This document shows positions 1 through 64,000 of a stretch of 64,000 nt of DNA, piece after piece. The translations under genes were made by a program, and so were the position numbers. Source of the stretch: an uncultured bacterium (GTDB lineage Bacteria > Cyanobacteriota > Vampirovibrionia > Gastranaerophilales > Gastranaerophilaceae); assembly GCA_947073645.1 (NCBI GenBank), contig CAMTMK010000010.1, positions 1 through 64,000 on the forward strand. The letters run 5' to 3'. Numbering within the stretch: the stretch's first letter is position 1; each line of letters starts with the position of its first letter. The notes beneath the pieces are model-generated. The model worked only from the letters and a program-made list of their open reading frames with translations. It made no database searches and had not been told where the DNA came from.

Positions 1-1106
1 GTTTCTTCGCTGTTTTTGATTGATTCTTGAATTGCTTTTTTTCCTGCTTCAGGTGAGTATTCAGGATTTACGTAATCGATTTTTGCATTTTTCTTTAATG
101 ATTCTGTTAAGTTGTCAAGCAGTTCGATTTGTTTTTGATTTTCAAGGTAACCTTTAATATCCGGTTTTGCTTTTTCAAACGGAGTAGTGCTTGCAGCTGC
201 TCTGTCTGTAACCATAATGATATGGTAACCGTATTGAGTTCTTATGAGTTTATCAGAAATTGTATTTGGTTTCATTGAAAATGCTGCTTGTGAAAATTCG
301 GGAACCATTTCTTTGTCTGTAAAGAATCCTAAATCTCCGCCTTTTACTGCAGAAGTTGTATCTTCTGAATTTTCTTTAGCAAGTTTTGCAAATTGAGTTA
401 AATCTTTTTTAGCTTCAGCTAAAAGCAAGTTTGCTTTTGCTTCTTTTGATTTAATTTCTTCATTAACTTTTGCTTTTATTGCTGTATCATCAAGGTCTTT
501 GTTTTTTGAATCTGATTTGATGATTTCTGTAATTTCTTCAGGGTTTACTGAAATTAAGATGTGAGAAGCTCTTACTTTTTCAGGATGTTTAAATTTGTTT
601 GGATTTTCGTTGTAGAATTTTTTAGCTTCTGCATCAGATACATTTGATGAACCTAATTCTTTAGCAAGTTTTTTCATTTTAACTTCTTCTTTCAAATCAG
701 TTTTGAATTGAGAAGCTGTAATTCCATGTTCTTTTAAAAGACTGTCTAATTGTTCTTTTGAACCTAATTTATCAATAATTTCTTTTACCGCATCATCAAC
801 ATCTTTGTTTGTAACTTCAATACCGCGTTTTGCAATTTCTTCATCAAGAAGAGTTTTTACGATAAGTTCGTTAATAACTCTTTCTTTTATCAAAAGGTAA
901 ATAAAGCTGTTTTTGTCGCTTTTAGCATCTATTCCTAAAACTTTCATCATGCCGTTGTTAGCTTGTTTGTTAAACATTTCATCAAACTGACCTTGAGTGA
1001 TTTTTTTGTCATTAACTGTAATGATTGTTTCACCTGATTTCAACCCGCATCCTGCAAACAATACTGCTGAAACTGCAAGTGTTGCCAGTAATTTTTTCCC
1101 TCTCAT
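1..1106 (-). CDS. Peptidylprolyl isomerase, parvulin/PrsA-SurA-like lipoprotein (3' end outside window)
   Basis: Reverse-strand reading starts MRGKKLLATLAVSAVLFAGCG (lipobox) followed by SurA_N-like and PpiC-like sequence; open to the window edge. Not in ORF track because it is truncated. Confidence 0.85.
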   Translation of the reverse strand, partial: MRGKKLLATLAVSAVLFAGCGLKSGETIITVNDKKITQGQFDEMFNKQANNGMMKVLGIDAKSDKNSFIYLLIKERVINELIVKTLLDEEIAKRGIEVTNKDVDDAVKEIIDKLGSKEQLDSLLKEHGITASQFKTDLKEEVKMKKLAKELGSSNVSDAEAKKFYNENPNKFKHPEKVRASHILISVNPEEITEIIKSDSKNKDLDDTAIKAKVNEEIKSKEAKANLLLAEAKKDLTQFAKLAKENSEDTTSAVKGGDLGFFTDKEMVPEFSQAAFSMKPNTISDKLIRTQYGYHIIMVTDRAAASTTPFEKAKPDIKGYLENQKQIELLDNLTESLKKNAKIDYVNPEYSPEAGKKAIQESIKNSEE

Positions 1107-1115
1107 AATGTCTCC

Positions 1116-4100
1116 TTATTTTTTAGTATAGTCGTTTTTGATTTTATTTATATAATAGAACAAATCTGTCAAAATGTTAAATACTTCATTAAAATTCATA
1201 TAGGAATTATTCAGAAGCAGGATAGAATTTCCTTCTGTGCAAGAGTTTGGTGCAATTGTAAATTTTATTCGTTTTAAGATTTCTGAGGGAAGACCGGTTT
1301 GAATAATTTGCCATTCCGCTTTGCTGTATGGTGTATAAATTCTTATATTGTCGTCAGTTTCGCGGATTACGGAAATTTTTGCATCTGTTGCAGAGAGTCT
1401 TAATCTAATCAGTTTTATTAAGTTTTCAACGCTTTCCGGTGGTTTTGCAAAGCGGTCTTTCCACTCCTCTGTAATATAATCCAGTTCAATATCGGATTTT
1501 ACATCCGCCAAACGCTTATATTCAATCATTTTTTGTTCTGCCGAACCCACCCATTCATCAGGGATAAAGGCTGTGACATTAATATCAACGATTGTCGGAT
1601 TAGTTTTTTCGACGATTTCGCCTTGAAGTTCTTGAACTGTTTCTTCTAATAACTGGCAGTATGTGTCAAAACCGACATTAACCATGTGACCATGCTGTTT
1701 TGTGCCTAGAATATTTCCGACACCGCGAATTTCTACATCGCGCATTGCGATTTGATAACCGCTTCCTAGTGTTGTAAATTCTTTGATAGCCTTAAGACGT
1801 TGGACGGCATCTGTTGTAATCTGTTTTGATTTTGTATATAAACAATAGCAGTATGCTTGTCTTTGGGAGCGTCCGACACGTCCTCTGAGCTGATAAAGCT
1901 GAGCAAGTCCGAATTTGTCGGCATTGTGGATAATCATTGTATTTGCATTTGGAATATCTATGCCGTTTTCAATGATTGTTGTGGCAAGCAAGATATCGTA
2001 TTCTTTGTTTGCAAAGTCAATGATAACTTTTTCAAGTGTTTTCTCATCCATTTGCCCATGACCGATTGCGATGCGGGCATTTGGAACAAGTTTTTGCAGC
2101 TGCATTCTAAATTCATCAATTGTTTCAACGCGGTTGTAGAGATAGAATACTTGTCCTTCGCGGTCAAGTTCGTGGACAATTGCATTTTTAACCATATTTT
2201 CGTTCCATTCGCCGACATAAGTTCTGATTGGAAGCCTGTTTTTAGGCGGTGTATTAATAATCGACATGTCTTTAATGCCTGAAAGCGACATATAAAGCGT
2301 TCTCGGAATCGGTGTTGCAGACATTGTGATAATATCAATGTTTTCGCGCAAAGATTTAAGTTTTTCTTTGTGGCGGACGCCGAAACGGTGCTCTTCATCG
2401 ATTACGAGTAAGCCCAAATCCTTAAATATAATTCCTTCCTGCAAAAGTCTGTGAGTGCCTACTACAACGTCGCATTCGCCTGTTGCAAGTTTTTTGATGG
2501 TTTCTTTTTGCTCTTTTGGAGAACGGAAACGTGAGAGAAGTTCTACGTTAACCCCGAAAGGCTTAAATCTTTCTGAAATTGTCTGATAATGCTGAAATGC
2601 CAAAATCGTTGTCGGAACTACTACTGCAACTTGTTTACCCGAAGTTACAGCCTTAAAAATTCCGCGCATTGCAACTTCTGTTTTGCCAAATCCGACGTCT
2701 CCGCAAATTAGTCTGTCCATAGGCTGTGAACTTTCCATATCAGACTTGATATCGTTGATAGCTTTCATCTGATCGGGAGTTTCGGTGTATTCAAAAGCTT
2801 CTTCCATTTCAACCTGCCATGTGGTATCAGGTAGAAATTCAATACCTTTTTGCATTTTACGTTTTGCGTAAAGTCTTAAAAGGTCGTAGGCAACTTGTTC
2901 AACCTCTTTTTTGACACGATTTTTAGTATTTTCCCAATCTTTACCGCCCATTCTTGAAAGTTTTGGCTTTAATGCGCCCGAACCGCGGTAACGTACAAGA
3001 AGGTTGATTTGTTCGGCAGGTATATGTAATCTGTCTTTGCTTGCGTATTCGATTGTTAAGTAGTCTTTTAACTGTCCGTCAATTTCCTGTTGAGAAAGCC
3101 CTTTATATACACCAACACCATGGATTGAGTGGACAACATATTCTCCCTCTTTAATATCGTTAATGCTTTCGATATATTCTGCTTTTTCTTTATAATATGA
3201 GCGTTTGGATGATGTAACCTCTTTGGTGCGCTTGTTGAAAAGTTCCCTGTCTGTCAAAACAATTGTTTTGAAATCTTCCAAAATCGTACCCGCAGATGAA
3301 ATGCTCTCATTATATTCAACTCCGAATATATTACGCTCGGTGAGAATTTCTTTCACGCGCTCTGGGTAATCGGTTGCAATTATAATATTATAATTTGATT
3401 TTTGGCTGATGAAATTTGCAATATCATCAAGGTTTGCGCCAAAGTTTTGTACAGGTTGAGTATCAAATTCAATTACCTCATCCATTTCGCTGTCGAGGAA
3501 GTTGTTCATCCCAATTTTTACAAATCCTGCACTTTTTTGGATAAAATCCTCAAACGGAATATGATTTCTGCCTTTCAGGTCAATATTTAAGCTGAGTTTG
3601 AGGTTTTCCTGCATCTGTTCTTCAAAGTTTTTATCGACAAATTCGTATTTTGAATAAAGCTCGGAAGTTTCGTCATATACCAGAATATAGTCTTTGAAAT
3701 AATCCAAAATTCCGACCAAATCGGTATTAAAGTAGTTTTGGTAAACTTCTATCCCCTCAAAATATCCGTCTTCATCTTCGGGTTTAATCTCTTTCGGTAT
3801 ACCGTTTTCAAGTGTAAACTTATACATCGGCATAATTTTTGCTGATTTTATTTTCTCAATAGATTTTTGGGTTTCGTTGTTAAAATATCTTATATCAACA
3901 ATTTCATCGCCCCAGAGTTCTATGCGGACAGGATGTTTATCAAGCGAATAAAAGTCTATAATGTCGCCTCTGATACTGAATTCTCCGATATCGGAAACCA
4001 TTGTCGAGCGTTTGTAGCCCAAATCGATGAATTTTTGTCCAATATCTTTTATCTCGTCGCCGATTTTTAAAGTAAAAGAATTTTTATCATAAAAGCTTTG

Positions 4101-4472
4101 TGTGGGGAATTTTTCCAAAAGTGTTTTTACAGGTGCAATTACAATATCGGGTTTTTCGGTTAAAATCCTTACCTGTTCTGCGTAATCATATCTGTTTGGT
4201 GAAACAGCCTCATACATAGAAATGTTTTGGAACGGGATTAAGTCTGATTTTTCTCCGAACGCCTTTAACAAGTCATTTTGGTATTTCAAGGCACTTTGTT
4301 CGGTAGATGTAATTACAAGAATTTTTTTATCCGTAATCTTTTTGATTTTTGTAATAAGCAATAATCGTAAAAGTGTTGTCAAACCTGTTATGGCAAACGA
4401 AAATTTCTTTGTTAAAAGTCCTTCAAACAAAGAGTAATTTTCGTTATTTTCGGGTGCGGTTATTTTAAACAT
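1116..4472 (-). CDS. mfd: Transcription-repair coupling factor Mfd
   Basis: 1118 aa; CarD-like RID, GDVGFGKTEVAMR Walker A, DEEHRFGV, C-terminal TRCF domain. Confidence 0.97.
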   Translation of the reverse strand: MFKITAPENNENYSLFEGLLTKKFSFAITGLTTLLRLLLITKIKKITDKKILVITSTEQSALKYQNDLLKAFGEKSDLIPFQNISMYEAVSPNRYDYAEQVRILTEKPDIVIAPVKTLLEKFPTQSFYDKNSFTLKIGDEIKDIGQKFIDLGYKRSTMVSDIGEFSIRGDIIDFYSLDKHPVRIELWGDEIVDIRYFNNETQKSIEKIKSAKIMPMYKFTLENGIPKEIKPEDEDGYFEGIEVYQNYFNTDLVGILDYFKDYILVYDETSELYSKYEFVDKNFEEQMQENLKLSLNIDLKGRNHIPFEDFIQKSAGFVKIGMNNFLDSEMDEVIEFDTQPVQNFGANLDDIANFISQKSNYNIIIATDYPERVKEILTERNIFGVEYNESISSAGTILEDFKTIVLTDRELFNKRTKEVTSSKRSYYKEKAEYIESINDIKEGEYVVHSIHGVGVYKGLSQQEIDGQLKDYLTIEYASKDRLHIPAEQINLLVRYRGSGALKPKLSRMGGKDWENTKNRVKKEVEQVAYDLLRLYAKRKMQKGIEFLPDTTWQVEMEEAFEYTETPDQMKAINDIKSDMESSQPMDRLICGDVGFGKTEVAMRGIFKAVTSGKQVAVVVPTTILAFQHYQTISERFKPFGVNVELLSRFRSPKEQKETIKKLATGECDVVVGTHRLLQEGIIFKDLGLLVIDEEHRFGVRHKEKLKSLRENIDIITMSATPIPRTLYMSLSGIKDMSIINTPPKNRLPIRTYVGEWNENMVKNAIVHELDREGQVFYLYNRVETIDEFRMQLQKLVPNARIAIGHGQMDEKTLEKVIIDFANKEYDILLATTIIENGIDIPNANTMIIHNADKFGLAQLYQLRGRVGRSQRQAYCYCLYTKSKQITTDAVQRLKAIKEFTTLGSGYQIAMRDVEIRGVGNILGTKQHGHMVNVGFDTYCQLLEETVQELQGEIVEKTNPTIVDINVTAFIPDEWVGSAEQKMIEYKRLADVKSDIELDYITEEWKDRFAKPPESVENLIKLIRLRLSATDAKISVIRETDDNIRIYTPYSKAEWQIIQTGLPSEILKRIKFTIAPNSCTEGNSILLLNNSYMNFNEVFNILTDLFYYINKIKNDYTKK

Positions 4473-4509
4473 ATTATTATTTTAGCATAAATTATGTTAT
4501 AATTGCATT

Positions 4510-5427
4510 ATGAAAAGAGCGGTTGTATTTGCACACTATGACAGACAAAATTTGGTTGATGATTATGTAATTTATTATCTCAAAGCATTGAAAGAAGTTG
4601 CACAAGAGATAGTGTTTGTATCCTGCTGTAATATTGAAAATCCTGAAAAGCTTGAAGGGATAGTATCTCACATTATCGCAGAACCGCATGATGAATACGA
4701 TTTTGGCTCATACAAACGAGGTTTTTTATATTTGTCACAGCGTCTGGACGAGTTTGACGAACTTATTTTTGCAAACGACAGTTGTTTTGGACCATTTCAT
4801 CCTTTGAAAGATATTTTTGATGAAATGAATGCTAAAGACTGCGATTTCTGGGGAATTACCAAAAATAATTTCGGTTACCGCAAAAAACCAAATCATTTTT
4901 TTGTTAAACGACCGCATATTCAAAGTTATTTTGTTGTCTTTAAAAAGAATATTTTTACGTCTGATGTTTTTAGAGATTTTATTACTTCTGTAAAACCTGA
5001 GGTTAAAAAAGAGCTTATTATTTCAAATTATGAAATTGGAATGACAGAAATATTAATAGAAAATGGGTTTAATTATCAAGTATATGTTAATGCCTATGAA
5101 AGGATTAATAATATAACTATTCTAAAATGGCGTCAAATTATTCAGAATAATAAAATGCCGTTTATGAAATGTTCGCTTCCTCGTCTTGTAAATAAAAATT
5201 CCACAACCGTTGAAGGATATCAGGAAATAATTAAACAGGTTAGTGACTATCCTGTTGAATTGATTGAAAATAATATTGCGCGTATTCAGTATGCAAGAAA
5301 AGGCAGACATACAAGTCCTGTATGGTTTAAAAGAGCATTTTTTGATGTTATTGCAGAATTCCCGTTTGTAATCCGAAAACTAATAGCAATTTTTATTGCA
5401 AGATGTCTTCCATTTATTAGAGATTAG
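4510..5427 (+). CDS. Rhamnan synthesis F family protein (RgpF-like)
   Basis: MKRAVVFAHYDRQNLVDDYVIYYLKAL...FANDSCFGPF family signature. Confidence 0.85.
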   Translation: MKRAVVFAHYDRQNLVDDYVIYYLKALKEVAQEIVFVSCCNIENPEKLEGIVSHIIAEPHDEYDFGSYKRGFLYLSQRLDEFDELIFANDSCFGPFHPLKDIFDEMNAKDCDFWGITKNNFGYRKKPNHFFVKRPHIQSYFVVFKKNIFTSDVFRDFITSVKPEVKKELIISNYEIGMTEILIENGFNYQVYVNAYERINNITILKWRQIIQNNKMPFMKCSLPRLVNKNSTTVEGYQEIIKQVSDYPVELIENNIARIQYARKGRHTSPVWFKRAFFDVIAEFPFVIRKLIAIFIARCLPFIRD

Positions 5428-6222
5428 TCTTAATTGTTTTTTTAGTTGTTTTGCATACCATAACGGGTGAAGGAATAAAATCATAAAAATGATTTTTAAG
5501 TTTTTTGTTCTGCAAAAAACATCCATATAAGATTTGAACTGTAAATCAAAAGGTGTTTTATAAGTGGATGTTTGTACGTAACTGTTTGAATGTAAACGCC
5601 AGTATGTAAGTTTTTCAGGTATGTAATAGAATTTACCCAAGTATGCCAGTTGAACCCATAAATGCCAGTCTAAAAGACAGTCGAGTTTTGGCTCGTAATT
5701 AATTTTCAAAAGGTCTTCGCGTTTTGTCATTACAGATGAAAATGTAAAAATCTTGTTGCTGTGGTAAAAATAATAAAACATATCAATAGGATAAGTTTGT
5801 TCATTAAGAATTTTTCTTGTTCTTTTTAATACAGCGTTAAAGTCGAAAACGCGTTTTTCATCTCCGAAAAATTCACAGTCATTAAAAATTAAATTTACAT
5901 CAGGATATTTTTTAGCGATTTCAACTTTTTTCTCCAAATAATCAGGAGTTATCATATCGTCGCTTTCAAGAAAAACAACCCAATCGCCTTTAGCTTCTTC
6001 AATACCGCGTTTTACAGTGCCTTTAAGCCCGAGATTTTTCTCATTCACAAAAAGTTTAATTCTGTTATCATTGAATGATTTTATTACTTCAATTGAATTG
6101 TCTGTGGAGCAGTCGTCAACAATAATCATTTCCCAATCAGTGTAAGTTTGGTTTAAAACTGATTGGATGGTTTCTGTGATATATTGTTCGTAGTTGTAGC
6201 TTGCTGTAACAATCGAAATCAT
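5380..6222 (-). CDS. Glycosyltransferase family 2
   Basis: MISIVTASYNYEQYITETIQSVLNQTYTDWEMIIVDDCSTDNS GT-A fold, ESDD motif. Confidence 0.93.
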   Translation of the reverse strand: MISIVTASYNYEQYITETIQSVLNQTYTDWEMIIVDDCSTDNSIEVIKSFNDNRIKLFVNEKNLGLKGTVKRGIEEAKGDWVVFLESDDMITPDYLEKKVEIAKKYPDVNLIFNDCEFFGDEKRVFDFNAVLKRTRKILNEQTYPIDMFYYFYHSNKIFTFSSVMTKREDLLKINYEPKLDCLLDWHLWVQLAYLGKFYYIPEKLTYWRLHSNSYVQTSTYKTPFDLQFKSYMDVFCRTKNLKIIFMILFLHPLWYAKQLKKQLRLISNKWKTSCNKNCY

Positions 6223-6235
6223 AAATTAATCATAT

Positions 6236-6270
6236 AAAAAACTCACCTTGTTATCAAGGTGAGTTTTCTT
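6236..6270 (-). terminator. Rho-independent terminator downstream of the 6287..6871 gene
   Basis: AAAACTCACCTTG-TTAT-CAAGGTGAGTTTT hairpin with flanking A/T runs. Confidence 0.8.
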
Positions 6271-6286
6271 TTGTTGTGTAAATTTG

Positions 6287-6871
6287 TTATTTTTTCTCAG
6301 CAAATAATCTTTCATACATTTTTTGTTTGCTGTCGTGAATAGCTCCTTTTGTTCTTGATACCATTTTGTCAAATTGAGCAGCATCATAGTGTGTCATATC
6401 TGCAATAGTTTTTTCTTTTAACGCTAAAGTTTCTCTTGCAGTTTTCGCTTCAGATGCATTGTATGCAATAACTTTTTCACCATCAAAAATTGTATTATTA
6501 GTTAATTTTCCGGTAGTTTTTTCTTGTTTTATGGATTTGAACAAACCTTTAAAATCATTCCAAGCTTTTTTGAATGAGAAATTTTTCATATATCTGCCGA
6601 TTTCTTTACGGTAGATAATACCTGTTACAACAGCTGCTGTTCCTACTGCTGCACCTGCAATTTTTAATGCTTTATTATCTTTTTTGTATTCAAAATCTTC
6701 ACCGTTTTGAATTTTATCAACATTTTTAAATGTTTGTTTTTGGAATTGGTCTTGTGACAATGTTACAACTTTACCTTTAGGGTTAGTTACTTGAACTTTG
6801 CCTTTAGTTGTCATTTGAACTTCATTTCCGCCTACCATTACTGCGGGTCCGATTGTCATGTTGTTAGCCAT
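6287..6871 (-). CDS. Hypothetical protein with one central hydrophobic segment
   Basis: 194 aa; AGAAVGTAAVVTGIIY hydrophobic stretch; own terminator; no family recognised. Confidence 0.75.
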   Translation of the reverse strand: MANNMTIGPAVMVGGNEVQMTTKGKVQVTNPKGKVVTLSQDQFQKQTFKNVDKIQNGEDFEYKKDNKALKIAGAAVGTAAVVTGIIYRKEIGRYMKNFSFKKAWNDFKGLFKSIKQEKTTGKLTNNTIFDGEKVIAYNASEAKTARETLALKEKTIADMTHYDAAQFDKMVSRTKGAIHDSKQKMYERLFAEKK

Positions 6872-6972
6872 AAATTCTACCTTTCAAATTTACACACTTT
6901 TAGTTTCATGTAAACATGTGAATAAATTTTTGTGCTATTTGTTAAGCATGAAGTTAACAAATATTTACAAAA

Positions 6973-6994
6973 CAGGGGGAATATCCCCCTGTAC
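6973..6994 (-). terminator. Likely terminator of nrdJ
   Basis: ACAGGGGG-ATATT-CCCCCTGTTTT on the minus strand. Confidence 0.7.
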
Positions 6995-7010
6995 TCTCTC
7001 TTCTTGTCTT

Positions 7011-7097
7011 GCTCGCTCACGTTTAACGGGTCTGCGGTTGTTATCTGCAATGGCTTTGCCATTTTGCTAACAAGCCTCGCCCTCAGCTCGCTCGCGC
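7011..7097. repeat. Composite palindromic repeat, copy A (intergenic, abutting nrdJ stop)
   Basis: GCTCGCTCACGTTTAACGGGTCT left flank, TTGTTA..GCAATGGC-TTT-GCCATTTTGC-TAACAA palindrome, GCCCTCAGCTCGC right flank; shares flanks with 7221..7286. Confidence 0.6.
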
Positions 7098-9121
7098 TAT
7101 GAACAACCGGAGTATCCGCATTTCAAACAGATGAAACATCCTTCTGCCATCTGAATTTCGTTTCCGCATTCAGGACATTTTACTGTTTTAATCTCGCCTG
7201 TCGGGTTGTATTCTGCTTGGTGGCTCGCGTTAAACGGGTCTTCAGATGTCGCCTTCGCGCCATCTTGCGCCCTCTGCTCGCCATCCGCTTCAACCTTTTC
7301 TTCTTCTTTTTTCTTATCCAAGTTCATAGGTTGGAATTGACGTGAGTTGTTTCTGTAAACAGTTATACCTTTAAGGTCATTTTCAAATGCTAATACATAA
7401 GCTTCTTCGATATCTTTACGAGTTGCATGTTCTTCAAAGTTTACTGTTTTTGATACAGCATTGTCTGTGTGAAGCTGGAATGCAGCCTGCATTTTTACGT
7501 GCCAGTATGGTGAAACGTCGTGTGCAGTTGTAAAGATTTTTTTAACTTCTTCAGACACACCGTCAACATGAGCTACAGAACCTGTTTTAGCAATTTTTGA
7601 CATCAATTCTTCTGAATAGAAGCCGTGTTCAACTGCATAGTCTTTGAAAATCGGGTTAACTTCAAACATTTCAGTTCCGTCCATAATCAATCTTGAGAAT
7701 ACAAGACCGAATAGAGGTTCAACACCGCCTGAAGCAGAAGCTATCATTGAAATTGTACCTGTTGGAGCGATACAAGTTGTTGTAGCGTTTCTGATACCGA
7801 ATTTTTCGATTTGCGCATCAAGCTCTTTCCATTGCTCATCAGAAATTTTACCTGCTGATTTACCTTTGTATTTGTTATATAAGAAGTTTTGACCGTCGTA
7901 AACGCTTCCTTTAAAGTTGTTAAATTTACCTCTTTCTTTAGAAAGTTCAATAGATTCGCATTTTGATTCGTAATCAATGAATTCCATAACTTCAGAAGCT
8001 AATTGAGTACCTTCTTTTGAAGCATAAGAGATGCCCATTTTCATAAGCATATCAGCCCAGCCCATTACGCCTAAACCGATTTTTCTGTTGTTTTGAACCA
8101 TTTCAGAGATTTGGGGAAGCGGATAATTATTAACTGCAATAACGTTATCCAAGAAACGGATAGCAGTTCTTGTAGTTTCAGCCAATAAATCCCAATTGAT
8201 AGAACCGTTTTCTACCATTCTGCCAAGGTTGATTGAACCTAAGTTACAAGCTTCATAAGAAAGCAATGGAACTTCACCGCAAGGGTTAGTAGATTCAATA
8301 GCACCAACAAGCGGAGTTGGGTTATCTGCGTTCATTTTGTCAATAAACACAATACCCGGTTCACCAGTTCTCCAAGCGCCGTCAACTATTAAATCGAATA
8401 CTTTTTTCGCATCCATTGTACCTGCAACTTCGCCTGTATGAGGTGCAATAAGTTCATAATCAGTACCGTTTTTAACAGCTTCCATAAATTTGTCTGTCAA
8501 AGCAACGGAAATATTAAAGTTGTTTAATTTAGAAGTATCGTTTTTGCAGTTGATGAAGTCTAAAATATCAGGGTGGTCTACTCTTAAGATACCCATATTA
8601 GCACCGCGTCTTGTACCGCCTTGTTTAACAGCCTCAGTTGCTGCGTTAAATACTTCCATAAATGAAACAGGACCTGATGAAACGCCCATAGTTGAGCGGA
8701 CAACACTATTTTTTGGTCTTAAATTAGAGAATGAAAAACCTGTACCACCGCCTGATTTGTGAATAAGTGCAGTGTTTTTTACTGTTTCAAAGATACCTTC
8801 CAAACTGTCTTCAACCGGAAGAACGAAGCAAGCTGCCAATTGTCCTAATTCTCTGCCTGCGTTCATCAATGTTGGTGAGTTTGGCATAAAATATCTGTTT
8901 GTAATAGCTTTATAAAATCTGTCAGATAATTTATCAACATCTGACTGTGATTTCCCAAATTTTAAATCGCCTGCTGCGATAGTATCCGCTACACGTCTGA
9001 ACATGTCAGCTGGAGTTTCGGTACAATTTCCGTCTTTATCTCTTTTTAAATACCTCTTTTCAAGAACTTTCACTGCGTTTTCAGAAAGTTCAAGTTTTTC
9101 AATACATGTTGTATCAGTCAC
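7097..9121 (-). CDS. nrdJ: Adenosylcobalamin-dependent (class II) ribonucleoside-diphosphate reductase
   Basis: 674 aa; NPCGEVPLLSYEACNLGSINLGR, ATTTCIAPTGTISMIA, C-terminal CPECGNEIQMAEGCFICLKCGYSGCS; GTG start. Confidence 0.95.
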   Translation of the reverse strand: MTDTTCIEKLELSENAVKVLEKRYLKRDKDGNCTETPADMFRRVADTIAAGDLKFGKSQSDVDKLSDRFYKAITNRYFMPNSPTLMNAGRELGQLAACFVLPVEDSLEGIFETVKNTALIHKSGGGTGFSFSNLRPKNSVVRSTMGVSSGPVSFMEVFNAATEAVKQGGTRRGANMGILRVDHPDILDFINCKNDTSKLNNFNISVALTDKFMEAVKNGTDYELIAPHTGEVAGTMDAKKVFDLIVDGAWRTGEPGIVFIDKMNADNPTPLVGAIESTNPCGEVPLLSYEACNLGSINLGRMVENGSINWDLLAETTRTAIRFLDNVIAVNNYPLPQISEMVQNNRKIGLGVMGWADMLMKMGISYASKEGTQLASEVMEFIDYESKCESIELSKERGKFNNFKGSVYDGQNFLYNKYKGKSAGKISDEQWKELDAQIEKFGIRNATTTCIAPTGTISMIASASGGVEPLFGLVFSRLIMDGTEMFEVNPIFKDYAVEHGFYSEELMSKIAKTGSVAHVDGVSEEVKKIFTTAHDVSPYWHVKMQAAFQLHTDNAVSKTVNFEEHATRKDIEEAYVLAFENDLKGITVYRNNSRQFQPMNLDKKKEEEKVEADGEQRAQDGAKATSEDPFNASHQAEYNPTGEIKTVKCPECGNEIQMAEGCFICLKCGYSGCS
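7221..7286. repeat. Composite palindromic repeat, copy B, in frame within nrdJ
   Basis: GGCTCGCGTTAAACGGGTCT + AGATGtcGC-cttc-GCgcCATCT + GCGCCCTCTGCTCGCC; encodes DGEQRAQDGAKATSEDPFNASHQ. Confidence 0.6.
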
Positions 9122-9197
9122 ATTAACCTCCCCTGTTTCTTTATTATTATATAATATAACAATTTTATTGGGGCATGGGTTAATGTATTAAAAAAGA

Positions 9198-9226
9198 TTT
9201 ACAAAACTTACTAATTTTGTTATAAT
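9198..9226 (+). promoter_or_regulatory. Sigma70-type promoter for the pilin-like gene
   Basis: TTTACA-N17-TATAAT, followed by GCGGAGGT RBS and ATG at 9249. Confidence 0.7.
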
Positions 9227-9248
9227 TAAAAGCGGAGGTAAATAAATT

Positions 9249-9943
9249 ATGAAAAGTTTGAACATTAATCGCCTTGGGGGGGGGGCACTGAACCGCATTT
9301 AGCTTTCAATCTCGCAGAAATTTTAATTACCTTAGGCGTACTCGGTGTTGTCGCAGCATTAACGATGCCGATGTTGATTGCAAATTACCAGAAAAAGCAA
9401 ACTGTTGAGTCATTAAAACAGGCATATAGTCTTTTACAACACGCATACGAATTCGCTCAACAGGATTATGGAAGTATAGAATATTGGAATTATAAAAACA
9501 TGTCCAATGTTGCAATTAGAGATACGTTTTTTTTGCCGTATTTTAAATCTGCATCAGTACCTAAGTCTACTTATAAATATAATACTCCTAATTGGCCGAT
9601 TTGGTCTGATGGAATGAAAAATGGCTATATATTTCCCGTCGATGCTGTTAGTTCTTGTTTACAGACACCTCAAAATTATTTGTATTGTTTTAGAAATTTG
9701 TACAACGGTCATGTAATTATTAATATTGATATTAATGGAATACAAAAAGGACCAAATCGCGTGGCGAGAGATATATTTATGGTCGGATTTAATTCAGATT
9801 ATGGTAATCGAATAGAATTTGAAGGCATAGTAACATATCAACATTGCAACAAAACTAGCGGTAATGGCGGCGCTTGCGGGTTGAAAATTCAACGTGACGG
9901 CTGGCGGATTAAAGATGATTATCCTTGGAGATCGGGGAGGTAA
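9249..9943 (+). pseudogene. Type IV pilin-like/prepilin-like protein, frameshifted at a G10 tract (phase-OFF gene, pseudogene or sequencing error)
   Basis: ATG AAA AGT TTG AAC ATT AAT CGC CTT (G)10 ... runs to TAG at ~9300; a shift to 8 or 11 G joins it to GTEPHLAFNLAEILITLGVLGVVAALTMPM (prepilin N-terminus) and the 9365..9943 ORF. Confidence 0.8.
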
Positions 9944-10028
9944 ATTTAGGCGAATAATCTTTACAAAACGTCATAAGAATTTTTGCAGGTACATATGTTT
10001 ATTATATAATTAGGACTGAGGTATCACA

Positions 10029-11279
10029 TTGAAACATTCAAAACTTACAGCCCTGATATTTATAGCGTTGGTTTTAGGCGTTATAGTTGGACATTTTGCC
10101 CCCGATTTTGCGGTTAAAATGAAACCTTTTGCGGTCATTTTTCTGCGAATGGTAAAGATGATTATCGCTCCATTGTTGTTCGCGACTCTGGTTGTCGGCA
10201 TTGCAGGTCATGGAGATGCTAAAAGATTAGGGAAAATCGGGCTTAAAACAGTTATTTATTTTGAAATCGTTACGACTTTAGCTCTTGTAATCGGGCTTAC
10301 AATGGCAAATATTTTTAAACCGGGTGTAGGATTTGTTACTGGCACTACTCCGCATGCACTGCATATGCAAGAAGCTGGTCTGATGGCAGGTGCGCAGGCA
10401 CATACTTCAATCAGTGAAATGGTTACGAGTATTTTTCCGACAAGTATAGTTGATGCTATGGCACAGGGAAATTTATTGCAAATCGTAGTGTTTTCAATAT
10501 TTTTTGCGTTAGCAATTATTGCTGTAGGCAAAAAGGCACAGCCTGTTATTGATATTTTAAATTCGGTATCGCAGATTATGTTTAAATTTACCGAATACGT
10601 AATGTATTTTGCACCTTTAGGAATTTTTGGTGCAATCGCATCTACAATCGGTGCTAACGGCTTATCTGTGTTAAAAAGTTATTTCAAGATAATTGGAGCA
10701 TTATATATTGCCTTGGCTGTATTTGTATTTCTGGTTTTGATTATTGCATGCAAAATTGTAAAAATTTCATTTAGAAGCCTTTTAAGAGCTTTGCAAGAAC
10801 CAGCTTTACTTGCATTTACGACAGCTAGTTCAGAGGCAGCATTTCCAAAAGCTATGGATATTATGGAGCGTTTTGGAGTTCCGAAAAATATAGTAAGTTT
10901 TGTTATGCCGACGGGTTATACGTTCAATCTGGACGGAAGCACATTGTATCTTGCAATGGCAGTTATATTTTCATCACAGATTGTCGGGATAAATCTTGAC
11001 TTAAATCAGCAATTAATTATAATGTTGGCATTGATGCTTACAAGTAAAGGTGTTGCGGGAGTTCCGAGAGTGTCTTTGATTGTATTGGCAGGAACTTTGG
11101 CAAGCTTTAATATTCCAATCCTCGGGGTTGCAATACTTTTAGGTATTGACCAAATCCTTGATATGGGAAGGACAACGGTAAATTTAATCGGAAATTGCGT
11201 TGCAACAGTTGTAATTGCACGTTGGGAACGAGTTTTTGATTATGATAAAATGAAAGAATTTGTAAATAAAGAGGTATAG
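10029..11279 (+). CDS. Dicarboxylate/amino acid:cation symporter (DAACS family)
   Basis: 416 aa; TTG start; TASSEAAFPKAMD, GYTFNLDGSTLY, GVAGVPR motifs. Confidence 0.92.
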   Translation: MKHSKLTALIFIALVLGVIVGHFAPDFAVKMKPFAVIFLRMVKMIIAPLLFATLVVGIAGHGDAKRLGKIGLKTVIYFEIVTTLALVIGLTMANIFKPGVGFVTGTTPHALHMQEAGLMAGAQAHTSISEMVTSIFPTSIVDAMAQGNLLQIVVFSIFFALAIIAVGKKAQPVIDILNSVSQIMFKFTEYVMYFAPLGIFGAIASTIGANGLSVLKSYFKIIGALYIALAVFVFLVLIIACKIVKISFRSLLRALQEPALLAFTTASSEAAFPKAMDIMERFGVPKNIVSFVMPTGYTFNLDGSTLYLAMAVIFSSQIVGINLDLNQQLIIMLALMLTSKGVAGVPRVSLIVLAGTLASFNIPILGVAILLGIDQILDMGRTTVNLIGNCVATVVIARWERVFDYDKMKEFVNKEV

Positions 11280-11281
11280 AA

Positions 11282-14080
11282 ATGAGTACGAAAACTGAGT
11301 ATAAGGAAACTTTAAATTTACCGCAAACGACTCTTGCTATGAGGGCGAATGCTACTGTGAGAGAACTTGAAATCCAAAAATTCTGGGCAGAACATGATAT
11401 TTATAACAAAATTATCAATCAGCGCGATAAAGCTAATAAATTTATTCTTCACGACGGCCCTCCATATTTGAGTTCTGAAAAAATTCACGTTGGTACAGCT
11501 TTAAACAAAATTCTTAAAGATATTCTTTTGAAATATAAAGCTCAAGCAGGTTTTTATACTCCGTATGTTCCTGGTTATGATGGACACGGACTTCCGATTG
11601 AAAACGCTGTTGTAAAAAATATTAAAGGCGGAAGAAGTGCTTTAACACCTTACGAGTTAAGACAAAAATGCCGTGAATTTGCTCACAAAAACTTGAAAGG
11701 TCAAGAAAGCGAATTTAAACGTTTAGGCGTTCTTGGCAATTGGGAAAATCCTTATTTGACTATTAATCCTGAATTTGAAGCTGAACAGGTTAGAGTTTTC
11801 GGCGATATGTATAAAAAAGGATATGTTGAAAAAGGTTTGAAACCTGTTTACTGGTGCGCATCTTGCGAAACTGCATTGGCAGAAGCGGAAGTTGAATATG
11901 CTGACCACACTTCAACTTCTATTTATGTAAGATTTAAGTTTGACGCGGAAAGCACTGAAAAAATTAATAAAATTGTTGACCTTGGCGGAAAAGATGCTTA
12001 TGCAATCATCTGGACAACTACTCCTTGGACAATTCCGTCAAACATGGCAATCAGTATGCACCCGAAATTTGAATACACCTGGTTTGAAAAAGACGGCAAT
12101 GTTTATGTTGTAGCGCAGGAATTGTTAGGAAGTTTCTTGGCAGATGTAGAATGGTCAGAAGAAGATATAAAAGTTTTAGGCTCTTGCACAGGTTCAGATT
12201 TGGAACTTTTGAGCACAACTCATCCGCTTGTTGATAGAAAATCTCCGATAATCTTGGGTGAACACGTTACGTTAGAAGCTGGTACAGGTTCTGTTCACAC
12301 TGCCCCAGGTCACGGTCTTGAGGACTATGAAGTTGGATGCAGATATGGTATTGAAGTATTTTCACCGTTAGACAGCAAAGGTGTTTGGACAGAAGCTGTT
12401 AACGATAAAGATTTGGAAGGTGTTCCTTATTATAAAGGAAATTCAATTGTTATCGAAAAACTTCAAAACTGCGGTGCATTGTTGAAACAACAAGATATTA
12501 ACCACAGTTATCCGCACTGTTGGAGATGCAAAAATCCTGTTATCTACCGTGCAACACCGCAATGGTTTGTTAAAGTAGACAAATTCAGAGATACAACTCT
12601 TGATGCAATCAAAAACGTAAAATGGATTCCTGCAAGCGGTGAAGCAAGAATTTCCAACATGGTTGCAGGACGTACAGACTGGTGTATATCTCGTCAAAGA
12701 GCTTGGGGTGTGCCAATCCCTGTATTCTACTGCGACGATTGCGGAGAAGTCATCGTAACTGATGAAACTATCGAAAATGTTGCGCGTATTTTTGAAAAAG
12801 AAAGTTCAGATGCGTGGGTTAATCATACGGTAGAAGAATTGTTACCTCAAGGTTTTAAATGTCCTAAATGCGGTAAAACACACTTTAGAAAAGAAAACGA
12901 CATTATGGATGTTTGGTTTGATTCAGGTATTACTTGGCGTGCAGTTGTTAACAAACGCTCTGAAGAACTGGGTACAACTCCTGTTGAAATGTACTTGGAA
13001 GGTTCTGACCAACACAGAGGCTGGTTCCAGTCATCATTGTTAACATCAATCGCAACTCAGGGAATTGCACCTTACAAATCAGTTTTAACTCACGGTTTTG
13101 TATTTGGCGAAGATGGCAGAAAAATGTCAAAATCTTTGGGTAACTACATCAGACCTGACGAAATTATTAGCACTTATGGTGCTGATATCTTAAGACTTTG
13201 GGCAGCATCTGTTGATTACAGAAACGATACAAAAATCGGTAACAACATTATTAAACAGCTTGCAGAAATCTTTAAGAAAACAAGAAACACATCTCGTTTC
13301 TTGCTCGGAAACTTGTTTGATTTCGACCCGAGTACCGATTATGTTGAATACAAAGACTTGAAAGCAATTGATAAATTTGCATTACATAAATTAAATCAAC
13401 TTATCGCAAGCGTTACAGAAGCATTTGATAACTATGAATTTTACAAATACTTCCAACAATTGCAAAACTTTGCGGCTGTTGATTTAAGTTCATTCTATCT
13501 TGATATCGTAAAAGACAGATTGTATACTGCGGGCAAAAAATCACTTTCACGTCGCGCATGTCAAACTGTATTGTTTGAAATTTTACAGACATTAGTGAGA
13601 ATGCTTGTGCCTGTAATGCCTCACCAGGCAGAAGATATTTGGATGAGCGTTCCCGAATGCCAAAAAGGCGGACTTGAAAGCATCTTACTTTCTGATTGGG
13701 TAAAAGCAAATCCTGAATGGACAAATGCTCAACTTGAAGAAGATTTTGCAAAAATCTTGAAGGCTCGCGAAGTTGTTACACGCGCAATTGAACCTTTGAG
13801 AGCTGAAAAACAAGTTGGAAGTTCATTAGAAGTTGCGGTTTATGTAAACTCTGACGAGTCTGTTTTGAAAGCAAACGAGGATGAACTTTGCAATATATTT
13901 ATCACATCACAGGCATATGTAACAAGTGAAAAACCTGAAAATGTATTGAATGAATACACAGAGGACGGTTTCACCGTATGGGTTACAAAAGCAGAAGGCG
14001 AAAAATGTGAACGCTGTTGGAAATATAGAAAACTTAACTCCGACGGAATTTGTGATGAATGCAATGAAGCAGTAAAATAA
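11282..14080 (+). CDS. ileS: Isoleucyl-tRNA synthetase
   Basis: 932 aa; HIGH-like HVGT, KMSKS, C-terminal CERCWKYR Zn motif. Confidence 0.97.
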   Translation: MSTKTEYKETLNLPQTTLAMRANATVRELEIQKFWAEHDIYNKIINQRDKANKFILHDGPPYLSSEKIHVGTALNKILKDILLKYKAQAGFYTPYVPGYDGHGLPIENAVVKNIKGGRSALTPYELRQKCREFAHKNLKGQESEFKRLGVLGNWENPYLTINPEFEAEQVRVFGDMYKKGYVEKGLKPVYWCASCETALAEAEVEYADHTSTSIYVRFKFDAESTEKINKIVDLGGKDAYAIIWTTTPWTIPSNMAISMHPKFEYTWFEKDGNVYVVAQELLGSFLADVEWSEEDIKVLGSCTGSDLELLSTTHPLVDRKSPIILGEHVTLEAGTGSVHTAPGHGLEDYEVGCRYGIEVFSPLDSKGVWTEAVNDKDLEGVPYYKGNSIVIEKLQNCGALLKQQDINHSYPHCWRCKNPVIYRATPQWFVKVDKFRDTTLDAIKNVKWIPASGEARISNMVAGRTDWCISRQRAWGVPIPVFYCDDCGEVIVTDETIENVARIFEKESSDAWVNHTVEELLPQGFKCPKCGKTHFRKENDIMDVWFDSGITWRAVVNKRSEELGTTPVEMYLEGSDQHRGWFQSSLLTSIATQGIAPYKSVLTHGFVFGEDGRKMSKSLGNYIRPDEIISTYGADILRLWAASVDYRNDTKIGNNIIKQLAEIFKKTRNTSRFLLGNLFDFDPSTDYVEYKDLKAIDKFALHKLNQLIASVTEAFDNYEFYKYFQQLQNFAAVDLSSFYLDIVKDRLYTAGKKSLSRRACQTVLFEILQTLVRMLVPVMPHQAEDIWMSVPECQKGGLESILLSDWVKANPEWTNAQLEEDFAKILKAREVVTRAIEPLRAEKQVGSSLEVAVYVNSDESVLKANEDELCNIFITSQAYVTSEKPENVLNEYTEDGFTVWVTKAEGEKCERCWKYRKLNSDGICDECNEAVK

Positions 14081-14105
14081 AAAAGAGCCGAAAGGCTCTT
14101 TTTTT
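14081..14105 (+). terminator. Terminator of ileS
   Basis: AAAAGAGCC-GAAA-GGCTCTTTTTTT. Confidence 0.9.
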
Positions 14106-14139
14106 ATATTACAGAATGTTAACAATTGCTGTCATATTT

Positions 14140-14167
14140 TAAAGATTTTGCTAAAAAGTGCCGTAGA
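14140..14167 (+). promoter_or_regulatory. Sigma28-like promoter upstream of the 14254 gene
   Basis: TAAAGATT-N12-GCCGTAGA; same arrangement upstream of the paralogue at 50085. Confidence 0.45.
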
Positions 14168-14253
14168 CATGAACAAAGGAACTATTTGAAAGGAAAAAAC
14201 TTTCAACCAAGACCTAAAAGTTTAAACCAAAATCTACGGAAAGGGTTAAAAAA

Positions 14254-15765
14254 ATGGGAATGGCAGCATCACAAGCAAGATTACTAAGCATAACAGCCCG
14301 ATTAACAAATAATGAAAATACGGGTCAGGCTGTATCATATTCTAAACAAAGACTTGCAGATCAAACTCAGCAGATTACAAATGAGTATAATGAGTCACTT
14401 GATGCTACCAAATTGACCGTATTAATAGGTTTTAATGGTGCACAGGCTAACTATGAAGATATTTCATACGGGCTTATGACAGGTATGCGTATGGCTGAAA
14501 CAACAAAACAATACGTTGTTACAGATACAAAAGGCAAAGTTTTGGTTACAAATCAGATTGCTGAAGCTTATGAAAAAAGCCATGGCAACTATAATGTATT
14601 CTTGGAAGCTTTGGGGTATTCTCAAGCAGATATAAGTGTTCAAAAAACATATACAAATATTGCAGACAGATCAAAAGATCAAGAAAAAGCAGAACAACAA
14701 ATCCACGAAGCATGGGATAAATATTTTGCATCAGTTGGTATTAATAAGTTTATGCCTGAACATGATTTGGGTATCAGTTGGAATGAAACTTATTCCAAAG
14801 ATGCTGACGGTGATTATTTGATGTATAAAATTGTAGATGGTAAACAAACTGTTACAAAACTTCCAAAAGACAAAGATACTGACGGTGACGGTGTTAATGA
14901 CAGCTGGCATGAAGCTACTATTAAAAATAACGCTATTGGTATTGTTGGTGACGGTTATGCAGGCTTTAAACGTGCTAAAACAGATGATGATGGCAAAATT
15001 GTTTACAATAAAATTCCACAAACTGATGTTGACGGCGAACCTGTTTTGGATTCAGATGGTAATCAGGTTATGATTGATGATTTGAGTAGTCCTGTATATG
15101 AAAAAGATAAAAATGGTGATTTTATTTGGGATCCAATTAACTATGAAGGAACTACGGAAGAATCACGTAATCTGTACGATTATGCAATGGCTATTACAGA
15201 AGCTTATTTGAGAGTCGGTACAGGTGAAAATGGTGTTGCATTTAAAACTCAGTATGATATGGAAGCTGTTAAATCAGCTGCAAATCCTGACAACGCAAGT
15301 GCTATAAAATATTACCAAAATATCTTTAACAAAATACAATCAAGCGGATATTTCACATACACAAACACACCTGCAAAAGTTGATGAAAACCACCTCTACA
15401 CATCAGAAGGCACAGGCACTAAAGGCAATGTTAAAAAGAACCCGCTTCAAGATAATTACACATTTGAAGCAGCATTACGCGACGGCTCTTTAAGACTTGA
15501 ATACTATTCATCAACAGATAAAGCTTTCAAATCTACCACAATCTCTGAGGATAACTGTATTCAAGAGGTTGCAGATGAAAGAGCAATCGCAAGAGCCGAA
15601 TCTAAGTATACTCAAGACATGGCTGATTTGGAAAATAAAGATAAGAAATTAGACCTTGAGCTCAAAAAACTCGACACTGAACACAACGCACTTCAAACAG
15701 AATATGATGCGGTTAAAAATGTTGTAGATAAAAACGTTGAAAGTTCATTCAAAATATTCTCATAA
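14254..15765 (+). CDS. MGxAAxQARLLSIT-family protein (paralogue of 48424..50085); function unknown
   Basis: 503 aa; N-terminal MGMAASQARLLSITAR and C-terminal ESKYTQDMADLENKDKKLDLELKKLDTEHNALQTEYDAVKNVVDKNVESSFK shared with the second copy; DTDGDG/DVDGEPVLDSDGN repeats in the middle. Confidence 0.85.
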   Translation: MGMAASQARLLSITARLTNNENTGQAVSYSKQRLADQTQQITNEYNESLDATKLTVLIGFNGAQANYEDISYGLMTGMRMAETTKQYVVTDTKGKVLVTNQIAEAYEKSHGNYNVFLEALGYSQADISVQKTYTNIADRSKDQEKAEQQIHEAWDKYFASVGINKFMPEHDLGISWNETYSKDADGDYLMYKIVDGKQTVTKLPKDKDTDGDGVNDSWHEATIKNNAIGIVGDGYAGFKRAKTDDDGKIVYNKIPQTDVDGEPVLDSDGNQVMIDDLSSPVYEKDKNGDFIWDPINYEGTTEESRNLYDYAMAITEAYLRVGTGENGVAFKTQYDMEAVKSAANPDNASAIKYYQNIFNKIQSSGYFTYTNTPAKVDENHLYTSEGTGTKGNVKKNPLQDNYTFEAALRDGSLRLEYYSSTDKAFKSTTISEDNCIQEVADERAIARAESKYTQDMADLENKDKKLDLELKKLDTEHNALQTEYDAVKNVVDKNVESSFKIFS

Positions 15766-15774
15766 AGCCAATAC

Positions 15775-15803
15775 AAAAAGACCCTCATTCGAGGGTCTTT
15801 TTT
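15775..15803. terminator. Bidirectional terminator between converging genes
   Basis: AAAAAGACCCTC-ATTC-GAGGGTCTTTTTT. Confidence 0.9.
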
Positions 15804-15820
15804 ATTTATCTTGCTTGCGC

Positions 15821-17908
15821 TTATTTGCTAGCACCAGACTTTTCAATAATTTCTTTTTCTACGTTAGCAGGAACTTGTTCGTAATGGTCGAATTCCATTG
15901 AGAATGTTCCACGTCCTTGAGTGTTTGATCTCAAGTCTGTTGCATAACCGAACATATTAGCAAGAGGAACCATAGATCTTACAATTACGTTTCCTGTATT
16001 GCCTTGAGGTTCTTGACCTTCGATACGTCCACGTCTTCTTGAAATATCACCGATGATTGTACCTGTGAATTCATCAGGAATTTCGATTTCAACTTTCATC
16101 ATAGGTTCAAGAATACATGGCTGAGCTTTACGGCAGCCTTCTTTAATTGCCATAGAACCAGCGATTTTGAACGCCATTTCAGAAGAGTCAACTTCGTGGT
16201 ATGAACCATCATAAAGTTCAACTTTAACGTCAATCATTGGGAATCCTGCTAAGATACCGCCTTCAAGAGCTTCTTCCATACCTTTTCTTGCAGGTTCGAT
16301 GTATTCACGAGGAACTGCACCACCAACGATTTTGTTTTCGAATACAAATCCTGCATTTTCTTCAGCAGGTGAAATTCTAACTTTAACGTGACCGTATTGA
16401 CCTTTACCACCTGATTGACGGATGAATTTAGAGTCTTGGTCAGCGTTTCCGCGGATTGTTTCACGGTAAGCTACTTGTGGTTTACCGATGTTAGCTTCAA
16501 CTTTGAATTCTCTTAACATACGGTCAACGATGATATCAAGGTGAAGTTCGCCCATACCTGAGATGATTGTTTGTCCTGTTTCTGTGTCAGATTTAACACG
16601 GAATGACGGATCTTCTTCAGCAAGTTTTTGAAGTGCGATACCCATTTTATCCTGGTCAGCTTTTGTTTTTGGTTCAATAGCAACAGAGATAACCGGTTCA
16701 GGGAAGCTCATTCTTTCAAGGATGATAGGAGCTTTTTCGTCACACAATGTATCACCTGTTGTTGTGTCTTTCAAACCAACTGCTGCACAGATGTCACCTG
16801 CGTAAACTTCTTGTTCTTCTTGTCTTTGGTCAGCATACATACGAACCAAACGAGCAATACGTTCTTTTTTGCCGTTAGTAGCATTAAGAACATAAGAACC
16901 TGATGTGATTACGCCTGAGTAAACTCTTAAGAATGTTAAACGACCTACATAAGGGTCAGTCATAACTTTGAATGCAAGAGCTGAGAACGGTTCGTCATCT
17001 GAAGAGTGTCTTTCAGTTTTTGTTCCGTCTTCAAGTTCGCCTTCGATAGCTTTTACGTCAACAGGTGATGGCATGTAGTAAACAACATTGTTTAACAACA
17101 ATTGAACCCCTTTGTTTTTGAATGCTGTACCACAGCAAACAGGAACGATTTTGTTTTCGCAAACAGCTTTTCTCAAGCCTGCTCTTAGTTCTTCAACTGT
17201 GATAGATTCAGGATCTTCGAAGAATTTTTCCATTAGAGCGTCATCTTCAGAAGCGATAGCTTCAACAAGAGCTTCTCTGTATTCTCTAGCTTTGTCAGCT
17301 AATTCAGCAGGGATATCTTCTTCTCTGATATCTGTACCTAAGTCGTTTGTATAGATTTCAGCTTTCATTGTCATAAGGTCAATTAAGCCTGTGAATTTGT
17401 CTTCTGCACCGATAGGCAATTGGATAGGAACAGCGTTTCCGCCTAATCTTGTTTTGATTTGTTCTACAACTCTGTAGAAATCAGCACCTGTTCTGTCCAT
17501 TTTGTTTACGAATACCATACGAGGAACTTCGTATCTGTTAGCCTGTCTCCAAACTGTTTCTGATTGAGATTGAACACCGCCAACTGCACAGAATACAGCA
17601 ACAACACCGTCTAATACACGTAAAGAACGTTCAACTTCGATTGTAAAGTCAACGTGGCCCGGTGTGTCGATGATGTTGATTTGGTGACCTTGCCATTCAG
17701 CTGTTACAGCAGCTGATTGGATTGTAATACCTCTTTCACGTTCTTGTTCCATAAAGTCGGTAACTGCAGCGCCATCGTGAACTTCACCAAGCTTGTGAGT
17801 TTTACCGGTATAAAACAGGATACGTTCAGTAGTAGTGGTTTTACCTGCGTCGATGTGAGCGGCAATACCAATGTTTCTGATTTTTTCTAATGGAGTTTTT
17901 CTTGCCAT
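15821..17908 (-). CDS. fusA: Elongation factor G
   Basis: 695 aa; [33 protein letters not shown]. Confidence 0.98.
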
Positions 17909-18041
17909 TTTGTTTTTTCCTTTTTTATATTGTGTACTTCGCTATTATATATTTTTAGCTTCAATTAAAATTATCACACAAACATGTATTTTTACAAATC
18001 GATTTGTTGAAAAATTTAAATATTTGCAATATAATCGGGAT

Positions 18042-18764
18042 ATGACTGCTTTAGAAAAAGATTTAATGACGGCTGAAATTGTTAAACAAACAAACTTACA
18101 GCACATTGCAATAATTATGGATGGCAATAGGAGATGGGCTAAAGAAAAAAATCTTCCTTCAGCTATGGGACATAAAAAAGGTGTTGATGCGTTGAGAGCA
18201 ACCTTGAGAGCCTGTAATGATTTTGGCATAAAATATTTAACTGTTTATGCGTTTTCCACCGAAAATTGGAACAGAAAAAAAGAAGAAGTTGATTTTTTAA
18301 TGGAACTTCTTGCTTTAACTCTTACGAATGAGCTTGCTGAAATGCATGCTGAAGGTGTTGTTATTAATTTTATCGGTGATATTTCAAAGTTAAGTCCGAA
18401 ATTGCAAAAAATTCTTGCTCATTCTGTTGAAACAACAAAAAATAATACAGGGGTTCATTTGCAGATTGCGTTTAATTACGGTTCGCGCGACGAGATTGTG
18501 AATGCGGTGAAAACTATTATTGATAAAGGGGTTACAGATATTACGGAAGAAATAATTTCGGAGCATCTTTATACAGGCGGAATTCCTGACCCTGATTTAT
18601 TAATCAGAACGGGCGGTGAATTGAGGGTTTCAAATTATCTTTTATGGCAGATTGCATATTCTGAAATTCTTGTTGTAAAAGAATTTTGGCCTGAATTTGG
18701 CAGAGAGTCTCTTGCCAATGCCGTTGAGGAATTTCAAAACCGCCAGAGAAGGTTTGGAAAATGA
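18042..18764 (+). CDS. uppS: Undecaprenyl diphosphate synthase
   Basis: IAIIMDGNRRWAKEKNLP, TVYAFSTENWNR, DPDLLIRTGGELRVSNYLLWQ; the ATG at 18042 is preferred over the track start at 17871. Confidence 0.95.
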   Translation: MTALEKDLMTAEIVKQTNLQHIAIIMDGNRRWAKEKNLPSAMGHKKGVDALRATLRACNDFGIKYLTVYAFSTENWNRKKEEVDFLMELLALTLTNELAEMHAEGVVINFIGDISKLSPKLQKILAHSVETTKNNTGVHLQIAFNYGSRDEIVNAVKTIIDKGVTDITEEIISEHLYTGGIPDPDLLIRTGGELRVSNYLLWQIAYSEILVVKEFWPEFGRESLANAVEEFQNRQRRFGK

Positions 18765-19324
18765 AAGTTGTTTTTGCTACAGGTAATGCGCATAAATTAC
18801 AGGAAATAAACGAGATTGCTGTGGGAACAGATATTGAGTTTGTTTTGCCTCCTGAGGGTTTTGACCCTGTTGAAGATGGGGAAACTTTTGAAGAAAATTC
18901 TTTGATTAAAGCCCGCGAAGCAGCACGTTTGAGTGGAATGATGTCTTTAGCCGATGATTCTGGCTTGTGTGTGGAAGCCTTGAATGGTGCTCCGGGGGTA
19001 TATTCTGCACGGTATGCAGAAACTGCACAAGGCAGGATTGAAAAATTGCTTGATGTACTTAAGGATACTGATAATCGAAAGGCAAAATTTGTTTGTGTGA
19101 TGACACTTGTTGATGCGGATGGAAAAGTATTGTTCCAAACCCGCGGGGAATGCCATGGGGAAATTGCAAGAGAGCAGTCGGGTGTGAATGGTTTTGGTTA
19201 TGATCCGATTTTTCTTATTGGAAGTACAACAATGGCAGAGATGTCGGAAGATGAAAAGAATGAAATTTCTCACAGGGGTAAGGCACTGAGAAATGTGTTG
19301 GAATTTTTGCAAAATTTAGCTTAA
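18761..19324 (+). CDS. rdgB: XTP/dITP pyrophosphatase (RdgB/HAM1)
   Basis: FATGNAHKLQEI, SLADDSGLCVEALNGAPGVYSARYA, GFGYDPIF, SHRGKAL. Confidence 0.95.
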   Translation: MKVVFATGNAHKLQEINEIAVGTDIEFVLPPEGFDPVEDGETFEENSLIKAREAARLSGMMSLADDSGLCVEALNGAPGVYSARYAETAQGRIEKLLDVLKDTDNRKAKFVCVMTLVDADGKVLFQTRGECHGEIAREQSGVNGFGYDPIFLIGSTTMAEMSEDEKNEISHRGKALRNVLEFLQNLA

Positions 19325-19431
19325 CAGTTGGTAAATTATTTCCAGTTTTCTTATTGACATATTATTTTTATTTATAATAAAATTGTTATGTTGCAAAAAC
19401 AACAAAATATAAATCAGATTAGGGAGAGTCA

Positions 19432-20598
19432 ATGAAGAAAAATATTATAATATTTTTGTCGGTTATTATTGCCGCAATTTTAATCAGATACGGATTTTCA
19501 CTTGTAGGAAATATTATGCAGGGAAGGGCTATGAAAAACAAACCTGCACCATCGGTTTCTATTCAAGAGATTGAAAATCAACAAGTTATAAGAAATTTTG
19601 AAGCACCGGGCAGGGTTGTTTCAAAATATAGAGTAGATGTACTTGCTCGTATTGCAGGCTATTTGCAGGAAAGCTATTTTAAAGAAGGTGATTTTGTAAA
19701 AAAAGGACAGGTTTTGTTCCGTATTGAACCTACTGAGTTTGCTAATGCTTCTGCAACTGCGGGTGCTAATGTGAAAAATATCTCTGCACAGCTTGATTAT
19801 GCGGAAAAACAACTTGCACGTGCGAGTGAACTCGTAAAAAAAGATTATATTGCAAAAGCTCAGTATGATCAGATGCTTTCTAACAGGGATGCTTTGAGAG
19901 CACAACTGGCTTCTGCAAAAGCTCAATATAACGATGCTAACAGAAATTTAGGATACACAAATGTAAAAGCTCCTGTTGACGGTAAGGTTGGTATAATTAA
20001 TGTTACTGTCGGAAACTATGTTTCACCGAGTTCAGGTGCGTTGACAACAATTAACAGTACAAATCCTATTTATGTAACTTTCCCGCTTGATTCAAGTGAT
20101 TTCCAATCACTTGCGGCATCTGACGGAGAAGCAAATAAAAACAGAAGGGTTGAATTGCTTTTGGCAGGCGGTAATAAATACAAAATCGATGGTGTTCAGG
20201 ATTTTCAGGATAATAAGGTTGATGTGTCTACAGGTACTGTGACAATGCGTGCAACTTTTGATAATCCTAATAATGAACTTATTCATGGTGAATTTGTTAC
20301 CGTAAAATTATATGCAAATAAACCTGTAGCAGTTCCTGTTGCTCCGGTAACGGCGGTTATGGAAAATCAAGCAGGGAAATATGTTTACAAGCTTGATGAA
20401 AAAGATGTTCCCCAATTAGTTTATGTAAAAACAGGTGAGCAAAACGGACATAACTGGATTATTACGGAAGGTTTACAAAAAGGCGACAGAATTCTTATTG
20501 AAGGATTGCAGAAAGTTGTACCGGGTAAACCTGTAAAAATAGTTTCTGATGAAGAAATGAAAAAACTTAAAACAGAACAAGTTACTGATAAAAAATAA
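19432..20598 (+). CDS. RND efflux periplasmic adaptor subunit
   Basis: HlyD/MexA-like biotinyl-lipoyl and alpha-hairpin sequence; operonic with an RND pump. Confidence 0.93.
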   Translation: MKKNIIIFLSVIIAAILIRYGFSLVGNIMQGRAMKNKPAPSVSIQEIENQQVIRNFEAPGRVVSKYRVDVLARIAGYLQESYFKEGDFVKKGQVLFRIEPTEFANASATAGANVKNISAQLDYAEKQLARASELVKKDYIAKAQYDQMLSNRDALRAQLASAKAQYNDANRNLGYTNVKAPVDGKVGIINVTVGNYVSPSSGALTTINSTNPIYVTFPLDSSDFQSLAASDGEANKNRRVELLLAGGNKYKIDGVQDFQDNKVDVSTGTVTMRATFDNPNNELIHGEFVTVKLYANKPVAVPVAPVTAVMENQAGKYVYKLDEKDVPQLVYVKTGEQNGHNWIITEGLQKGDRILIEGLQKVVPGKPVKIVSDEEMKKLKTEQVTDKK

Positions 20599-20607
20599 AG
20601 GGATATA

Positions 20608-23600
20608 ATGGAAAATTCAGGAAATTTATTTATAAAACGCCCCAAATTGGCGATTGTAATTTCGCTTGCTATTATGCTTGCGGGTATATTAATGCTTACA
20701 CAGCTTCCTTTGGAGGAATATCCGTCAATTACACCGCCTCAAGTTGTAGTTTCGGCAACTTATGCCGGTGCAAGTTCTGACGTTGTCGCAGATACAATTG
20801 CTGCACCTGTTGAAGCACAATTGAACGGGGTTGAAGATATGATTTATATGTCATCAACTTCAAGAAATGGCTCGTATGAATTGACTTTATATTTTAATAT
20901 TGGTTCAGACCCTGATATGGCAGTTGTAAATGTTCAAAACCAGCTTCAATTGGTTACACCGCGTCTGCCTGAAGAAGTTAAGCGTTACGGTCTGTCGGTT
21001 AAAAAATCAACGGGCGGTCCGGGTTTGATGATGATTGCCGTAAATTCTCCGACCAAAACGTATGATTCTTTGTATGTTGCAAACTATGCATCTATTTATA
21101 TTAAAGATGAACTTGCACGTATTAAAGGTATTGGTAAAGTTCAGGTTTTCGGTTCTTCAGATTATTCTATGAGAATATGGCTTGATGCATCAAAGATGGC
21201 TAATTTAGGTGTATCTGTTTCAGAGGTTAGCGGTGCAATTCAATCTCAAAACACACAGGTTCCTGCAGGGGATTTGGGTGTTGAACCTATGAAAAATAAA
21301 CAGATGATTAAGCTTACAATGCGTACAAAAGGACGTTTGAAAGATGTATCCGAATTTGAAAATATTATTGTCCGCTCTAAACCCGATGGTTCGCAAATAA
21401 GACTTAAAGATATTGCAAGAGTAGAATTGGGGGCGGAAAGTTATTCGTTCTTCTCCCGCAGAGGCGGAAAAGATACGGCTATTATTTCAATAAGTCAGCT
21501 TCCTGAAGCTAACGCGATTGATTTATCAAAAAAAATCAGAGCAAAAATGGTTGAGTTAAGCAAAAGTTTCCCGCAGGGTATCGTATATGAAATTGCCCGT
21601 GATGAAACTGAGTTCGTTAGTGAATCAATTAAAGAGGTTATCAGTGCAATTGGACTTGCAGTATTGCTTGTAGGTGCGGTAACTTATTTGTTCTTGGGAA
21701 GCGGACGTGCTGCATTAATTCCGTTTGCGGCGATTCCCGTTTCGTTAATCGGTGTATTCATATTTATGAGTATTCTCGGGTTTTCAATCAACCTGTTAAT
21801 CCTTTTTGGGCTTGTACTTGCCGTAGGGCTTGTAGTTGATGATGCTATTGTTGTATTGGAAAACACTCAGCGTCACATTCAGGAGGGAAAAGATCCGAAA
21901 ACTGCAACCGAAATTACTATGAAGGAAGTTTTCAGTGCCGTTCTTGCAACATCACTTGTTTTGATGGCGGTATTTGTACCTGTATCTTTTATGTCAGGGA
22001 TTACGGGTCAGATGTTTAGACAATTCGCTTTGTGTATTGCTTCTTCCATCGGTTTGTCAACTCTGGTTGCTTTAACTCTTGCACCTGCACTTTGTGCAAT
22101 GATTTTGAAATCGGGTGAAGAAAAAGCAGATTTTGCATTTATACAAAAATTTGATAACTGGTTTAATAGTATCAGAGATAAATATCTTGAAGGTGTAAAA
22201 GTATTTACTGGTTCTGCAAAACTTACTTTAACCGTATTTACCGGGATTGTATTGTTTACTCTGTTAATGTTTTACTTGATTCCGAAAGGATTCTTGCCTA
22301 CAGAAGATAAGGGTGCAATTTTTGCGCAAATCCAACTCCCTGACGGTTCATCAGCTTCAAGAACAGAAATGGTGGCAAGTGAAGTTGAAAATAGAATTTT
22401 AAAAATTCCTGGTGTTGATACAACAATTAACCTTGTAGGTTTTTCGGGTGAAAATACAGCTTTGATTGTTGCAGAATTGACACCTTGGTCAAAAAGAAAA
22501 AGCAAAGAACTGCAAATGCAGACAATTATGAAGAAAATGCAGACAGAATTTACTAATTATCCGTCAGCAACAATTGCGGTATTCTCTCCGCCTTCTATTT
22601 CAGGTTTGGGTATGTTCGGAGGTTTTGAATATCAATTGCTTGATAAAGGCGACAGAACTTCTCAGCAATTATATGAAGAGGCAGTTAAATTGATTGCCGA
22701 TGCAAATAAAGACTCGGCATTCCAAATGGTTTATACTTCGTTTACCGCAAACTTACCTCAATTGATGATTAAGGTTGATGAGGCAAAAGCTCTTGCGCAG
22801 GGTGTTGATATTTCTGAAATTTATTCTGCATTGTCAGGTTATTTCGGTAAATCTTATGTAAATGACTTTAATAAATACGGTCGTGTTTATCGTGTATATT
22901 TGCAGGCTGATTCCGAATTTAGAGAAAAACCGTCAGATATTGATAAAATTTATGTTAAAAACAGAGCAGGCGGAATGGTTCCATTGTCGGCGGTTGTTTC
23001 TGTCAGCAATGTTGTAGGGCCATATAGTATTACAAGGTTTAATATGTATCCGTCTATTACAATTAACGGTCAGGCAAGAGCCGGTGTAAGTTCAGGTCAA
23101 GCAATGGATGCTATGGAGAGAATTTCTGATGAAATTCTTCCGAGAGATATGGGTTATGCTTGGGCAGGAAGCTCATTGCAGGAAAAACAATCAAGCGGTC
23201 AAATCGGACCAATTCTTGCAATGTCTTTGGTATTTATTTACTTGTTCCTTGTAGGTTTGTATGAAAGCTGGATGCTTCCGATTGCGGTACTTTTGATTTC
23301 TCCTGTAGCGTTAGTCGGGGCATTGTTCTTCCAATACATTTCGGGGTATTCTTTGGATTTGTATTCACAAATCGGGCTTGTTATGTTAATCGGTTTATCT
23401 ACAAAACAGGCGATTTTGATTATCGAGTTTGCTAAAGAGGCGCATGAAAGCGGTATGAGTATTTTTGATTCTGCTATGCAGGCTGCAAAATTGAGGTTTA
23501 GAGCCGTAATGATGACAAACATTGCGTTCATCTTAGGTTTATTGCCTCTTGTATTTGCAAAAGGTGCGGGTGCTGCAAGCCGTAATTCTGTTGGTATGAC

Positions 23601-23727
23601 AGTATTTGGCGGTATGATGGCAGTTGCTTTTATCGGGACTTTCCTAGTGCCGGCATTTTTTACGATGGTAGAAAATTTAAAAGTTTATACAGCAAAAAAA
23701 GCTAAACAATTAAGGGATAGAAAATAA
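20608..23727 (+). CDS. RND efflux permease (AcrB/MexB-like HAE1 family)
   Basis: 1039 aa; GLVLAVGLVVDDAIVVLENTQRHI, typical AcrB topology. Confidence 0.96.
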   Translation: MENSGNLFIKRPKLAIVISLAIMLAGILMLTQLPLEEYPSITPPQVVVSATYAGASSDVVADTIAAPVEAQLNGVEDMIYMSSTSRNGSYELTLYFNIGSDPDMAVVNVQNQLQLVTPRLPEEVKRYGLSVKKSTGGPGLMMIAVNSPTKTYDSLYVANYASIYIKDELARIKGIGKVQVFGSSDYSMRIWLDASKMANLGVSVSEVSGAIQSQNTQVPAGDLGVEPMKNKQMIKLTMRTKGRLKDVSEFENIIVRSKPDGSQIRLKDIARVELGAESYSFFSRRGGKDTAIISISQLPEANAIDLSKKIRAKMVELSKSFPQGIVYEIARDETEFVSESIKEVISAIGLAVLLVGAVTYLFLGSGRAALIPFAAIPVSLIGVFIFMSILGFSINLLILFGLVLAVGLVVDDAIVVLENTQRHIQEGKDPKTATEITMKEVFSAVLATSLVLMAVFVPVSFMSGITGQMFRQFALCIASSIGLSTLVALTLAPALCAMILKSGEEKADFAFIQKFDNWFNSIRDKYLEGVKVFTGSAKLTLTVFTGIVLFTLLMFYLIPKGFLPTEDKGAIFAQIQLPDGSSASRTEMVASEVENRILKIPGVDTTINLVGFSGENTALIVAELTPWSKRKSKELQMQTIMKKMQTEFTNYPSATIAVFSPPSISGLGMFGGFEYQLLDKGDRTSQQLYEEAVKLIADANKDSAFQMVYTSFTANLPQLMIKVDEAKALAQGVDISEIYSALSGYFGKSYVNDFNKYGRVYRVYLQADSEFREKPSDIDKIYVKNRAGGMVPLSAVVSVSNVVGPYSITRFNMYPSITINGQARAGVSSGQAMDAMERISDEILPRDMGYAWAGSSLQEKQSSGQIGPILAMSLVFIYLFLVGLYESWMLPIAVLLISPVALVGALFFQYISGYSLDLYSQIGLVMLIGLSTKQAILIIEFAKEAHESGMSIFDSAMQAAKLRFRAVMMTNIAFILGLLPLVFAKGAGAASRNSVGMTVFGGMMAVAFIGTFLVPAFFTMVENLKVYTAKKAKQLRDRK

Positions 23728-25140
23728 ATGTTCAAGAAAATAATAACATTATCTTTAATATTAGGATTGAGTTCTATAAGTGTGTTTGCCGAAGATTTCG
23801 GAAACAAAATTGATGATAAGGAATATCCTTCAGCTGATGCGGTTTTACCTCAACAGTCCGGTGCAGATTTTATCATTGAGGGGTCAGTCGAAAAAAATAT
23901 TGATATGACGCTTGATAAATGTATTGAACTTGCGCTTGGTAATAACCCGCAGATTAATTCGGCGTTCCATGATATTTTGGCGTCTGATGCTCGTATAAAA
24001 CAGGTTTGGTCAAATTATTTCCCTCAATTAAGCTGGCAGACAGGTTATACAAGAATTCGTCAATTGCAGTTGTCTGACGCTTTGGGAAGAAACTTGACAT
24101 TCAATTACTATACATTGGGTCAAATTACACTTCAACAGATGCTTTATGACTTTGGGGTAACACAAAATCAGGCTACAATTAAGCGTTTGGATTATGAAGC
24201 TTATAAAACAACTTTGGGTGCAACAATTAATGATGTAATTTATCAAACAAAAGATGCTTATTATAATCTTTTGTATGCATTTGAAAATAAAAAAGTTGCG
24301 CAAGATACGGTTGATAAATTTGAGATGTTTTACAATCAGGCAAAAGCGTTTTACGAAATTGGTATGAATCCGAAGGTAGATGTGACTATTGCAGAGGTTA
24401 ATTTAAGTAATGCAAAGTTACAGCTTATTCAAGCTGATAATGCCGTTAATCTTGCTGTCGCGCGCTTGAATAATATTATGGGTGTACCGTTTATCGACCA
24501 GTATAATGTACAGGAAAGACTTAAATACCAGCCTGTAGATATTACTTTCAATAAGTCAATTGAGATTGCACGTGAGGCACGTCCTGAATTAAAACTTGCC
24601 GAAATAAAAGTTGAAAGTGCAAAGCAGACAATGAAACTTGTTAAAAAATCATATTTCCCGACACTTTCAGTTGAAGGTCAATACCAACGAGGCGGAAGGT
24701 CTTGGAACAATAACTATGGTTATAACTTTGGCGGATATTTGAATTTCCCTACTATTAACGGAATGTTGATAAAAAATGAAATTAAAGAAGCAAGATATCT
24801 TTATGACAAAGAAATTGCTAATGCTAAAAATACGCAAAACCAAATTTATTTGGAAATTCAAAATGCGTTTTTGAAACTTCAGGAAAAGAAAAATCAAATG
24901 CCTGTTGCAATGCTTAACGTAAAACAGTCTAAAGAAAACTATGAATTGTCTTACGGCAGATATAGAGTAGGCGAAGCAAGTCCTACAGAGCTTAAAGATG
25001 CACAAATAAATTATCAGCAGGCTCAATTAAGTTATTATAGTGCGTTATATCAGTATAATTCAGCAAAAGCAGAGCTTGAGAAGTCAATTGGTAAAAACCT
25101 GACTGCTAACGAAGATGATATAATAGAGCTTGGTGAATAG
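23728..25140 (+). CDS. TolC-family outer membrane efflux protein
   Basis: 470 aa; signal peptide, duplicated OEP repeat. Confidence 0.93.
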   Translation: MFKKIITLSLILGLSSISVFAEDFGNKIDDKEYPSADAVLPQQSGADFIIEGSVEKNIDMTLDKCIELALGNNPQINSAFHDILASDARIKQVWSNYFPQLSWQTGYTRIRQLQLSDALGRNLTFNYYTLGQITLQQMLYDFGVTQNQATIKRLDYEAYKTTLGATINDVIYQTKDAYYNLLYAFENKKVAQDTVDKFEMFYNQAKAFYEIGMNPKVDVTIAEVNLSNAKLQLIQADNAVNLAVARLNNIMGVPFIDQYNVQERLKYQPVDITFNKSIEIAREARPELKLAEIKVESAKQTMKLVKKSYFPTLSVEGQYQRGGRSWNNNYGYNFGGYLNFPTINGMLIKNEIKEARYLYDKEIANAKNTQNQIYLEIQNAFLKLQEKKNQMPVAMLNVKQSKENYELSYGRYRVGEASPTELKDAQINYQQAQLSYYSALYQYNSAKAELEKSIGKNLTANEDDIIELGE

Positions 25141-25153
25141 GAAAGAAAAAGTT

Positions 25154-25399
25154 ATGAAAAAAGTTAATCAGAATGTCGGGGAGCACTCTAAGTCTAATGT
25201 GCCGTTGGATCCGCCCAATTAGGTTTTGGAGAGATTTTAGAGACGGCTTTACTTTTTAGCAGAGGTTCTTATTACTTTAGCAATTGTTGGAGTCGTTGTT
25301 GCATTAACTATTCCAAATATTATGCAAAATCATAAACGAAAATTACTCCTTAAATATAATAATTTTGAGTTTAAAGAAGATTATCCTATAAAATTATAA
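25154..25399 (+). pseudogene. Degenerate prepilin-like gene remnant
   Basis: MKKVNQNVGEHSKSNVPLDPPN*VLERF*RRLYFLAEVLITLAIVGVVVALTIPNIMQNHKRKLLLKYNN...*; two in-frame stops before the LAEVLITLA motif and a very short body. Confidence 0.75.
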
Positions 25400-25496
25400 T
25401 TGTTAACAATTGTTAACTTAACCAAAACAAAAAAGGCAATTTTTTCGGACTTATATCCTTTATATATATGTAAGAGATAAGAGAGAGAAAAAGAAA

Positions 25497-25757
25497 ATGG
25501 CAAACGGTCAATTCGGAACTTTGGTAAGAAGTAATAAGGCAAATAAAGTAAGCATCAAGGATATTACAAGCGAAAATTTAGAAGATTATACATTCATCGG
25601 TAAAGCAGATAAAAGAATGCGTTTCAATAACTCAAGAGATCCAATTTACTATGTATTTGATGTTATTGATAACAGACCAATCCAAACTTTGGCAAAAGAG
25701 TTCGTAAAAGATTCATTTTTTGAAGCAGTAAATTTCGTATCAAAAGTCGTTAGATAA
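25497..25757 (+). CDS. Hypothetical protein, 86 aa
   Basis: Own terminator, upstream purine-rich RBS region; no family recognised. Confidence 0.7.
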   Translation: MANGQFGTLVRSNKANKVSIKDITSENLEDYTFIGKADKRMRFNNSRDPIYYVFDVIDNRPIQTLAKEFVKDSFFEAVNFVSKVVR

Positions 25758-25817
25758 TCAATCAGGAAATTGGAAAAAGAGAAAAAGATTTAGGAAATCA
25801 AATTAGGGATAGGATAA

Positions 25818-25850
25818 CAAAAAAGATGGTTTTTAAAACCATCTTTTTTT
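25818..25850. terminator. Bidirectional terminator
   Basis: AAAAAAGATGGTTTT-AAAACCATCTTTTTTT. Confidence 0.88.
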
Positions 25851-26187
25851 ATTCTACATTTGTTTTTGGCTCATATTCTATGCCCATTTCTTTTAGTGTT
25901 CTTATAAAGTTTTGGGCACAAATTTTTTGAGCTTCAGGCGGTACAATCCTCAAAATTTCAACTGTTTTTGAAATTACAGGGTCTTTATCGTACCAGCGGT
26001 TATTTGCGTTTACAGGTTTAACCATTGCATAAAATTTATCTACTGTTTCTTTTGAAACTTTTTCTTCAATTTTTTGCAGGAAAATTTCAGCTTGTGCTCT
26101 TAATTCTGTTTGATAATTTCTTAAAAGCTCAATAACTTCCAGCAATAATGGATCGTGATCGTACCAGCGTTTGTAAGCAGGTGACAT
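25849..26187 (-). CDS. Hypothetical protein with tandem RWYDxDP repeats
   Basis: 112 aa; KRWYDHDPLLLEVIELLRN and NRWYDKDPVISKTVEILRI; start overlaps the murA stop (TAATG). Confidence 0.8.
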   Translation of the reverse strand: MSPAYKRWYDHDPLLLEVIELLRNYQTELRAQAEIFLQKIEEKVSKETVDKFYAMVKPVNANNRWYDKDPVISKTVEILRIVPPEAQKICAQNFIRTLKEMGIEYEPKTNVE

Positions 26188-27506
26188 TAGAGTAAGCCCT
26201 CCGTAATTTTAGGTTCGACAGGAGTTTGAATGATTTCTTCATTTTTTCTCTCTATCTTCGCTCCTAATAATCTTAACTTACTTTCGAAATTTTCGTATCC
26301 TCTATCTATATGATGTAATTTTTCGATAGTAGAATTTCCGTCCGCCATTAATGCTGCAACTACAAGTGAAGCTCCTGCTCTTAAGTCGCTTGCACATAAA
26401 GTTGCACCTGTAAGTTTTTTAACCCCTTTAATAATAGCGTGATTTCTGTCTTGGTGAATATCAGCACCCATTCTGCGGAGTTCCGGAACTTGCATGAATC
26501 TGTTTTCATATAAACTTTCTGTAATAATTCCCACTCCGTTTGCAGTTGTCAAAAGTGTCATAGCCATTGACTGCAAGTCTGTCGGGAAACCAGGGTAAGG
26601 CTGGGTTACAAAGTTTATTGAATTTAGTTTATTTCTGCAAGAAACTTCTAAAGAAGTAGGGTCAACGAGTTTAATATTTGCCCCCATTTTCAAAAGTTTA
26701 TCTGTAAAGAATGTCAAATGGGCAGGGAAAACTCCTTTAATAATTGCTTTACCCTTTGTTGCGATAATCGCTGACATAAATGTACCAGCTTCAATTCTGT
26801 CAGGAATTGTTGTGTATTCGATAGCGTGCAAATCTTCTTGTTTAACACCGTTGATAACGATTTCAGAAGTTCCTGCACCGTTAACATCAGCCCCCATTGA
26901 GTTTAAGAAGTTTGCCAAATCAACAATTTCCGGTTCTTGTGCCGCGTTTTGAATTGTTGTAGAGCCTTCTGCCAAAATTGATGCAAGCATAAGGTTTTCT
27001 GTAGCGCCTACTGACGGAATATCAAGGTAGATATTTGCGCCTGAAAGTTTTGAAGCTTTAGCGTGAACGTATCCGTTTTCGATTTTAATTTTAGCACCTA
27101 ATGCTTCCAAACCTTTGATATGGAAGTCGACACGTCTTTCACCGATTGCGCATCCGCCCGGGAGTGCAACGATTGCTTCTTTGCATCTTGAAACTAAAGC
27201 TCCGAGAACGATAAATGAAGCTCTCATTTTGCTTACTAATTCATATTTTGCAGTTACGCTTGTCAAATCTGATGCGTCAATTGTAACTGATTTTTCCAGT
27301 TTATCATAAGATGTTTTTGCGCCCAACTGTGCAATAACGCTGAGCATAATTTCAACGTCTGTTAAATCAGGAACGTTATAAATCTTTGTTTCACCTTTAG
27401 CTAATAGTGCGGCTGCCATTAATTTCAGAACAGAATTTTTTGCTCCGCCTATTGAAACTTCACCTTTTAAAGGGGTACCGCCTTTTATATAATATTTATC
27501 TGTCAA
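26187..27506 (-). CDS. murA: UDP-N-acetylglucosamine 1-carboxyvinyltransferase
   Basis: 439 aa; GGAKNSVLKLMAAALLA, LPGGCAIGERRVDFHIKGLEALGA. Confidence 0.97.
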   Translation of the reverse strand: MTDKYYIKGGTPLKGEVSIGGAKNSVLKLMAAALLAKGETKIYNVPDLTDVEIMLSVIAQLGAKTSYDKLEKSVTIDASDLTSVTAKYELVSKMRASFIVLGALVSRCKEAIVALPGGCAIGERRVDFHIKGLEALGAKIKIENGYVHAKASKLSGANIYLDIPSVGATENLMLASILAEGSTTIQNAAQEPEIVDLANFLNSMGADVNGAGTSEIVINGVKQEDLHAIEYTTIPDRIEAGTFMSAIIATKGKAIIKGVFPAHLTFFTDKLLKMGANIKLVDPTSLEVSCRNKLNSINFVTQPYPGFPTDLQSMAMTLLTTANGVGIITESLYENRFMQVPELRRMGADIHQDRNHAIIKGVKKLTGATLCASDLRAGASLVVAALMADGNSTIEKLHHIDRGYENFESKLRLLGAKIERKNEEIIQTPVEPKITEGLL

Positions 27507-27671
27507 TTTATTTTACCTGTAAAAAATATCTAACTTTCTATAATAATAATACAACTATACTGACTTGGTGTAAATAAGTTAAATTATGTAAAGAAATTAA
27601 ATATTAAAAAATAATAAATTTTCCTTGTTTATATGTATTGATAACTTATAATATATTTAGAGGGAAAGAAA

Positions 27672-28226
27672 ATGACACATAAAAATAATCCGTTTAAAAA
27701 TGACGATTTAGATAATCAAATTAATGAAGAAGCTTCTGTTGAGGAAATTGCAGAGGAAATTAAAGAAGAAAAAAAAGATGATGAACTTCAAAAGAAATTT
27801 GATGTTTTAAATAATCAGTACTTAAGACTTGCAGCAGATTTTGACAATTATCGTAAACGTCAGGAGCATGAACGTGAAGAACTTTTGAAGTTCGGTACTG
27901 AAAATGCACTGAAAAAAATGATTGAAGTGCTTGACAACTTTGAACGCGGTAAAAAAGCTCTTGAAAGTGTTGAAGATTGCGTAAAAGTTAAAGAAAGTTT
28001 TGATTTGGTTCACAAGCAGACAATTGAAGCTTTGAAAAAACTCGGGCTTGAAGAAATTGAAGCTGAGGGAAAAGAATTTGATCCTAACTTCCATGAAGCT
28101 GTAATGCAGACTCCGTCTGAAGAACACCCTGAACATACAATAATTGCGGAACTTCAAAAGGGGTATAAAATGGGCGATAAGGTTTTGAGACCTACGCTTG
28201 TAAATGTTGCAACTTCACAAGATTAA
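27672..28226 (+). CDS. grpE: Nucleotide exchange factor GrpE
   Basis: RLAADFDNYRKRQEHEREE ... GYKMGDKVLRPTLVNV. Confidence 0.96.
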   Translation: MTHKNNPFKNDDLDNQINEEASVEEIAEEIKEEKKDDELQKKFDVLNNQYLRLAADFDNYRKRQEHEREELLKFGTENALKKMIEVLDNFERGKKALESVEDCVKVKESFDLVHKQTIEALKKLGLEEIEAEGKEFDPNFHEAVMQTPSEEHPEHTIIAELQKGYKMGDKVLRPTLVNVATSQD

Positions 28227-28268
28227 TTTTACATGGTAAAATAAAATTATCAGAATAGGGAAGGATTA

Positions 28269-29402
28269 ATGACAGATTACTATGAAATATTGGGCGTTTC
28301 AAAAGACGCTTCCAAAGACGAAATAAAATCGGCTTTTAGAAGAAAAGCCAGAACATTGCACCCCGATGTTAACAAAGAACCCGATGCAGAAGAAAAATTT
28401 AAAGAGCTTGGTAAAGCTTATGAAACACTGTCAGATGAAAACAAACGTGCAACTTATGACAGATATGGCGAAGACGGCTTGAAAAATGCAGGTTTTGACA
28501 CAAATGGACCTTTTGCGGGCGGTTTTGGCGACTTGAACGATATTTTTAATTCATTCTTTGGCGGAATGGGCGGTTTCGGCTTTGGCGGAGGACGTCCTGA
28601 CCCTAATGCTCCTATTGAGGGTGATGATTTAAGACTTGATATTGAAATCGAGTTTGAACAGGCAGTTTTCGGCTGTGAAAAAGAGATTAAGTTTGACCAT
28701 TTGGAAGTTTGTACAGAATGTAACGGTACCGGTGCACAAAAAGGTACTCAACCCGCAGTTTGTCCAACTTGTCATGGTACGGGTCAGGTTCAGCAGGTTA
28801 TGAGAACACCTTTGGGTGCAATTTCGCAGATTGTAACTTGTCCTGACTGTCATGGTGCCGGTAAAAAGATTACAAATCCTTGTAAGGCTTGCGGCGGGCA
28901 TGGAAAAGTCGAAAAAGAAAAGAAAATTAAAATTAAAATCCCTGCAGGGGTTGATAATATGTCTAAAATCAGGGTTTCCCGCGAAGGTGATGCCGGTACA
29001 AACGGCGGACCTGCAGGTGATTTATATGTAGTATTGCATGTAAAAGCATCTGGTTACTTCAAACGCGACGGAAATGATGTTTATACAAGACTTGATATTA
29101 CACCGGCTCAAGCTGTTTTGGGCGACAAGGTTGTTATCAAAACTCTTGACGGTGAAAAAGAAATTACTGTTCAAGCAGGTGTTCAGAGCGGAAACTCTAT
29201 TAAAATAAAAGGTGCGGGCATTCCGTACGTTGCAAGGCCCTCACAGAGAGGCGACCATATTGTCGTAGTTTCTGTTGTTACACCCACAAAACTTTCTGAG
29301 GAAGAAAGAAACTTGTATAAAAAATTATATGAAATTCAACATGGTGTGAAGGCGCATACTTCTTCTGTGATGGATAAGGTTAAGGGAGTGTTCCATGCGT
29401 AA
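28269..29402 (+). CDS. dnaJ: Chaperone DnaJ
   Basis: J domain, G/F region, four CxxCxGxG-type Zn motifs. Confidence 0.98.
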
Positions 29403-30834
29403 GCTTTTAATTTGTTTGGGAATAATTTTAATGACATCAACTGCTGTGTTTTCAGCAACTATTCCTGAAGATGTTCAACAGATAATTAATAATGATTTCC
29501 CTAAAACAAATTTCCGTTTCGACGGTTTGGTAATTCTTCCTGATAATACAATTTATCTGCCATTGTTTCCGGCAAAAGTTATTGAACCGGAAACGCTTGA
29601 GATAAAAGAAACAGTTCCGGCATCAAAAACTTTTGCTTCAAAACCGAATATTGTAATTTTCAATAACGATTTTGTATTGTTGAAAGTTATGACAGACACC
29701 AAAGGAAACAGAACTGTTTATACAATGGCAAATCCGCCGTTGGAAGTCAGAACGGGTTTGCTCCCGCAGGATTTGTTAGTGCCGAAAGGACTTGTAATTC
29801 CGGATAACTTAAAATCAATTATCGGAAATCTTCATATTCCGACTATTAATGACCCGGGGATTAGAATTGAACGTACAAAACCTGTTGTGACACAGCTAAA
29901 TGGTACAACTTTGAAAACATTGGCACAAATTCCAGCATTGAGAAACAAAAATTTCTATGTATCATCACCTTATTCTAAAAATATTCAAGTTTTAAATATG
30001 GGTGCAAAAACGCCGGAGTATTCTTTAAAACAGAATAATGTACCTATTTCTATGAAGGCTTACAATAACGAATTTTTGCTTGTAACAGCTTATGACAAAC
30101 CTTCTGTTGATATAATTTCTCTTGCTGATGATGAAATTATTAAACAAATTTATACAAAGACTCAGCCTGATGAGATTTTAATCGATAAAAATAAAAATGT
30201 AGCTTATATTTCAAGCTCATTAGATTCATCAATTTATTTGCTTAATCTTGAAACAATGACTTTGTCAAAACAGATTAAAATTACAGGCATGTGCGAAAAA
30301 TTAACTTTGTCTGACGACGGAACAAAGTTATTCTATTATGACAAGAAAACCCGCGATATTTGGGCAATTGAACTTGATAATAACTATTTATTAAAAGAAA
30401 TTGGAAGATTTCCGAATGTATCCAAAATTTTATATTCAAATAACAAAATTTATATTACAAGCAGAACTAAGAACCGTCTTGCTATAATAGATTATGATAC
30501 AATCGGACTTATGTCCGAAACGGAAATTTGCGACAAACCTGTTGATATGATTGCATTCCATGACAGAATTTATATTCTTGGTGCGGGTGATAATTCTATT
30601 CAGGTTCTGGACGCAAAGACTGATGAATTAACAAATTCGATTTATTTGGGTACAAACGGTTTTTCGACAAAGATTTCGCATATAGAAGATACGAATATTG
30701 CGCTTATCACGGATACAAAAGCATCTTTGTATACTGTATTTGATTTGGGAACAAACGAAGTTATCAAAACTGTTCCTATTGATATTCCTGCAAATTCGAT
30801 TGTGGTGACTGAGAAGGTTAAAAAGATAAAATGA
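29395..30834 (+). CDS. YncE-like beta-propeller repeat protein, exported
   Basis: 479 aa; signal peptide; repeated blade-like units ([39 protein letters not shown]). Confidence 0.75.
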
Positions 30835-31397
30835 TAGAGAAATTTGACGAGCAAACGCAAAAAGTTTTATTAGAACTTGAAAAAACGCAGAAACAGTTTT
30901 GGAATATTTCGCGCGTTACGGCAGAATTTTTGTATACATTAATCCGTGACAAAAAGGCTAAAAATGTTCTTGAGATTGGGACTTCAAATGGCTATTCGGG
31001 AATTTGGCTCGGTAAAGCTGTTAAAGAAAACGGCGGACATTTGACAACAATTGAGTTTTATGACAAACGTCTTGATGTTGCCAAAGAAAATTTCAAAACC
31101 TGCGGTGTTGATGATGTAATCACAACTTTGCAGGGTTCTGCTCTGATGCATTTGGAATATCTTCCTGATGATTTTGAGATTGATTTTGCATTTGTTGATG
31201 CAAACAAATCTGAATATATCAAGTATTTTGAATTTATAGATAAACATTTGAAAAGCGGTGGTATTATGGCTTGTGACAACGTTTTATCTCACGAGGCAAA
31301 ATGCAAACCGTTTATTGATGCAATAAATGCTCATCCGAATTATGAAAATGTAGTTCTTCCTTTGCCTGCAGGGTTATCTTTGGGAAGAAAATTATGA
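30831..31397 (+). CDS. O-methyltransferase family, class I SAM-dependent
   Basis: VLEIGTSNGYSGIWLGKA, FVDANKSEY. Confidence 0.9.
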   Translation: MIEKFDEQTQKVLLELEKTQKQFWNISRVTAEFLYTLIRDKKAKNVLEIGTSNGYSGIWLGKAVKENGGHLTTIEFYDKRLDVAKENFKTCGVDDVITTLQGSALMHLEYLPDDFEIDFAFVDANKSEYIKYFEFIDKHLKSGGIMACDNVLSHEAKCKPFIDAINAHPNYENVVLPLPAGLSLGRKL

Positions 31398-31867
31398 AAA
31401 TTTTAGGTATTGACCCTGGTATGGCAATAGTCGGATATTCTGTCATTGATTATGACGGGAAAACTCCTGTACTTTTGCATTCGGGCTCTGTTCAAACTTC
31501 CAAAGATAAAAAAGAACCCGCAAGACTTTTAGAAATCTGGGAAGATATGAATGTCATTATTGACAAATATAAACCTGATGTTTGTGCGATTGAGAAACTT
31601 TTTTTCTTTAGAAACCAGACTACAGTTATGCCTGTTGCACATGCACGCGGGGTAATTCTTGCAGTGCTCGAAAAGCATAATGTTCCTGTTTTTGAGTATA
31701 CTCCAATGGAGGTCAAGCAGGTTTTGACAGGTTATGGCCGCGCTGACAAAAAAGAAGTTGAGCAAATGGTTAAATTATCGCTCGGGGTTGATAAATTGCC
31801 AAAACTTGATGATACTGTTGATTCAATTGCGATTGCAATTTGTCATACGCGTTCTGTTATGTTATGA
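31394..31867 (+). CDS. ruvC: Crossover junction endodeoxyribonuclease RuvC
   Basis: ILGIDPGMAIVGYSVID, AIEKLFFFRNQTT, GYGRADKKEVEQMV. Confidence 0.96.
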   Translation: MKILGIDPGMAIVGYSVIDYDGKTPVLLHSGSVQTSKDKKEPARLLEIWEDMNVIIDKYKPDVCAIEKLFFFRNQTTVMPVAHARGVILAVLEKHNVPVFEYTPMEVKQVLTGYGRADKKEVEQMVKLSLGVDKLPKLDDTVDSIAIAICHTRSVML

Positions 31868-32316
31868 TAAATTTTATGAATATTGATTTTATTTTATTGA
31901 AACGAATTTCAATTTTAAGCACATTTTTTGGTGCAATTTTGGGATTTGTAACTCTAATCCCTTTTATTGGAACTTTTTCACTTGTATTTTTGTTTTGTTT
32001 TATTGCACCATTGGTGATTTGGACTTTAATTAAATATAATTGTCTTTCTTTATCATCAATTAAAGAAAGTGTTATAGTTGGTGCAATTGCAGGTGCAGTT
32101 GCTTATTTAGGATTTTCGGTAATTTATATTCCGATTTCTGTTATTTTGATGAAGATTTTTAATTTGAGTGCAAATTACGGTATTGGTATAACCCTTATGA
32201 ATGCAAACTTTTTCATTTTGGCTGTACTTTCATTGTTTATGAGTGTTTTGAGTGCAACGATTAACGCATTTACAGGATTTTTAACGTTTTATATAATAGA
32301 ATTAGTGAGGAAATAA
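31864..32316 (+). CDS. Small multi-spanning membrane protein
   Basis: Hydrophobic ORF; ATG at 31864 overlaps the ruvC stop. Confidence 0.7.
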   Translation: MINFMNIDFILLKRISILSTFFGAILGFVTLIPFIGTFSLVFLFCFIAPLVIWTLIKYNCLSLSSIKESVIVGAIAGAVAYLGFSVIYIPISVILMKIFNLSANYGIGITLMNANFFILAVLSLFMSVLSATINAFTGFLTFYIIELVRK

Positions 32317-33374
32317 TGGCAGAATTTAAATCAAAAATTAAAACTATCGAGTGGGTAGATAATTATTCAAAAATGGTTGATCAGACTATTTTGCCTGAAC
32401 ATTTTGAGTATGTGAATATCAAAACTGGTCAGGAAATGTTTGATGCAATCAAAACAATGATTGTTAGAGGTGCTCCGGCTATCGGTGTTGCAGGTGCACA
32501 TGGTGTCGTTCTTTATGCGCAGGAAATTGCACAAGAAAATTTAAGCCGTGATGAATTTGTCAAAAAATTACTTGAAAAAGCTGATTATATGGCAACATCA
32601 CGTCCGACAGCCGTAAATCTTATGTGGGCTGTAAAAAAACAAAAAGAAGTTATCGAAAATTCAACATCCGATATTGCTGGAATTGTTGAAGAACTTAAAC
32701 AAAACGGCATAAAACTTGAAAATGAAGACATTGAAATTAACAAAAAAATCGGTGATTACGGTGCAGAAGTCGTTCCAAAGGGTGCAACAATTCTAACTCA
32801 CTGCAACGCAGGGGCTTTGGCAACAGTTGGTTACGGAACTGCATTGGGGGTTGTTCGTTCTGCTTTTGCAAACGACCCGACAGTTCAGGTTTTTGCCGAT
32901 GAAACCCGTCCTCGTCAGCAGGGTGCAAGAATTACAACTCTTGAGCTTACAATGGACGGAATTCCGACAACTCTTATAACAGATGGTATGTGTTCGTATT
33001 TTATGAAAAAAGGCATGATTGATATGGTTGTTGTCGGTGCTGACAGAATTGCTGCAAACGGTGATGCCGCAAACAAAATCGGAACTTATACGGTTGCGAT
33101 TGCTGCAAAATATCATAATATACCTTTCTATGTTGCAGCGCCATTGTCAACAATTGATACAAGTATTAAAACGGGTGATGAAATTGTTATTGAAGAACGT
33201 TCGCGTGAAGAGGTTACTCATATCAACGGCAAAATAATCTGCGCACCTGAGGTTAATATTATTAACCCGGGATTTGACGTAACTCCGCACGAATTAATTG
33301 CAGGTATTATTACAGAAAAAGGTATTTTAAGACCTGATTATGTAAAATCAATTGCGGAAGCGTTTCAAAAATAA
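32316..33374 (+). CDS. mtnA: S-methyl-5-thioribose-1-phosphate isomerase
   Basis: 352 aa; MIVRGAPAIGVAGAHG, THCNAGALATVGYGTALGV, VGADRIAANGDAANKIGTY. Confidence 0.95.
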   Translation: MAEFKSKIKTIEWVDNYSKMVDQTILPEHFEYVNIKTGQEMFDAIKTMIVRGAPAIGVAGAHGVVLYAQEIAQENLSRDEFVKKLLEKADYMATSRPTAVNLMWAVKKQKEVIENSTSDIAGIVEELKQNGIKLENEDIEINKKIGDYGAEVVPKGATILTHCNAGALATVGYGTALGVVRSAFANDPTVQVFADETRPRQQGARITTLELTMDGIPTTLITDGMCSYFMKKGMIDMVVVGADRIAANGDAANKIGTYTVAIAAKYHNIPFYVAAPLSTIDTSIKTGDEIVIEERSREEVTHINGKIICAPEVNIINPGFDVTPHELIAGIITEKGILRPDYVKSIAEAFQK

Positions 33375-33398
33375 AAGGGACTTAAAAGTCCCTTTTAT
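33373..33398. terminator. Bidirectional terminator
   Basis: AAAAGGGACTT-AA-AAGTCCCTTTTATTTT. Confidence 0.9.
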
Positions 33399-33399
33399 T

Positions 33400-33981
33400 T
33401 TAAGTGATATCCGTTTTTGTAAACACAAGCTGATATTGACCGTTGTGGCAGGCATAATGTGTATCTATGCCTGCGGGCAAACCGTTCGGAAATACTTCAT
33501 TAATCCTGCGCTGGTGTTCGGATTGTGTTATGTATTTGTTTTTTCCTCTGGTTGAAAGTGTTACTAGCTGTTCTCCAAGCGTTCCGTCTTCGTTAACCAG
33601 AAATTTCACTTCCTGTTTGCCGTTTTTAATAATTGCAATCTGTTGCTTTTCACCGTTAACTTCTCTTTTTTGCATTTTACCGCCATATTGAGCAATCAAA
33701 TCTGATGCTGTACGTGGCGGAGTCGGACGCATCTTGATTTCACGCGGTACTTCAGGCAAATCTGTTGCGAGTAGATTTTTTTTCGGCGGAGCTTGTGCAG
33801 TAACTACTACTTCATTCAGCAAATATTCGTTTTCTCCGATTTTTTCCGCATTAACTGGTGCATAAGGTAGCCCTGTCGGGTCAAATAATTCAATTGGTTC
33901 AGGAGTTCTGTTGGGTGTTCCACCTCCAAAACAATTTGTCCTGATAATGTTTGCACGTAAATTGTTCACTTCTTGTACCAT
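33400..33981 (-). CDS. Hypothetical protein, Pro-rich centre
   Basis: Start MVQEVNNLRANI preceded by GAGGAGAATAAAT; no family recognised. Confidence 0.75.
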   Translation of the reverse strand: MVQEVNNLRANIIRTNCFGGGTPNRTPEPIELFDPTGLPYAPVNAEKIGENEYLLNEVVVTAQAPPKKNLLATDLPEVPREIKMRPTPPRTASDLIAQYGGKMQKREVNGEKQQIAIIKNGKQEVKFLVNEDGTLGEQLVTLSTRGKNKYITQSEHQRRINEVFPNGLPAGIDTHYACHNGQYQLVFTKTDIT

Positions 33982-34154
33982 ATTTATTCTCCTCTCGTTT
34001 GTATATTTATTAAAAAACATTATGCACAATCGAATTGATACAAAAATAAAATATTGTTTCAAAACTTAATATAATAAATATTTATTTACCTACAGTAAAT
34101 ATAAAATTATTATATCGGTTAGATTTAATTCTCACAATATAATACACTTTTATT

Positions 34155-34376
34155 ATGATAAATAAAGATGTTCTGTTAAAATTTGGAGCAAAGTTGAGAT
34201 ATTTGAGAATGAGCAAAAAACTGTCTCAATTGCAGCTTGCAGAAAAAGCTGGGCTTAATTTTAATTTTATCGGGCAGATTGAAAGAGCCGAAACAAATCC
34301 CACTTTAAAAACGATTATTTCAATTGCAGAAGCGCTTGAAATGGATGTTAAAGATTTGTTTGATTTCAGATTATAA
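34155..34376 (+). CDS. XRE-family helix-turn-helix transcriptional regulator
   Basis: LRYLRMSKKLSQLQLAEKAGLNFNFIGQIERAETNPTLKTIISIAEAL. Confidence 0.93.
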   Translation: MINKDVLLKFGAKLRYLRMSKKLSQLQLAEKAGLNFNFIGQIERAETNPTLKTIISIAEALEMDVKDLFDFRL

Positions 34377-35111
34377 AAACATTTTTGAACGAATATTTTT
34401 AACTTCGGCGATTGTCTTCGGATAGTCGCCGTTTGTTAATTCTCCGACTGATTTGTAGAGCTTTAAAATCGCCTGTTCAATATTTTGAGAGTTCATAGAA
34501 ACCATATCGCAAGCCATTTCCTCGTTAGAAAGCGCAAGACGCGTCATATCACGAAAACCGCTTGATGCAATTTCCAAGGCAAGCGGATTGTCTTTTGCAG
34601 AAAGCATTAAAGCTTGCGAGATTACCATAGGCATATGAGAAATCATCGCAACTGCTTCGTCATGTTTTTCTGCAGTTGTATAAACTGGTTTTGCGCCGAC
34701 AAAGTTAATTACTTCTGTCAAAAGCGGATTTTCTTCTCCTGTAATAACCCATTTTGCGCCTTTAAACAAACCTTCAAAAGAGTTTTCAAATCCTTTATGT
34801 TCAGTTCCTGCCATCGGATGTGATGGGATTAATTTATACGGCCTTTTTCCTGTGACGAATTTTTTCAAACTGCAAACATCGGTTACAACGGTTTCGGGAG
34901 ATAAAATGTTTTCCAATTCATCAAGAACAGAAAGTGTTTTGTTCATAGGAGTACAAACAATAACTAAATCTCTGTATTTTAAAACATCATAAGTTTTGAA
35001 TATATTATCACCGTTTTGTGATTTTGAAACAGCTATTACATCATAATTTTTTCTTAAATCTTTAAATAACGATCCGCCGATTAGTCCTAAACCGATAATC
35101 CCAATTTTCAT
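34371..35111 (-). CDS. tyrA: Prephenate dehydrogenase
   Basis: MKIGIIGLGLIGGSLFKDL, SHPMAGTEHKGFENS, DMTRLA. Confidence 0.9.
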   Translation of the reverse strand: MKIGIIGLGLIGGSLFKDLRKNYDVIAVSKSQNGDNIFKTYDVLKYRDLVIVCTPMNKTLSVLDELENILSPETVVTDVCSLKKFVTGKRPYKLIPSHPMAGTEHKGFENSFEGLFKGAKWVITGEENPLLTEVINFVGAKPVYTTAEKHDEAVAMISHMPMVISQALMLSAKDNPLALEIASSGFRDMTRLALSNEEMACDMVSMNSQNIEQAILKLYKSVGELTNGDYPKTIAEVKNIRSKMFL

Positions 35112-35125
35112 AAAAACTCCTTAAA

Positions 35126-35145
35126 AGAAGGGGGCTTTGCCCCCT
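35126..35145 (-). terminator. Hairpin between pgi and tyrA
   Basis: AAGGGGGC-TTT-GCCCCCTT. Confidence 0.6.
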
Positions 35146-35151
35146 TGATTA

Positions 35152-36453
35152 TTATTTTGAAATTCTGCCCGGAACAACTACTCCGCCTTTCAAATTCTTT
35201 TTATAGAATTCTACGTGCGGCTGCAATACGCTGTCCAATACTTCAGGGAATGATGTTCCTGACATGATTTTTTCAACGATTTCCTGATAAACAGTTGCGA
35301 ATGCTCTTAATTGAGTTAAAGCACCTGCAGCAGCAGGAGTTAAGCCCATACCTGATGTTTGAACTGTTTCTAGGAAGAAGTTTCCTGAAACTTCATAAGA
35401 TTTTGTCAAAGCATCGATATAGCTTTCAGCGTTTTCTCTGCAAACACCGTTGTCTTGAGGAACTGTCAATGCAAATGCAAGTTTGTTAGCAGGGTTAAAG
35501 TGAGCTTCTGCTGAGTGGTGCATTGCATCAGGAACTTTTGCAACTTGTTTCAATGTATCTTTAACAGATTCATTTTGCATTTGTGCGTGCCAGTAAACAG
35601 TGTTTTCAAAAATTGCACCCATATATTGGTGAACTGAAGCTTCTGTACCGTTCATTTTTGCATCTGCCCAGAAAATACCTTCTTTTAACGCATCATTGAT
35701 TGACAAATCTGCTGTTAAAGATTCTGTTGAAATTTCTTGAGCTGAATTCAACATTGTTACCATATCTTCTTTTTTCATTCCTGCATAAGCAAGTGTGAAT
35801 AAAGCGTGGTCGTCAAAAGCTGAGAAACGTCCGCCAACATCATCATGGATGTAAAGGTCGCCTAACCAGCCGTTTTCGTTAGAAGTTCTTCTAAGTTCAC
35901 TTTTTTCAGCGTTAGCATCAGTTACTGCAATAAAGTGTTTGTTTGCTGATTTTACAGCTTCTTCTTCTGATTGACCTTTCGCAATGTAAGCATTTTTCAA
36001 CATTTCTAAAACTCTCAAGAAACCGTCTTTAGTTTCAAAAGTTGAACCTGATTTTGATGCGATAAGGTAGTTTGATGATAAAACATCGTTGTCCAATCTG
36101 TATAAAAATCTTTCCAAGCTTGCGCTGTCAACGTCTGAATAAAATTCGATTGCATCACCTTTTATGTTTAAGCCGTTAATCGAAAGCATATGTTCTACAG
36201 TGTGTTTTGAACCGCCGATACCCATTACGCTTAATTTTGTCGCAGAAGTTGCTGATTTTAGGCTTTCTGCAAGTTCATAAATTTCATCAACTCTTTTAGC
36301 TTGTTCTGAAGGTAAATTTACCCAGTTTAAAAATTGTCCTTTTTTGTTAGCGCGTGATGAGAATTCGTTTACGAATTCTGAAACTTTAGAAGAATATTTT
36401 CCAAAATCCACGCCTGAAAATTTTACTGTAACATTTGAATTTTTGGTCAACAT
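35152..36453 (-). CDS. pgi: Glucose-6-phosphate isomerase
   Basis: 433 aa; MGIGGSKHTVEHML, SKSGSTFET, VGGRFSAF. Confidence 0.92.
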   Translation of the reverse strand: MLTKNSNVTVKFSGVDFGKYSSKVSEFVNEFSSRANKKGQFLNWVNLPSEQAKRVDEIYELAESLKSATSATKLSVMGIGGSKHTVEHMLSINGLNIKGDAIEFYSDVDSASLERFLYRLDNDVLSSNYLIASKSGSTFETKDGFLRVLEMLKNAYIAKGQSEEEAVKSANKHFIAVTDANAEKSELRRTSNENGWLGDLYIHDDVGGRFSAFDDHALFTLAYAGMKKEDMVTMLNSAQEISTESLTADLSINDALKEGIFWADAKMNGTEASVHQYMGAIFENTVYWHAQMQNESVKDTLKQVAKVPDAMHHSAEAHFNPANKLAFALTVPQDNGVCRENAESYIDALTKSYEVSGNFFLETVQTSGMGLTPAAAGALTQLRAFATVYQEIVEKIMSGTSFPEVLDSVLQPHVEFYKKNLKGGVVVPGRISK

Positions 36454-36498
36454 AATAGTCCCTTTCTTTTTAGTAATATTTTACTATAAAAATATATT

Positions 36499-37779
36499 TT
36501 AGGGTTTGTTTGTTGTCAAATCAACTTTAAATCCTTGAAAACTCGAATTTAATTCGGCAATATGCTGATGTTTTTGCTGATGGTCGTATCTGTATTTTGT
36601 CCAAATTCGTGAAACCGCGCTGAGTGTGAATCCCATAGCTGCGAGACTGAACAAGAACGGAACTCCTGTTATTATTGATTTTTGTTTAATAAGTTCTGCA
36701 AGTTCTTTTTCTTTTGTTGTTTTATTTTGTCTTGCAAGTTTTTCTGCTATTTGCGGAAGTTCTTTACGTGTCGGGATATTTTGTATAACTCCGTCTTTAC
36801 CGCGTTTGATAAGTTCCGGGAATTTGCCTTTATTTGCTAATATTTTCTTAAATCCCGCATCAAGAACGGATGAGCCGAAAATTGTATATAAAACTACAAG
36901 CGGAACGCGTGTCCAAACTTCATAAAAATCAAGTTTTCCTCTGTCTTTTGCGGCACTTGAATAACCAAACAAACCAGTAGTACAAATTACTGCCAGTTGC
37001 CCTTTGCTTAGTGCGAGTTTGCCGTTATTGTTTGCAAAATCGAGTTTAAGATATTCTTTTAGGAATTTATTTGTTTTTTCTGATTTTATGTTAAACAATT
37101 TTGAGATTTGTTCACCGGGTTCAAGAAGAATTTCCGAGAATTTGCGCGCAGATTTATATTTATGTCCTTTGCATGCCAAAAGCAAACCTGCTCCAATTCC
37201 GCCTGCTGAAAGAAGTCCGGTTTTTAACAGGACACTTTTTGCATGTGTTTCAACGCGTTTTTGCTGTTCTGTATTTTCGGTTTTTTCTTTATTGAGATTG
37301 GCAACGTTATTGAAATCGCTTACTTTAAAAACTTTTAGAGTAAAAAGGTTTTTGGCAAATCCGAGCGCATATTCCATTGCAGGGATTGTGATACACCCTA
37401 AAATTATACCGCCTTTTGTTGTTGTTAGTCTGTTTTTTAACTCTTTATCAAGTTTTGATTTTTTGATTTCATCAAGATTTTTGGGGATATTTTTTGTGAT
37501 TGTTTTTTGAAGTTTTTTAGGCTGTATTTTTTTGAAAATGCCGTTTCTGAATGCGTGTTCTCCGAAAAACGGTGCTGCAAAATAAAATATTCCTGATTCT
37601 AAAAATTCCAAAAATGTAAATTCGCTAAAATCGATGAAACTTCTTGACAAGACGGCTTTTGGAAACCAATTTGTCAGTGTCCCTTGAATAAATCTTGTGT
37701 GCGAGAGATTTTCTTGTGATTTTAAAAATTTGTCTAAGCGTTTTGTTGTTGGAGTAAATCCATTAATTTTTTGTATCAT
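36499..37779 (-). CDS. Hypothetical multi-spanning membrane protein
   Basis: 426 aa; several hydrophobic segments; no family recognised. Confidence 0.75.
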   Translation of the reverse strand: MIQKINGFTPTTKRLDKFLKSQENLSHTRFIQGTLTNWFPKAVLSRSFIDFSEFTFLEFLESGIFYFAAPFFGEHAFRNGIFKKIQPKKLQKTITKNIPKNLDEIKKSKLDKELKNRLTTTKGGIILGCITIPAMEYALGFAKNLFTLKVFKVSDFNNVANLNKEKTENTEQQKRVETHAKSVLLKTGLLSAGGIGAGLLLACKGHKYKSARKFSEILLEPGEQISKLFNIKSEKTNKFLKEYLKLDFANNNGKLALSKGQLAVICTTGLFGYSSAAKDRGKLDFYEVWTRVPLVVLYTIFGSSVLDAGFKKILANKGKFPELIKRGKDGVIQNIPTRKELPQIAEKLARQNKTTKEKELAELIKQKSIITGVPFLFSLAAMGFTLSAVSRIWTKYRYDHQQKHQHIAELNSSFQGFKVDLTTNKP

Positions 37780-37813
37780 TTTCTTTTCCCTTATCTGTGT
37801 AAATCTTCATACT

Positions 37814-37842
37814 AAAAAGGACCGCCTCTCAGAGGCGGTCCT
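37814..37842 (-). terminator. Terminator of the 37864..37947 sORF
   Basis: Minus strand GGACCGCCTCT-G-AGAGGCGGTCCTTTTT. Confidence 0.92.
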
Positions 37843-37863
37843 TGAAATCTTGTTTTAAATCTA

Positions 37864-37947
37864 TCACATTCGATTTGCACAACAATGACCACCTCTTATA
37901 AGGCTTTGCATCATCATTTGCATCATCATTGTGTTAGTAAATGTCAT
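37864..37947 (-). CDS. 27-aa small protein MTFTNTMMMQMMMQSLIRGGHCCANRM
   Basis: ATG preceded by AAAAAGGGAATTTTTAAA, stop TGA-TAG, sigma70-like promoter upstream and strong terminator downstream; missed by the ORF track (size cut-off). Confidence 0.65.
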   Translation of the reverse strand: MTFTNTMMMQMMMQSLIRGGHCCANRM

Positions 37948-37973
37948 TTTAAAAATTCCCTTTTTCCGAATTC

Positions 37974-38002
37974 ATACTATTATAACAATAGTTTTTTGTC
38001 AA
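37974..38002 (-). promoter_or_regulatory. Sigma70-like promoter of the Met-rich sORF
   Basis: TTGACA-N17-TAGTAT on the minus strand. Confidence 0.65.
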
Positions 38003-38107
38003 TTGCTTATTATATTGAGAGAATCAGATAAGAAAAAGGTCGAATTAGGTCTTAAAATTTTTTTTAAATATTGAATAATATTAGTAGTGGTAAATGTCAG
38101 GATTTAT

Positions 38108-39112
38108 ATGAAAAAAATAATTGCTTTAATTGTTATGGTTTTAATATTATCAGGAGGAAGCTGTATGGCACAGAATTTGAATAATAAACAGAAAAGTATT
38201 GTTATGATTTCATCTTATACTGCAAACGGAGATTTACAAAATCTTGAAAAAGCCCTTAATAAAGGAATTGATGCAGGATTGACTGTAAACGAGATTAAAG
38301 AAATCCTTGTGCAGATGTATGCTTATTGCGGATTTCCGAGAAGTTTAAACGGTTTAAACACATTTATGAAAGTTGTAGAAGCAAGAAAGGATATAAAAAC
38401 TGGTGTAATCGGCAAAGTTTTACCAAAAGAAACTGATAAATTTGCTTATGGCGATAATGTTCAAGTAGAGCTTACAGGCGGGCATATAAAAGGTGGAGTT
38501 TTTGAATTTGCGCCTGCTATTGACCAATATTTAAAAGAACATTTATTTGCTGATATTTTTGCACGCGGTGTTTTAACAAATCAGGAAAGGGAAATTGCTA
38601 CAATTTCCGCTTTGTCTTCAATGCATGGTGTTGAACCTCAATTGAAATCGCATATTCAGATTGGAAAAAATACTGGTTTAACTGATAAGCAGGTTGAGGA
38701 AATTCTTGATTTGACAAAATATGCAAGAAGCGGAGCTTTTAATATTGGGTTGAAAAACGATGATTATTCAAAATATTTTAAAGGTCAAAGTTACCTGCAG
38801 TCATTGACAACAGAAGGAGTTAATAGTGCAAATGTAACTTTTGAACCGGGATGCAGAAATAATTGGCATATTCATCACAAAGGCGGTCAAATCCTTCTTG
38901 TAACATCAGGCAGAGGCTATTATCAAGAATGGGGAAAACCTGCTCAAGAATTAAAAACGGGTGATGTCGTAAATATTCCTGCTGGAGTAAAACACTGGCA
39001 TGGCGCAGCGCCTGACAGCTGGTTTGCGCATATTGCAATTGCAGTTCCTGCAGAAGGAGCAGCGACAGAATGGCTTGAAGAAGTAAGTGATGAAGAATAC
39101 AGCAAATTATAG
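38108..39112 (+). CDS. Exported carboxymuconolactone decarboxylase-like (two domains) plus cupin protein
   Basis: Signal peptide MKKIIALIVMVLILSGGSCMA; two CMD/AhpD-like units; C-terminal cupin with WHIHHKGGQILLVTSGRGYYQEWG. Confidence 0.88.
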   Translation: MKKIIALIVMVLILSGGSCMAQNLNNKQKSIVMISSYTANGDLQNLEKALNKGIDAGLTVNEIKEILVQMYAYCGFPRSLNGLNTFMKVVEARKDIKTGVIGKVLPKETDKFAYGDNVQVELTGGHIKGGVFEFAPAIDQYLKEHLFADIFARGVLTNQEREIATISALSSMHGVEPQLKSHIQIGKNTGLTDKQVEEILDLTKYARSGAFNIGLKNDDYSKYFKGQSYLQSLTTEGVNSANVTFEPGCRNNWHIHHKGGQILLVTSGRGYYQEWGKPAQELKTGDVVNIPAGVKHWHGAAPDSWFAHIAIAVPAEGAATEWLEEVSDEEYSKL

Positions 39113-39121
39113 GAGAGAATG

Positions 39122-39757
39122 ATGAAAGTATTATTATTTAATGGTTCACCGCATAAAGAGGGCTGTACGTTTACAGCATTAAGTGAAATTCAAAAGACTT
39201 TAAATGAAGAAGGTATTAATTCGGAAATTTATCATATCGGTACTAAGTCTATAAGCGGTTGTCGTGCTTGCCGTGCTTGTGCAAAGCTTGGTAAATGTGT
39301 TATTGATGATGGCGTAAATGAATTTCTTGAATATGCAAAAGATTTTGATGCATTTATTTTAGGCTCACCTGTATATTATGCTGCGGTTGCAGGTGGAGCT
39401 GTGTCATTTTTAAACAGAGCATTTTTTACAGCTTTCATGTCAGGCAGGGGGGATATTTTCTTACATAAACCCGGAGCGGCTGTTGTAAGTGCTCGACGAG
39501 CAGGAACGACTGCCGCTTTAGACCAGTTAAACAGATATTTTACAATAACTCAAATGCCAATAATTTCCGGAAGATATTGGAATATGGTTCATGGGCAGAC
39601 ACCTGATGACGTTCGTCAAGATTTAGAGGGGATGCAGAATATGAGAATTCTTGCGCGAAATATGGCTTATTACTTAAAGTGTATTGAAGCAGGTAAAAAT
39701 TCAGGAATTGAATTGCCTAAACAAGAAGAAGTTGTATTCACTAATTTTATAAGATAG
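39122..39757 (+). CDS. Flavodoxin-fold NAD(P)H-dependent FMN reductase
   Basis: MKVLLFNGSPHKEGCTFTAL; CRACRACAKLGKCVIDD. Confidence 0.9.
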   Translation: MKVLLFNGSPHKEGCTFTALSEIQKTLNEEGINSEIYHIGTKSISGCRACRACAKLGKCVIDDGVNEFLEYAKDFDAFILGSPVYYAAVAGGAVSFLNRAFFTAFMSGRGDIFLHKPGAAVVSARRAGTTAALDQLNRYFTITQMPIISGRYWNMVHGQTPDDVRQDLEGMQNMRILARNMAYYLKCIEAGKNSGIELPKQEEVVFTNFIR

Positions 39758-39766
39758 AGGTCTTTA

Positions 39767-40384
39767 ATGAAAAAATTATTACTATTAATTTTACCAGTAT
39801 TGTTAATTTGTACAGGTTGTACATTTGTAAAAGCTGAAAATTCACAAGGAGGTCTTATGGACAAAAAAATATTAATCGCATATTTTTCTTGGGGCGGTAA
39901 CACAAAGTCAATTGCTGAAAAAATCCACAATTCAGTTGGCGGCGATATGTTCAGAATTGAAACAGCAGTTCCTTATCCTGAAGATTATAATGAAGCAGCT
40001 TACGGGGTTGCTAAAAAACAACATGAAGAAGGGACTAAGCCAGAATTAAAAGATAACGGCGATGTTTCAAGTTACGATGTTATTTTTGTCGGAACTCCTG
40101 CTTGGTGGTACGAAATGGCACCTGCTGTTAAAACTTTCTTATCTGAAAATAATTTTGAAGGAAAAACTATTATTCCGTTTATTACACACGGTGGCGGCGG
40201 TAAATATACAATAGCTGAGGATATGGGCAAAATGGCAAAAGGTTCAAAAGTTTTAGAACCGCTTGTTATTTATGAAAGAGGAAACTCTGAAACTGATTCT
40301 ATGACAATCGAGCAGCAGCATCAAAAACTAAAAGATGCTGCTGAGCAAAGAACAAAAGAAGTTAACGGCGGGGAAGTTAAATAG
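39767..40384 (+). CDS. Putative lipoprotein flavodoxin; C-terminal ~28 aa appear to be fused alpha/beta-hydrolase sequence
   Basis: LLLILPVLLICTGCTF lipobox-like signal, ILIAYFSWGGNTKSIAEKI, FVGTPAWWYEMAPAVKTFL; tail MTIEQQHQKLKDAAEQRTKEVNGGEVK not flavodoxin-like. Confidence 0.8.
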   Translation: MKKLLLLILPVLLICTGCTFVKAENSQGGLMDKKILIAYFSWGGNTKSIAEKIHNSVGGDMFRIETAVPYPEDYNEAAYGVAKKQHEEGTKPELKDNGDVSSYDVIFVGTPAWWYEMAPAVKTFLSENNFEGKTIIPFITHGGGGKYTIAEDMGKMAKGSKVLEPLVIYERGNSETDSMTIEQQHQKLKDAAEQRTKEVNGGEVK

Positions 40385-40538
40385 TAAAGAAGCTTACGAC
40401 AAAATTCCTGAAAATAAAGAATATATTGTTGTTCCAAACGCAACCCATATTGAAATGTATTACAAACCTGAATATGTAAATCAGGCAGTAGAAAAATTAA
40501 GCGAATTTTACGGGAAAAACTTGAAAGGGAATAAATAA
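40382..40538 (+). pseudogene. C-terminal remnant of an alpha/beta hydrolase
   Basis: SKEAYDKIPENKEYIVVPNATHIEMYYKPEYVNQAVEKLSEFYGKNL matches the C-terminal His-containing end of dienelactone-hydrolase-like enzymes; catalytic Ser/Asp regions absent. Confidence 0.65.
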
Positions 40539-41476
40539 TGTTAAAGAAAGTTTTAGCGACTATCGCTTTAAGTACAGCGTTAACTCTTTGCGCTAATGCA
40601 GGAGAAGTTCCTAATTTTGAACTGAATAACGAAACAAAAATTCCTCAATTAGGTCTTGGGACATTTATGCTTGCTGAAGGCGAAGGAGAAAGTGAAGCCT
40701 ACACAGCAGCACTTACCGCTCTAAAAGCAGGATATCGTCATATTGATACAGCTCACGCTTACGGTAACGAAAGAAGTATTGGTCGTGCAATTAAAGACAG
40801 CGGAATCCCTCGTGAAGAAATTTGGGTTACATCTAAATTGTGGCCGAGCGAGTTTGGCGAAGGTAAAACCGCAGAAGCATTTGAAAAAATGCTTAAAAGA
40901 TTGGATTTAGACTATGTTGATTTGGTTTATGTTCATCAGCCTGTGGGTGATGTTATGGGTGCTTGGAAAGATTTAGAAAAAGCATACAAAGAAGGAAAAA
41001 TCAAAGCTCTTGGTATTTCAAATTTTGATAAAGATGAAAAGGTGTTTGATGAATTCTTTAAAACAGTAGAAGTTAAACCGCAAATTATGCAAATGGAATG
41101 TCATCCTTATGCTCAAAGAGAATACTGGCAAAAACGTATTAAAGAACAAAATATGCAGCAGGAAAACTGGTATCCGCTTGGAGGCAGACAAAGTAACGGT
41201 TTGATTTTAAAGGATAAAACTATTAATAAAATTGCGAAAGCTCACAAAAAATCACCAGCACAAATTATTTTAAGATGGCACATTCAAAAAGGATTTATTA
41301 CTATTCCGGGTGCAAGTAATCCTGATTATATAAAAGAAAATATTGATATTTTTGATTTTGCATTGACAGATAAGGAAATGGAACAGATTCACAAACTAAA
41401 TACAGAAAAAAGAATTTTTAATCCGCCTTATGAAGAAGCAAAAAAACGATATTTGGAAACTGTTTTACCAGATTAA
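40538..41476 (+). CDS. Aldo/keto reductase with N-terminal signal peptide
   Basis: MLKKVLATIALSTALTLCANA then IPQLGLGTFMLAEGE, HIDTAHAYGNERSIGRAI, IILRWHIQKGFITIPGASNPDYI. Confidence 0.92.
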   Translation: MLKKVLATIALSTALTLCANAGEVPNFELNNETKIPQLGLGTFMLAEGEGESEAYTAALTALKAGYRHIDTAHAYGNERSIGRAIKDSGIPREEIWVTSKLWPSEFGEGKTAEAFEKMLKRLDLDYVDLVYVHQPVGDVMGAWKDLEKAYKEGKIKALGISNFDKDEKVFDEFFKTVEVKPQIMQMECHPYAQREYWQKRIKEQNMQQENWYPLGGRQSNGLILKDKTINKIAKAHKKSPAQIILRWHIQKGFITIPGASNPDYIKENIDIFDFALTDKEMEQIHKLNTEKRIFNPPYEEAKKRYLETVLPD

Positions 41477-41487
41477 AATATTTAATA

Positions 41488-41573
41488 CGGAGAGGGTGGG
41501 ATTTGAACCCACGGTACAATTACTGTACACAGACTTTCGAGATCCGCACCTTAAGCCGCTCGGACACCTCTCC
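41488..41573 (-). tRNA. tRNA-Ser (CGA)
   Basis: Reverse complement GGAGAGGTGTCCGAGCGGCTTAAGGTGCGGATCTCGAAAGTCTGTGTACAGTAATTGTACCGTGGGTTCAAATCCCACCCTCTCCG; class II variable arm; loop CTCGAAA. Confidence 0.93.
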
Positions 41574-41575
41574 AA

Positions 41576-42817
41576 TTATTTTATATCTTTATGGTGGAAT
41601 TGTTTTGTCCCTGATGCATAATCAGATACGATGTTTCCGTCACCGATAAGTTTATATTTATAAATTGTCAAACCTTCTAAACCAACAGGACCTCTTGCAT
41701 GGGTTTTGTTGGTTGAAATTCCGACTTCTGCACCGAAACCATAGCGGAAACCGTCTGCAAAACGTGTTGATGCATTGAAGTATACTCCTGCTGAATCTAC
41801 TTTATTCATAAAATTCTCGGCATTTTCAATACTTTTTGTAATTATACTGTCAGTATGACCGGAACCATATGTGTTTATATGTTCGATTGCTTCATCTACG
41901 TTTTTTACAGTTTTATAAGACAAAATTTTGTCACCGTATTCGTGAGCCCAGTTTTCAGGGTTTGAAACAAGTTGAATTTCTGATAACTCTAATGCGCCCA
42001 AAAGGTCGTTTTTGTATGGGAAGTTTTCATGGATTAAAAGAGTTTCCACAGCATTGCATGCACTTGGGTATTGAGTTTTTGCATCTGTAACAACTTTTAT
42101 TGCCATATCAATATCAGCTGTTTCGTCCACAAATATATGACAAATTCCGTCAGCATGTCCAAGAACCGGAATTTTTGTGTTTTCTTTAATGAATTTTACC
42201 AGGTTATTTCCACCGCGCGGGATTATAAGATTTATATATTTATCACATTTTAGCATTTCTGCAACATCATCGCGTGAAAAAACCTGTTGAATAACGTTCT
42301 TGGGAAATCCTTCAACTTTTTCAAGTGCGGAATTTATTACAGACAAAATCTTTTTATTTGTATTTATGCTTTCTTTTCCGCCTTTTAGGATTACTGCGTT
42401 AGCAGATTTTATCGCGAGTGATGAAATTTGTGCAATAACATCAGGACGCGCTTCAAAGATTATGCCTAAGACACCTATCGGGCATGAAACTTTGTATAGT
42501 GTCAAATCGTTGTCTAATTCTCTCTCTAAAAGTTTTTTATTAACAGGGTCGTCAAGTTTTGCGATATCTCTGATACCTTGAATCATATCGCGCATTTTAT
42601 TTTCGTCCAGTTTAAGACGGTTAAAGGTTGATTTTGTAATTTCGCCAGTTTCAACAAGTTTTTCGGCATCTTTCAAATCTTGTTTGTTCGCATCAAAAAT
42701 TTCATCTTTATGTAGTTCAATTTCATCAGCGATTTTTAAAAGTGCTTGATTTTTAATATCTGTTGATAAATCTGCAATTTTTAATGAAGCTTCTTTTGCA
42801 ATTTTAGCGATTTCCAT
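41576..42817 (-). CDS. proA: Gamma-glutamyl phosphate reductase
   Basis: 413 aa; LGIIFEARPDVIAQISSLAIKSANAVILKGGKE, THARGPVGLEGLTIYKY. Confidence 0.96.
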   Translation of the reverse strand: MEIAKIAKEASLKIADLSTDIKNQALLKIADEIELHKDEIFDANKQDLKDAEKLVETGEITKSTFNRLKLDENKMRDMIQGIRDIAKLDDPVNKKLLERELDNDLTLYKVSCPIGVLGIIFEARPDVIAQISSLAIKSANAVILKGGKESINTNKKILSVINSALEKVEGFPKNVIQQVFSRDDVAEMLKCDKYINLIIPRGGNNLVKFIKENTKIPVLGHADGICHIFVDETADIDMAIKVVTDAKTQYPSACNAVETLLIHENFPYKNDLLGALELSEIQLVSNPENWAHEYGDKILSYKTVKNVDEAIEHINTYGSGHTDSIITKSIENAENFMNKVDSAGVYFNASTRFADGFRYGFGAEVGISTNKTHARGPVGLEGLTIYKYKLIGDGNIVSDYASGTKQFHHKDIK

Positions 42818-42826
42818 TTGTTCTCC

Positions 42827-43966
42827 TTAAAGCAGTGTGATATTGTCACGTGTAATTATTGCATCATAATTTTTAAATCCGAGGATTTCCATAATATTGT
42901 CAGAGTGGCATCCGATTACTTTTTCGCAGGAATCAGAACCATAATTTACGATACCTCTGGCAATTTCATTATGCTGTTCGTCAAGAATTGAAATTACATC
43001 ACCTTTTTTAAATTCGTTTATAACTTCGCAAACTCCGATTGGTAATAAGCTTTTTTGAGCAAGGAGTGCTTTTTTAGCACCGTCATTTACAACAATTTTG
43101 CCGATAATGTTTGTAGCATAGCCAATCCAGCGTTTTTTGTCTGATAATCCTTCATGTTGTGGTAAGAACATTGTTCCGAGTTCTTCACAATCAAAAATCT
43201 TTTTGATTACATAAGGAATTTTACCGTTAGCGATTAGAACTTTTCCGCCAAAGCGTGTAACCATTCTTGCCGCCTCAAGTTTAGTCCTCATTCCGCCGCG
43301 TCCGCCTGCTGATGCATCAGAGCCGAGTGCAAGAATTTCGTCAGTTACTTCGTCAACCCTTCTGATAATTTTTGCATTTGGATTAACTTTTGGGTTTTCA
43401 TCATAAAGTCCCTCAATATCAGAAAGAATTACAAGTAAATCTGCATCAAGTTCTGAGGCAACAAGTGCCGAAAGCTTATCGTTGTCAGAAAAACATACCT
43501 GCATGTGTTCATACTGCGGGTCAACTTCAACAGTTGAAACTGTGTCATTCTGGTTAATAATCGGTACTACGCCGAGTTCAAGAAGCTTGTTTAAAGTTGT
43601 TCTTAAACTTAAATAGCGTTTTCTCAGAGAAAAATCATCTTCTGTCAAAAGAATTTGTGATGATACCAGTCCGTATGTGTCAAATCCGCTTTCGTAGATT
43701 GACATTAATTTCCCCTGCCCGATTGCGGCACAGGCTTGTTTGAGGGCTACACCTTCGGTGCTTTCAAGACCTAAACGTTTTTTGCCCAAACCTACTGCAC
43801 CTGAGGTTACGACAATAACTTCTTTCCCCTGACGTGCTAAGCGTGACAAATCTTCAATAAATGAGAAAACTCTTGGCAGTGAAACATAACCGTCATCTCC
43901 TCTTAAAACATTTGTACCAAACTTGAAAACTATACGTTTTGCATTAATAAATTCTTTTCTGTCCAT
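42827..43966 (-). CDS. proB: Glutamate 5-kinase
   Basis: KRIVFKFGTNVL, VTSGAVGLGKKRLG, SAGGRGGMRTKLEAA, C-terminal PUA; start MDRKEF preferred. Confidence 0.95.
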   Translation of the reverse strand: MDRKEFINAKRIVFKFGTNVLRGDDGYVSLPRVFSFIEDLSRLARQGKEVIVVTSGAVGLGKKRLGLESTEGVALKQACAAIGQGKLMSIYESGFDTYGLVSSQILLTEDDFSLRKRYLSLRTTLNKLLELGVVPIINQNDTVSTVEVDPQYEHMQVCFSDNDKLSALVASELDADLLVILSDIEGLYDENPKVNPNAKIIRRVDEVTDEILALGSDASAGGRGGMRTKLEAARMVTRFGGKVLIANGKIPYVIKKIFDCEELGTMFLPQHEGLSDKKRWIGYATNIIGKIVVNDGAKKALLAQKSLLPIGVCEVINEFKKGDVISILDEQHNEIARGIVNYGSDSCEKVIGCHSDNIMEILGFKNYDAIITRDNITLL

Positions 43967-44028
43967 AGTCAAATTATATAATTGTAAAAATTTTTGCACA
44001 AGTTACTTTTTAGTAATATACTAAACTT

Positions 44029-45153
44029 ATGAAAAACGTTAGGCAGACAAATATTAATATCCACAGGGACAGCTGGGTTGAGATAAATATTGAAAATGTT
44101 TCAAACAATATGCGTGCTATCAGAAAAAATACGCCTCAAGGAATTAAACTTCTTGCTGTTGTGAAAGCTGATGCTTATGGACACGGGTCTGTAATGCTTG
44201 CTCCGACATTATTGGCATCAGGTGCTGATATGCTAGGGGTTGCATCAATTGATGAGGGTGTTGATTTAAGACAGGCAAAAATTAACTGCGAAATACTTGT
44301 TCTCGGGGCAGTTCCTGTTTGGGCTGTTGAAACTGCTGTTAAATCTGACCTTACTATTTCGATATTCTCAAAAGAGCATCTGGAAGCATGCAGGCAAGCT
44401 TATGAAAGAACAGGTATCAAACCAAAAGTTCATATAAAGCTTGATACAGGAATGAACAGAATTGGAATTTCTACTGAAGATGCCGTTGAATTTATTAATA
44501 AGGTTAGATGTGCTGATTATCTTGATTTTGGCGGAATTTTTACTCACCTTGCAAATGCTGAAATCAGAGAAAAAACTCAAATTCAAATTGACAGGTGGAA
44601 CAGTGTTATTTCGCAAATTGACACTAAAGGTTTGACTTTGCATATTCTAAATACTGCGGGTGCAATGTGTTATGATGTTCCAAATTCTAATATGCGTCGT
44701 GCAGGTATCGGTATCTATGGACTTTATCCTGATTTGCCTGATGATAATGTTAAAAAAACGAATTTGAAACCGGTTATGTCTTTAAAAGCCAGAATTGTTA
44801 ATATCCACGAGGCAAAAGACGGTGAAGGCGTAAGCTACGGGCATACTTTTACGGCTCATGGGGTAAGAAAAGTTGCGACAGTACCTTTGGGGTATGCTGA
44901 CGGCGTTCCTCGCTCACTTTCTAATAAGATTTGCGGAGTTTTAAACGGTAAAGAAGTTCCTCAAATCGGCAATATTACAATGGATCAAATGATGTTTGAT
45001 ATTACCGGTGTTGATGCAAATTTGGGTGATGTGATTACGTTATTGGATGAAAATCATTCAATTGATGAGTGGGCAAAGATTTTAGGTACAATTAATTATG
45101 AATTAACCTGTCGTTTGAAGGTTAGATTACCGAGGGTTTATACACGTGAATAA
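44029..45153 (+). CDS. alr: Alanine racemase
   Basis: LLAVVKADAYGHGSVMLA, HIKLDTGMNRIG, RRAGIGIYGLYP. Confidence 0.96.
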   Translation: MKNVRQTNINIHRDSWVEINIENVSNNMRAIRKNTPQGIKLLAVVKADAYGHGSVMLAPTLLASGADMLGVASIDEGVDLRQAKINCEILVLGAVPVWAVETAVKSDLTISIFSKEHLEACRQAYERTGIKPKVHIKLDTGMNRIGISTEDAVEFINKVRCADYLDFGGIFTHLANAEIREKTQIQIDRWNSVISQIDTKGLTLHILNTAGAMCYDVPNSNMRRAGIGIYGLYPDLPDDNVKKTNLKPVMSLKARIVNIHEAKDGEGVSYGHTFTAHGVRKVATVPLGYADGVPRSLSNKICGVLNGKEVPQIGNITMDQMMFDITGVDANLGDVITLLDENHSIDEWAKILGTINYELTCRLKVRLPRVYTRE

Positions 45154-46366
45154 TTTTGATTTAGGTATTGTAGGCGGAGGGCCTGCAGGATATACAACAG
45201 CTTTTCAGGCAAGACAAAAAGGATTGTCAGTTGTGCTTTTTGAAAAAGATAAAATCGGCGGGGTCTGTTTGAACCGCGGATGTATTCCGACAAAAGCGAT
45301 TTTGCATTCTGCGGAACTTTATGAAGAATTGAAGTGTGCATCTGATTTGGGGATAAATGCTGAAAATATCACTGTGGATTATGCAAAAGTACTTGAACGC
45401 AAGAATAGTATCGTTGAGAAACTAAGAAAATCGCTTGAGCTTTCTCTTAAAAATGCAGGAGTGACGGTGATTAACGCTGAAGCTTCAATTGAGGACGGAA
45501 AAATTGTTGCAGACGGTGAAACTTATGTGTGCAGGAAAATTATTACTGCGTCAGGTTCTGTGCCGAGGGATTTTGAGGGATTAAGGTTTGACCATGAATT
45601 TGTTTTAAGTTCGGATGATATTTTAGAAATGACAACTTTACCAAAAAGTATTGTAATTATCGGCTCGGGCGCAATAGGGGTTGAATGGGCGAGAATTTTT
45701 TCTGCGTTTGGAGTTGAGGTAAGTATTATTGAGCTTGCTGAGCATCTTTTACCTTTGGCGGATATTGAGGTTTCTAAGCGGGTAGAGAGAATTTTTAAAG
45801 CAAAAAAAATTAAGATGTACCTTTCAAATGGTGTTGAAAAAATTGAAAACCGCACAGTAACTCTTAAATCAGGAGATGTTTTAGAGCCTGAATGTGTTTT
45901 GCTAGCGGTTGGAAGAATTCCTCAAAAATCGGACGGGTTATGTATCGGTGATGCGTGTGGAAAAATTCAGCTTGCACATTTTGCAATTAAGCAAGCTATT
46001 GCAGAAGTTTCAGGAATTGAGTTTGATGAAAATTTAGTGCCGTCCGTTGTTTATGGATGTCCTGAAATTGCATGGGTTGGTAAGCGTGAACAGGATTTGG
46101 AAGATGGAACTTATAAAAAATCAAATTTATTGATTTCAGCACTTGGAAAATCTCATTGTGACAACTGCACGGATGGGTTTATAAAAATTCTTTCGCAAAA
46201 TGGCAAAATTGTTGGTGCGCACATTGTTGCAAAAGAGGCATCAGCTTTAATTCAACAAATAACAATCGCCATGCAGAATAACATGACGATTGATGATTTG
46301 AAAAAAGTTTGTTTTGCCCACCCGACATATTCAGAAGGGATTTTTGAAAGTTTGTTCAGATTGTAA
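45146..46366 (+). CDS. lpd: Dihydrolipoyl dehydrogenase-like flavoprotein (short form)
   Basis: GGGPAGYTTAFQARQKG, GGVCLNRGCIPTKAILHSAE, GSGAIGVEWARIFSAFG, CFAHPTYSEG; 406 aa, lacks ~30 aa before the GD motif. Confidence 0.85.
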   Translation: MNNFDLGIVGGGPAGYTTAFQARQKGLSVVLFEKDKIGGVCLNRGCIPTKAILHSAELYEELKCASDLGINAENITVDYAKVLERKNSIVEKLRKSLELSLKNAGVTVINAEASIEDGKIVADGETYVCRKIITASGSVPRDFEGLRFDHEFVLSSDDILEMTTLPKSIVIIGSGAIGVEWARIFSAFGVEVSIIELAEHLLPLADIEVSKRVERIFKAKKIKMYLSNGVEKIENRTVTLKSGDVLEPECVLLAVGRIPQKSDGLCIGDACGKIQLAHFAIKQAIAEVSGIEFDENLVPSVVYGCPEIAWVGKREQDLEDGTYKKSNLLISALGKSHCDNCTDGFIKILSQNGKIVGAHIVAKEASALIQQITIAMQNNMTIDDLKKVCFAHPTYSEGIFESLFRL

Positions 46367-46390
46367 GTCTTGCTCATTCGCGTTAAATAG
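46367..46390. repeat. Partial copy of the dispersed repeat (copy D)
   Basis: GTCTTGCTCATTCGCGTTAAATA versus GTCTTGCTCGCTCACGTTTAACG in copy A; between two convergent stop codons. Confidence 0.45.
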
Positions 46391-46631
46391 TACCTGTCCA
46401 AAATGGCGGTCTGCCAAAGTTCCAATATGTGTTTGTCGGATTGAAGTCTTTATGACGGCGTCTTTTCCATTTTCTTTTTGTTTCTTTAGTTTCGCTTACT
46501 TGCTGTGTATTTGCATCTTGTACGGTTACTTCAGTTACTGTTTCTTTGTATGAGCCTGGAACTTGATAAAGTTCTGCTGATGCTGTTCCTGCAATACACA
46601 ATAAGCATAAAAGTGTTATAAGATTTCTCAT
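46383..46631 (-). CDS. Small exported protein with basic low-complexity region
   Basis: 82 aa; signal peptide MRNLITLLCLLCIAGTASA; KETKRKWKRRRHKD. Confidence 0.7.
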   Translation of the reverse strand: MRNLITLLCLLCIAGTASAELYQVPGSYKETVTEVTVQDANTQQVSETKETKRKWKRRRHKDFNPTNTYWNFGRPPFWTGTI

Positions 46632-46704
46632 AAAAATTCTCCTTTAATTGTATTATAACGTTTCAAAACATGAAAATCAATATTTTTGCTATATAATTTA
46701 AATT

Positions 46705-47556
46705 ATGCAAAGAAGATTACCTGATTATTTAAAAAGACCGATTATTGATACTGATAAAACTCGTACGGTTAGAAAAATATTAAAAACAAAATGCTTGAAT
46801 ACTGTTTGTGAAAATGCACGCTGTCCGAACAAAAATGAATGTTATACTAAAAATACCGCAACCTTTTTGATTATGGGTAACAATTGCACTAGAAATTGCC
46901 GTTACTGTAATATTTCTTGTGCGCGCCCGGAGCCTTTGGATTTGAATGAGCCGAAACATATTGCAGAAGCCGTAAAAGATTTGGGGCTCAAATATGCTGT
47001 CATAACATCTGTCACGCGTGATGATTTGGCTGACGGCGGGGCAGAACATTTTGCAAATTGTGTTTATGAGATTAAAAATCTTTGCGGTGATGTGAAAGTT
47101 GAGATTTTAACACCTGACTTTAAGGGTGATATTAATGCGCTGGAAACAATTATTAAAGCTCACCCAGATGTATTCAATCACAATATCGAAACGGTTAAAG
47201 AAGTGTTTAAATCTGCTCGTCCGCAGGGAAATTATGAGGTTTCGCTTGAGGTTTTAAAATATATTAAAGACAACAGCGAAATTTTGACAAAATCAGGTTT
47301 AATGATAGGTTTGGGTGAAACTTTTGAACAGATTGAAAATACAATGACAGATTTAAAAAATGCAGGATGCGATATTTTGACAATAGGTCAGTATATCCAG
47401 CCATCTAAAGAACATTTGGAAGTTTCAAAATATTACTCATTAGAAGAATATGAAGATTTAAAAGTTCTTGCAAAAAAAATCGGATTTATGAGTTTTCAAA
47501 TTGGACCCTTGGTTAGAAGCTCTTATAAAGCATCTGATATTCTTAAACTTTCTTAA
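46705..47556 (+). CDS. lipA: Lipoyl synthase
   Basis: CPNKNECYTKNTATFLIMGNNCTRNCRYCNI radical-SAM CxxxCxxC motif, NHNIETV. Confidence 0.95.
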   Translation: MQRRLPDYLKRPIIDTDKTRTVRKILKTKCLNTVCENARCPNKNECYTKNTATFLIMGNNCTRNCRYCNISCARPEPLDLNEPKHIAEAVKDLGLKYAVITSVTRDDLADGGAEHFANCVYEIKNLCGDVKVEILTPDFKGDINALETIIKAHPDVFNHNIETVKEVFKSARPQGNYEVSLEVLKYIKDNSEILTKSGLMIGLGETFEQIENTMTDLKNAGCDILTIGQYIQPSKEHLEVSKYYSLEEYEDLKVLAKKIGFMSFQIGPLVRSSYKASDILKLS

Positions 47557-47608
47557 AATTACCCGCTTGGCTATTTGCATTTTGTAATAAAGCGAGTACA
47601 ATTGTCTT

Positions 47609-48427
47609 ATGGTAGTAGAGGAACAATTATATTCTGACATCCCGCCTACAAAGCTTAGGAACAAGGAGGAAAAATTTAAACCGGCAAAAACAAGTCGTTT
47701 TTGGCTTTGGGTTGCAAGCATGTTTTTCTTTAATATGCTTCAAAACAGATTTTATGCATTCCGTTACAAAGGTGCAGAAAATGCTGTTGAAAAAGATATT
47801 CCGACTATTCTTTTTGCGCCGCATTGCAACTGGTGGGACGGTATAGTTTTATATAATATTACACATAGAATTTTTCATAGAGAAATTCGCTTAATGGTTG
47901 AAGAATTAAACAGATTCCCGCTTTTAAGACGAGGCGGAGCTTATTCTGTAAATAAAAAATCTCCGCAGTCGGCTATGAAAGCTTTGCAGTATTCTGTTGA
48001 AGTTGCCGGAGATTTAAGAAATATGCTCTGTATTTTCCCTCAGGGAATTATCAGACCGCCTCATTTCAGACCTATTGAATTTCAAACAGGGCTCGCATAT
48101 ATCGCACAGAATGCTGTCAAAAAATATGGTCGAGTTAATTTAATTCCATGCGCAATTGATTATTGCTTCTTTAGAGATAACAGACCCGAAGTTGTTGTTG
48201 ATTTTGGGAAACGTATAGAGCTTTCTAAAGATGCGCCTATAAACAGAAAAGATTTGACTACAATGTTGGAACAAGCTTTGACCCAAACTTGTGATGCTCA
48301 AGCTTATGATATTTCGCACGGTGAAGTTTCAAAATATAATATTTTGTTCAAACAGCATTTGAAATGGTACAGACGTATTGAACAACGCTTGAAAAGTATT
48401 GACTTACCGCCTGTTTCAGGGGTTTAA
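47609..48427 (+). CDS. 1-acyl-sn-glycerol-3-phosphate acyltransferase-like (PlsC family)
   Basis: APHCNWWDGIVLYN, FPQGIIRPP. Confidence 0.85.
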   Translation: MVVEEQLYSDIPPTKLRNKEEKFKPAKTSRFWLWVASMFFFNMLQNRFYAFRYKGAENAVEKDIPTILFAPHCNWWDGIVLYNITHRIFHREIRLMVEELNRFPLLRRGGAYSVNKKSPQSAMKALQYSVEVAGDLRNMLCIFPQGIIRPPHFRPIEFQTGLAYIAQNAVKKYGRVNLIPCAIDYCFFRDNRPEVVVDFGKRIELSKDAPINRKDLTTMLEQALTQTCDAQAYDISHGEVSKYNILFKQHLKWYRRIEQRLKSIDLPPVSGV

Positions 48428-50085
48428 GCACTGTAACGCTTGAACGATTTTTCAATATTTTTTGAAATTGTATTTTTAACTGTATCGTATTCTGTTGTTA
48501 GGGATGAAATCTCTGTATCAAGGTTTTTCATTTTTAAATCAAGAGTTTCTTCTTTAGCATTAAGTTTTGCTTTTTCTGTATTGTATTTAGATTCTGCATA
48601 AGCAATTAATGTTTCGTCTGCAATCTCTTTAATATAAGTATCTGTGGCATAGTTGCCCTGATAATAATAGTTATCGTCTTTCATTCTTGAAACGAACATC
48701 ATGCCGTTTTGAAGCATTTGTTGTAAGTATTCGTTATCATTAATTCTATCATTTTCAGTCCAGCCGTTAGCACAAATCTGATTAAATAAAGCATCATAGA
48801 ATGTAGCTTGACCTAAATCATCACTTGAAACTTCAGAACCTATTTTCCATATATATTCGAAAGTTTTATTATTTGTTGCTAAGTGACTATTTGTAATTTC
48901 TCCTTTGTTTACGTTAAAAATTTCAATACCACTGCTGGTTGTTTTTGATATACCATTCATATAATCTGCAAAGTATGTTAAATAAGCATTTAACATGTTA
49001 CTAATATCTAATTTCGCTTCAGATTTTGTGTCCTCAAACCAAGAGATCGCAGCATTTTTGTATGAATCACTTGTCCAACCGATATAGTTGGAGTCTTGAC
49101 TTACGGGACGACCGCCATTACTACCAATTCCTAAAAATCTATTACTTTGATAGCCAAATGCGTTGTAATCAGTAGAGTTGTCACTGACGTTGCCTTTAAC
49201 AATAATTTCTTGAATTGCACTTCTTGCATATTCTAATGCTTTAAGTGAATAATCATCTATTCCTAAAGTAGCAGTCAAATATTCATCCATTTGATCGAGA
49301 ATATTTGTTACGATAAATTCTTGTGCATTTTGAAACATTGTTTCGTCAACATGGTCTTTATCATTTTTATTCCAAAGATAAAGATCTGCACTTGTGCCAT
49401 CTCTACGACCAATTAAATCTCCCAAATTAAATGTTTTAGTTCCGTTACTATCTATTAAATCATTACCAGCATCATCTTTAAGTTTTAACTCGGCGTCATC
49501 TCCATGTTTCCAAGCGTCATTTAAAGTGATATTTATAGTAGCTCCTGATTCGTTTAAGTAGTCTAAAAATTTATCTATATTACCAGATTCAGTCGCAATT
49601 GCAACATTAGCACCACCACCAAAGCCTGCAGCTTGGTTATATGGGAGACCGGTTATTGTTTCTGCTAATTTGTTTGTAATTAAACCTGCTCCGGCAAGAC
49701 CGCCAATGAATGCATTACGCATATCTTCTGACGGTAATGTTCCCAAACCTTCTTGCGGAATACCTGCTTTGCGTGCTGCTGCAGCATATTTAGAATTTAG
49801 GGTTACTCTGCCTAATGAGTCAGAAATAATTGTTGGCATGTAGTTGTTTAGTGCAGATGGATACATTAGTAAACCATATGACAATTGTGTGCTGGTGTCG
49901 CCTTTACCGTAGTAATCATATATTAATTTAGTTTGGTTTAATGAATTTTGATATTCATTTGAAAGGTCAGCAAGCTCTCTCGCCAATGCAATTTTTTGGT
50001 GAGACAGACGCATAGATTCAAATTCACAGTCGGATTTTCGTCCTGTGATTGATAATAGTCTAGCTTGTCCTGCTGCTAATCCCAT
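48424..50085 (-). CDS. MGxAAxQARLLSIT-family protein (paralogue of 14254..15765); function unknown
   Basis: 553 aa; MGLAAGQARLLSITGR; ESKYNTEKAKLNAKEETLDLKMKNLDTEISSLTTEYDTVKNTISKNIEKSFKRYS. Confidence 0.85.
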   Translation of the reverse strand: MGLAAGQARLLSITGRKSDCEFESMRLSHQKIALARELADLSNEYQNSLNQTKLIYDYYGKGDTSTQLSYGLLMYPSALNNYMPTIISDSLGRVTLNSKYAAAARKAGIPQEGLGTLPSEDMRNAFIGGLAGAGLITNKLAETITGLPYNQAAGFGGGANVAIATESGNIDKFLDYLNESGATINITLNDAWKHGDDAELKLKDDAGNDLIDSNGTKTFNLGDLIGRRDGTSADLYLWNKNDKDHVDETMFQNAQEFIVTNILDQMDEYLTATLGIDDYSLKALEYARSAIQEIIVKGNVSDNSTDYNAFGYQSNRFLGIGSNGGRPVSQDSNYIGWTSDSYKNAAISWFEDTKSEAKLDISNMLNAYLTYFADYMNGISKTTSSGIEIFNVNKGEITNSHLATNNKTFEYIWKIGSEVSSDDLGQATFYDALFNQICANGWTENDRINDNEYLQQMLQNGMMFVSRMKDDNYYYQGNYATDTYIKEIADETLIAYAESKYNTEKAKLNAKEETLDLKMKNLDTEISSLTTEYDTVKNTISKNIEKSFKRYSA

Positions 50086-50179
50086 TTTTTACCCTTTCCG
50101 TAAATCTTGGTTGAACTGTTTGGTTTTCTGTCAGTCGCTTTCGCTCCCGTTTTACCTTTCCTAGTAACGTTCATGTAGG

Positions 50180-50207
50180 ATTACGGAATTTTTGTTTGAA
50201 AACTTTA
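50180..50207 (-). promoter_or_regulatory. Sigma28-like promoter upstream of the 48424..50085 gene
   Basis: Minus strand TAAAGTTT-N12-TCCGTAAT. Confidence 0.45.
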
Positions 50208-50414
50208 AAAAGTTACCTTGTTTTGTAACAAATGTTTACAATTCAAATAAGTGTAAATCAGCCCCTATTAAGTATTGTAAAATTACTACCTTTGTAATAC
50301 TTTTAGATGATGAGAAATTTTCAAAAAGTGGTATAATATAAGTAAGGTAAATTGAAATTAGAATAAAATTTTAATTCCGTTGCGGGTACGGAAACTCAGA
50401 AAGGCGGAAGTAAA

Positions 50415-52025
50415 ATGAGCAGTCTGCAGTTTCACAATGATTTAGACAGATTAATAGATGTTTTGCCTGACAAGGTCAGAAGGTACATCACCTATGAGAA
50501 AATGGAAGATGTTATCGAAATTGTTCTTGATATAGGGCGAACCCCTGAGATTAGACATGCAGGTGGTAAAATAGAGTATTTGGGTGACGAATTTGTCGTA
50601 GAAGATGATATTAATTATATAACTTGCAGGTTACAGGAGTTTACATCCGATAACCGTTCCGGAATTCCTGGAACACTTCACAGGATTAGTGCTATTAGAA
50701 ACAGGCAGGGTAAAATAATTGGTTTAACTTGTAGAATCGGTAGAGTTGTAACAGGAACTATTGCTTGTATTAAAGACATCTGTTTGATGAATAAGAGTAT
50801 TCTCTTTTTAGGGCGTCCGGGTGTTGGAAAAACTACTAAGTTAAGAGAAATTTCGAGATTGGTGGCTGATGAACTTGCCAAGCGCGTCGTTATAGTAGAT
50901 ACTTCAAACGAAATTGCGGGTGACGGTGATACTCCGCACCCTGCTATCGGTCATGCAAGGCGTATGCAGGTTACTCAGCCCGAGTTTCAAAAAGACATTA
51001 TGATTGAGGCTGTTGAAAATCACACTCCCGAAGTTATTGTTGTGGATGAAATTGGTACGGAAGCAGAAGCACAAGCTGCACGTACTATCGCAGAACGCGG
51101 GGTTATGTTGATTGCAACAGCTCATGGTAATAGTTTGGAAAACTTAATCAAAAACCCGACTTTATCTGATTTGGTCGGAGGTATTCAATCTGTTACATTG
51201 GGTGATGATGAAGCGAAACGCAGGGCTTCTCAAAAAACTGTTTTGGAAAGAGAAAAACAGCCGACTTTTGATGTTGTAATTGAAATTTTGGACAGAAATA
51301 CGCTTGCTGTCTATAAAGATACTGCAGAAGCTGTTGACTATATCTTGCGCGGATGGCCGATTAGACCCGAGATTAGAAAAGTTGATAAGACTTATGAAAC
51401 TCCGCAAAAAGAAGAACCAAAATTATCAGATATTCCAAAGGAAATTGACAAGCTTGAAAAGAAAATTGAACATAATACTGACAGTTTGAAGTTTTCTTTC
51501 TCAAGAGAAAAATATGTTGAAGATATAAAAACATCTTTCAAAAAGATTTATTTATATGCAGTTTCACGTACTATTGTCGAAAAGGTTATCGAGCGTTTGG
51601 ATTTGAATGCGGAAGTTACGCGAAGTATTGAAGATGCTGATATAGTAATTGCGCACAAAAATTTTGCCAAAGGCGGTGCTAAAGTTTTGAGTGTTGCAAA
51701 TGATTATCGTTTACAGATTTTCTATGTAAAAACCAATTCAATGGCTCAAATCCAGAAAGTTTTGAAAGAAGCTTTGGATATTGTGGAAACGTCAGAAACT
51801 TTGTGCGGATATTATGATGATGCAGAACGCGCTTTGGATGAGGCAAAAGCTGCGATTAATAAGATATTGGCGGGTGAAAAGGATGTTGAATTAACTCCTC
51901 AAAACCAACATATCAGAAAGCTGCAACATGAACTTGTAGAACAGCATAATTTGGAAAGCAAATCTATCGGTGAAGGCAACAACCGCCACTTAAAAATCGT
52001 TGGTGGAAAAGATTTTCATCAATAG
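50415..52025 (+). CDS. Ycf45/SpoIIIAA-like AAA ATPase
   Basis: 536 aa; LGRPGVGKTTKLREISRLVADEL, VDTSNEIAGDGDTPHPAIGHARRMQV, VVDEIGTEAEA. Confidence 0.9.
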   Translation: MSSLQFHNDLDRLIDVLPDKVRRYITYEKMEDVIEIVLDIGRTPEIRHAGGKIEYLGDEFVVEDDINYITCRLQEFTSDNRSGIPGTLHRISAIRNRQGKIIGLTCRIGRVVTGTIACIKDICLMNKSILFLGRPGVGKTTKLREISRLVADELAKRVVIVDTSNEIAGDGDTPHPAIGHARRMQVTQPEFQKDIMIEAVENHTPEVIVVDEIGTEAEAQAARTIAERGVMLIATAHGNSLENLIKNPTLSDLVGGIQSVTLGDDEAKRRASQKTVLEREKQPTFDVVIEILDRNTLAVYKDTAEAVDYILRGWPIRPEIRKVDKTYETPQKEEPKLSDIPKEIDKLEKKIEHNTDSLKFSFSREKYVEDIKTSFKKIYLYAVSRTIVEKVIERLDLNAEVTRSIEDADIVIAHKNFAKGGAKVLSVANDYRLQIFYVKTNSMAQIQKVLKEALDIVETSETLCGYYDDAERALDEAKAAINKILAGEKDVELTPQNQHIRKLQHELVEQHNLESKSIGEGNNRHLKIVGGKDFHQ

Positions 52026-52032
52026 TTCTAAT

Positions 52033-52160
52033 ACCTCGCTCGGCTTTCCTGCGCCTCGCGTTAAATGCCACCGTTCGCGTTTGTGGGCAAAAGCGCGGTT
52101 TCGCCCACAAACGCTCAACTCTCAAATTGTTACACAATTTTCGTGGCTCTGCTCGGCTTG
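52033..52160. repeat. Composite palindromic repeat, copy C (GC-richer than surroundings)
   Basis: GCCTCGCGTTAAATGCC + CGTTTGTGGGC-N14-GCCCACAAACG perfect 11-bp arms + AAATTGT-TAC-ACAATTT + GGCTCTGCTCGGC. Confidence 0.6.
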
Positions 52161-52201
52161 GACTTGACAAAGAAGAGAAAATCGTAAATAATGTGAATAT
52201 A

Positions 52202-52244
52202 GGGAAAGAACCCTAAGAGGGTCTAGTCTCTTAAGGTTCTTCTT
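52202..52244 (-). terminator. Terminator after the 24-aa peptide
   Basis: Minus strand AAGAACCTTAAGAG-ACTAGACC-CTCTTAGGGTTCTT. Confidence 0.75.
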
Positions 52245-52250
52245 AACTCC

Positions 52251-52325
52251 CTATTTAAGTAGTTTAAGTGCTATGATTATCGCTAAGATAAGCCATAGCG
52301 CTTTTTCAGTTATACTGAATTCCAC
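52251..52325 (-). CDS. 24-aa hydrophobic membrane peptide MEFSITEKALWLILAIIIALKLLK
   Basis: GTG start preceded by near-perfect SD AGAAAGGAGGTGATAAC; terminator follows; one predicted TM helix with LysLeuLeuLys end. Confidence 0.65.
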   Translation of the reverse strand: MEFSITEKALWLILAIIIALKLLK

Positions 52326-52400
52326 AGTTATCACCTCCTTTCTGACCAATTTCTCTTAACAAGTGTGTGTCAGCTTTCGGTGAGCGGGAGCTTACCCTAA

Positions 52401-52610
52401 TTATTTGCGTTTTTTGAACTCTATATCATAGCCAAGGATATCAGCGATCTGGCGAATTTCACGGTATCTTATAGTTTCGTTTTTTAGCTTTTGAGAAAGA
52501 CTGCTCATAGCAGTACGTTTGTTTTCCGTTTTATATAATATGCTTGCTATTTCTGTCATGGTTTTAGCTTCTTTAGCAAGTAATGATTTTATTTCGTCTT
52601 TAATTCCCAT
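52401..52610 (-). CDS. Small HTH DNA-binding protein
   Basis: 69 aa; MTEIASILYKTENKRTAMSSLSQKLKNETIRYREIRQIADILGYDIEFKKRK. Confidence 0.85.
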   Translation of the reverse strand: MGIKDEIKSLLAKEAKTMTEIASILYKTENKRTAMSSLSQKLKNETIRYREIRQIADILGYDIEFKKRK

Positions 52611-52628
52611 ATTCTTATGATAATATAC

Positions 52629-52657
52629 TTGACAACTTTTGCATATTATTGTATAAC
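52629..52657 (+). promoter_or_regulatory. Sigma70-like promoter of the 59-aa ORF
   Basis: TTGACA-N17-TATAAC. Confidence 0.7.
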
Positions 52658-52659
52658 AT

Positions 52660-52677
52660 GTTTATAAAAATATAAAC
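52660..52677. promoter_or_regulatory. Palindromic operator candidate between divergent genes
   Basis: GTTTAT-AAAAAT-ATAAAC, with a second TTTATAAAC half-site ~20 bp downstream. Confidence 0.5.
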
Positions 52678-52719
52678 AAGATAATATTTTTATAAACTAT
52701 AATAAAGAAAGGTGAAGCT

Positions 52720-52899
52720 ATGGAAACAAAAGATGTGGTAATTAAGAAATTTGAAAAAAGAATTGATGGACTGAGAAATACAATGATACAAAATATTTGT
52801 GATCTCCAAGAGATACTGAACGAAATGGATAATTCACTGAATATTATCAGTTATCTTTCATATTTGAAGGAAGATTTAACAAAAAAAGACGGAGTTTAA
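52720..52899 (+). CDS. 59-aa coiled-coil small protein
   Basis: METKDVVIKKFEKRIDGLRNTMIQNICDLQEILNEMDNSLNIISYLSYLKEDLTKKDGV; RBS AAAGGTGA; terminator overlaps stop; below ORF-track cut-off. Confidence 0.75.
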   Translation: METKDVVIKKFEKRIDGLRNTMIQNICDLQEILNEMDNSLNIISYLSYLKEDLTKKDGV

Positions 52900-52915
52900 A
52901 AACTCCGTCTTTTTA
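52884..52915. terminator. Bidirectional terminator
   Basis: AAAAAGACGGAGTTT-AA-AAACTCCGTCTTTTT. Confidence 0.9.
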
Positions 52916-52931
52916 GTTTATGTGCGTAGCA

Positions 52932-55577
52932 CTATTTTTTTTCAACAACTGCTTGAGCTGCTGCAAGTCTTGCTTGTGGTAATCTGAATGGTGAGCAAGA
53001 TACATAATCCAAACCAATTCTGTCACAGAATTTTACTGAATCAGGATCGCCGCCGTGTTCACCGCAAACACCGCCAACTAGTGCAGAGTTTACTTTTTTA
53101 CCTTTTTCCATAGACATTTCGATTAATTGTCCAACACCTTTTGTATCAAGTGTTTCGAATGGGTTAGAAGGTAAGATTTTTTGTTCAACATATCTGTTCA
53201 AGAATTTACCTTCAGCATCGTCACGTGAGTAACCGAATGTCATTTGTGTTAAGTCGTTTGTACCGAATGAGAAGAATTCTGCGTATTCAGCGATTTCATC
53301 AGCAGTTAAAGCTGCACGAGGAATTTCAATCATTGTACCGAATTTGTACTCAACTTCAACACCTTTTTCAGTCATAACTTCTTTTGCTACACGAACTAAG
53401 ATTTCTTTAGCAACTTTAAGTTCGTTTACGTGACCGATAAGAGGAATCATTACCCAAGGTTTAACAGCAACACCTTCTTTTTTCAAGTCACAGCAAGCTT
53501 CGAAGATTGCTCTTACTTGCATTTCGTTGATTTCAGGGTAAGTCAAACCTAAACGGCATCCTCTCAAGCCCATCATTGGGTTAGATTCTGACAAACCTTC
53601 TACGATGTGAAGCATTTCTTCTTTTTCAGAAGCGTCTTTGCCTTGAGCTTTAAGAGTTGCAACTTCAGCGATTAAGTCTTCTTTAGAAGGCAAGAATTCG
53701 TGAAGCGGCGGGTCTAAAAGTCTTACTGTAAGCGGTTTGTCGCCTAAAGCTTTGAACATTGCATAGAAGTCAGAATATTGCATTGGAAGAAGTTTTGCTA
53801 ATGCTTCTTTTCTTGCTTCAGGAGTACCTGCAATAATCATTTTTTGTACCCAAGGAAGTCTGTCCGGATCCATGAACATGTGTTCTGTACGGCACAAACC
53901 AACACCTTCAGCACCGAATTTCAAAGCGTTTTCGATATCTTTAGGAGTATCAGCGTTAGCTTCAACTTTCATTCTCTTGATTTCGTCAACCCATCCGAAG
54001 AATGTATTCCAGTTATCATCAATTTTAGCTTCTACAAGTTTAACAGCGCCTTCCATAACGATACCTTTACCACCGTCAAGAGAGATGATTTCGTCTTTGC
54101 GGTAAACTTTTCCGTCACAGCCTGTTAAAGTTTCGTTAACCAAGTCGATTTTCAAGTCTTCACAACCTGAAACGCAAGGTTTACCCATACCTTTAGCAAC
54201 TACAGCTGCGTGAGATGTAGCACCGCCGCGAAGAGTTAATACACCTTGAGAAACTGCCATACCGTGAATATCATCAGGACAAGTTTCTACACGAACAAGG
54301 ATAACTTTTTCACCTGCTTCACCGCGTTGAGCTGCTTCTTCAGTATCGAATACGATTTTACCTACAGCAGCACCCGGAGATGCGTTTACACCGTTACAAA
54401 TTTTGTGTGCTTCTGCCAATGCTTTGTCATCGAAGCAAGGTAAAAGGATTTGGTTTACAGAATATGGGTCAACAAGCTGGATAGCACGTTCTTTTGTGAT
54501 GATTCCTTCTTTTTCCATTTCAACTGCAATTCTGATAGCAGCAGCTGCTGTTCTTTTACCGTTACGAGTTTGCAAAATCCACAATTTACCTTTTTCAATT
54601 GTGAATTCCATATCTTGAACATCTTTGTAACCTAATTCAAGTTTTTTAGCAATATCAACATATTGTCTGTATAAGTCAGGCATTTCTGTTTCAAGTTCTT
54701 CGATAGGTTTCGGAGTTCTGATACCAGCAACAACATCTTCACCTTGAGCGTTTGTTAAGTATTCACCGTAGAATTTGTTTTCGCCTGTAGCAGGGTTACG
54801 AGTGAACGAAACACCTGTAGCACAGTCGTCGCCCATGTTTCCGAATACCATTGTTTGAACGTTAACTGCAGTACCGAAGTTGTGGTCGATTTTATTCATG
54901 TTTCTGTAAGCAATTGCACGAGGAATGTTCCAAGATCTGAATACTGCTTCAATAGCTTCTTGCAATTGAACGTATGGGTCTTGAGGGAATTCTTTGCCTG
55001 TAACTTCTTTAATAATGTTTTTGTATACAGGGATTAAAGATTTCAAACCTTCAGCAGAAATTTTTGTATCTTCTTTAACGCCTTCACGTTCTTTAACTTT
55101 TTCAAGTTCTGATTCGAAGTATTTTTGTCTGTCCATTTCCCAAGCTACAGAACCGAACATTGTCAAAAATCTTCTGTATGAGTCGTAGCAGAAACGAGGA
55201 TTGTTAGTAAGCTTAATCATAGCTTCAACAGTTTGGTCGTTCAAACCTAAATTTAAGATAGTTTCCATCATACCGGGCATTGAAAGTCTTGCACCTGAAC
55301 GTACAGAAACTAAAAGTGGATTTTCGCTGTCGCCGAATTTTTTGCCTGTTTGTGCTTCAATATCTTTCAATGCAGTTTTAACTTCATCCATCAAACCTGC
55401 AGGCATTTTATTTCCGTGATTAATATAATCCATACAAGTTTCTGTAGTGATTGTTAATCCCGGAGGAACGGGTAGTCCTAAATTAGTCATTTCAGCAAGG
55501 TTAGCACCTTTACCGCCCAAAAGATTGCGCATATCGGCGTTGCCCTCTCTGAACAACCATACTCGTTTTTCTGTCAT
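52932..55577 (-). CDS. ppdK: Pyruvate, phosphate dikinase
   Basis: 881 aa; GGKGANLAEMTNLGLPVPPG, GGATSHAAVVAKGMGKPCVSG, SFGTNDLTQMTFGYSRDD. Confidence 0.98.
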   Translation of the reverse strand: MTEKRVWLFREGNADMRNLLGGKGANLAEMTNLGLPVPPGLTITTETCMDYINHGNKMPAGLMDEVKTALKDIEAQTGKKFGDSENPLLVSVRSGARLSMPGMMETILNLGLNDQTVEAMIKLTNNPRFCYDSYRRFLTMFGSVAWEMDRQKYFESELEKVKEREGVKEDTKISAEGLKSLIPVYKNIIKEVTGKEFPQDPYVQLQEAIEAVFRSWNIPRAIAYRNMNKIDHNFGTAVNVQTMVFGNMGDDCATGVSFTRNPATGENKFYGEYLTNAQGEDVVAGIRTPKPIEELETEMPDLYRQYVDIAKKLELGYKDVQDMEFTIEKGKLWILQTRNGKRTAAAAIRIAVEMEKEGIITKERAIQLVDPYSVNQILLPCFDDKALAEAHKICNGVNASPGAAVGKIVFDTEEAAQRGEAGEKVILVRVETCPDDIHGMAVSQGVLTLRGGATSHAAVVAKGMGKPCVSGCEDLKIDLVNETLTGCDGKVYRKDEIISLDGGKGIVMEGAVKLVEAKIDDNWNTFFGWVDEIKRMKVEANADTPKDIENALKFGAEGVGLCRTEHMFMDPDRLPWVQKMIIAGTPEARKEALAKLLPMQYSDFYAMFKALGDKPLTVRLLDPPLHEFLPSKEDLIAEVATLKAQGKDASEKEEMLHIVEGLSESNPMMGLRGCRLGLTYPEINEMQVRAIFEACCDLKKEGVAVKPWVMIPLIGHVNELKVAKEILVRVAKEVMTEKGVEVEYKFGTMIEIPRAALTADEIAEYAEFFSFGTNDLTQMTFGYSRDDAEGKFLNRYVEQKILPSNPFETLDTKGVGQLIEMSMEKGKKVNSALVGGVCGEHGGDPDSVKFCDRIGLDYVSCSPFRLPQARLAAAQAVVEKK

Positions 55578-55645
55578 AGTAAATTCTCCTTTTTTCTTAC
55601 AGAATTATCTTCTTTTCTATAAGAAAAATTGTACCATGAACATGA

Positions 55646-55879
55646 TTATTTGCTACTAAAATAATCGCAAATCAAAACTTTCTTGCGCGGAAGTAAGTTT
55701 TTAAGCCCGTCGATAAATTTGTTTTTGTCCAGATTTTCTAATTCTTTTTTTAGGATAGCTTTTTCAAGAACGACTTTATTATACAAATCTGAGCACACAG
55801 AACTTTTGTCAATGTGTTCTTTTAATTTAGCTAATTGAATCTCTTTTTCTCTAATGGATTTTATCAATTCGTTTTTCAC
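55646..55879 (-). CDS. Small coiled-coil hypothetical protein
   Basis: 77 aa; heptad-rich, K/E-rich. Confidence 0.55.
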   Translation of the reverse strand: MKNELIKSIREKEIQLAKLKEHIDKSSVCSDLYNKVVLEKAILKKELENLDKNKFIDGLKNLLPRKKVLICDYFSSK

Positions 55880-55954
55880 TATAGACCTCTTTGTACTTTA
55901 TCAGGATATAGCCTATTGTAAATTTATAAATCGACTTTTTAGTTGATTTCGGCA

Positions 55955-56500
55955 TTAAACATGCAATAAATCATACTCATAACCTATTTTTAGAGCTTTC
56001 ATATTTAGCGGTAACAAATTCTTTCTGTGCGGTGGAAGAACCGTATCGAGTGCTTTTTCGATGATTTCAAGATTTAATAATCCGCTTGCTTTGGCAAGAA
56101 CTCCTAATGCAAGTATATTAGCCATTCTTACATTTCCCAGCTCATCGGCTGATTTTGTAATTGGTGCAAATACATATTTTATATCAGAACGGGTTTTTGC
56201 TTCTTTTACAAGAGTGGAATTTGCAATCATGCATCCGCCTTGTTTTATTTTTGGTAAAAATCTGTCGAAAGATGCTTGGTTTAGCGCAACTACAAAATCT
56301 GCATCAGCTTTATTAACTTCTGATACTTCATCGTCACTCATAACGATTTCGCAATTTACTGTTCCTCCGCGCATTTCAGCACCATATGAAGGATACCAGG
56401 TTACGTTTTTATCTGAAAGCATAAATGCGTTAGCAAGCACTTCACCTGCCAATAATACGCCTTGTCCGCCAAATCCTGCTATTATAAAATTTCTTTCCAT
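55955..56500 (-). CDS. 2-oxoacid:ferredoxin oxidoreductase, gamma subunit
   Basis: MERNFIIAGFGGQGVLLAGEVLANA, WYPSYGAEMRGGT. Confidence 0.95.
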   Translation of the reverse strand: MERNFIIAGFGGQGVLLAGEVLANAFMLSDKNVTWYPSYGAEMRGGTVNCEIVMSDDEVSEVNKADADFVVALNQASFDRFLPKIKQGGCMIANSTLVKEAKTRSDIKYVFAPITKSADELGNVRMANILALGVLAKASGLLNLEIIEKALDTVLPPHRKNLLPLNMKALKIGYEYDLLHV

Positions 56501-56665
56501 TTTTTTACACCACAGCTTACGATTATCGTAATGCCGCCTTTCATATATATTCTTGTTTTCTTATATGTCACTTTATGACCGGCTTTGTTCTACTAATGCA
56601 CTCGGGTATCAGATTAAATTTGTTTTATCTCCCTGATATTTGTCCCTCGCATCTGTTTTGCTTTA

Positions 56666-57415
56666 TCAGTTTTGAGTTTGATCCTTATAAATACCCGGTT
56701 TAAATACCTGCATCATTTCATTTCTTACTCTGTCATGTGCTTGTTCCGGTGTCATTTTCCAGTTTGTCGGGCAGGTTGAAAGTATTTCTACAAACCCGAA
56801 ACCTAAACCTTTGATTTGAACTTCAAAAGCCTTTTTGATTGCCTGTTTTGCTTTTCTGATGTTTGCAACCGTATCCAATGAAACTCTTGCAGAAAATGCT
56901 GTTCCGTCGCAAAGTGCCATGTGTTCTGCAATTTTAATCGGGTAACCGTAATATTCAAGATTTCTGCCTGTTGGGGAAGTTGTTGTTTTTTGTCCGACAA
57001 GTGTTGTAGGACCTAACTGACCGCCTGTCATGCCGTAAGTTGTGTTGTTAATACATATTGCAGAGAGATTTTCACCTCTTAGTGCTGCGTGCATGCTTTC
57101 TGCAAGTCCGATTGATGCAAAGTCGCCGTCACCTTGATATGTAAATACAAACTTGTCAGGCTGAGCTCTTTTTACACCAGTTGCAACGGCTAAAGCTCTT
57201 CCATGCGGTGCTTCTATAGCGTCAACATTTAAAAAGTCATATGCTGTAACCGAGCAACCGATTGCAGCTGTAAGGATTGCATTATCTTTTAATCCCAATT
57301 CATCCAAAACTTCTGCAACAAGTCTTACTGCAACACCATGGTCACAGCCCGGGCAGAATGAAAATTTTGTGTTTTCTCTTAAAGATTTTGGTAATTTAAA
57401 TACTTGTGTCGCCAT
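56666..57415 (-). CDS. 2-oxoacid:ferredoxin oxidoreductase, beta subunit (TPP-binding)
   Basis: FCPGCDHGVAVRLVAEVL, TYQGDGDFASIGLAESMHAA, NNTTYGMTGGQ. Confidence 0.95.
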   Translation of the reverse strand: MATQVFKLPKSLRENTKFSFCPGCDHGVAVRLVAEVLDELGLKDNAILTAAIGCSVTAYDFLNVDAIEAPHGRALAVATGVKRAQPDKFVFTYQGDGDFASIGLAESMHAALRGENLSAICINNTTYGMTGGQLGPTTLVGQKTTTSPTGRNLEYYGYPIKIAEHMALCDGTAFSARVSLDTVANIRKAKQAIKKAFEVQIKGLGFGFVEILSTCPTNWKMTPEQAHDRVRNEMMQVFKPGIYKDQTQN

Positions 57416-58482
57416 TACAGCACCTCAATTCTTGAAACAATTTCATCAGCAGACGGCGGAGCGCCTACACCTTTGTTTATAAGTTCAACAGGGCATGTGC
57501 CGTTAACGGCAAGTCTTACGTCGTTAACCATTTGACCCATATTAACTTCTACTGTTATAAACTTTTTAACTTTTTCAGAAAGTTCTGCAAGTCTTTTTGA
57601 CGGGAATGGGAACAGGGTGATTGGTCTGAAAAATCCTGCTTTAATTCCTTTTTCTCTAAGTTTTTTCATTGCAGTTTTAACGTTTCTTGAAGTGCTTCCA
57701 AAGCTTACAAGAATAATATCAGCATCTTCTGTGTTAATTTCTTCCCATTCGGTTTCATTATCTTCGATAGCTTTATATTTTGCATAAAGTTTATCTAAGA
57801 ACTTACATTGATTGTCGGCTAACGGCGCATATGAACGGATAACTCTGCCGTCTCTACCTTTTGCACCTGTTAATGCCCAATCAGAATTATCGATTTTCGG
57901 GTAAGGATATTCGCCAAATTCAACTGGTTCCATCATTTGTCCCAATAAACCGTCTGCAAGTAATACTGTCGGGTTTTTGTATTTGTGAGCTAAATAGAAA
58001 GCTTTGTAGGTTAAATCAACGCATTCCTGAACTGTTGACGGGGCAAGAACAATAAGTTTATAATCGCCGTTTCCGCCGCCTTTTGTAGATTGGAAATAAT
58101 CGCCTTGAGAAGGATAAATATTTCCTAAACCCGGACCGCCTCTCATAACGCTTACCAATACAACGGGGAGTTCATCTGCTGTTGCGTAAGATAAAGCTTC
58201 CTGCATCAATGCAACGGCGCATGATGAAGATGATGTCATGGCTTTTGCACCTGTTGAACATGCTCCCAAAACCATATTAATTGCGGCAAGTTCGCTTTCT
58301 GCAGAAACGTAAGCTCGTTTCAATTCCTGCATTTTACCGCTCATAAATTCTCCGATTTCACTCTGCGGTGTAATAGGATAGCCAAAATAGCAATCACATC
58401 CTGCAATTACCGAAGCGTTTGCAATTGCGTAATTTCCTTTTGTTAAAACTTTTTTATTTGTACCGCAACATACGGTTCCCAT
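57415..58482 (-). CDS. 2-oxoacid:ferredoxin oxidoreductase, alpha subunit
   Basis: GNYAIANASVIAGCDCYFGYPITPQSEIGEFM. Confidence 0.95.
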   Translation of the reverse strand: MGTVCCGTNKKVLTKGNYAIANASVIAGCDCYFGYPITPQSEIGEFMSGKMQELKRAYVSAESELAAINMVLGACSTGAKAMTSSSSCAVALMQEALSYATADELPVVLVSVMRGGPGLGNIYPSQGDYFQSTKGGGNGDYKLIVLAPSTVQECVDLTYKAFYLAHKYKNPTVLLADGLLGQMMEPVEFGEYPYPKIDNSDWALTGAKGRDGRVIRSYAPLADNQCKFLDKLYAKYKAIEDNETEWEEINTEDADIILVSFGSTSRNVKTAMKKLREKGIKAGFFRPITLFPFPSKRLAELSEKVKKFITVEVNMGQMVNDVRLAVNGTCPVELINKGVGAPPSADEIVSRIEVL

Positions 58483-58519
58483 AGCATTTACCTTTCTTTA
58501 TTTCCAAAACCTAATGTGG

Positions 58520-58732
58520 CTACGTGCGTAGCACCTCCGTAATCGCTAAATCTGGACATCTTGCTGCACACATTGCGCACCCCAAGCATTCATTGTTCGG
58601 GTCGCAGAATTCTACAACGTGATTGCCCAGAGCGTTTGTTTCCTGTCCAATTTTAATTAGTTTTTTCGGGCATTCGCTAACACATAAGTAACATGCCTTA
58701 CATTTATTTTTATCTATCTTTATATAGCTCAT
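58520..58732 (-). CDS. 4Fe-4S ferredoxin-like (delta) subunit
   Basis: CKACYLCVSECPKKL ... CLGCAMCAARCPDLAI two 4Fe-4S motifs. Confidence 0.95.
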   Translation of the reverse strand: MSYIKIDKNKCKACYLCVSECPKKLIKIGQETNALGNHVVEFCDPNNECLGCAMCAARCPDLAITEVLRT

Positions 58733-58870
58733 CTTAAAATTCCCCTACCAAAATATTATATCACCGAAATACCAAGCGGACACTTTAATCTTTACAATTG
58801 TAATAATAATTGCAAAGTTTCCTATGGTTCTGTTAAAATAATAGGGGATAATTGTAAGAAAGAGAAAAAT

Positions 58871-61800
58871 ATGCAGACAGAAATTGCTGAAATATTAAAT
58901 AATATGCGTGAAGAAAATCAACGCAATATCGAAAATTTTGAAAAAGTTCTCTCAGGAATTAACACAAAACTTGAGGCAATGGATGAAGATAATGAAGCAG
59001 TTGATTTGGTAAGATTTTATATTGCCGAGCTTAAAAAAGCTATGGAAGACAGGTTTAATGCTGCTCTTATCAGGTACGATGCGTTTGAAGCTTCTTTTGA
59101 CGGTATTATTACTGCTCAGGCTGAACTTGCAAAGACTTCTGAATTAAAAGATTTATTTGAAGTTTTCAGTGCACATAATAATGTGTTTATGACAGAAATT
59201 TCAAATCAAAAAAATCTGCTGGATATTCTTGATGTAAAATTATCTCAAATTGATGAAAAAACTGTTGATAAAGAAGAATTGACATCTATGGTTCAGGATG
59301 TTTCTCTTGATTTGTCCGTTTTGGGTGAAAATATTCAAAAAACTTTTTCTGAAGTTGAAGAAAAATTAAATGATTTGGATATGTCGGAACAGTTTAACAG
59401 AGTTAATGAAGCTGTTGAAGAACTTAAGGGGCTTGTTGCTTCTGCTCCTGATTATTCGGGAGAGTTTCAAAATCTTGAAAAAAATCTTGAAAATATTTTG
59501 ACAGAAGCTGATTTTGCAGATTTTAAAGAAAATATTGCTGATTTTGTACAGAAAATTATTGATAATTCATCAGCCCTAAATGCTGAGTTGTCATTTAGTA
59601 CCGAAAGGATTTTAGATTCGGTAAATTCAATTGATTATTCTGATTTGAAAGATGATTTGTCTGTTTTGAAAAATTGTTTGGATGATTTGAAACAGGTTTC
59701 TTATCAGGCAGCGTTTGATGAAGTTTCGGCTGTTTTATCAGATATTGGAAATAATTTAAATGAATTAAAAGCTGTGTCTTATCAGGCTTCTTTCGAAGAA
59801 CTTAACGGGCTTTTGGTGCGTATCGGTGAGGATGTACAGATTTTACGGTCTTCTATCGGTGCAGATGTGCAGGAAAATTACTGCGCGGTTAAGGCGGGAC
59901 TTGATGAGCTTATTTTAAATCTGCATGATATTAAAGATGATTTGTCAACTGTTGGTGAAGATGTTAAAGAAAATTCAAATAATAATTACAGTGCTTTAAA
60001 AAATTATCTTGAAGAAGTTTCTTTAAATATGAGTTCTTTACTTGATAGTATCGGTATTTTGAAGACAGATACAGTTATCAGCAGAGAAAAACTTTATGAG
60101 ATTAACGAAAAAATAGATAAGCTTGAACCTGTTGATTATTCTTATGATTTACAGCAGATGTCGTCTAAATTGGATGATTTAGCTGATGACAGCGCTTCTG
60201 TTTCTGCAAATATCGAAGAAAAATTTGAAAATATCAGAGAACTTGTTGAATCTCTTGATAATTCAGAAGCTGTAAAACTCCAGTTTGAAGGCTTTGAAAA
60301 AGCTTTTACTCAAATTGTTACGGCAGAAGATTTCTTGCATTTTAAGGCGGAATTTACGGAATTTATCCAAAAAATTATTGATAATTCGAATGCTTTATAT
60401 GACCACTCTAATTCTGTGAGAGAGCAGGCATTTGAGGGGTTTGAAAAAGTTAACTGTGCTCTTGCTGATTTATCTGCTAATGTTAACTATTTGAGAGATA
60501 TTTCTTCTCAAAAACCATCTGAAATTTTGGATAATATTAATTCTTGTATTAATGAAGCTGTTGAAAAATTAAATTCTGATTCCGATATGAATTTCGGCGA
60601 TTTGAAAAATTCGTTTGAAAAAATTGTATCAGAGATTGCTGAGATTAAAGATGATTTTGCTCAGAAAAATGATGCAAATGTGTTTAATATTTCATCAGGA
60701 TTTGACAAGGTGAAAATGTCTTTGGAAAATCTTGTATCTGCGCTTCATTCAATGGGGGCATCAAGTGAAAGTATTTCTGCAATTGATGAGAAAATCAGCA
60801 GACTTAATGATGTGATATCTTCACTTTCTTCTGATTTATTATTGAAGCAGGATGAAGTTGTTCAGCATATTAGTGATTCTGATGAAATTCGTTTGTCACA
60901 GATGAAAAGTATAAGTGAAAATATTGACGGTATCAGAGGATATATTGATGAAGGCGTTGAATGTCTAAAACAATATTTAGCTGAATTGGAAGTTTCTGCA
61001 AATTCTGCGAAAAGTGCGGGAGATGAAAAATTAACTCAGAAACTTTTGGATTTGGAAAGCACACTTGTTCAAAGTACAAATGAGTATGAACAGAAAATGG
61101 AGCTTTTGCAGGCAAAAATTACTGAATTTGCTCATATTGTTGAAAACAGTAATTCTGATACTGAGGGTAAGATATCATATTCACTGGATGAGATTCAGAG
61201 TATAAAAGCTGAGCTGGAAGTTTTAAATGACGGTTTAAAATCTTCTAAACTATCTGTTGATGAGAAATTTGGCGAAACAGTTTCTTTGATAGATGCGGGT
61301 ATTGAAAATATTATATTTAACCTTACAAATCTTACTGATAATGTTGTAAGCGGTGTAGGCGCTTCTTTTAAAGAAAATGTTTTAGGAATTGACGAAAAAT
61401 TTGACAGTTTATTTGAAAATATAAATGATATTAAAAATCAGCATACACTTAATAATGTTGATTTAATTCAGGATATAGAAAATAAAGTTACTGCATTGAA
61501 AGATGAATTAGGACTAATAAATTCAGATATTGCAAGTGCTTTAGAATGTAAATCCGAAGAAATTATTCGCGCATTTGAACCGGTGAAGACTGGAATAGAA
61601 GAATTTGCCGGATTTGAGTTTGAAAAAATTCTTACTGATTTAAAATCTCAGATTGAATTGGCATTTATGAATTTTTCTGTTGATATTAATAATGAGTTTG
61701 CTTCGAATTCTCAATCTGTTTCAAAGCTGGAACAGGCATTTAAGGAAACTTTTAACAGGTTGAGTGATATTGATGCCTGTGTTAGCGAAAAAATTCAGGA

Positions 61801-63376
61801 TAATATTGAACTTTTAAATGTAACATTGGAAAATTCATGCCGTGATATAAAAGTTAATATTGAAGGTAAGATAGAAGACCAAATTGGCGAGTTAAGAGAT
61901 TATTTTGATGTCGCGCTTAACAGTAATAATGTTGAAAATTCTATCAGTGATTTAAAAGACAGTTTTGGTATAATGGTCGATGAAATTAATACAAAACTTG
62001 ATGTTATTGCAACTGATACGACTTTAGATGATTTGAAAGATGATTTTGAAACTCAAATTGGTGAAATCAGTTCTAAACTCGATATAATTGTTTCCGATAC
62101 TTCTGTAGATGAACTTCATGACAGATTTGATGAGATTTTGGAAAATAATAACAAGATTTCAGATTCCGTTCAACAATTTAACGGAAGATTTGATAATCTT
62201 TCTCAGACAGAAGAACATGTTTCCGATATGATTTCTGCTTTGCATGCAAAGGTTGACGCTCTTGTTGATGATAGTTCAGAGTTTGATATTTTGGAAGAAA
62301 TTGATGTTATTAAAGATATTATCTTTGAACAGCGTAAATTCTTTGAAGTTTCTTCTGATGAGAAAGCTTCTGCTATTGATAAATATTTGAGAGATGTTCT
62401 TTTAAAACTTGATAATGTTGATTTGGAAAGAAATGCAGAAGATATTAAAGAAGCAATTTTAGGTGCTCTTGTTTCTCTTGTTGACCAAATCTCATTTGTG
62501 GAAGAAACAGAAGAGATTAAGGATTTTGTTGAAGAAAAAACTGAACAAATTAATCAAAATTTGATTGATGTTAAAAACCAGTTAAAACAGTTAACTTCAC
62601 CTGGTGATGATTTTGATTATACATATACACTGCAGGATGTAGAATCTGATATTGCAAAATTAAGACTTGCTGTTACAAATATGTCAGGCAATGATTTTTC
62701 AGAAGTTACTGATGAAATTAAAAAAATTGTTGATGCTGTTGAAGGTTTGGAAAACTCTTTAACGCAGGAACAGATTGTTGATTTGAAATCTGATATTGAA
62801 AAATTAAACGAAGATATTGTAAGTATAAGTTCCCGTACTAATAAACTGCTTTTGACTTCTGATGAATCTTATAAAGCTCTAAATGACGGGTTAAATAATT
62901 TCAGTAATATTATATATAAACTTGAAGATAGAATTAACTATCTTGATAACACTGAGGCGAGTGAAAGAGTTGAAAGAAAAATTGACAGCATTCATTCTCT
63001 TGCGGTTGAGGCGGATAATGCTAACAAAGTTTCACGTCAGGTTATGATGTATCTTGGAGAATGGATTGATTCTGCAGGTGAAAACATTTCTGAAATCAGT
63101 GAAAAAACTGCAGAAATCGACAGTATTAAAGAAAGTATTCAAGAGTTAAGAGAAATTATTCCTGAAAAAAATCTTATTCTGGATGATATAGAACGTAAAT
63201 TTGAACGTCAGGAAGAAAGAATTGACAGATTGGAAATGGGATTGGATAAGGTCCTTTTGATACTCGAACAAAAAGATGATACGATATTAGCAAGTAAGGT
63301 GGATAATATTGAAAGACTTCTGTCCGCTCTCGGTACGAATATAGAAAAGCTGACTTCTTATGTTGATGAAGAATAA
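58871..63376 (+). CDS. Very long coiled-coil protein, 1501 aa
   Basis: Continuous acidic heptad-rich ORF without signal peptide; internal duplication ADFVQKIIDNSSAL / TEFIQKIIDNSNAL. Confidence 0.85.
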   Translation: MQTEIAEILNNMREENQRNIENFEKVLSGINTKLEAMDEDNEAVDLVRFYIAELKKAMEDRFNAALIRYDAFEASFDGIITAQAELAKTSELKDLFEVFSAHNNVFMTEISNQKNLLDILDVKLSQIDEKTVDKEELTSMVQDVSLDLSVLGENIQKTFSEVEEKLNDLDMSEQFNRVNEAVEELKGLVASAPDYSGEFQNLEKNLENILTEADFADFKENIADFVQKIIDNSSALNAELSFSTERILDSVNSIDYSDLKDDLSVLKNCLDDLKQVSYQAAFDEVSAVLSDIGNNLNELKAVSYQASFEELNGLLVRIGEDVQILRSSIGADVQENYCAVKAGLDELILNLHDIKDDLSTVGEDVKENSNNNYSALKNYLEEVSLNMSSLLDSIGILKTDTVISREKLYEINEKIDKLEPVDYSYDLQQMSSKLDDLADDSASVSANIEEKFENIRELVESLDNSEAVKLQFEGFEKAFTQIVTAEDFLHFKAEFTEFIQKIIDNSNALYDHSNSVREQAFEGFEKVNCALADLSANVNYLRDISSQKPSEILDNINSCINEAVEKLNSDSDMNFGDLKNSFEKIVSEIAEIKDDFAQKNDANVFNISSGFDKVKMSLENLVSALHSMGASSESISAIDEKISRLNDVISSLSSDLLLKQDEVVQHISDSDEIRLSQMKSISENIDGIRGYIDEGVECLKQYLAELEVSANSAKSAGDEKLTQKLLDLESTLVQSTNEYEQKMELLQAKITEFAHIVENSNSDTEGKISYSLDEIQSIKAELEVLNDGLKSSKLSVDEKFGETVSLIDAGIENIIFNLTNLTDNVVSGVGASFKENVLGIDEKFDSLFENINDIKNQHTLNNVDLIQDIENKVTALKDELGLINSDIASALECKSEEIIRAFEPVKTGIEEFAGFEFEKILTDLKSQIELAFMNFSVDINNEFASNSQSVSKLEQAFKETFNRLSDIDACVSEKIQDNIELLNVTLENSCRDIKVNIEGKIEDQIGELRDYFDVALNSNNVENSISDLKDSFGIMVDEINTKLDVIATDTTLDDLKDDFETQIGEISSKLDIIVSDTSVDELHDRFDEILENNNKISDSVQQFNGRFDNLSQTEEHVSDMISALHAKVDALVDDSSEFDILEEIDVIKDIIFEQRKFFEVSSDEKASAIDKYLRDVLLKLDNVDLERNAEDIKEAILGALVSLVDQISFVEETEEIKDFVEEKTEQINQNLIDVKNQLKQLTSPGDDFDYTYTLQDVESDIAKLRLAVTNMSGNDFSEVTDEIKKIVDAVEGLENSLTQEQIVDLKSDIEKLNEDIVSISSRTNKLLLTSDESYKALNDGLNNFSNIIYKLEDRINYLDNTEASERVERKIDSIHSLAVEADNANKVSRQVMMYLGEWIDSAGENISEISEKTAEIDSIKESIQELREIIPEKNLILDDIERKFERQEERIDRLEMGLDKVLLILEQKDDTILASKVDNIERLLSALGTNIEKLTSYVDEE

Positions 63377-64000
63377 ATTAATCTCTGATTTAAAAAAAGA
63401 ATTACCCTGCGTATTGGATACACTAGAGGAAAGGTATGCTTATTCTCAGGATGCGTCAAATTTAAGACGAATAAGTAACATTGCTGATGCTGTTGTTTTT
63501 GTTGAAACTGTTGAAGATGTTCAGCATGTTGTAAAAATTGCCAATAAACATAAAACCCCGATAATCTGCCGCGGTGCAGGGACTAATGTTGTTGGAGCAT
63601 GTTCTGTTGTGCATGGCGGAATTATCTTAAACTTTTCAAAGATGAATAAGATTAAAAAGATTAATCGCGACAATATGACAGCAATTGTTGAACCTGGGGT
63701 GGTGCTTGGAGATTTACAAAAAGAGGTTGAGAAGCTCGGATTATTTTATCCGCCTGACCCGTCAAATCTTGCAGTATCAACTATCGGCGGAAGTATTGCA
63801 CAGGCATCGGGCGGTGCAAAGTCTTTTAAATACGGAACAACAAAAGATTATGTAATTGATTTGAAAGTTGTTATGGCAAATGGTGAGATTTTGCATACGG
63901 GGGCTAATACGATTAAAAATGCAACAGGTTATAATCTCGGAAGTTTATTTGTCGGCTCGGAAGGAACACTCGGTATTGTTGTGGAAGCAACTTTGAAACT
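63366..64000 (+). CDS. FAD-linked oxidase, glycolate oxidase GlcD-like (3' end outside window)
   Basis: MKNKLISDLKKELPCVLDTLEERYAYSQDASNLRR...PIICRGAGTNVVGACSVVHGGIILNFSKMNKI...YPPDPSNLAVSTIGGSIAQASGGAKSFKYGTTKDYV; start overlaps the 58871 ORF stop. Confidence 0.93.
   Translation, partial: MKNKLISDLKKELPCVLDTLEERYAYSQDASNLRRISNIADAVVFVETVEDVQHVVKIANKHKTPIICRGAGTNVVGACSVVHGGIILNFSKMNKIKKINRDNMTAIVEPGVVLGDLQKEVEKLGLFYPPDPSNLAVSTIGGSIAQASGGAKSFKYGTTKDYVIDLKVVMANGEILHTGANTIKNATGYNLGSLFVGSEGTLGIVVEATLK

Follow-up and report, generated by a model that had tools for sequence, protein, structure and literature searches.

A candidate default-OFF poly-G phase switch in a prepilin-like leader of a Gastranaerophilales genome, one of dozens of similar loci

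The prepilin-like gene and its G10 tract

The window, by which we mean the whole 64-kb stretch of DNA analysed, contains a prepilin-like gene, standing by itself, whose leader is interrupted by ten consecutive Gs at 9276-9285, with CTT on the 5′ side and CACTGAACC on the 3′ side. The gene is flanked by a divergent ORF at 7097-9121 (-) and by an ORF at 10029-11279, which from their translations read as ribonucleotide-reductase-like and dicarboxylate-symporter-like, respectively. The tract is the only G/C run of at least 9 in the window, where 0.02 would be expected. The features of the locus, read from the sequence unless another basis is given, are as follows.

9198..9226 (+): promoter-like TTTACA-N17-TATAAT with a TG before the -10; 11/12 consensus matches, by consensus only
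9233..9238 (+): ribosome-binding site CGGAGG; a GGAG 5′ of the leader ATG is common to most other tract genes
9249..9275 (+): start codon and opening residues of the leader (MKSLNINRL)
9266..9268 (+): TAA closing the pilin frame 5′ of the tract at length 10
9276..9285 (+): G10 tract; OFF at 10, in frame at 11 or 8
9300..9302 (+): TAG shortly 3′ of the tract when read at length 10; the genus conserves a stop at this place
9302..9943 (+): intact prepilin-type ORF P0001, AFNLAEILITLG..., 213 aa plus stop; ORF, homologue, profile and model evidence

From the ATG at 9249, the frame of the assembled, length-10 tract closes at the TAG, and by frame arithmetic the same ATG is joined to the prepilin frame with 11 or 8 Gs. 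The pilin frame is open to 9943 except for the TAA 5′ of the tract, and thus at length 10 there is no simple alternative start. All of this had been claimed in the preliminary description and is borne out on rereading, as are its promoter, here with an extended -10 TG, and its ribosome-binding site (GGAGG at 9234-9238). It had given the pilin ORF as 9365..9943, of which the end is correct but the true start lies upstream, the frame being 9302-9943 and the prepilin motif FNLAEILITLG beginning at 9305. A consensus scan of the window returned 7 promoter-like sites where chance alone would give 5.0; it is only the quality of the promoter-like site at 9198-9226, and not the number of sites, that is notable.

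The N terminus of P0001 fits the prepilin motif (G/A)|FxxxE as A|FNLAEILITLGVLGVVAALTMP, followed by a hydrophobic helix, and F2, L4 and E6 are kept in its relatives. A profile built from P0001 and 35 relatives has matches, over the first helix, to GspG and to type IV pilins of solved structure. P0001 itself matched 0 Pfam families, PF07963 (N_methyl) included; in the set of 36, PF07963 was matched by 5, and 13 relatives matched DUF6613. The predicted model (pLDDT 79.9) has a helix at 4-56 and then a few strands, and a structural search of the PDB with it gave no match at E<=0.001. The genome encodes a prepilin peptidase (PF06750, C3:44777-45028, 122 bits). We therefore call P0001 pilin-like, a protein that could form a pilus, a pseudopilus or another surface protein. 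It has many paralogues, with a common N terminus and a variable C-terminal part. The best relative within the genus is only 46% identical, and a scan of contigs for a one-to-one orthologue suited to allele comparison yielded other Gastranaerophilales loci instead.

Tracts across the genome, genus and order

The assembly from which the window comes (1.71 Mb, 37 contigs, 99.8% complete) contains 68 G/C runs of at least 8, 64 of them at least 9. The surroundings of all 68 were taken and each was oriented by the prepilin motif. The preliminary description had proposed a survey of the prepilin genes of this genome for further tracts, and the outcome is that 53 of the 68 runs lie in prepilin-like leaders (read in the sense of the gene, 31 are poly-G and 22 poly-C). 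In these 53, the start codon is 17-48 bases 5′ of the run, mostly with a clear ribosome-binding site, and the prepilin motif, typically FTLAEVLITLG, follows on the 3′ side. Tract lengths span 8-12. As assembled, 9 leaders are in frame and 44 are out, of which 35 are one base short, and the ORFs 3′ of the tracts are intact in nearly all, the two exceptions being L041 and L082. Of the tracts outside these 53, one (L048) precedes a divergent prepilin motif.

About a dozen tracts sit in other genes, including a GT-D glycosyltransferase (PF08759), a TupA-like ATP-grasp protein (PF14305) and a hexapeptide acetyltransferase (PF00132). Glycosyltransferase and acetyltransferase genes are also found in known phasomes. 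By assignments made by eye, the ON state is commoner in the non-pilin tract genes than in the pilins (7/12 vs 9/53, p=0.006). The ATP-grasp, glycosyltransferase and acetyltransferase tracts (L070, L079 and L080, respectively) are all in frame as assembled. Seven further tracts (L083, L085, L086, L104, L066, L043 and L078) are in long genes of no clear family; a Pfam search gave no match for L086 and L104.

Such tracts recur in the genus; the named relatives of P0001 come mostly from metagenome assemblies (Candidatus Gastranaerophilales). Runs of at least 9 number 26-176 in 29 of 35 genus genomes and 0-11 in the remaining six; 15 genomes from other families of the order have 0-7. The ordered pattern of ribosome-binding site, poly-G and FTLAE was found in 24/35 genus genomes, and its poly-C counterpart in 20/35, with zero matches in the reversed controls for either. 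In tiled stretches of one 5-contig genome (G046), 24 pilin ORFs have a run within 200 bases upstream and 4 do not. Another genome (G023) is rich in pilin relatives and has only four runs, and hence the protein family does not depend on them. With about 60 runs in the genome of the window and up to 176 in a sister species, the sequences point to a very large set of default-off switches of putative surface proteins.

Frame, strand and selection

For comparison, 211 pilin leaders were taken from other species. Tract length is exactly 10 in 195 of them and the in-frame length is 11 (mod 3) in 199; as assembled, 190 are one base short, 12 are two short and 9 are in frame. Among poly-G genes, the lengths of the leader and post-tract parts, mod 3, fall into three arrangements, (1,0) in 74 genes, (0,1) in 41 and (2,2) in 28, with only 5 genes otherwise, and all three give the same sum. 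A frame sum that is held while its parts vary is predicted neither by decay nor by a silent store of genes. Moreover, a stop lies within 3 codons 3′ of the tract in the length-10 frame of 136/139 distinct poly-G leaders, as against 28/139 in the length-9 frame and 0 in the ON frame, counts that include related genes of one lineage and so are not independent events. Counting against a switch, fewer than one third of the leaders are ON, both here (9/53) and in other species (9/211), and thus the states seen in the assemblies have not been sampled at random. Rather than one random position of a switch, G10 appears to be the set point of a default-OFF design.

In our judgement, the G10 tract is probably a slipped-strand phase switch in a prepilin-like leader, OFF by default and one of dozens of such loci. 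With ten Gs, the ribosome would meet a stop just 3′ of the tract and the pilin would not be made. Slippage during replication that adds one G or removes two would join the leader to the pilin frame, and prepilin peptidase would then cleave the leader off, so that the length of the tract would decide production of the mature protein but leave its sequence unchanged. With the same layout at dozens of loci, each cell would express a changing small subset. Three points are inferred: lengths change within a lineage, G10 is what most members of a population carry, and the pilins are at the surface and benefit from rare, variable expression. Three features of a contingency locus are found here: a tract of at least 9 in the 5′ part of the ORF, a length that sets the frame, and an excess in surface-related genes. 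The preliminary description had proposed a poly-G switch for this one pilin-like gene; the proposal is well supported, and on a larger scale, while switching at any one locus is a prediction from sequence.

The main competitor, which we regard as unlikely, is programmed frameshifting, in which a fixed G10 or C10 is itself functional, the pilin being produced by RNA-polymerase slippage or -1 ribosomal frameshifting and the nearby stop ending the unshifted product. The near-invariance of the length, the frame that is nearly always one base short, the conserved stop in frame 0 after a slippery run, and genes that are intact and under purifying selection would all be accommodated, and the slippery run with a nearby stop in the unshifted frame recalls dnaX-type frameshifting. 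However, poly-G and poly-C genes have the same length and offset despite different RNA and codons, which dnaX-type sites do not lead one to expect, and own-genome pilin tracts range from 8 to 12, with G11 alleles in existence. Nor was the downstream structure of a dnaX-type site found: over 70 nt 3′ of the tract in 53 genes of this genome, the mean z was -0.17 against shuffles, with 3 genes below -2. That dozens of pilin-like genes per genome, more than 100 in some species, would be expressed only through slippage at a fixed G10/C10 frameshift site seems improbable.

The main reason for preferring replication slippage comes from the orientation of the runs. The strand that carries the Gs is constant along contigs whatever the direction of the gene (38/39 neighbouring pairs in this genome), and both orientations were not seen within any one fetched stretch. 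GC skew is positive on the G-run strand in 132/154 tracts, and on contig 2 of G046 the G-run strand and the sign of the skew flip together, between 210 and 305 kb. The run is thus fixed by strand, such that genes pointing one way carry poly-G and those pointing the opposite way poly-C; orientation tracks replication and not the gene. It is therefore a property of the DNA, not of the mRNA or the ribosome, and this counts against programmed frameshifting. The sole strand change along a contig of the window's genome (G000) is on C4, at 65.7-100.6 kb, possibly a replication origin or terminus, or an assembly join.

Two accessory ideas were discarded. Sequestration of the ribosome-binding site by AGCTCC, which is frequent after the tract and complementary to GGAGCT, would be expected to leave covariation, and none was seen (4.507 vs 4.466 shuffled). 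Absence of mismatch repair as the cause of the tracts is ruled out by the presence of MutS and MutL in the genus; in one genome, G008, no MutL match exceeded the cut-off.

Strict orientation relative to replication is also what a silent pilin store might show, if OFF genes were gene-conversion donors and the oriented G-run a starter of recombination, with frame irrelevant. The G4 of Neisseria pilE is such a starter, and the many paralogues with a common N terminus and a variable C-terminal part would suit donors. Yet nearly every gene examined has its own ribosome-binding site and ATG, the window gene has its own putative promoter, and silent donors would not need a frame sum that is conserved though leader lengths vary. 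We consider this reading quite improbable.

An error of sequencing or assembly, with a true length of 11 and genes that are simply on, is less plausible again. Homopolymers are error-prone, and related genomes come mostly from metagenomes. Against this, the stop is conserved far above its level in the length-9 frame precisely where length 10 puts it, a length of exactly 10 puts several non-pilin genes in frame, and the same length recurs in many assemblies made independently; errors that consistently dropped one G, and did so only in pilins, are not credible.

OFF genes are intact and evolve under purifying selection. Among OFF/OFF pairs, whether paralogous or homologous, 12 had usable dS and give a median dN/dS of 0.18, with dS near saturation in most pairs; the two pairs with dS <1 give 0.37 and 0.18. 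It follows that the proteins are used at least sometimes. The preliminary description had contrasted the window gene with an old pseudogene, as these values and the intact ORFs confirm, and had set a uniform G10 accompanied by decay against a switch; G10 is indeed near-uniform in other species, but the genes are not decayed. An old pseudogene with a chance homopolymer, which would explain only the out-of-frame assembly, is refuted: the layout recurs in dozens of genes and its frame relation is conserved, the ORFs are intact, and dN/dS in OFF pairs is about 0.18.

One-G differences are found between close paralogues, as distinct from alleles of one locus. In G047, two near-identical leaders (97% over 200 bp) have G11, in frame, and G10, out of frame, and at L163 neighbouring copies have G10, G10 and G11.

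Known systems and minor features of the leaders

The best-known cases of slipped-strand phase variation come from a small number of host-adapted pathogens. In Neisseria, the pilC tract sits in the signal-peptide region, and opa is a multigene surface family in which each member is switched independently by a pentamer repeat in the cleaved leader. The putative switch described here resembles pilC1/pilC2, phase-variable genes with poly-G/C tracts of G9-20 (PMC5953494), in having such a tract within the coding region of a pilus gene, ON or OFF by frame. It differs in that pilC comprises two genes per genome with a wide range of tract lengths, whereas here there are dozens of pilin-like genes and the length is nearly always 10, with a conserved stop at that length and a G-run locked to the replication strand. 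Meningococcus and gonococcus have about 15-19 poly-G tracts per genome and, in Neisseria, the opa repeats (PMC5953494). The likeness to opa lies in the multigene family and the repeat in the leader; the unit there is a pentamer at about 2-12 loci, and here a G at 50 or more.

Like the Campylobacter phasome (reviewed in PMC8355987), the tracts are poly-G/C of 9-11 in surface-modifying ORFs of a low-GC genome. In C. jejuni, short runs tend to grow, runs of at least 11 tend to shrink and most are held at 9-10 (PMC8355987), a set point flanked by a bias towards insertion at G8 and towards deletion from G11 on. Campylobacter strains have 5-81 phase-variable genes, with tract lengths split between 9 (53%) and 10 (26%) (PMC6321876, PhasomeIt); in the present genus one pilin-like family dominates and is OFF at 10. 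C. jejuni has no functional mismatch repair (PMC8355987), whereas here up to 176 tracts occur with MutS and MutL present, and slippage may therefore be slower than in C. jejuni.

That length 10 is far more uniform than tract lengths in Campylobacter counts against a switch. With a set point of 10, a gene in frame at 11 would be off in most cells and would quickly return to off, while one in frame at 9 could remain on; a layout that is OFF at 10 and ON at 11 is what would then result if selection favoured expressing many alternative pilins rarely and transiently. A consensus taken over a mixed population would likewise make the lengths look more uniformly 10. Both arguments are inferences.

In a search confined to open-access literature, no report was found for Gastranaerophilales with phase variation or phase-variable genes. 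For Melainabacteria, the papers returned, as their titles describe them, were only a flagellin survey under phase variation and unrelated work under homopolymer. On sequence evidence, the poly-G set of this uncultured, Cyanobacteria-related gut lineage appears larger than the published sets of Campylobacter and Neisseria, and it suggests that a common gut commensal hedges its bets at the cell surface. It offers more than 200 natural tracts for studying how length, strand and mismatch repair set slippage. From a practical standpoint, gene callers will miss or truncate many such tract-bearing proteins.

Two minor features of the leaders deserve mention. Small palindromic repeats, AAGCGTAGCCGCTT and GGTGCTACGCACGTAGCC, are inserted in frame at L036, L044, L058 and L103 in this genome and at L108, L121 and L129 in other species; they are placed between the tract and FTLAE or inside the leader, add up to dozens of residues, and recall the Rickettsia palindromic elements. 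Here they sit in a segment that cleavage would remove. At L106, L113, L114, L116 and L125, and at G046 loci that include L239 and L245, a second in-frame start lies between the tract and the pilin. It consists of a TTTACA-N17-TATAAT-like site followed directly by GTGATATGAAACATCAC, with a palindrome over the ATG, and is apparently leaderless; some pilins may thus also be made without the tract.

Follow-up and report, generated by a model that had tools for sequence, protein, structure and literature searches.

A multi-copy protein family with a flagellin-like plan as candidate axial subunits of a second flagellum-derived type III system in Gastranaerophilales

We analyzed a stretch of 64,000 nucleotides (hereafter the window, 64 kb) from a genome of the Gastranaerophilales, a gut lineage of non-photosynthetic Cyanobacteria, and found that two of its proteins, P0001 and P0002, belong to a larger family that, judged from its sequences, resembles flagellin in both its plan and its regulation, yet is not a flagellin member. 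On balance, we favor the reading that its members are exported late and serve as axial (filament) subunits, and that the exporting machine is a second type III system derived from the flagellum. With considerably more confidence, they can be regarded as late substrates, whether filament-forming or not, of this system, which is referred to here as the FlhA-b system after its FlhA clade.

Conserved helical ends and a hypervariable core

P0001 (503 aa; 14254..15765, plus strand) and P0002 (553 aa; 48424..50085, minus strand) are intact open reading frames of the long form. BLASTP aligned residues 1-109 of P0001 with residues 1-107 of P0002 (34% identity, 2e-13) and residues 339-503 with residues 415-552 (33% identity, 1e-19), a similarity of the ends that is far above chance and confirms what the original prediction had noted. 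The same prediction had found the middles to look unrelated; this holds for the center alone, as the similarity runs some way into the core from either end. It had also described a family of two copies, while a search by family gave nine members in the source genome of the window (1.71 Mb, 99.8% complete), namely eight long members and a short one of 108 aa. The long members are encoded on contigs C10 (two), C3, C5/C30, C19, C8, C7, and C2, one gene apparently being cut by a contig break, with one part at the end of C5 and the other at the start of C30. Residues invariant in all eight long paralogues include M1, G2, A5, Q7, A8, R9, L11, T14, R16, and E21 at the N-terminus (alignment A1) and D46, E48, T54, E55, K65, and F71 at the C-terminus (numbering of alignment A2). 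Relatives of P0001 were found at 42 loci in other genomes, and most of these were aligned. Directly upstream of the family member on C19 lie terminase- and portal-like genes (L018:1459-7155), and from this gene content a prophage seems to adjoin it.

The AlphaFold2 model of P0001, made with 38 further sequences (pLDDT 81, pTM 0.67), consists of a helix at residues 2-49 and a helix at residues 442-502 with a mixed alpha/beta core in between. These helices correspond to the conserved ends seen in the paralogue alignments A1 and A2, i.e. residues 1-49, starting with MGMAASQARLLSIT (14254..14400, plus strand; identity 0.80-0.93), and residues 442-502 (15577..15759, plus strand). Among the aligned relatives, whose total length ranges from 375 to 644 aa, the first and last 50 residues of P0001 have a mean identity of 80-93%. 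The Asp/Gly-rich core segment at residues 176-300 (14779..15153, plus strand), into which the DTDGDG stretch falls, is hypervariable, with a mean identity per block of 0.07-0.36. For P0002, the confidence of the model is limited to the terminal helices, residues 2-51 (conserved segment 1-51; 49933..50085, minus strand) and 491-552 (48430..48615, minus strand), with block pLDDT values of 78-91 up to residue 50 and 82-93 over residues 501-550; its core was poorly modelled from a shallow alignment (pLDDT 52). The predicted helices and the alignment of P0001 relatives thus bear out the proposed arrangement of conserved helical ends around a variable core. The cores of the paralogues differ, no common fold was detected among them, and searches of Pfam, NCBIfam, and the PDB gave matches to the cores at chance level only. 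In P0001 and P0002 no domain was recognized and no Pfam match was found, and strong homology to a characterized enzyme was looked for in the same three databases with no hit.

FliA-type promoters upstream of the family genes

A FliA (sigma-28)-type promoter motif, TAAAGNNT-N12-NCCG, was present upstream of seven of the nine family genes and of one of 212 control ORFs (p = 6e-11; this value is after the fact because the motif was first spotted in these sequences, and the control set and the count in the window are fairer guides). The search used TAAAG-N15-NCCG within <=250 bp upstream, and the spacing was constant in all seven genes. Their pattern can be written as TAAAG[A/T][A/T]T-N12-[G/T]CCG and is shared by P0001, P0002, and five other members. 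The site of P0001, TAAAGATT-N12-GCCGTAGA, lies 114 bp upstream of the ATG (14140..14167, plus strand) and that of P0002, TAAAGTTT-N12-TCCGTAAT, 122 bp upstream (50180..50207, minus strand); the C5 copy has its site at 182 bp upstream, with a T before CCG. The genes lacking the promoter are the long member on C8 and the 108-aa member. The motif was also found upstream of 39 of the 42 P0001 relatives. Within the window there were two matches, both at the two family genes, where 0.41 were expected, and two or more matches were reached in 6 of 100 shuffles. Furthermore, a stricter pattern occurred nine times in the 299 kb that were scanned (overlaps counted twice; about 17% of the 1.71-Mb genome): seven times at family genes, once at a 424-aa gene beside FliN/FliP/Q/R, and once inside an ORF. 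The family promoter closely resembles the published FliA consensus, TAAAGTTT-n11-GCCGATAA (PMC2859248; see also PMC7286023), with one base of difference in spacing, 12 versus the enterobacterial 11.

Consistent with such regulation, the source genome encodes FliA (C6:55724-56386; 237 bits versus a curated cut-off of 190). FliA also scored above the cut-off in all nine further genomes examined that have the family but no flagellin, and no match above the cut-off was found in two f3 genomes that have neither the family nor FlhA. The same promoter pattern was not seen at most of the 109-aa genes of the outgroups, nor in the available stretch upstream of most flagellin genes of relatives, while an f2 flagellin (L192) has it with a spacing of 11. 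Because most of these short genes and flagellins are without the pattern, FliA regulation is best supported within the Gastranaerophilales. From the motif we infer that FliA transcribes the family genes.

A probable second export system that accompanies the family

The distribution of the family was surveyed in one set of 197 genomes of the class. The N-terminal motif family was present in 118 genomes and Flagellin_N in 52. FlhA was found in 144, including all 118 family-positive genomes, a co-occurrence with export genes that the original prediction had proposed to check; this co-occurrence tracks one clade, FlhA clade b, so that the genomes are not independent and the association is weaker than the counts suggest. 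In one family-positive genome, G090 (f1, seven family members), the FlhA matches were short only (best 2.8e-48), which may reflect either an assembly gap or a true loss of FlhA-b. Flagellin accompanied the family in 42 genomes and was missing from the other 76; the ten flagellin-positive genomes without the family all belong to f5.

In an FlhA tree, the flagellar clade was separate from clade b, which holds a copy from the source genome and from every other sampled family-positive genome (14 in all; support 100/100). Flagellated relatives carry both FlhA types and, likewise, two FliP. Moreover, the short family member and FlhA-b were located on one contig in 30 of 61 Gastranaerophilaceae genomes, from six genera, and in all 30 the distance between them was 6.2-13.1 kb. 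The FlhA of f5-f7, which have no family members, is sister to clade b (support 99/97); these non-canonical copies (L081-L083, L087, L088), accompanied by a lack of flagellin in f6 and f7, possibly mark a third variant system. A separate 492-aa protein of the source genome (C27:8587-10065; L068:8587-10065:+) contains the cytosolic domain of FlhA alone (PF00771 positions 309-654, 1.6e-47) behind an unrelated N-terminus, and similar proteins of 484-498 aa occur in f1/f2 relatives.

Clade-b gene clusters encode FliE, FliF, a FliG-position protein, FliH, and FlhA, to which the clusters of relatives add FlgF/G-like proteins, FlgB, FlgC, and an SLT transglycosylase. The source genome has the core genes for FlhA, FliF, FliN, FliP, FliQ, and FliR as well as the rod-type genes flgB, flgC, and fliE, with the rod genes on C6 and those for FliN, FliP, FliQ, and FliR on C21. 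Flagellin_N was not found in the source genome, and neither was a hook-sized protein (the size of FlgE or FlgK), all ORFs with a rod motif being <=238 aa. Since flgB, flgC, and fliE are present, which is the definition of the flagellar type by Abby and Rocha (PMC3459982), the partner system counts as flagellar-type rather than as an injectisome. Soo et al. (2014) interpreted such gene sets as an incomplete flagellum, with no functional flagellum possible (PMC4040986), and theirs is probably the same gene set as that described here. The difference lies in FlhA, which here falls into a paralogous clade of its own that relatives possess side by side with true flagella; the tree thus argues for a distinct, retained system separate from the motility flagellum. 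We found no description of a second type III system in this class in the literature.

Three further loci were noted on the same contigs of the source genome. The 424-aa protein on C21 (C21:12292-13566; L185:12292-13566:-), which has no Pfam match, adjoins FliN/FliP/Q/R, and carries the FliA-type promoter mentioned above, is a candidate further substrate. Also on C21 (C21:18015-19634; L227:15-1634:-), a protein of 302 aa and a partner with an OmpA domain (PF00691, 1.5e-9) look like a MotA/MotB- or Zorya-type pair. A 172-aa protein on C6 (L168:2321-2839:-) has an N-terminal pattern, YRKLDINRQRSDLNYRLMEI, that by eye is like that of the short form, and is a possible distant relative of the family.

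The short form, known systems, and the proposed role

In the outgroup families f4, f9, and f10, the family members are bare proteins of ~109 aa, mostly four to nine per genome. Seventeen short proteins, including the 108-aa member of the source genome, aligned over 109 columns and were gap-free internally until the last residues, and most of them have a turn of the type LxPxSP. Long forms match the short-form profile in two pieces, which flank the core and mostly cover about 1-50 and 50-108, so that a long form counts as two of the 7-24 profile matches in each Gastranaerophilaceae genome. In this group, the predicted turn of the hairpin carries an inserted domain of 100-600 residues. The simplest history would be that the bare 109-residue protein is the ancestral form and that the domain was inserted at its turn. 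An insertion at this site follows the same plan as flagellin, with D0/D1 and D2/D3 (PMC7018530).

The likeness to flagellin extends to the conserved helical ends, the variable central insert, the presence of several paralogues, the FliA-type promoter, the lack of a Sec signal, and a genome that codes for a flagellar-type export gate. However, Pfam gave no match to Flagellin_N (PF00669) or Flagellin_C (PF00700), the motifs are unrelated, and the family occurs both without flagellin and beside it. The original prediction had suggested a comparison with flagellin and other axial folds, and the comparisons made here gave no support for membership in the flagellin, hook, or rod families. By hhalign, the match of the short form to flagellin was not significant (E 0.014 over 20 columns, probability 3%), nor was any match of the family to rod proteins (FlgB/C/F/G), FliE, FliF, the FliG-position protein, or FliH; a resemblance to rod N-termini (GMxAxQxxL) that had been drawn by eye is thus left unsupported, and the Flg_bb_rod motif had no Pfam match in family proteins. 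Foldseek returned no match in the PDB at E <= 0.001, and the flagellin chains that head its list (E 0.08, TM 0.10) are not evidence of kinship. Needle and filament subunits of the SctF/EspA type are of similar size to the bare ~109-aa form, and would be of similar design if this form folds into its putative helical hairpin, the turn of which is Pro-rich (LDPESP). The family had no match to a needle subunit (SctF/MxiH) in the PDB, where a profile search against solved needle and other axial proteins returned coiled coils only, and its partner system has the flagellar rod genes FlgB/FlgC/FliE, which sets it apart from an injectisome. The secretin-less, 'needleless' non-flagellar type III system of Myxococcus likewise combines flagellum-derived export with a lack of hook, filament, and motility genes (PMC3459982, PMC12075869), whereas the Gastranaerophilales system keeps rod genes and FliE and has a candidate family of axial subunits.

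The idea of exported axial proteins, put forward in the original prediction, therefore stands in part: the helical ends around a variable core, the bare 109-residue form, FlhA in 118 of 118 genomes, the FliA promoter, which the original prediction had not noticed, and the lack of enzyme homology speak for it, while membership in the flagellin, hook, or rod families found no support. FliA-type regulation and co-occurrence with FlhA would suit any late substrate. The same type III system might, for instance, secrete effectors or surface adhesins whose ends serve for export (as signal and chaperone site) and whose cores act singly, with no filament. The differing cores of the paralogues and the many profile matches per genome would also agree with such a role. 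Both termini are not normally common to effectors, however, and since the outgroups have the ends alone as multi-copy proteins, the ends themselves appear to be the functional unit; we consider effectors or adhesins unlikely.

It is less probable still that these are cytosolic coiled-coil proteins, for example scaffold or chemosensory parts, that are co-regulated by FliA and not exported. In other bacteria, genes for chemotaxis and the motor are likewise under FliA control, the family has no signal peptide, and its ends look like generic coiled coils in Pfam and PDB searches, but a hypervariable core is typical of surface-exposed proteins, and both the multi-copy expansion and the link of the short form to FlhA count against this role. 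That the export genes are what is left of a flagellum in decay, with the family doing something unrelated, as the incomplete flagellum of Soo et al. (2014; PMC4040986) might suggest, is hard to reconcile with an FlhA that is not the flagellar paralogue, both paralogues being present in flagellated relatives, and with ORFs that are intact and conserved over the sampled genera in genomes that kept FliA; we regard it as highly improbable.

For the favored reading of axial subunits, we infer export and polymerization as follows. FliA would transcribe the genes, as with flagellins, and the proteins would leave the cell independently of a Sec signal, the likely exporter being the second, paralogous flagellum-derived system with its own FlhA clade, FliE, FliF, FliH, FliN, FliP/Q/R, FliG-position protein, and FlgB/C/F/G rod. 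The motility flagellum, kept by some relatives and missing from the source genome, would be a machine apart from this system. The N- and C-terminal helical segments would form a structural hairpin that polymerizes, with the domain inserted at the turn displayed on the outside, and the resulting surface fiber, whether short or long, would bear paralogue-specific decorations and serve contact or adhesion and not swimming. The proteins may build a previously undescribed fiber. More tentatively, and with somewhat less than even confidence, we propose that a second machine of flagellar descent arose in the non-photosynthetic Cyanobacteria, having as its own fiber subunit a 109-residue hairpin unrelated in sequence to flagellin or needle proteins, that gut lineages independently gained a flagellin-like variable insert, and that the machine was kept after the loss of swimming. 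The 'incomplete flagellum' found in a widespread gut lineage could thereby be assigned a function, namely that of a separate, retained secretion or fiber system for which candidate substrates and a regulator can be named. If true, it would also be a second instance of the flagellin design, a constant helical hairpin with a hypervariable insert, apparently from an unrelated hairpin, and the family could serve as a marker for metaproteomics and imaging.

Two other features of the source genome were recorded. The window encodes a 1501-aa protein (58871-63376) with long coiled-coil stretches, which gave only apolipoprotein-type matches below the curated cut-off. In addition, many small proteins of the genome, e.g. 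L067:8545-9180 and L019:9570-10319, have a pseudopilin-like start, FTLAEVLITLGIIGVVAAMTMPTL.
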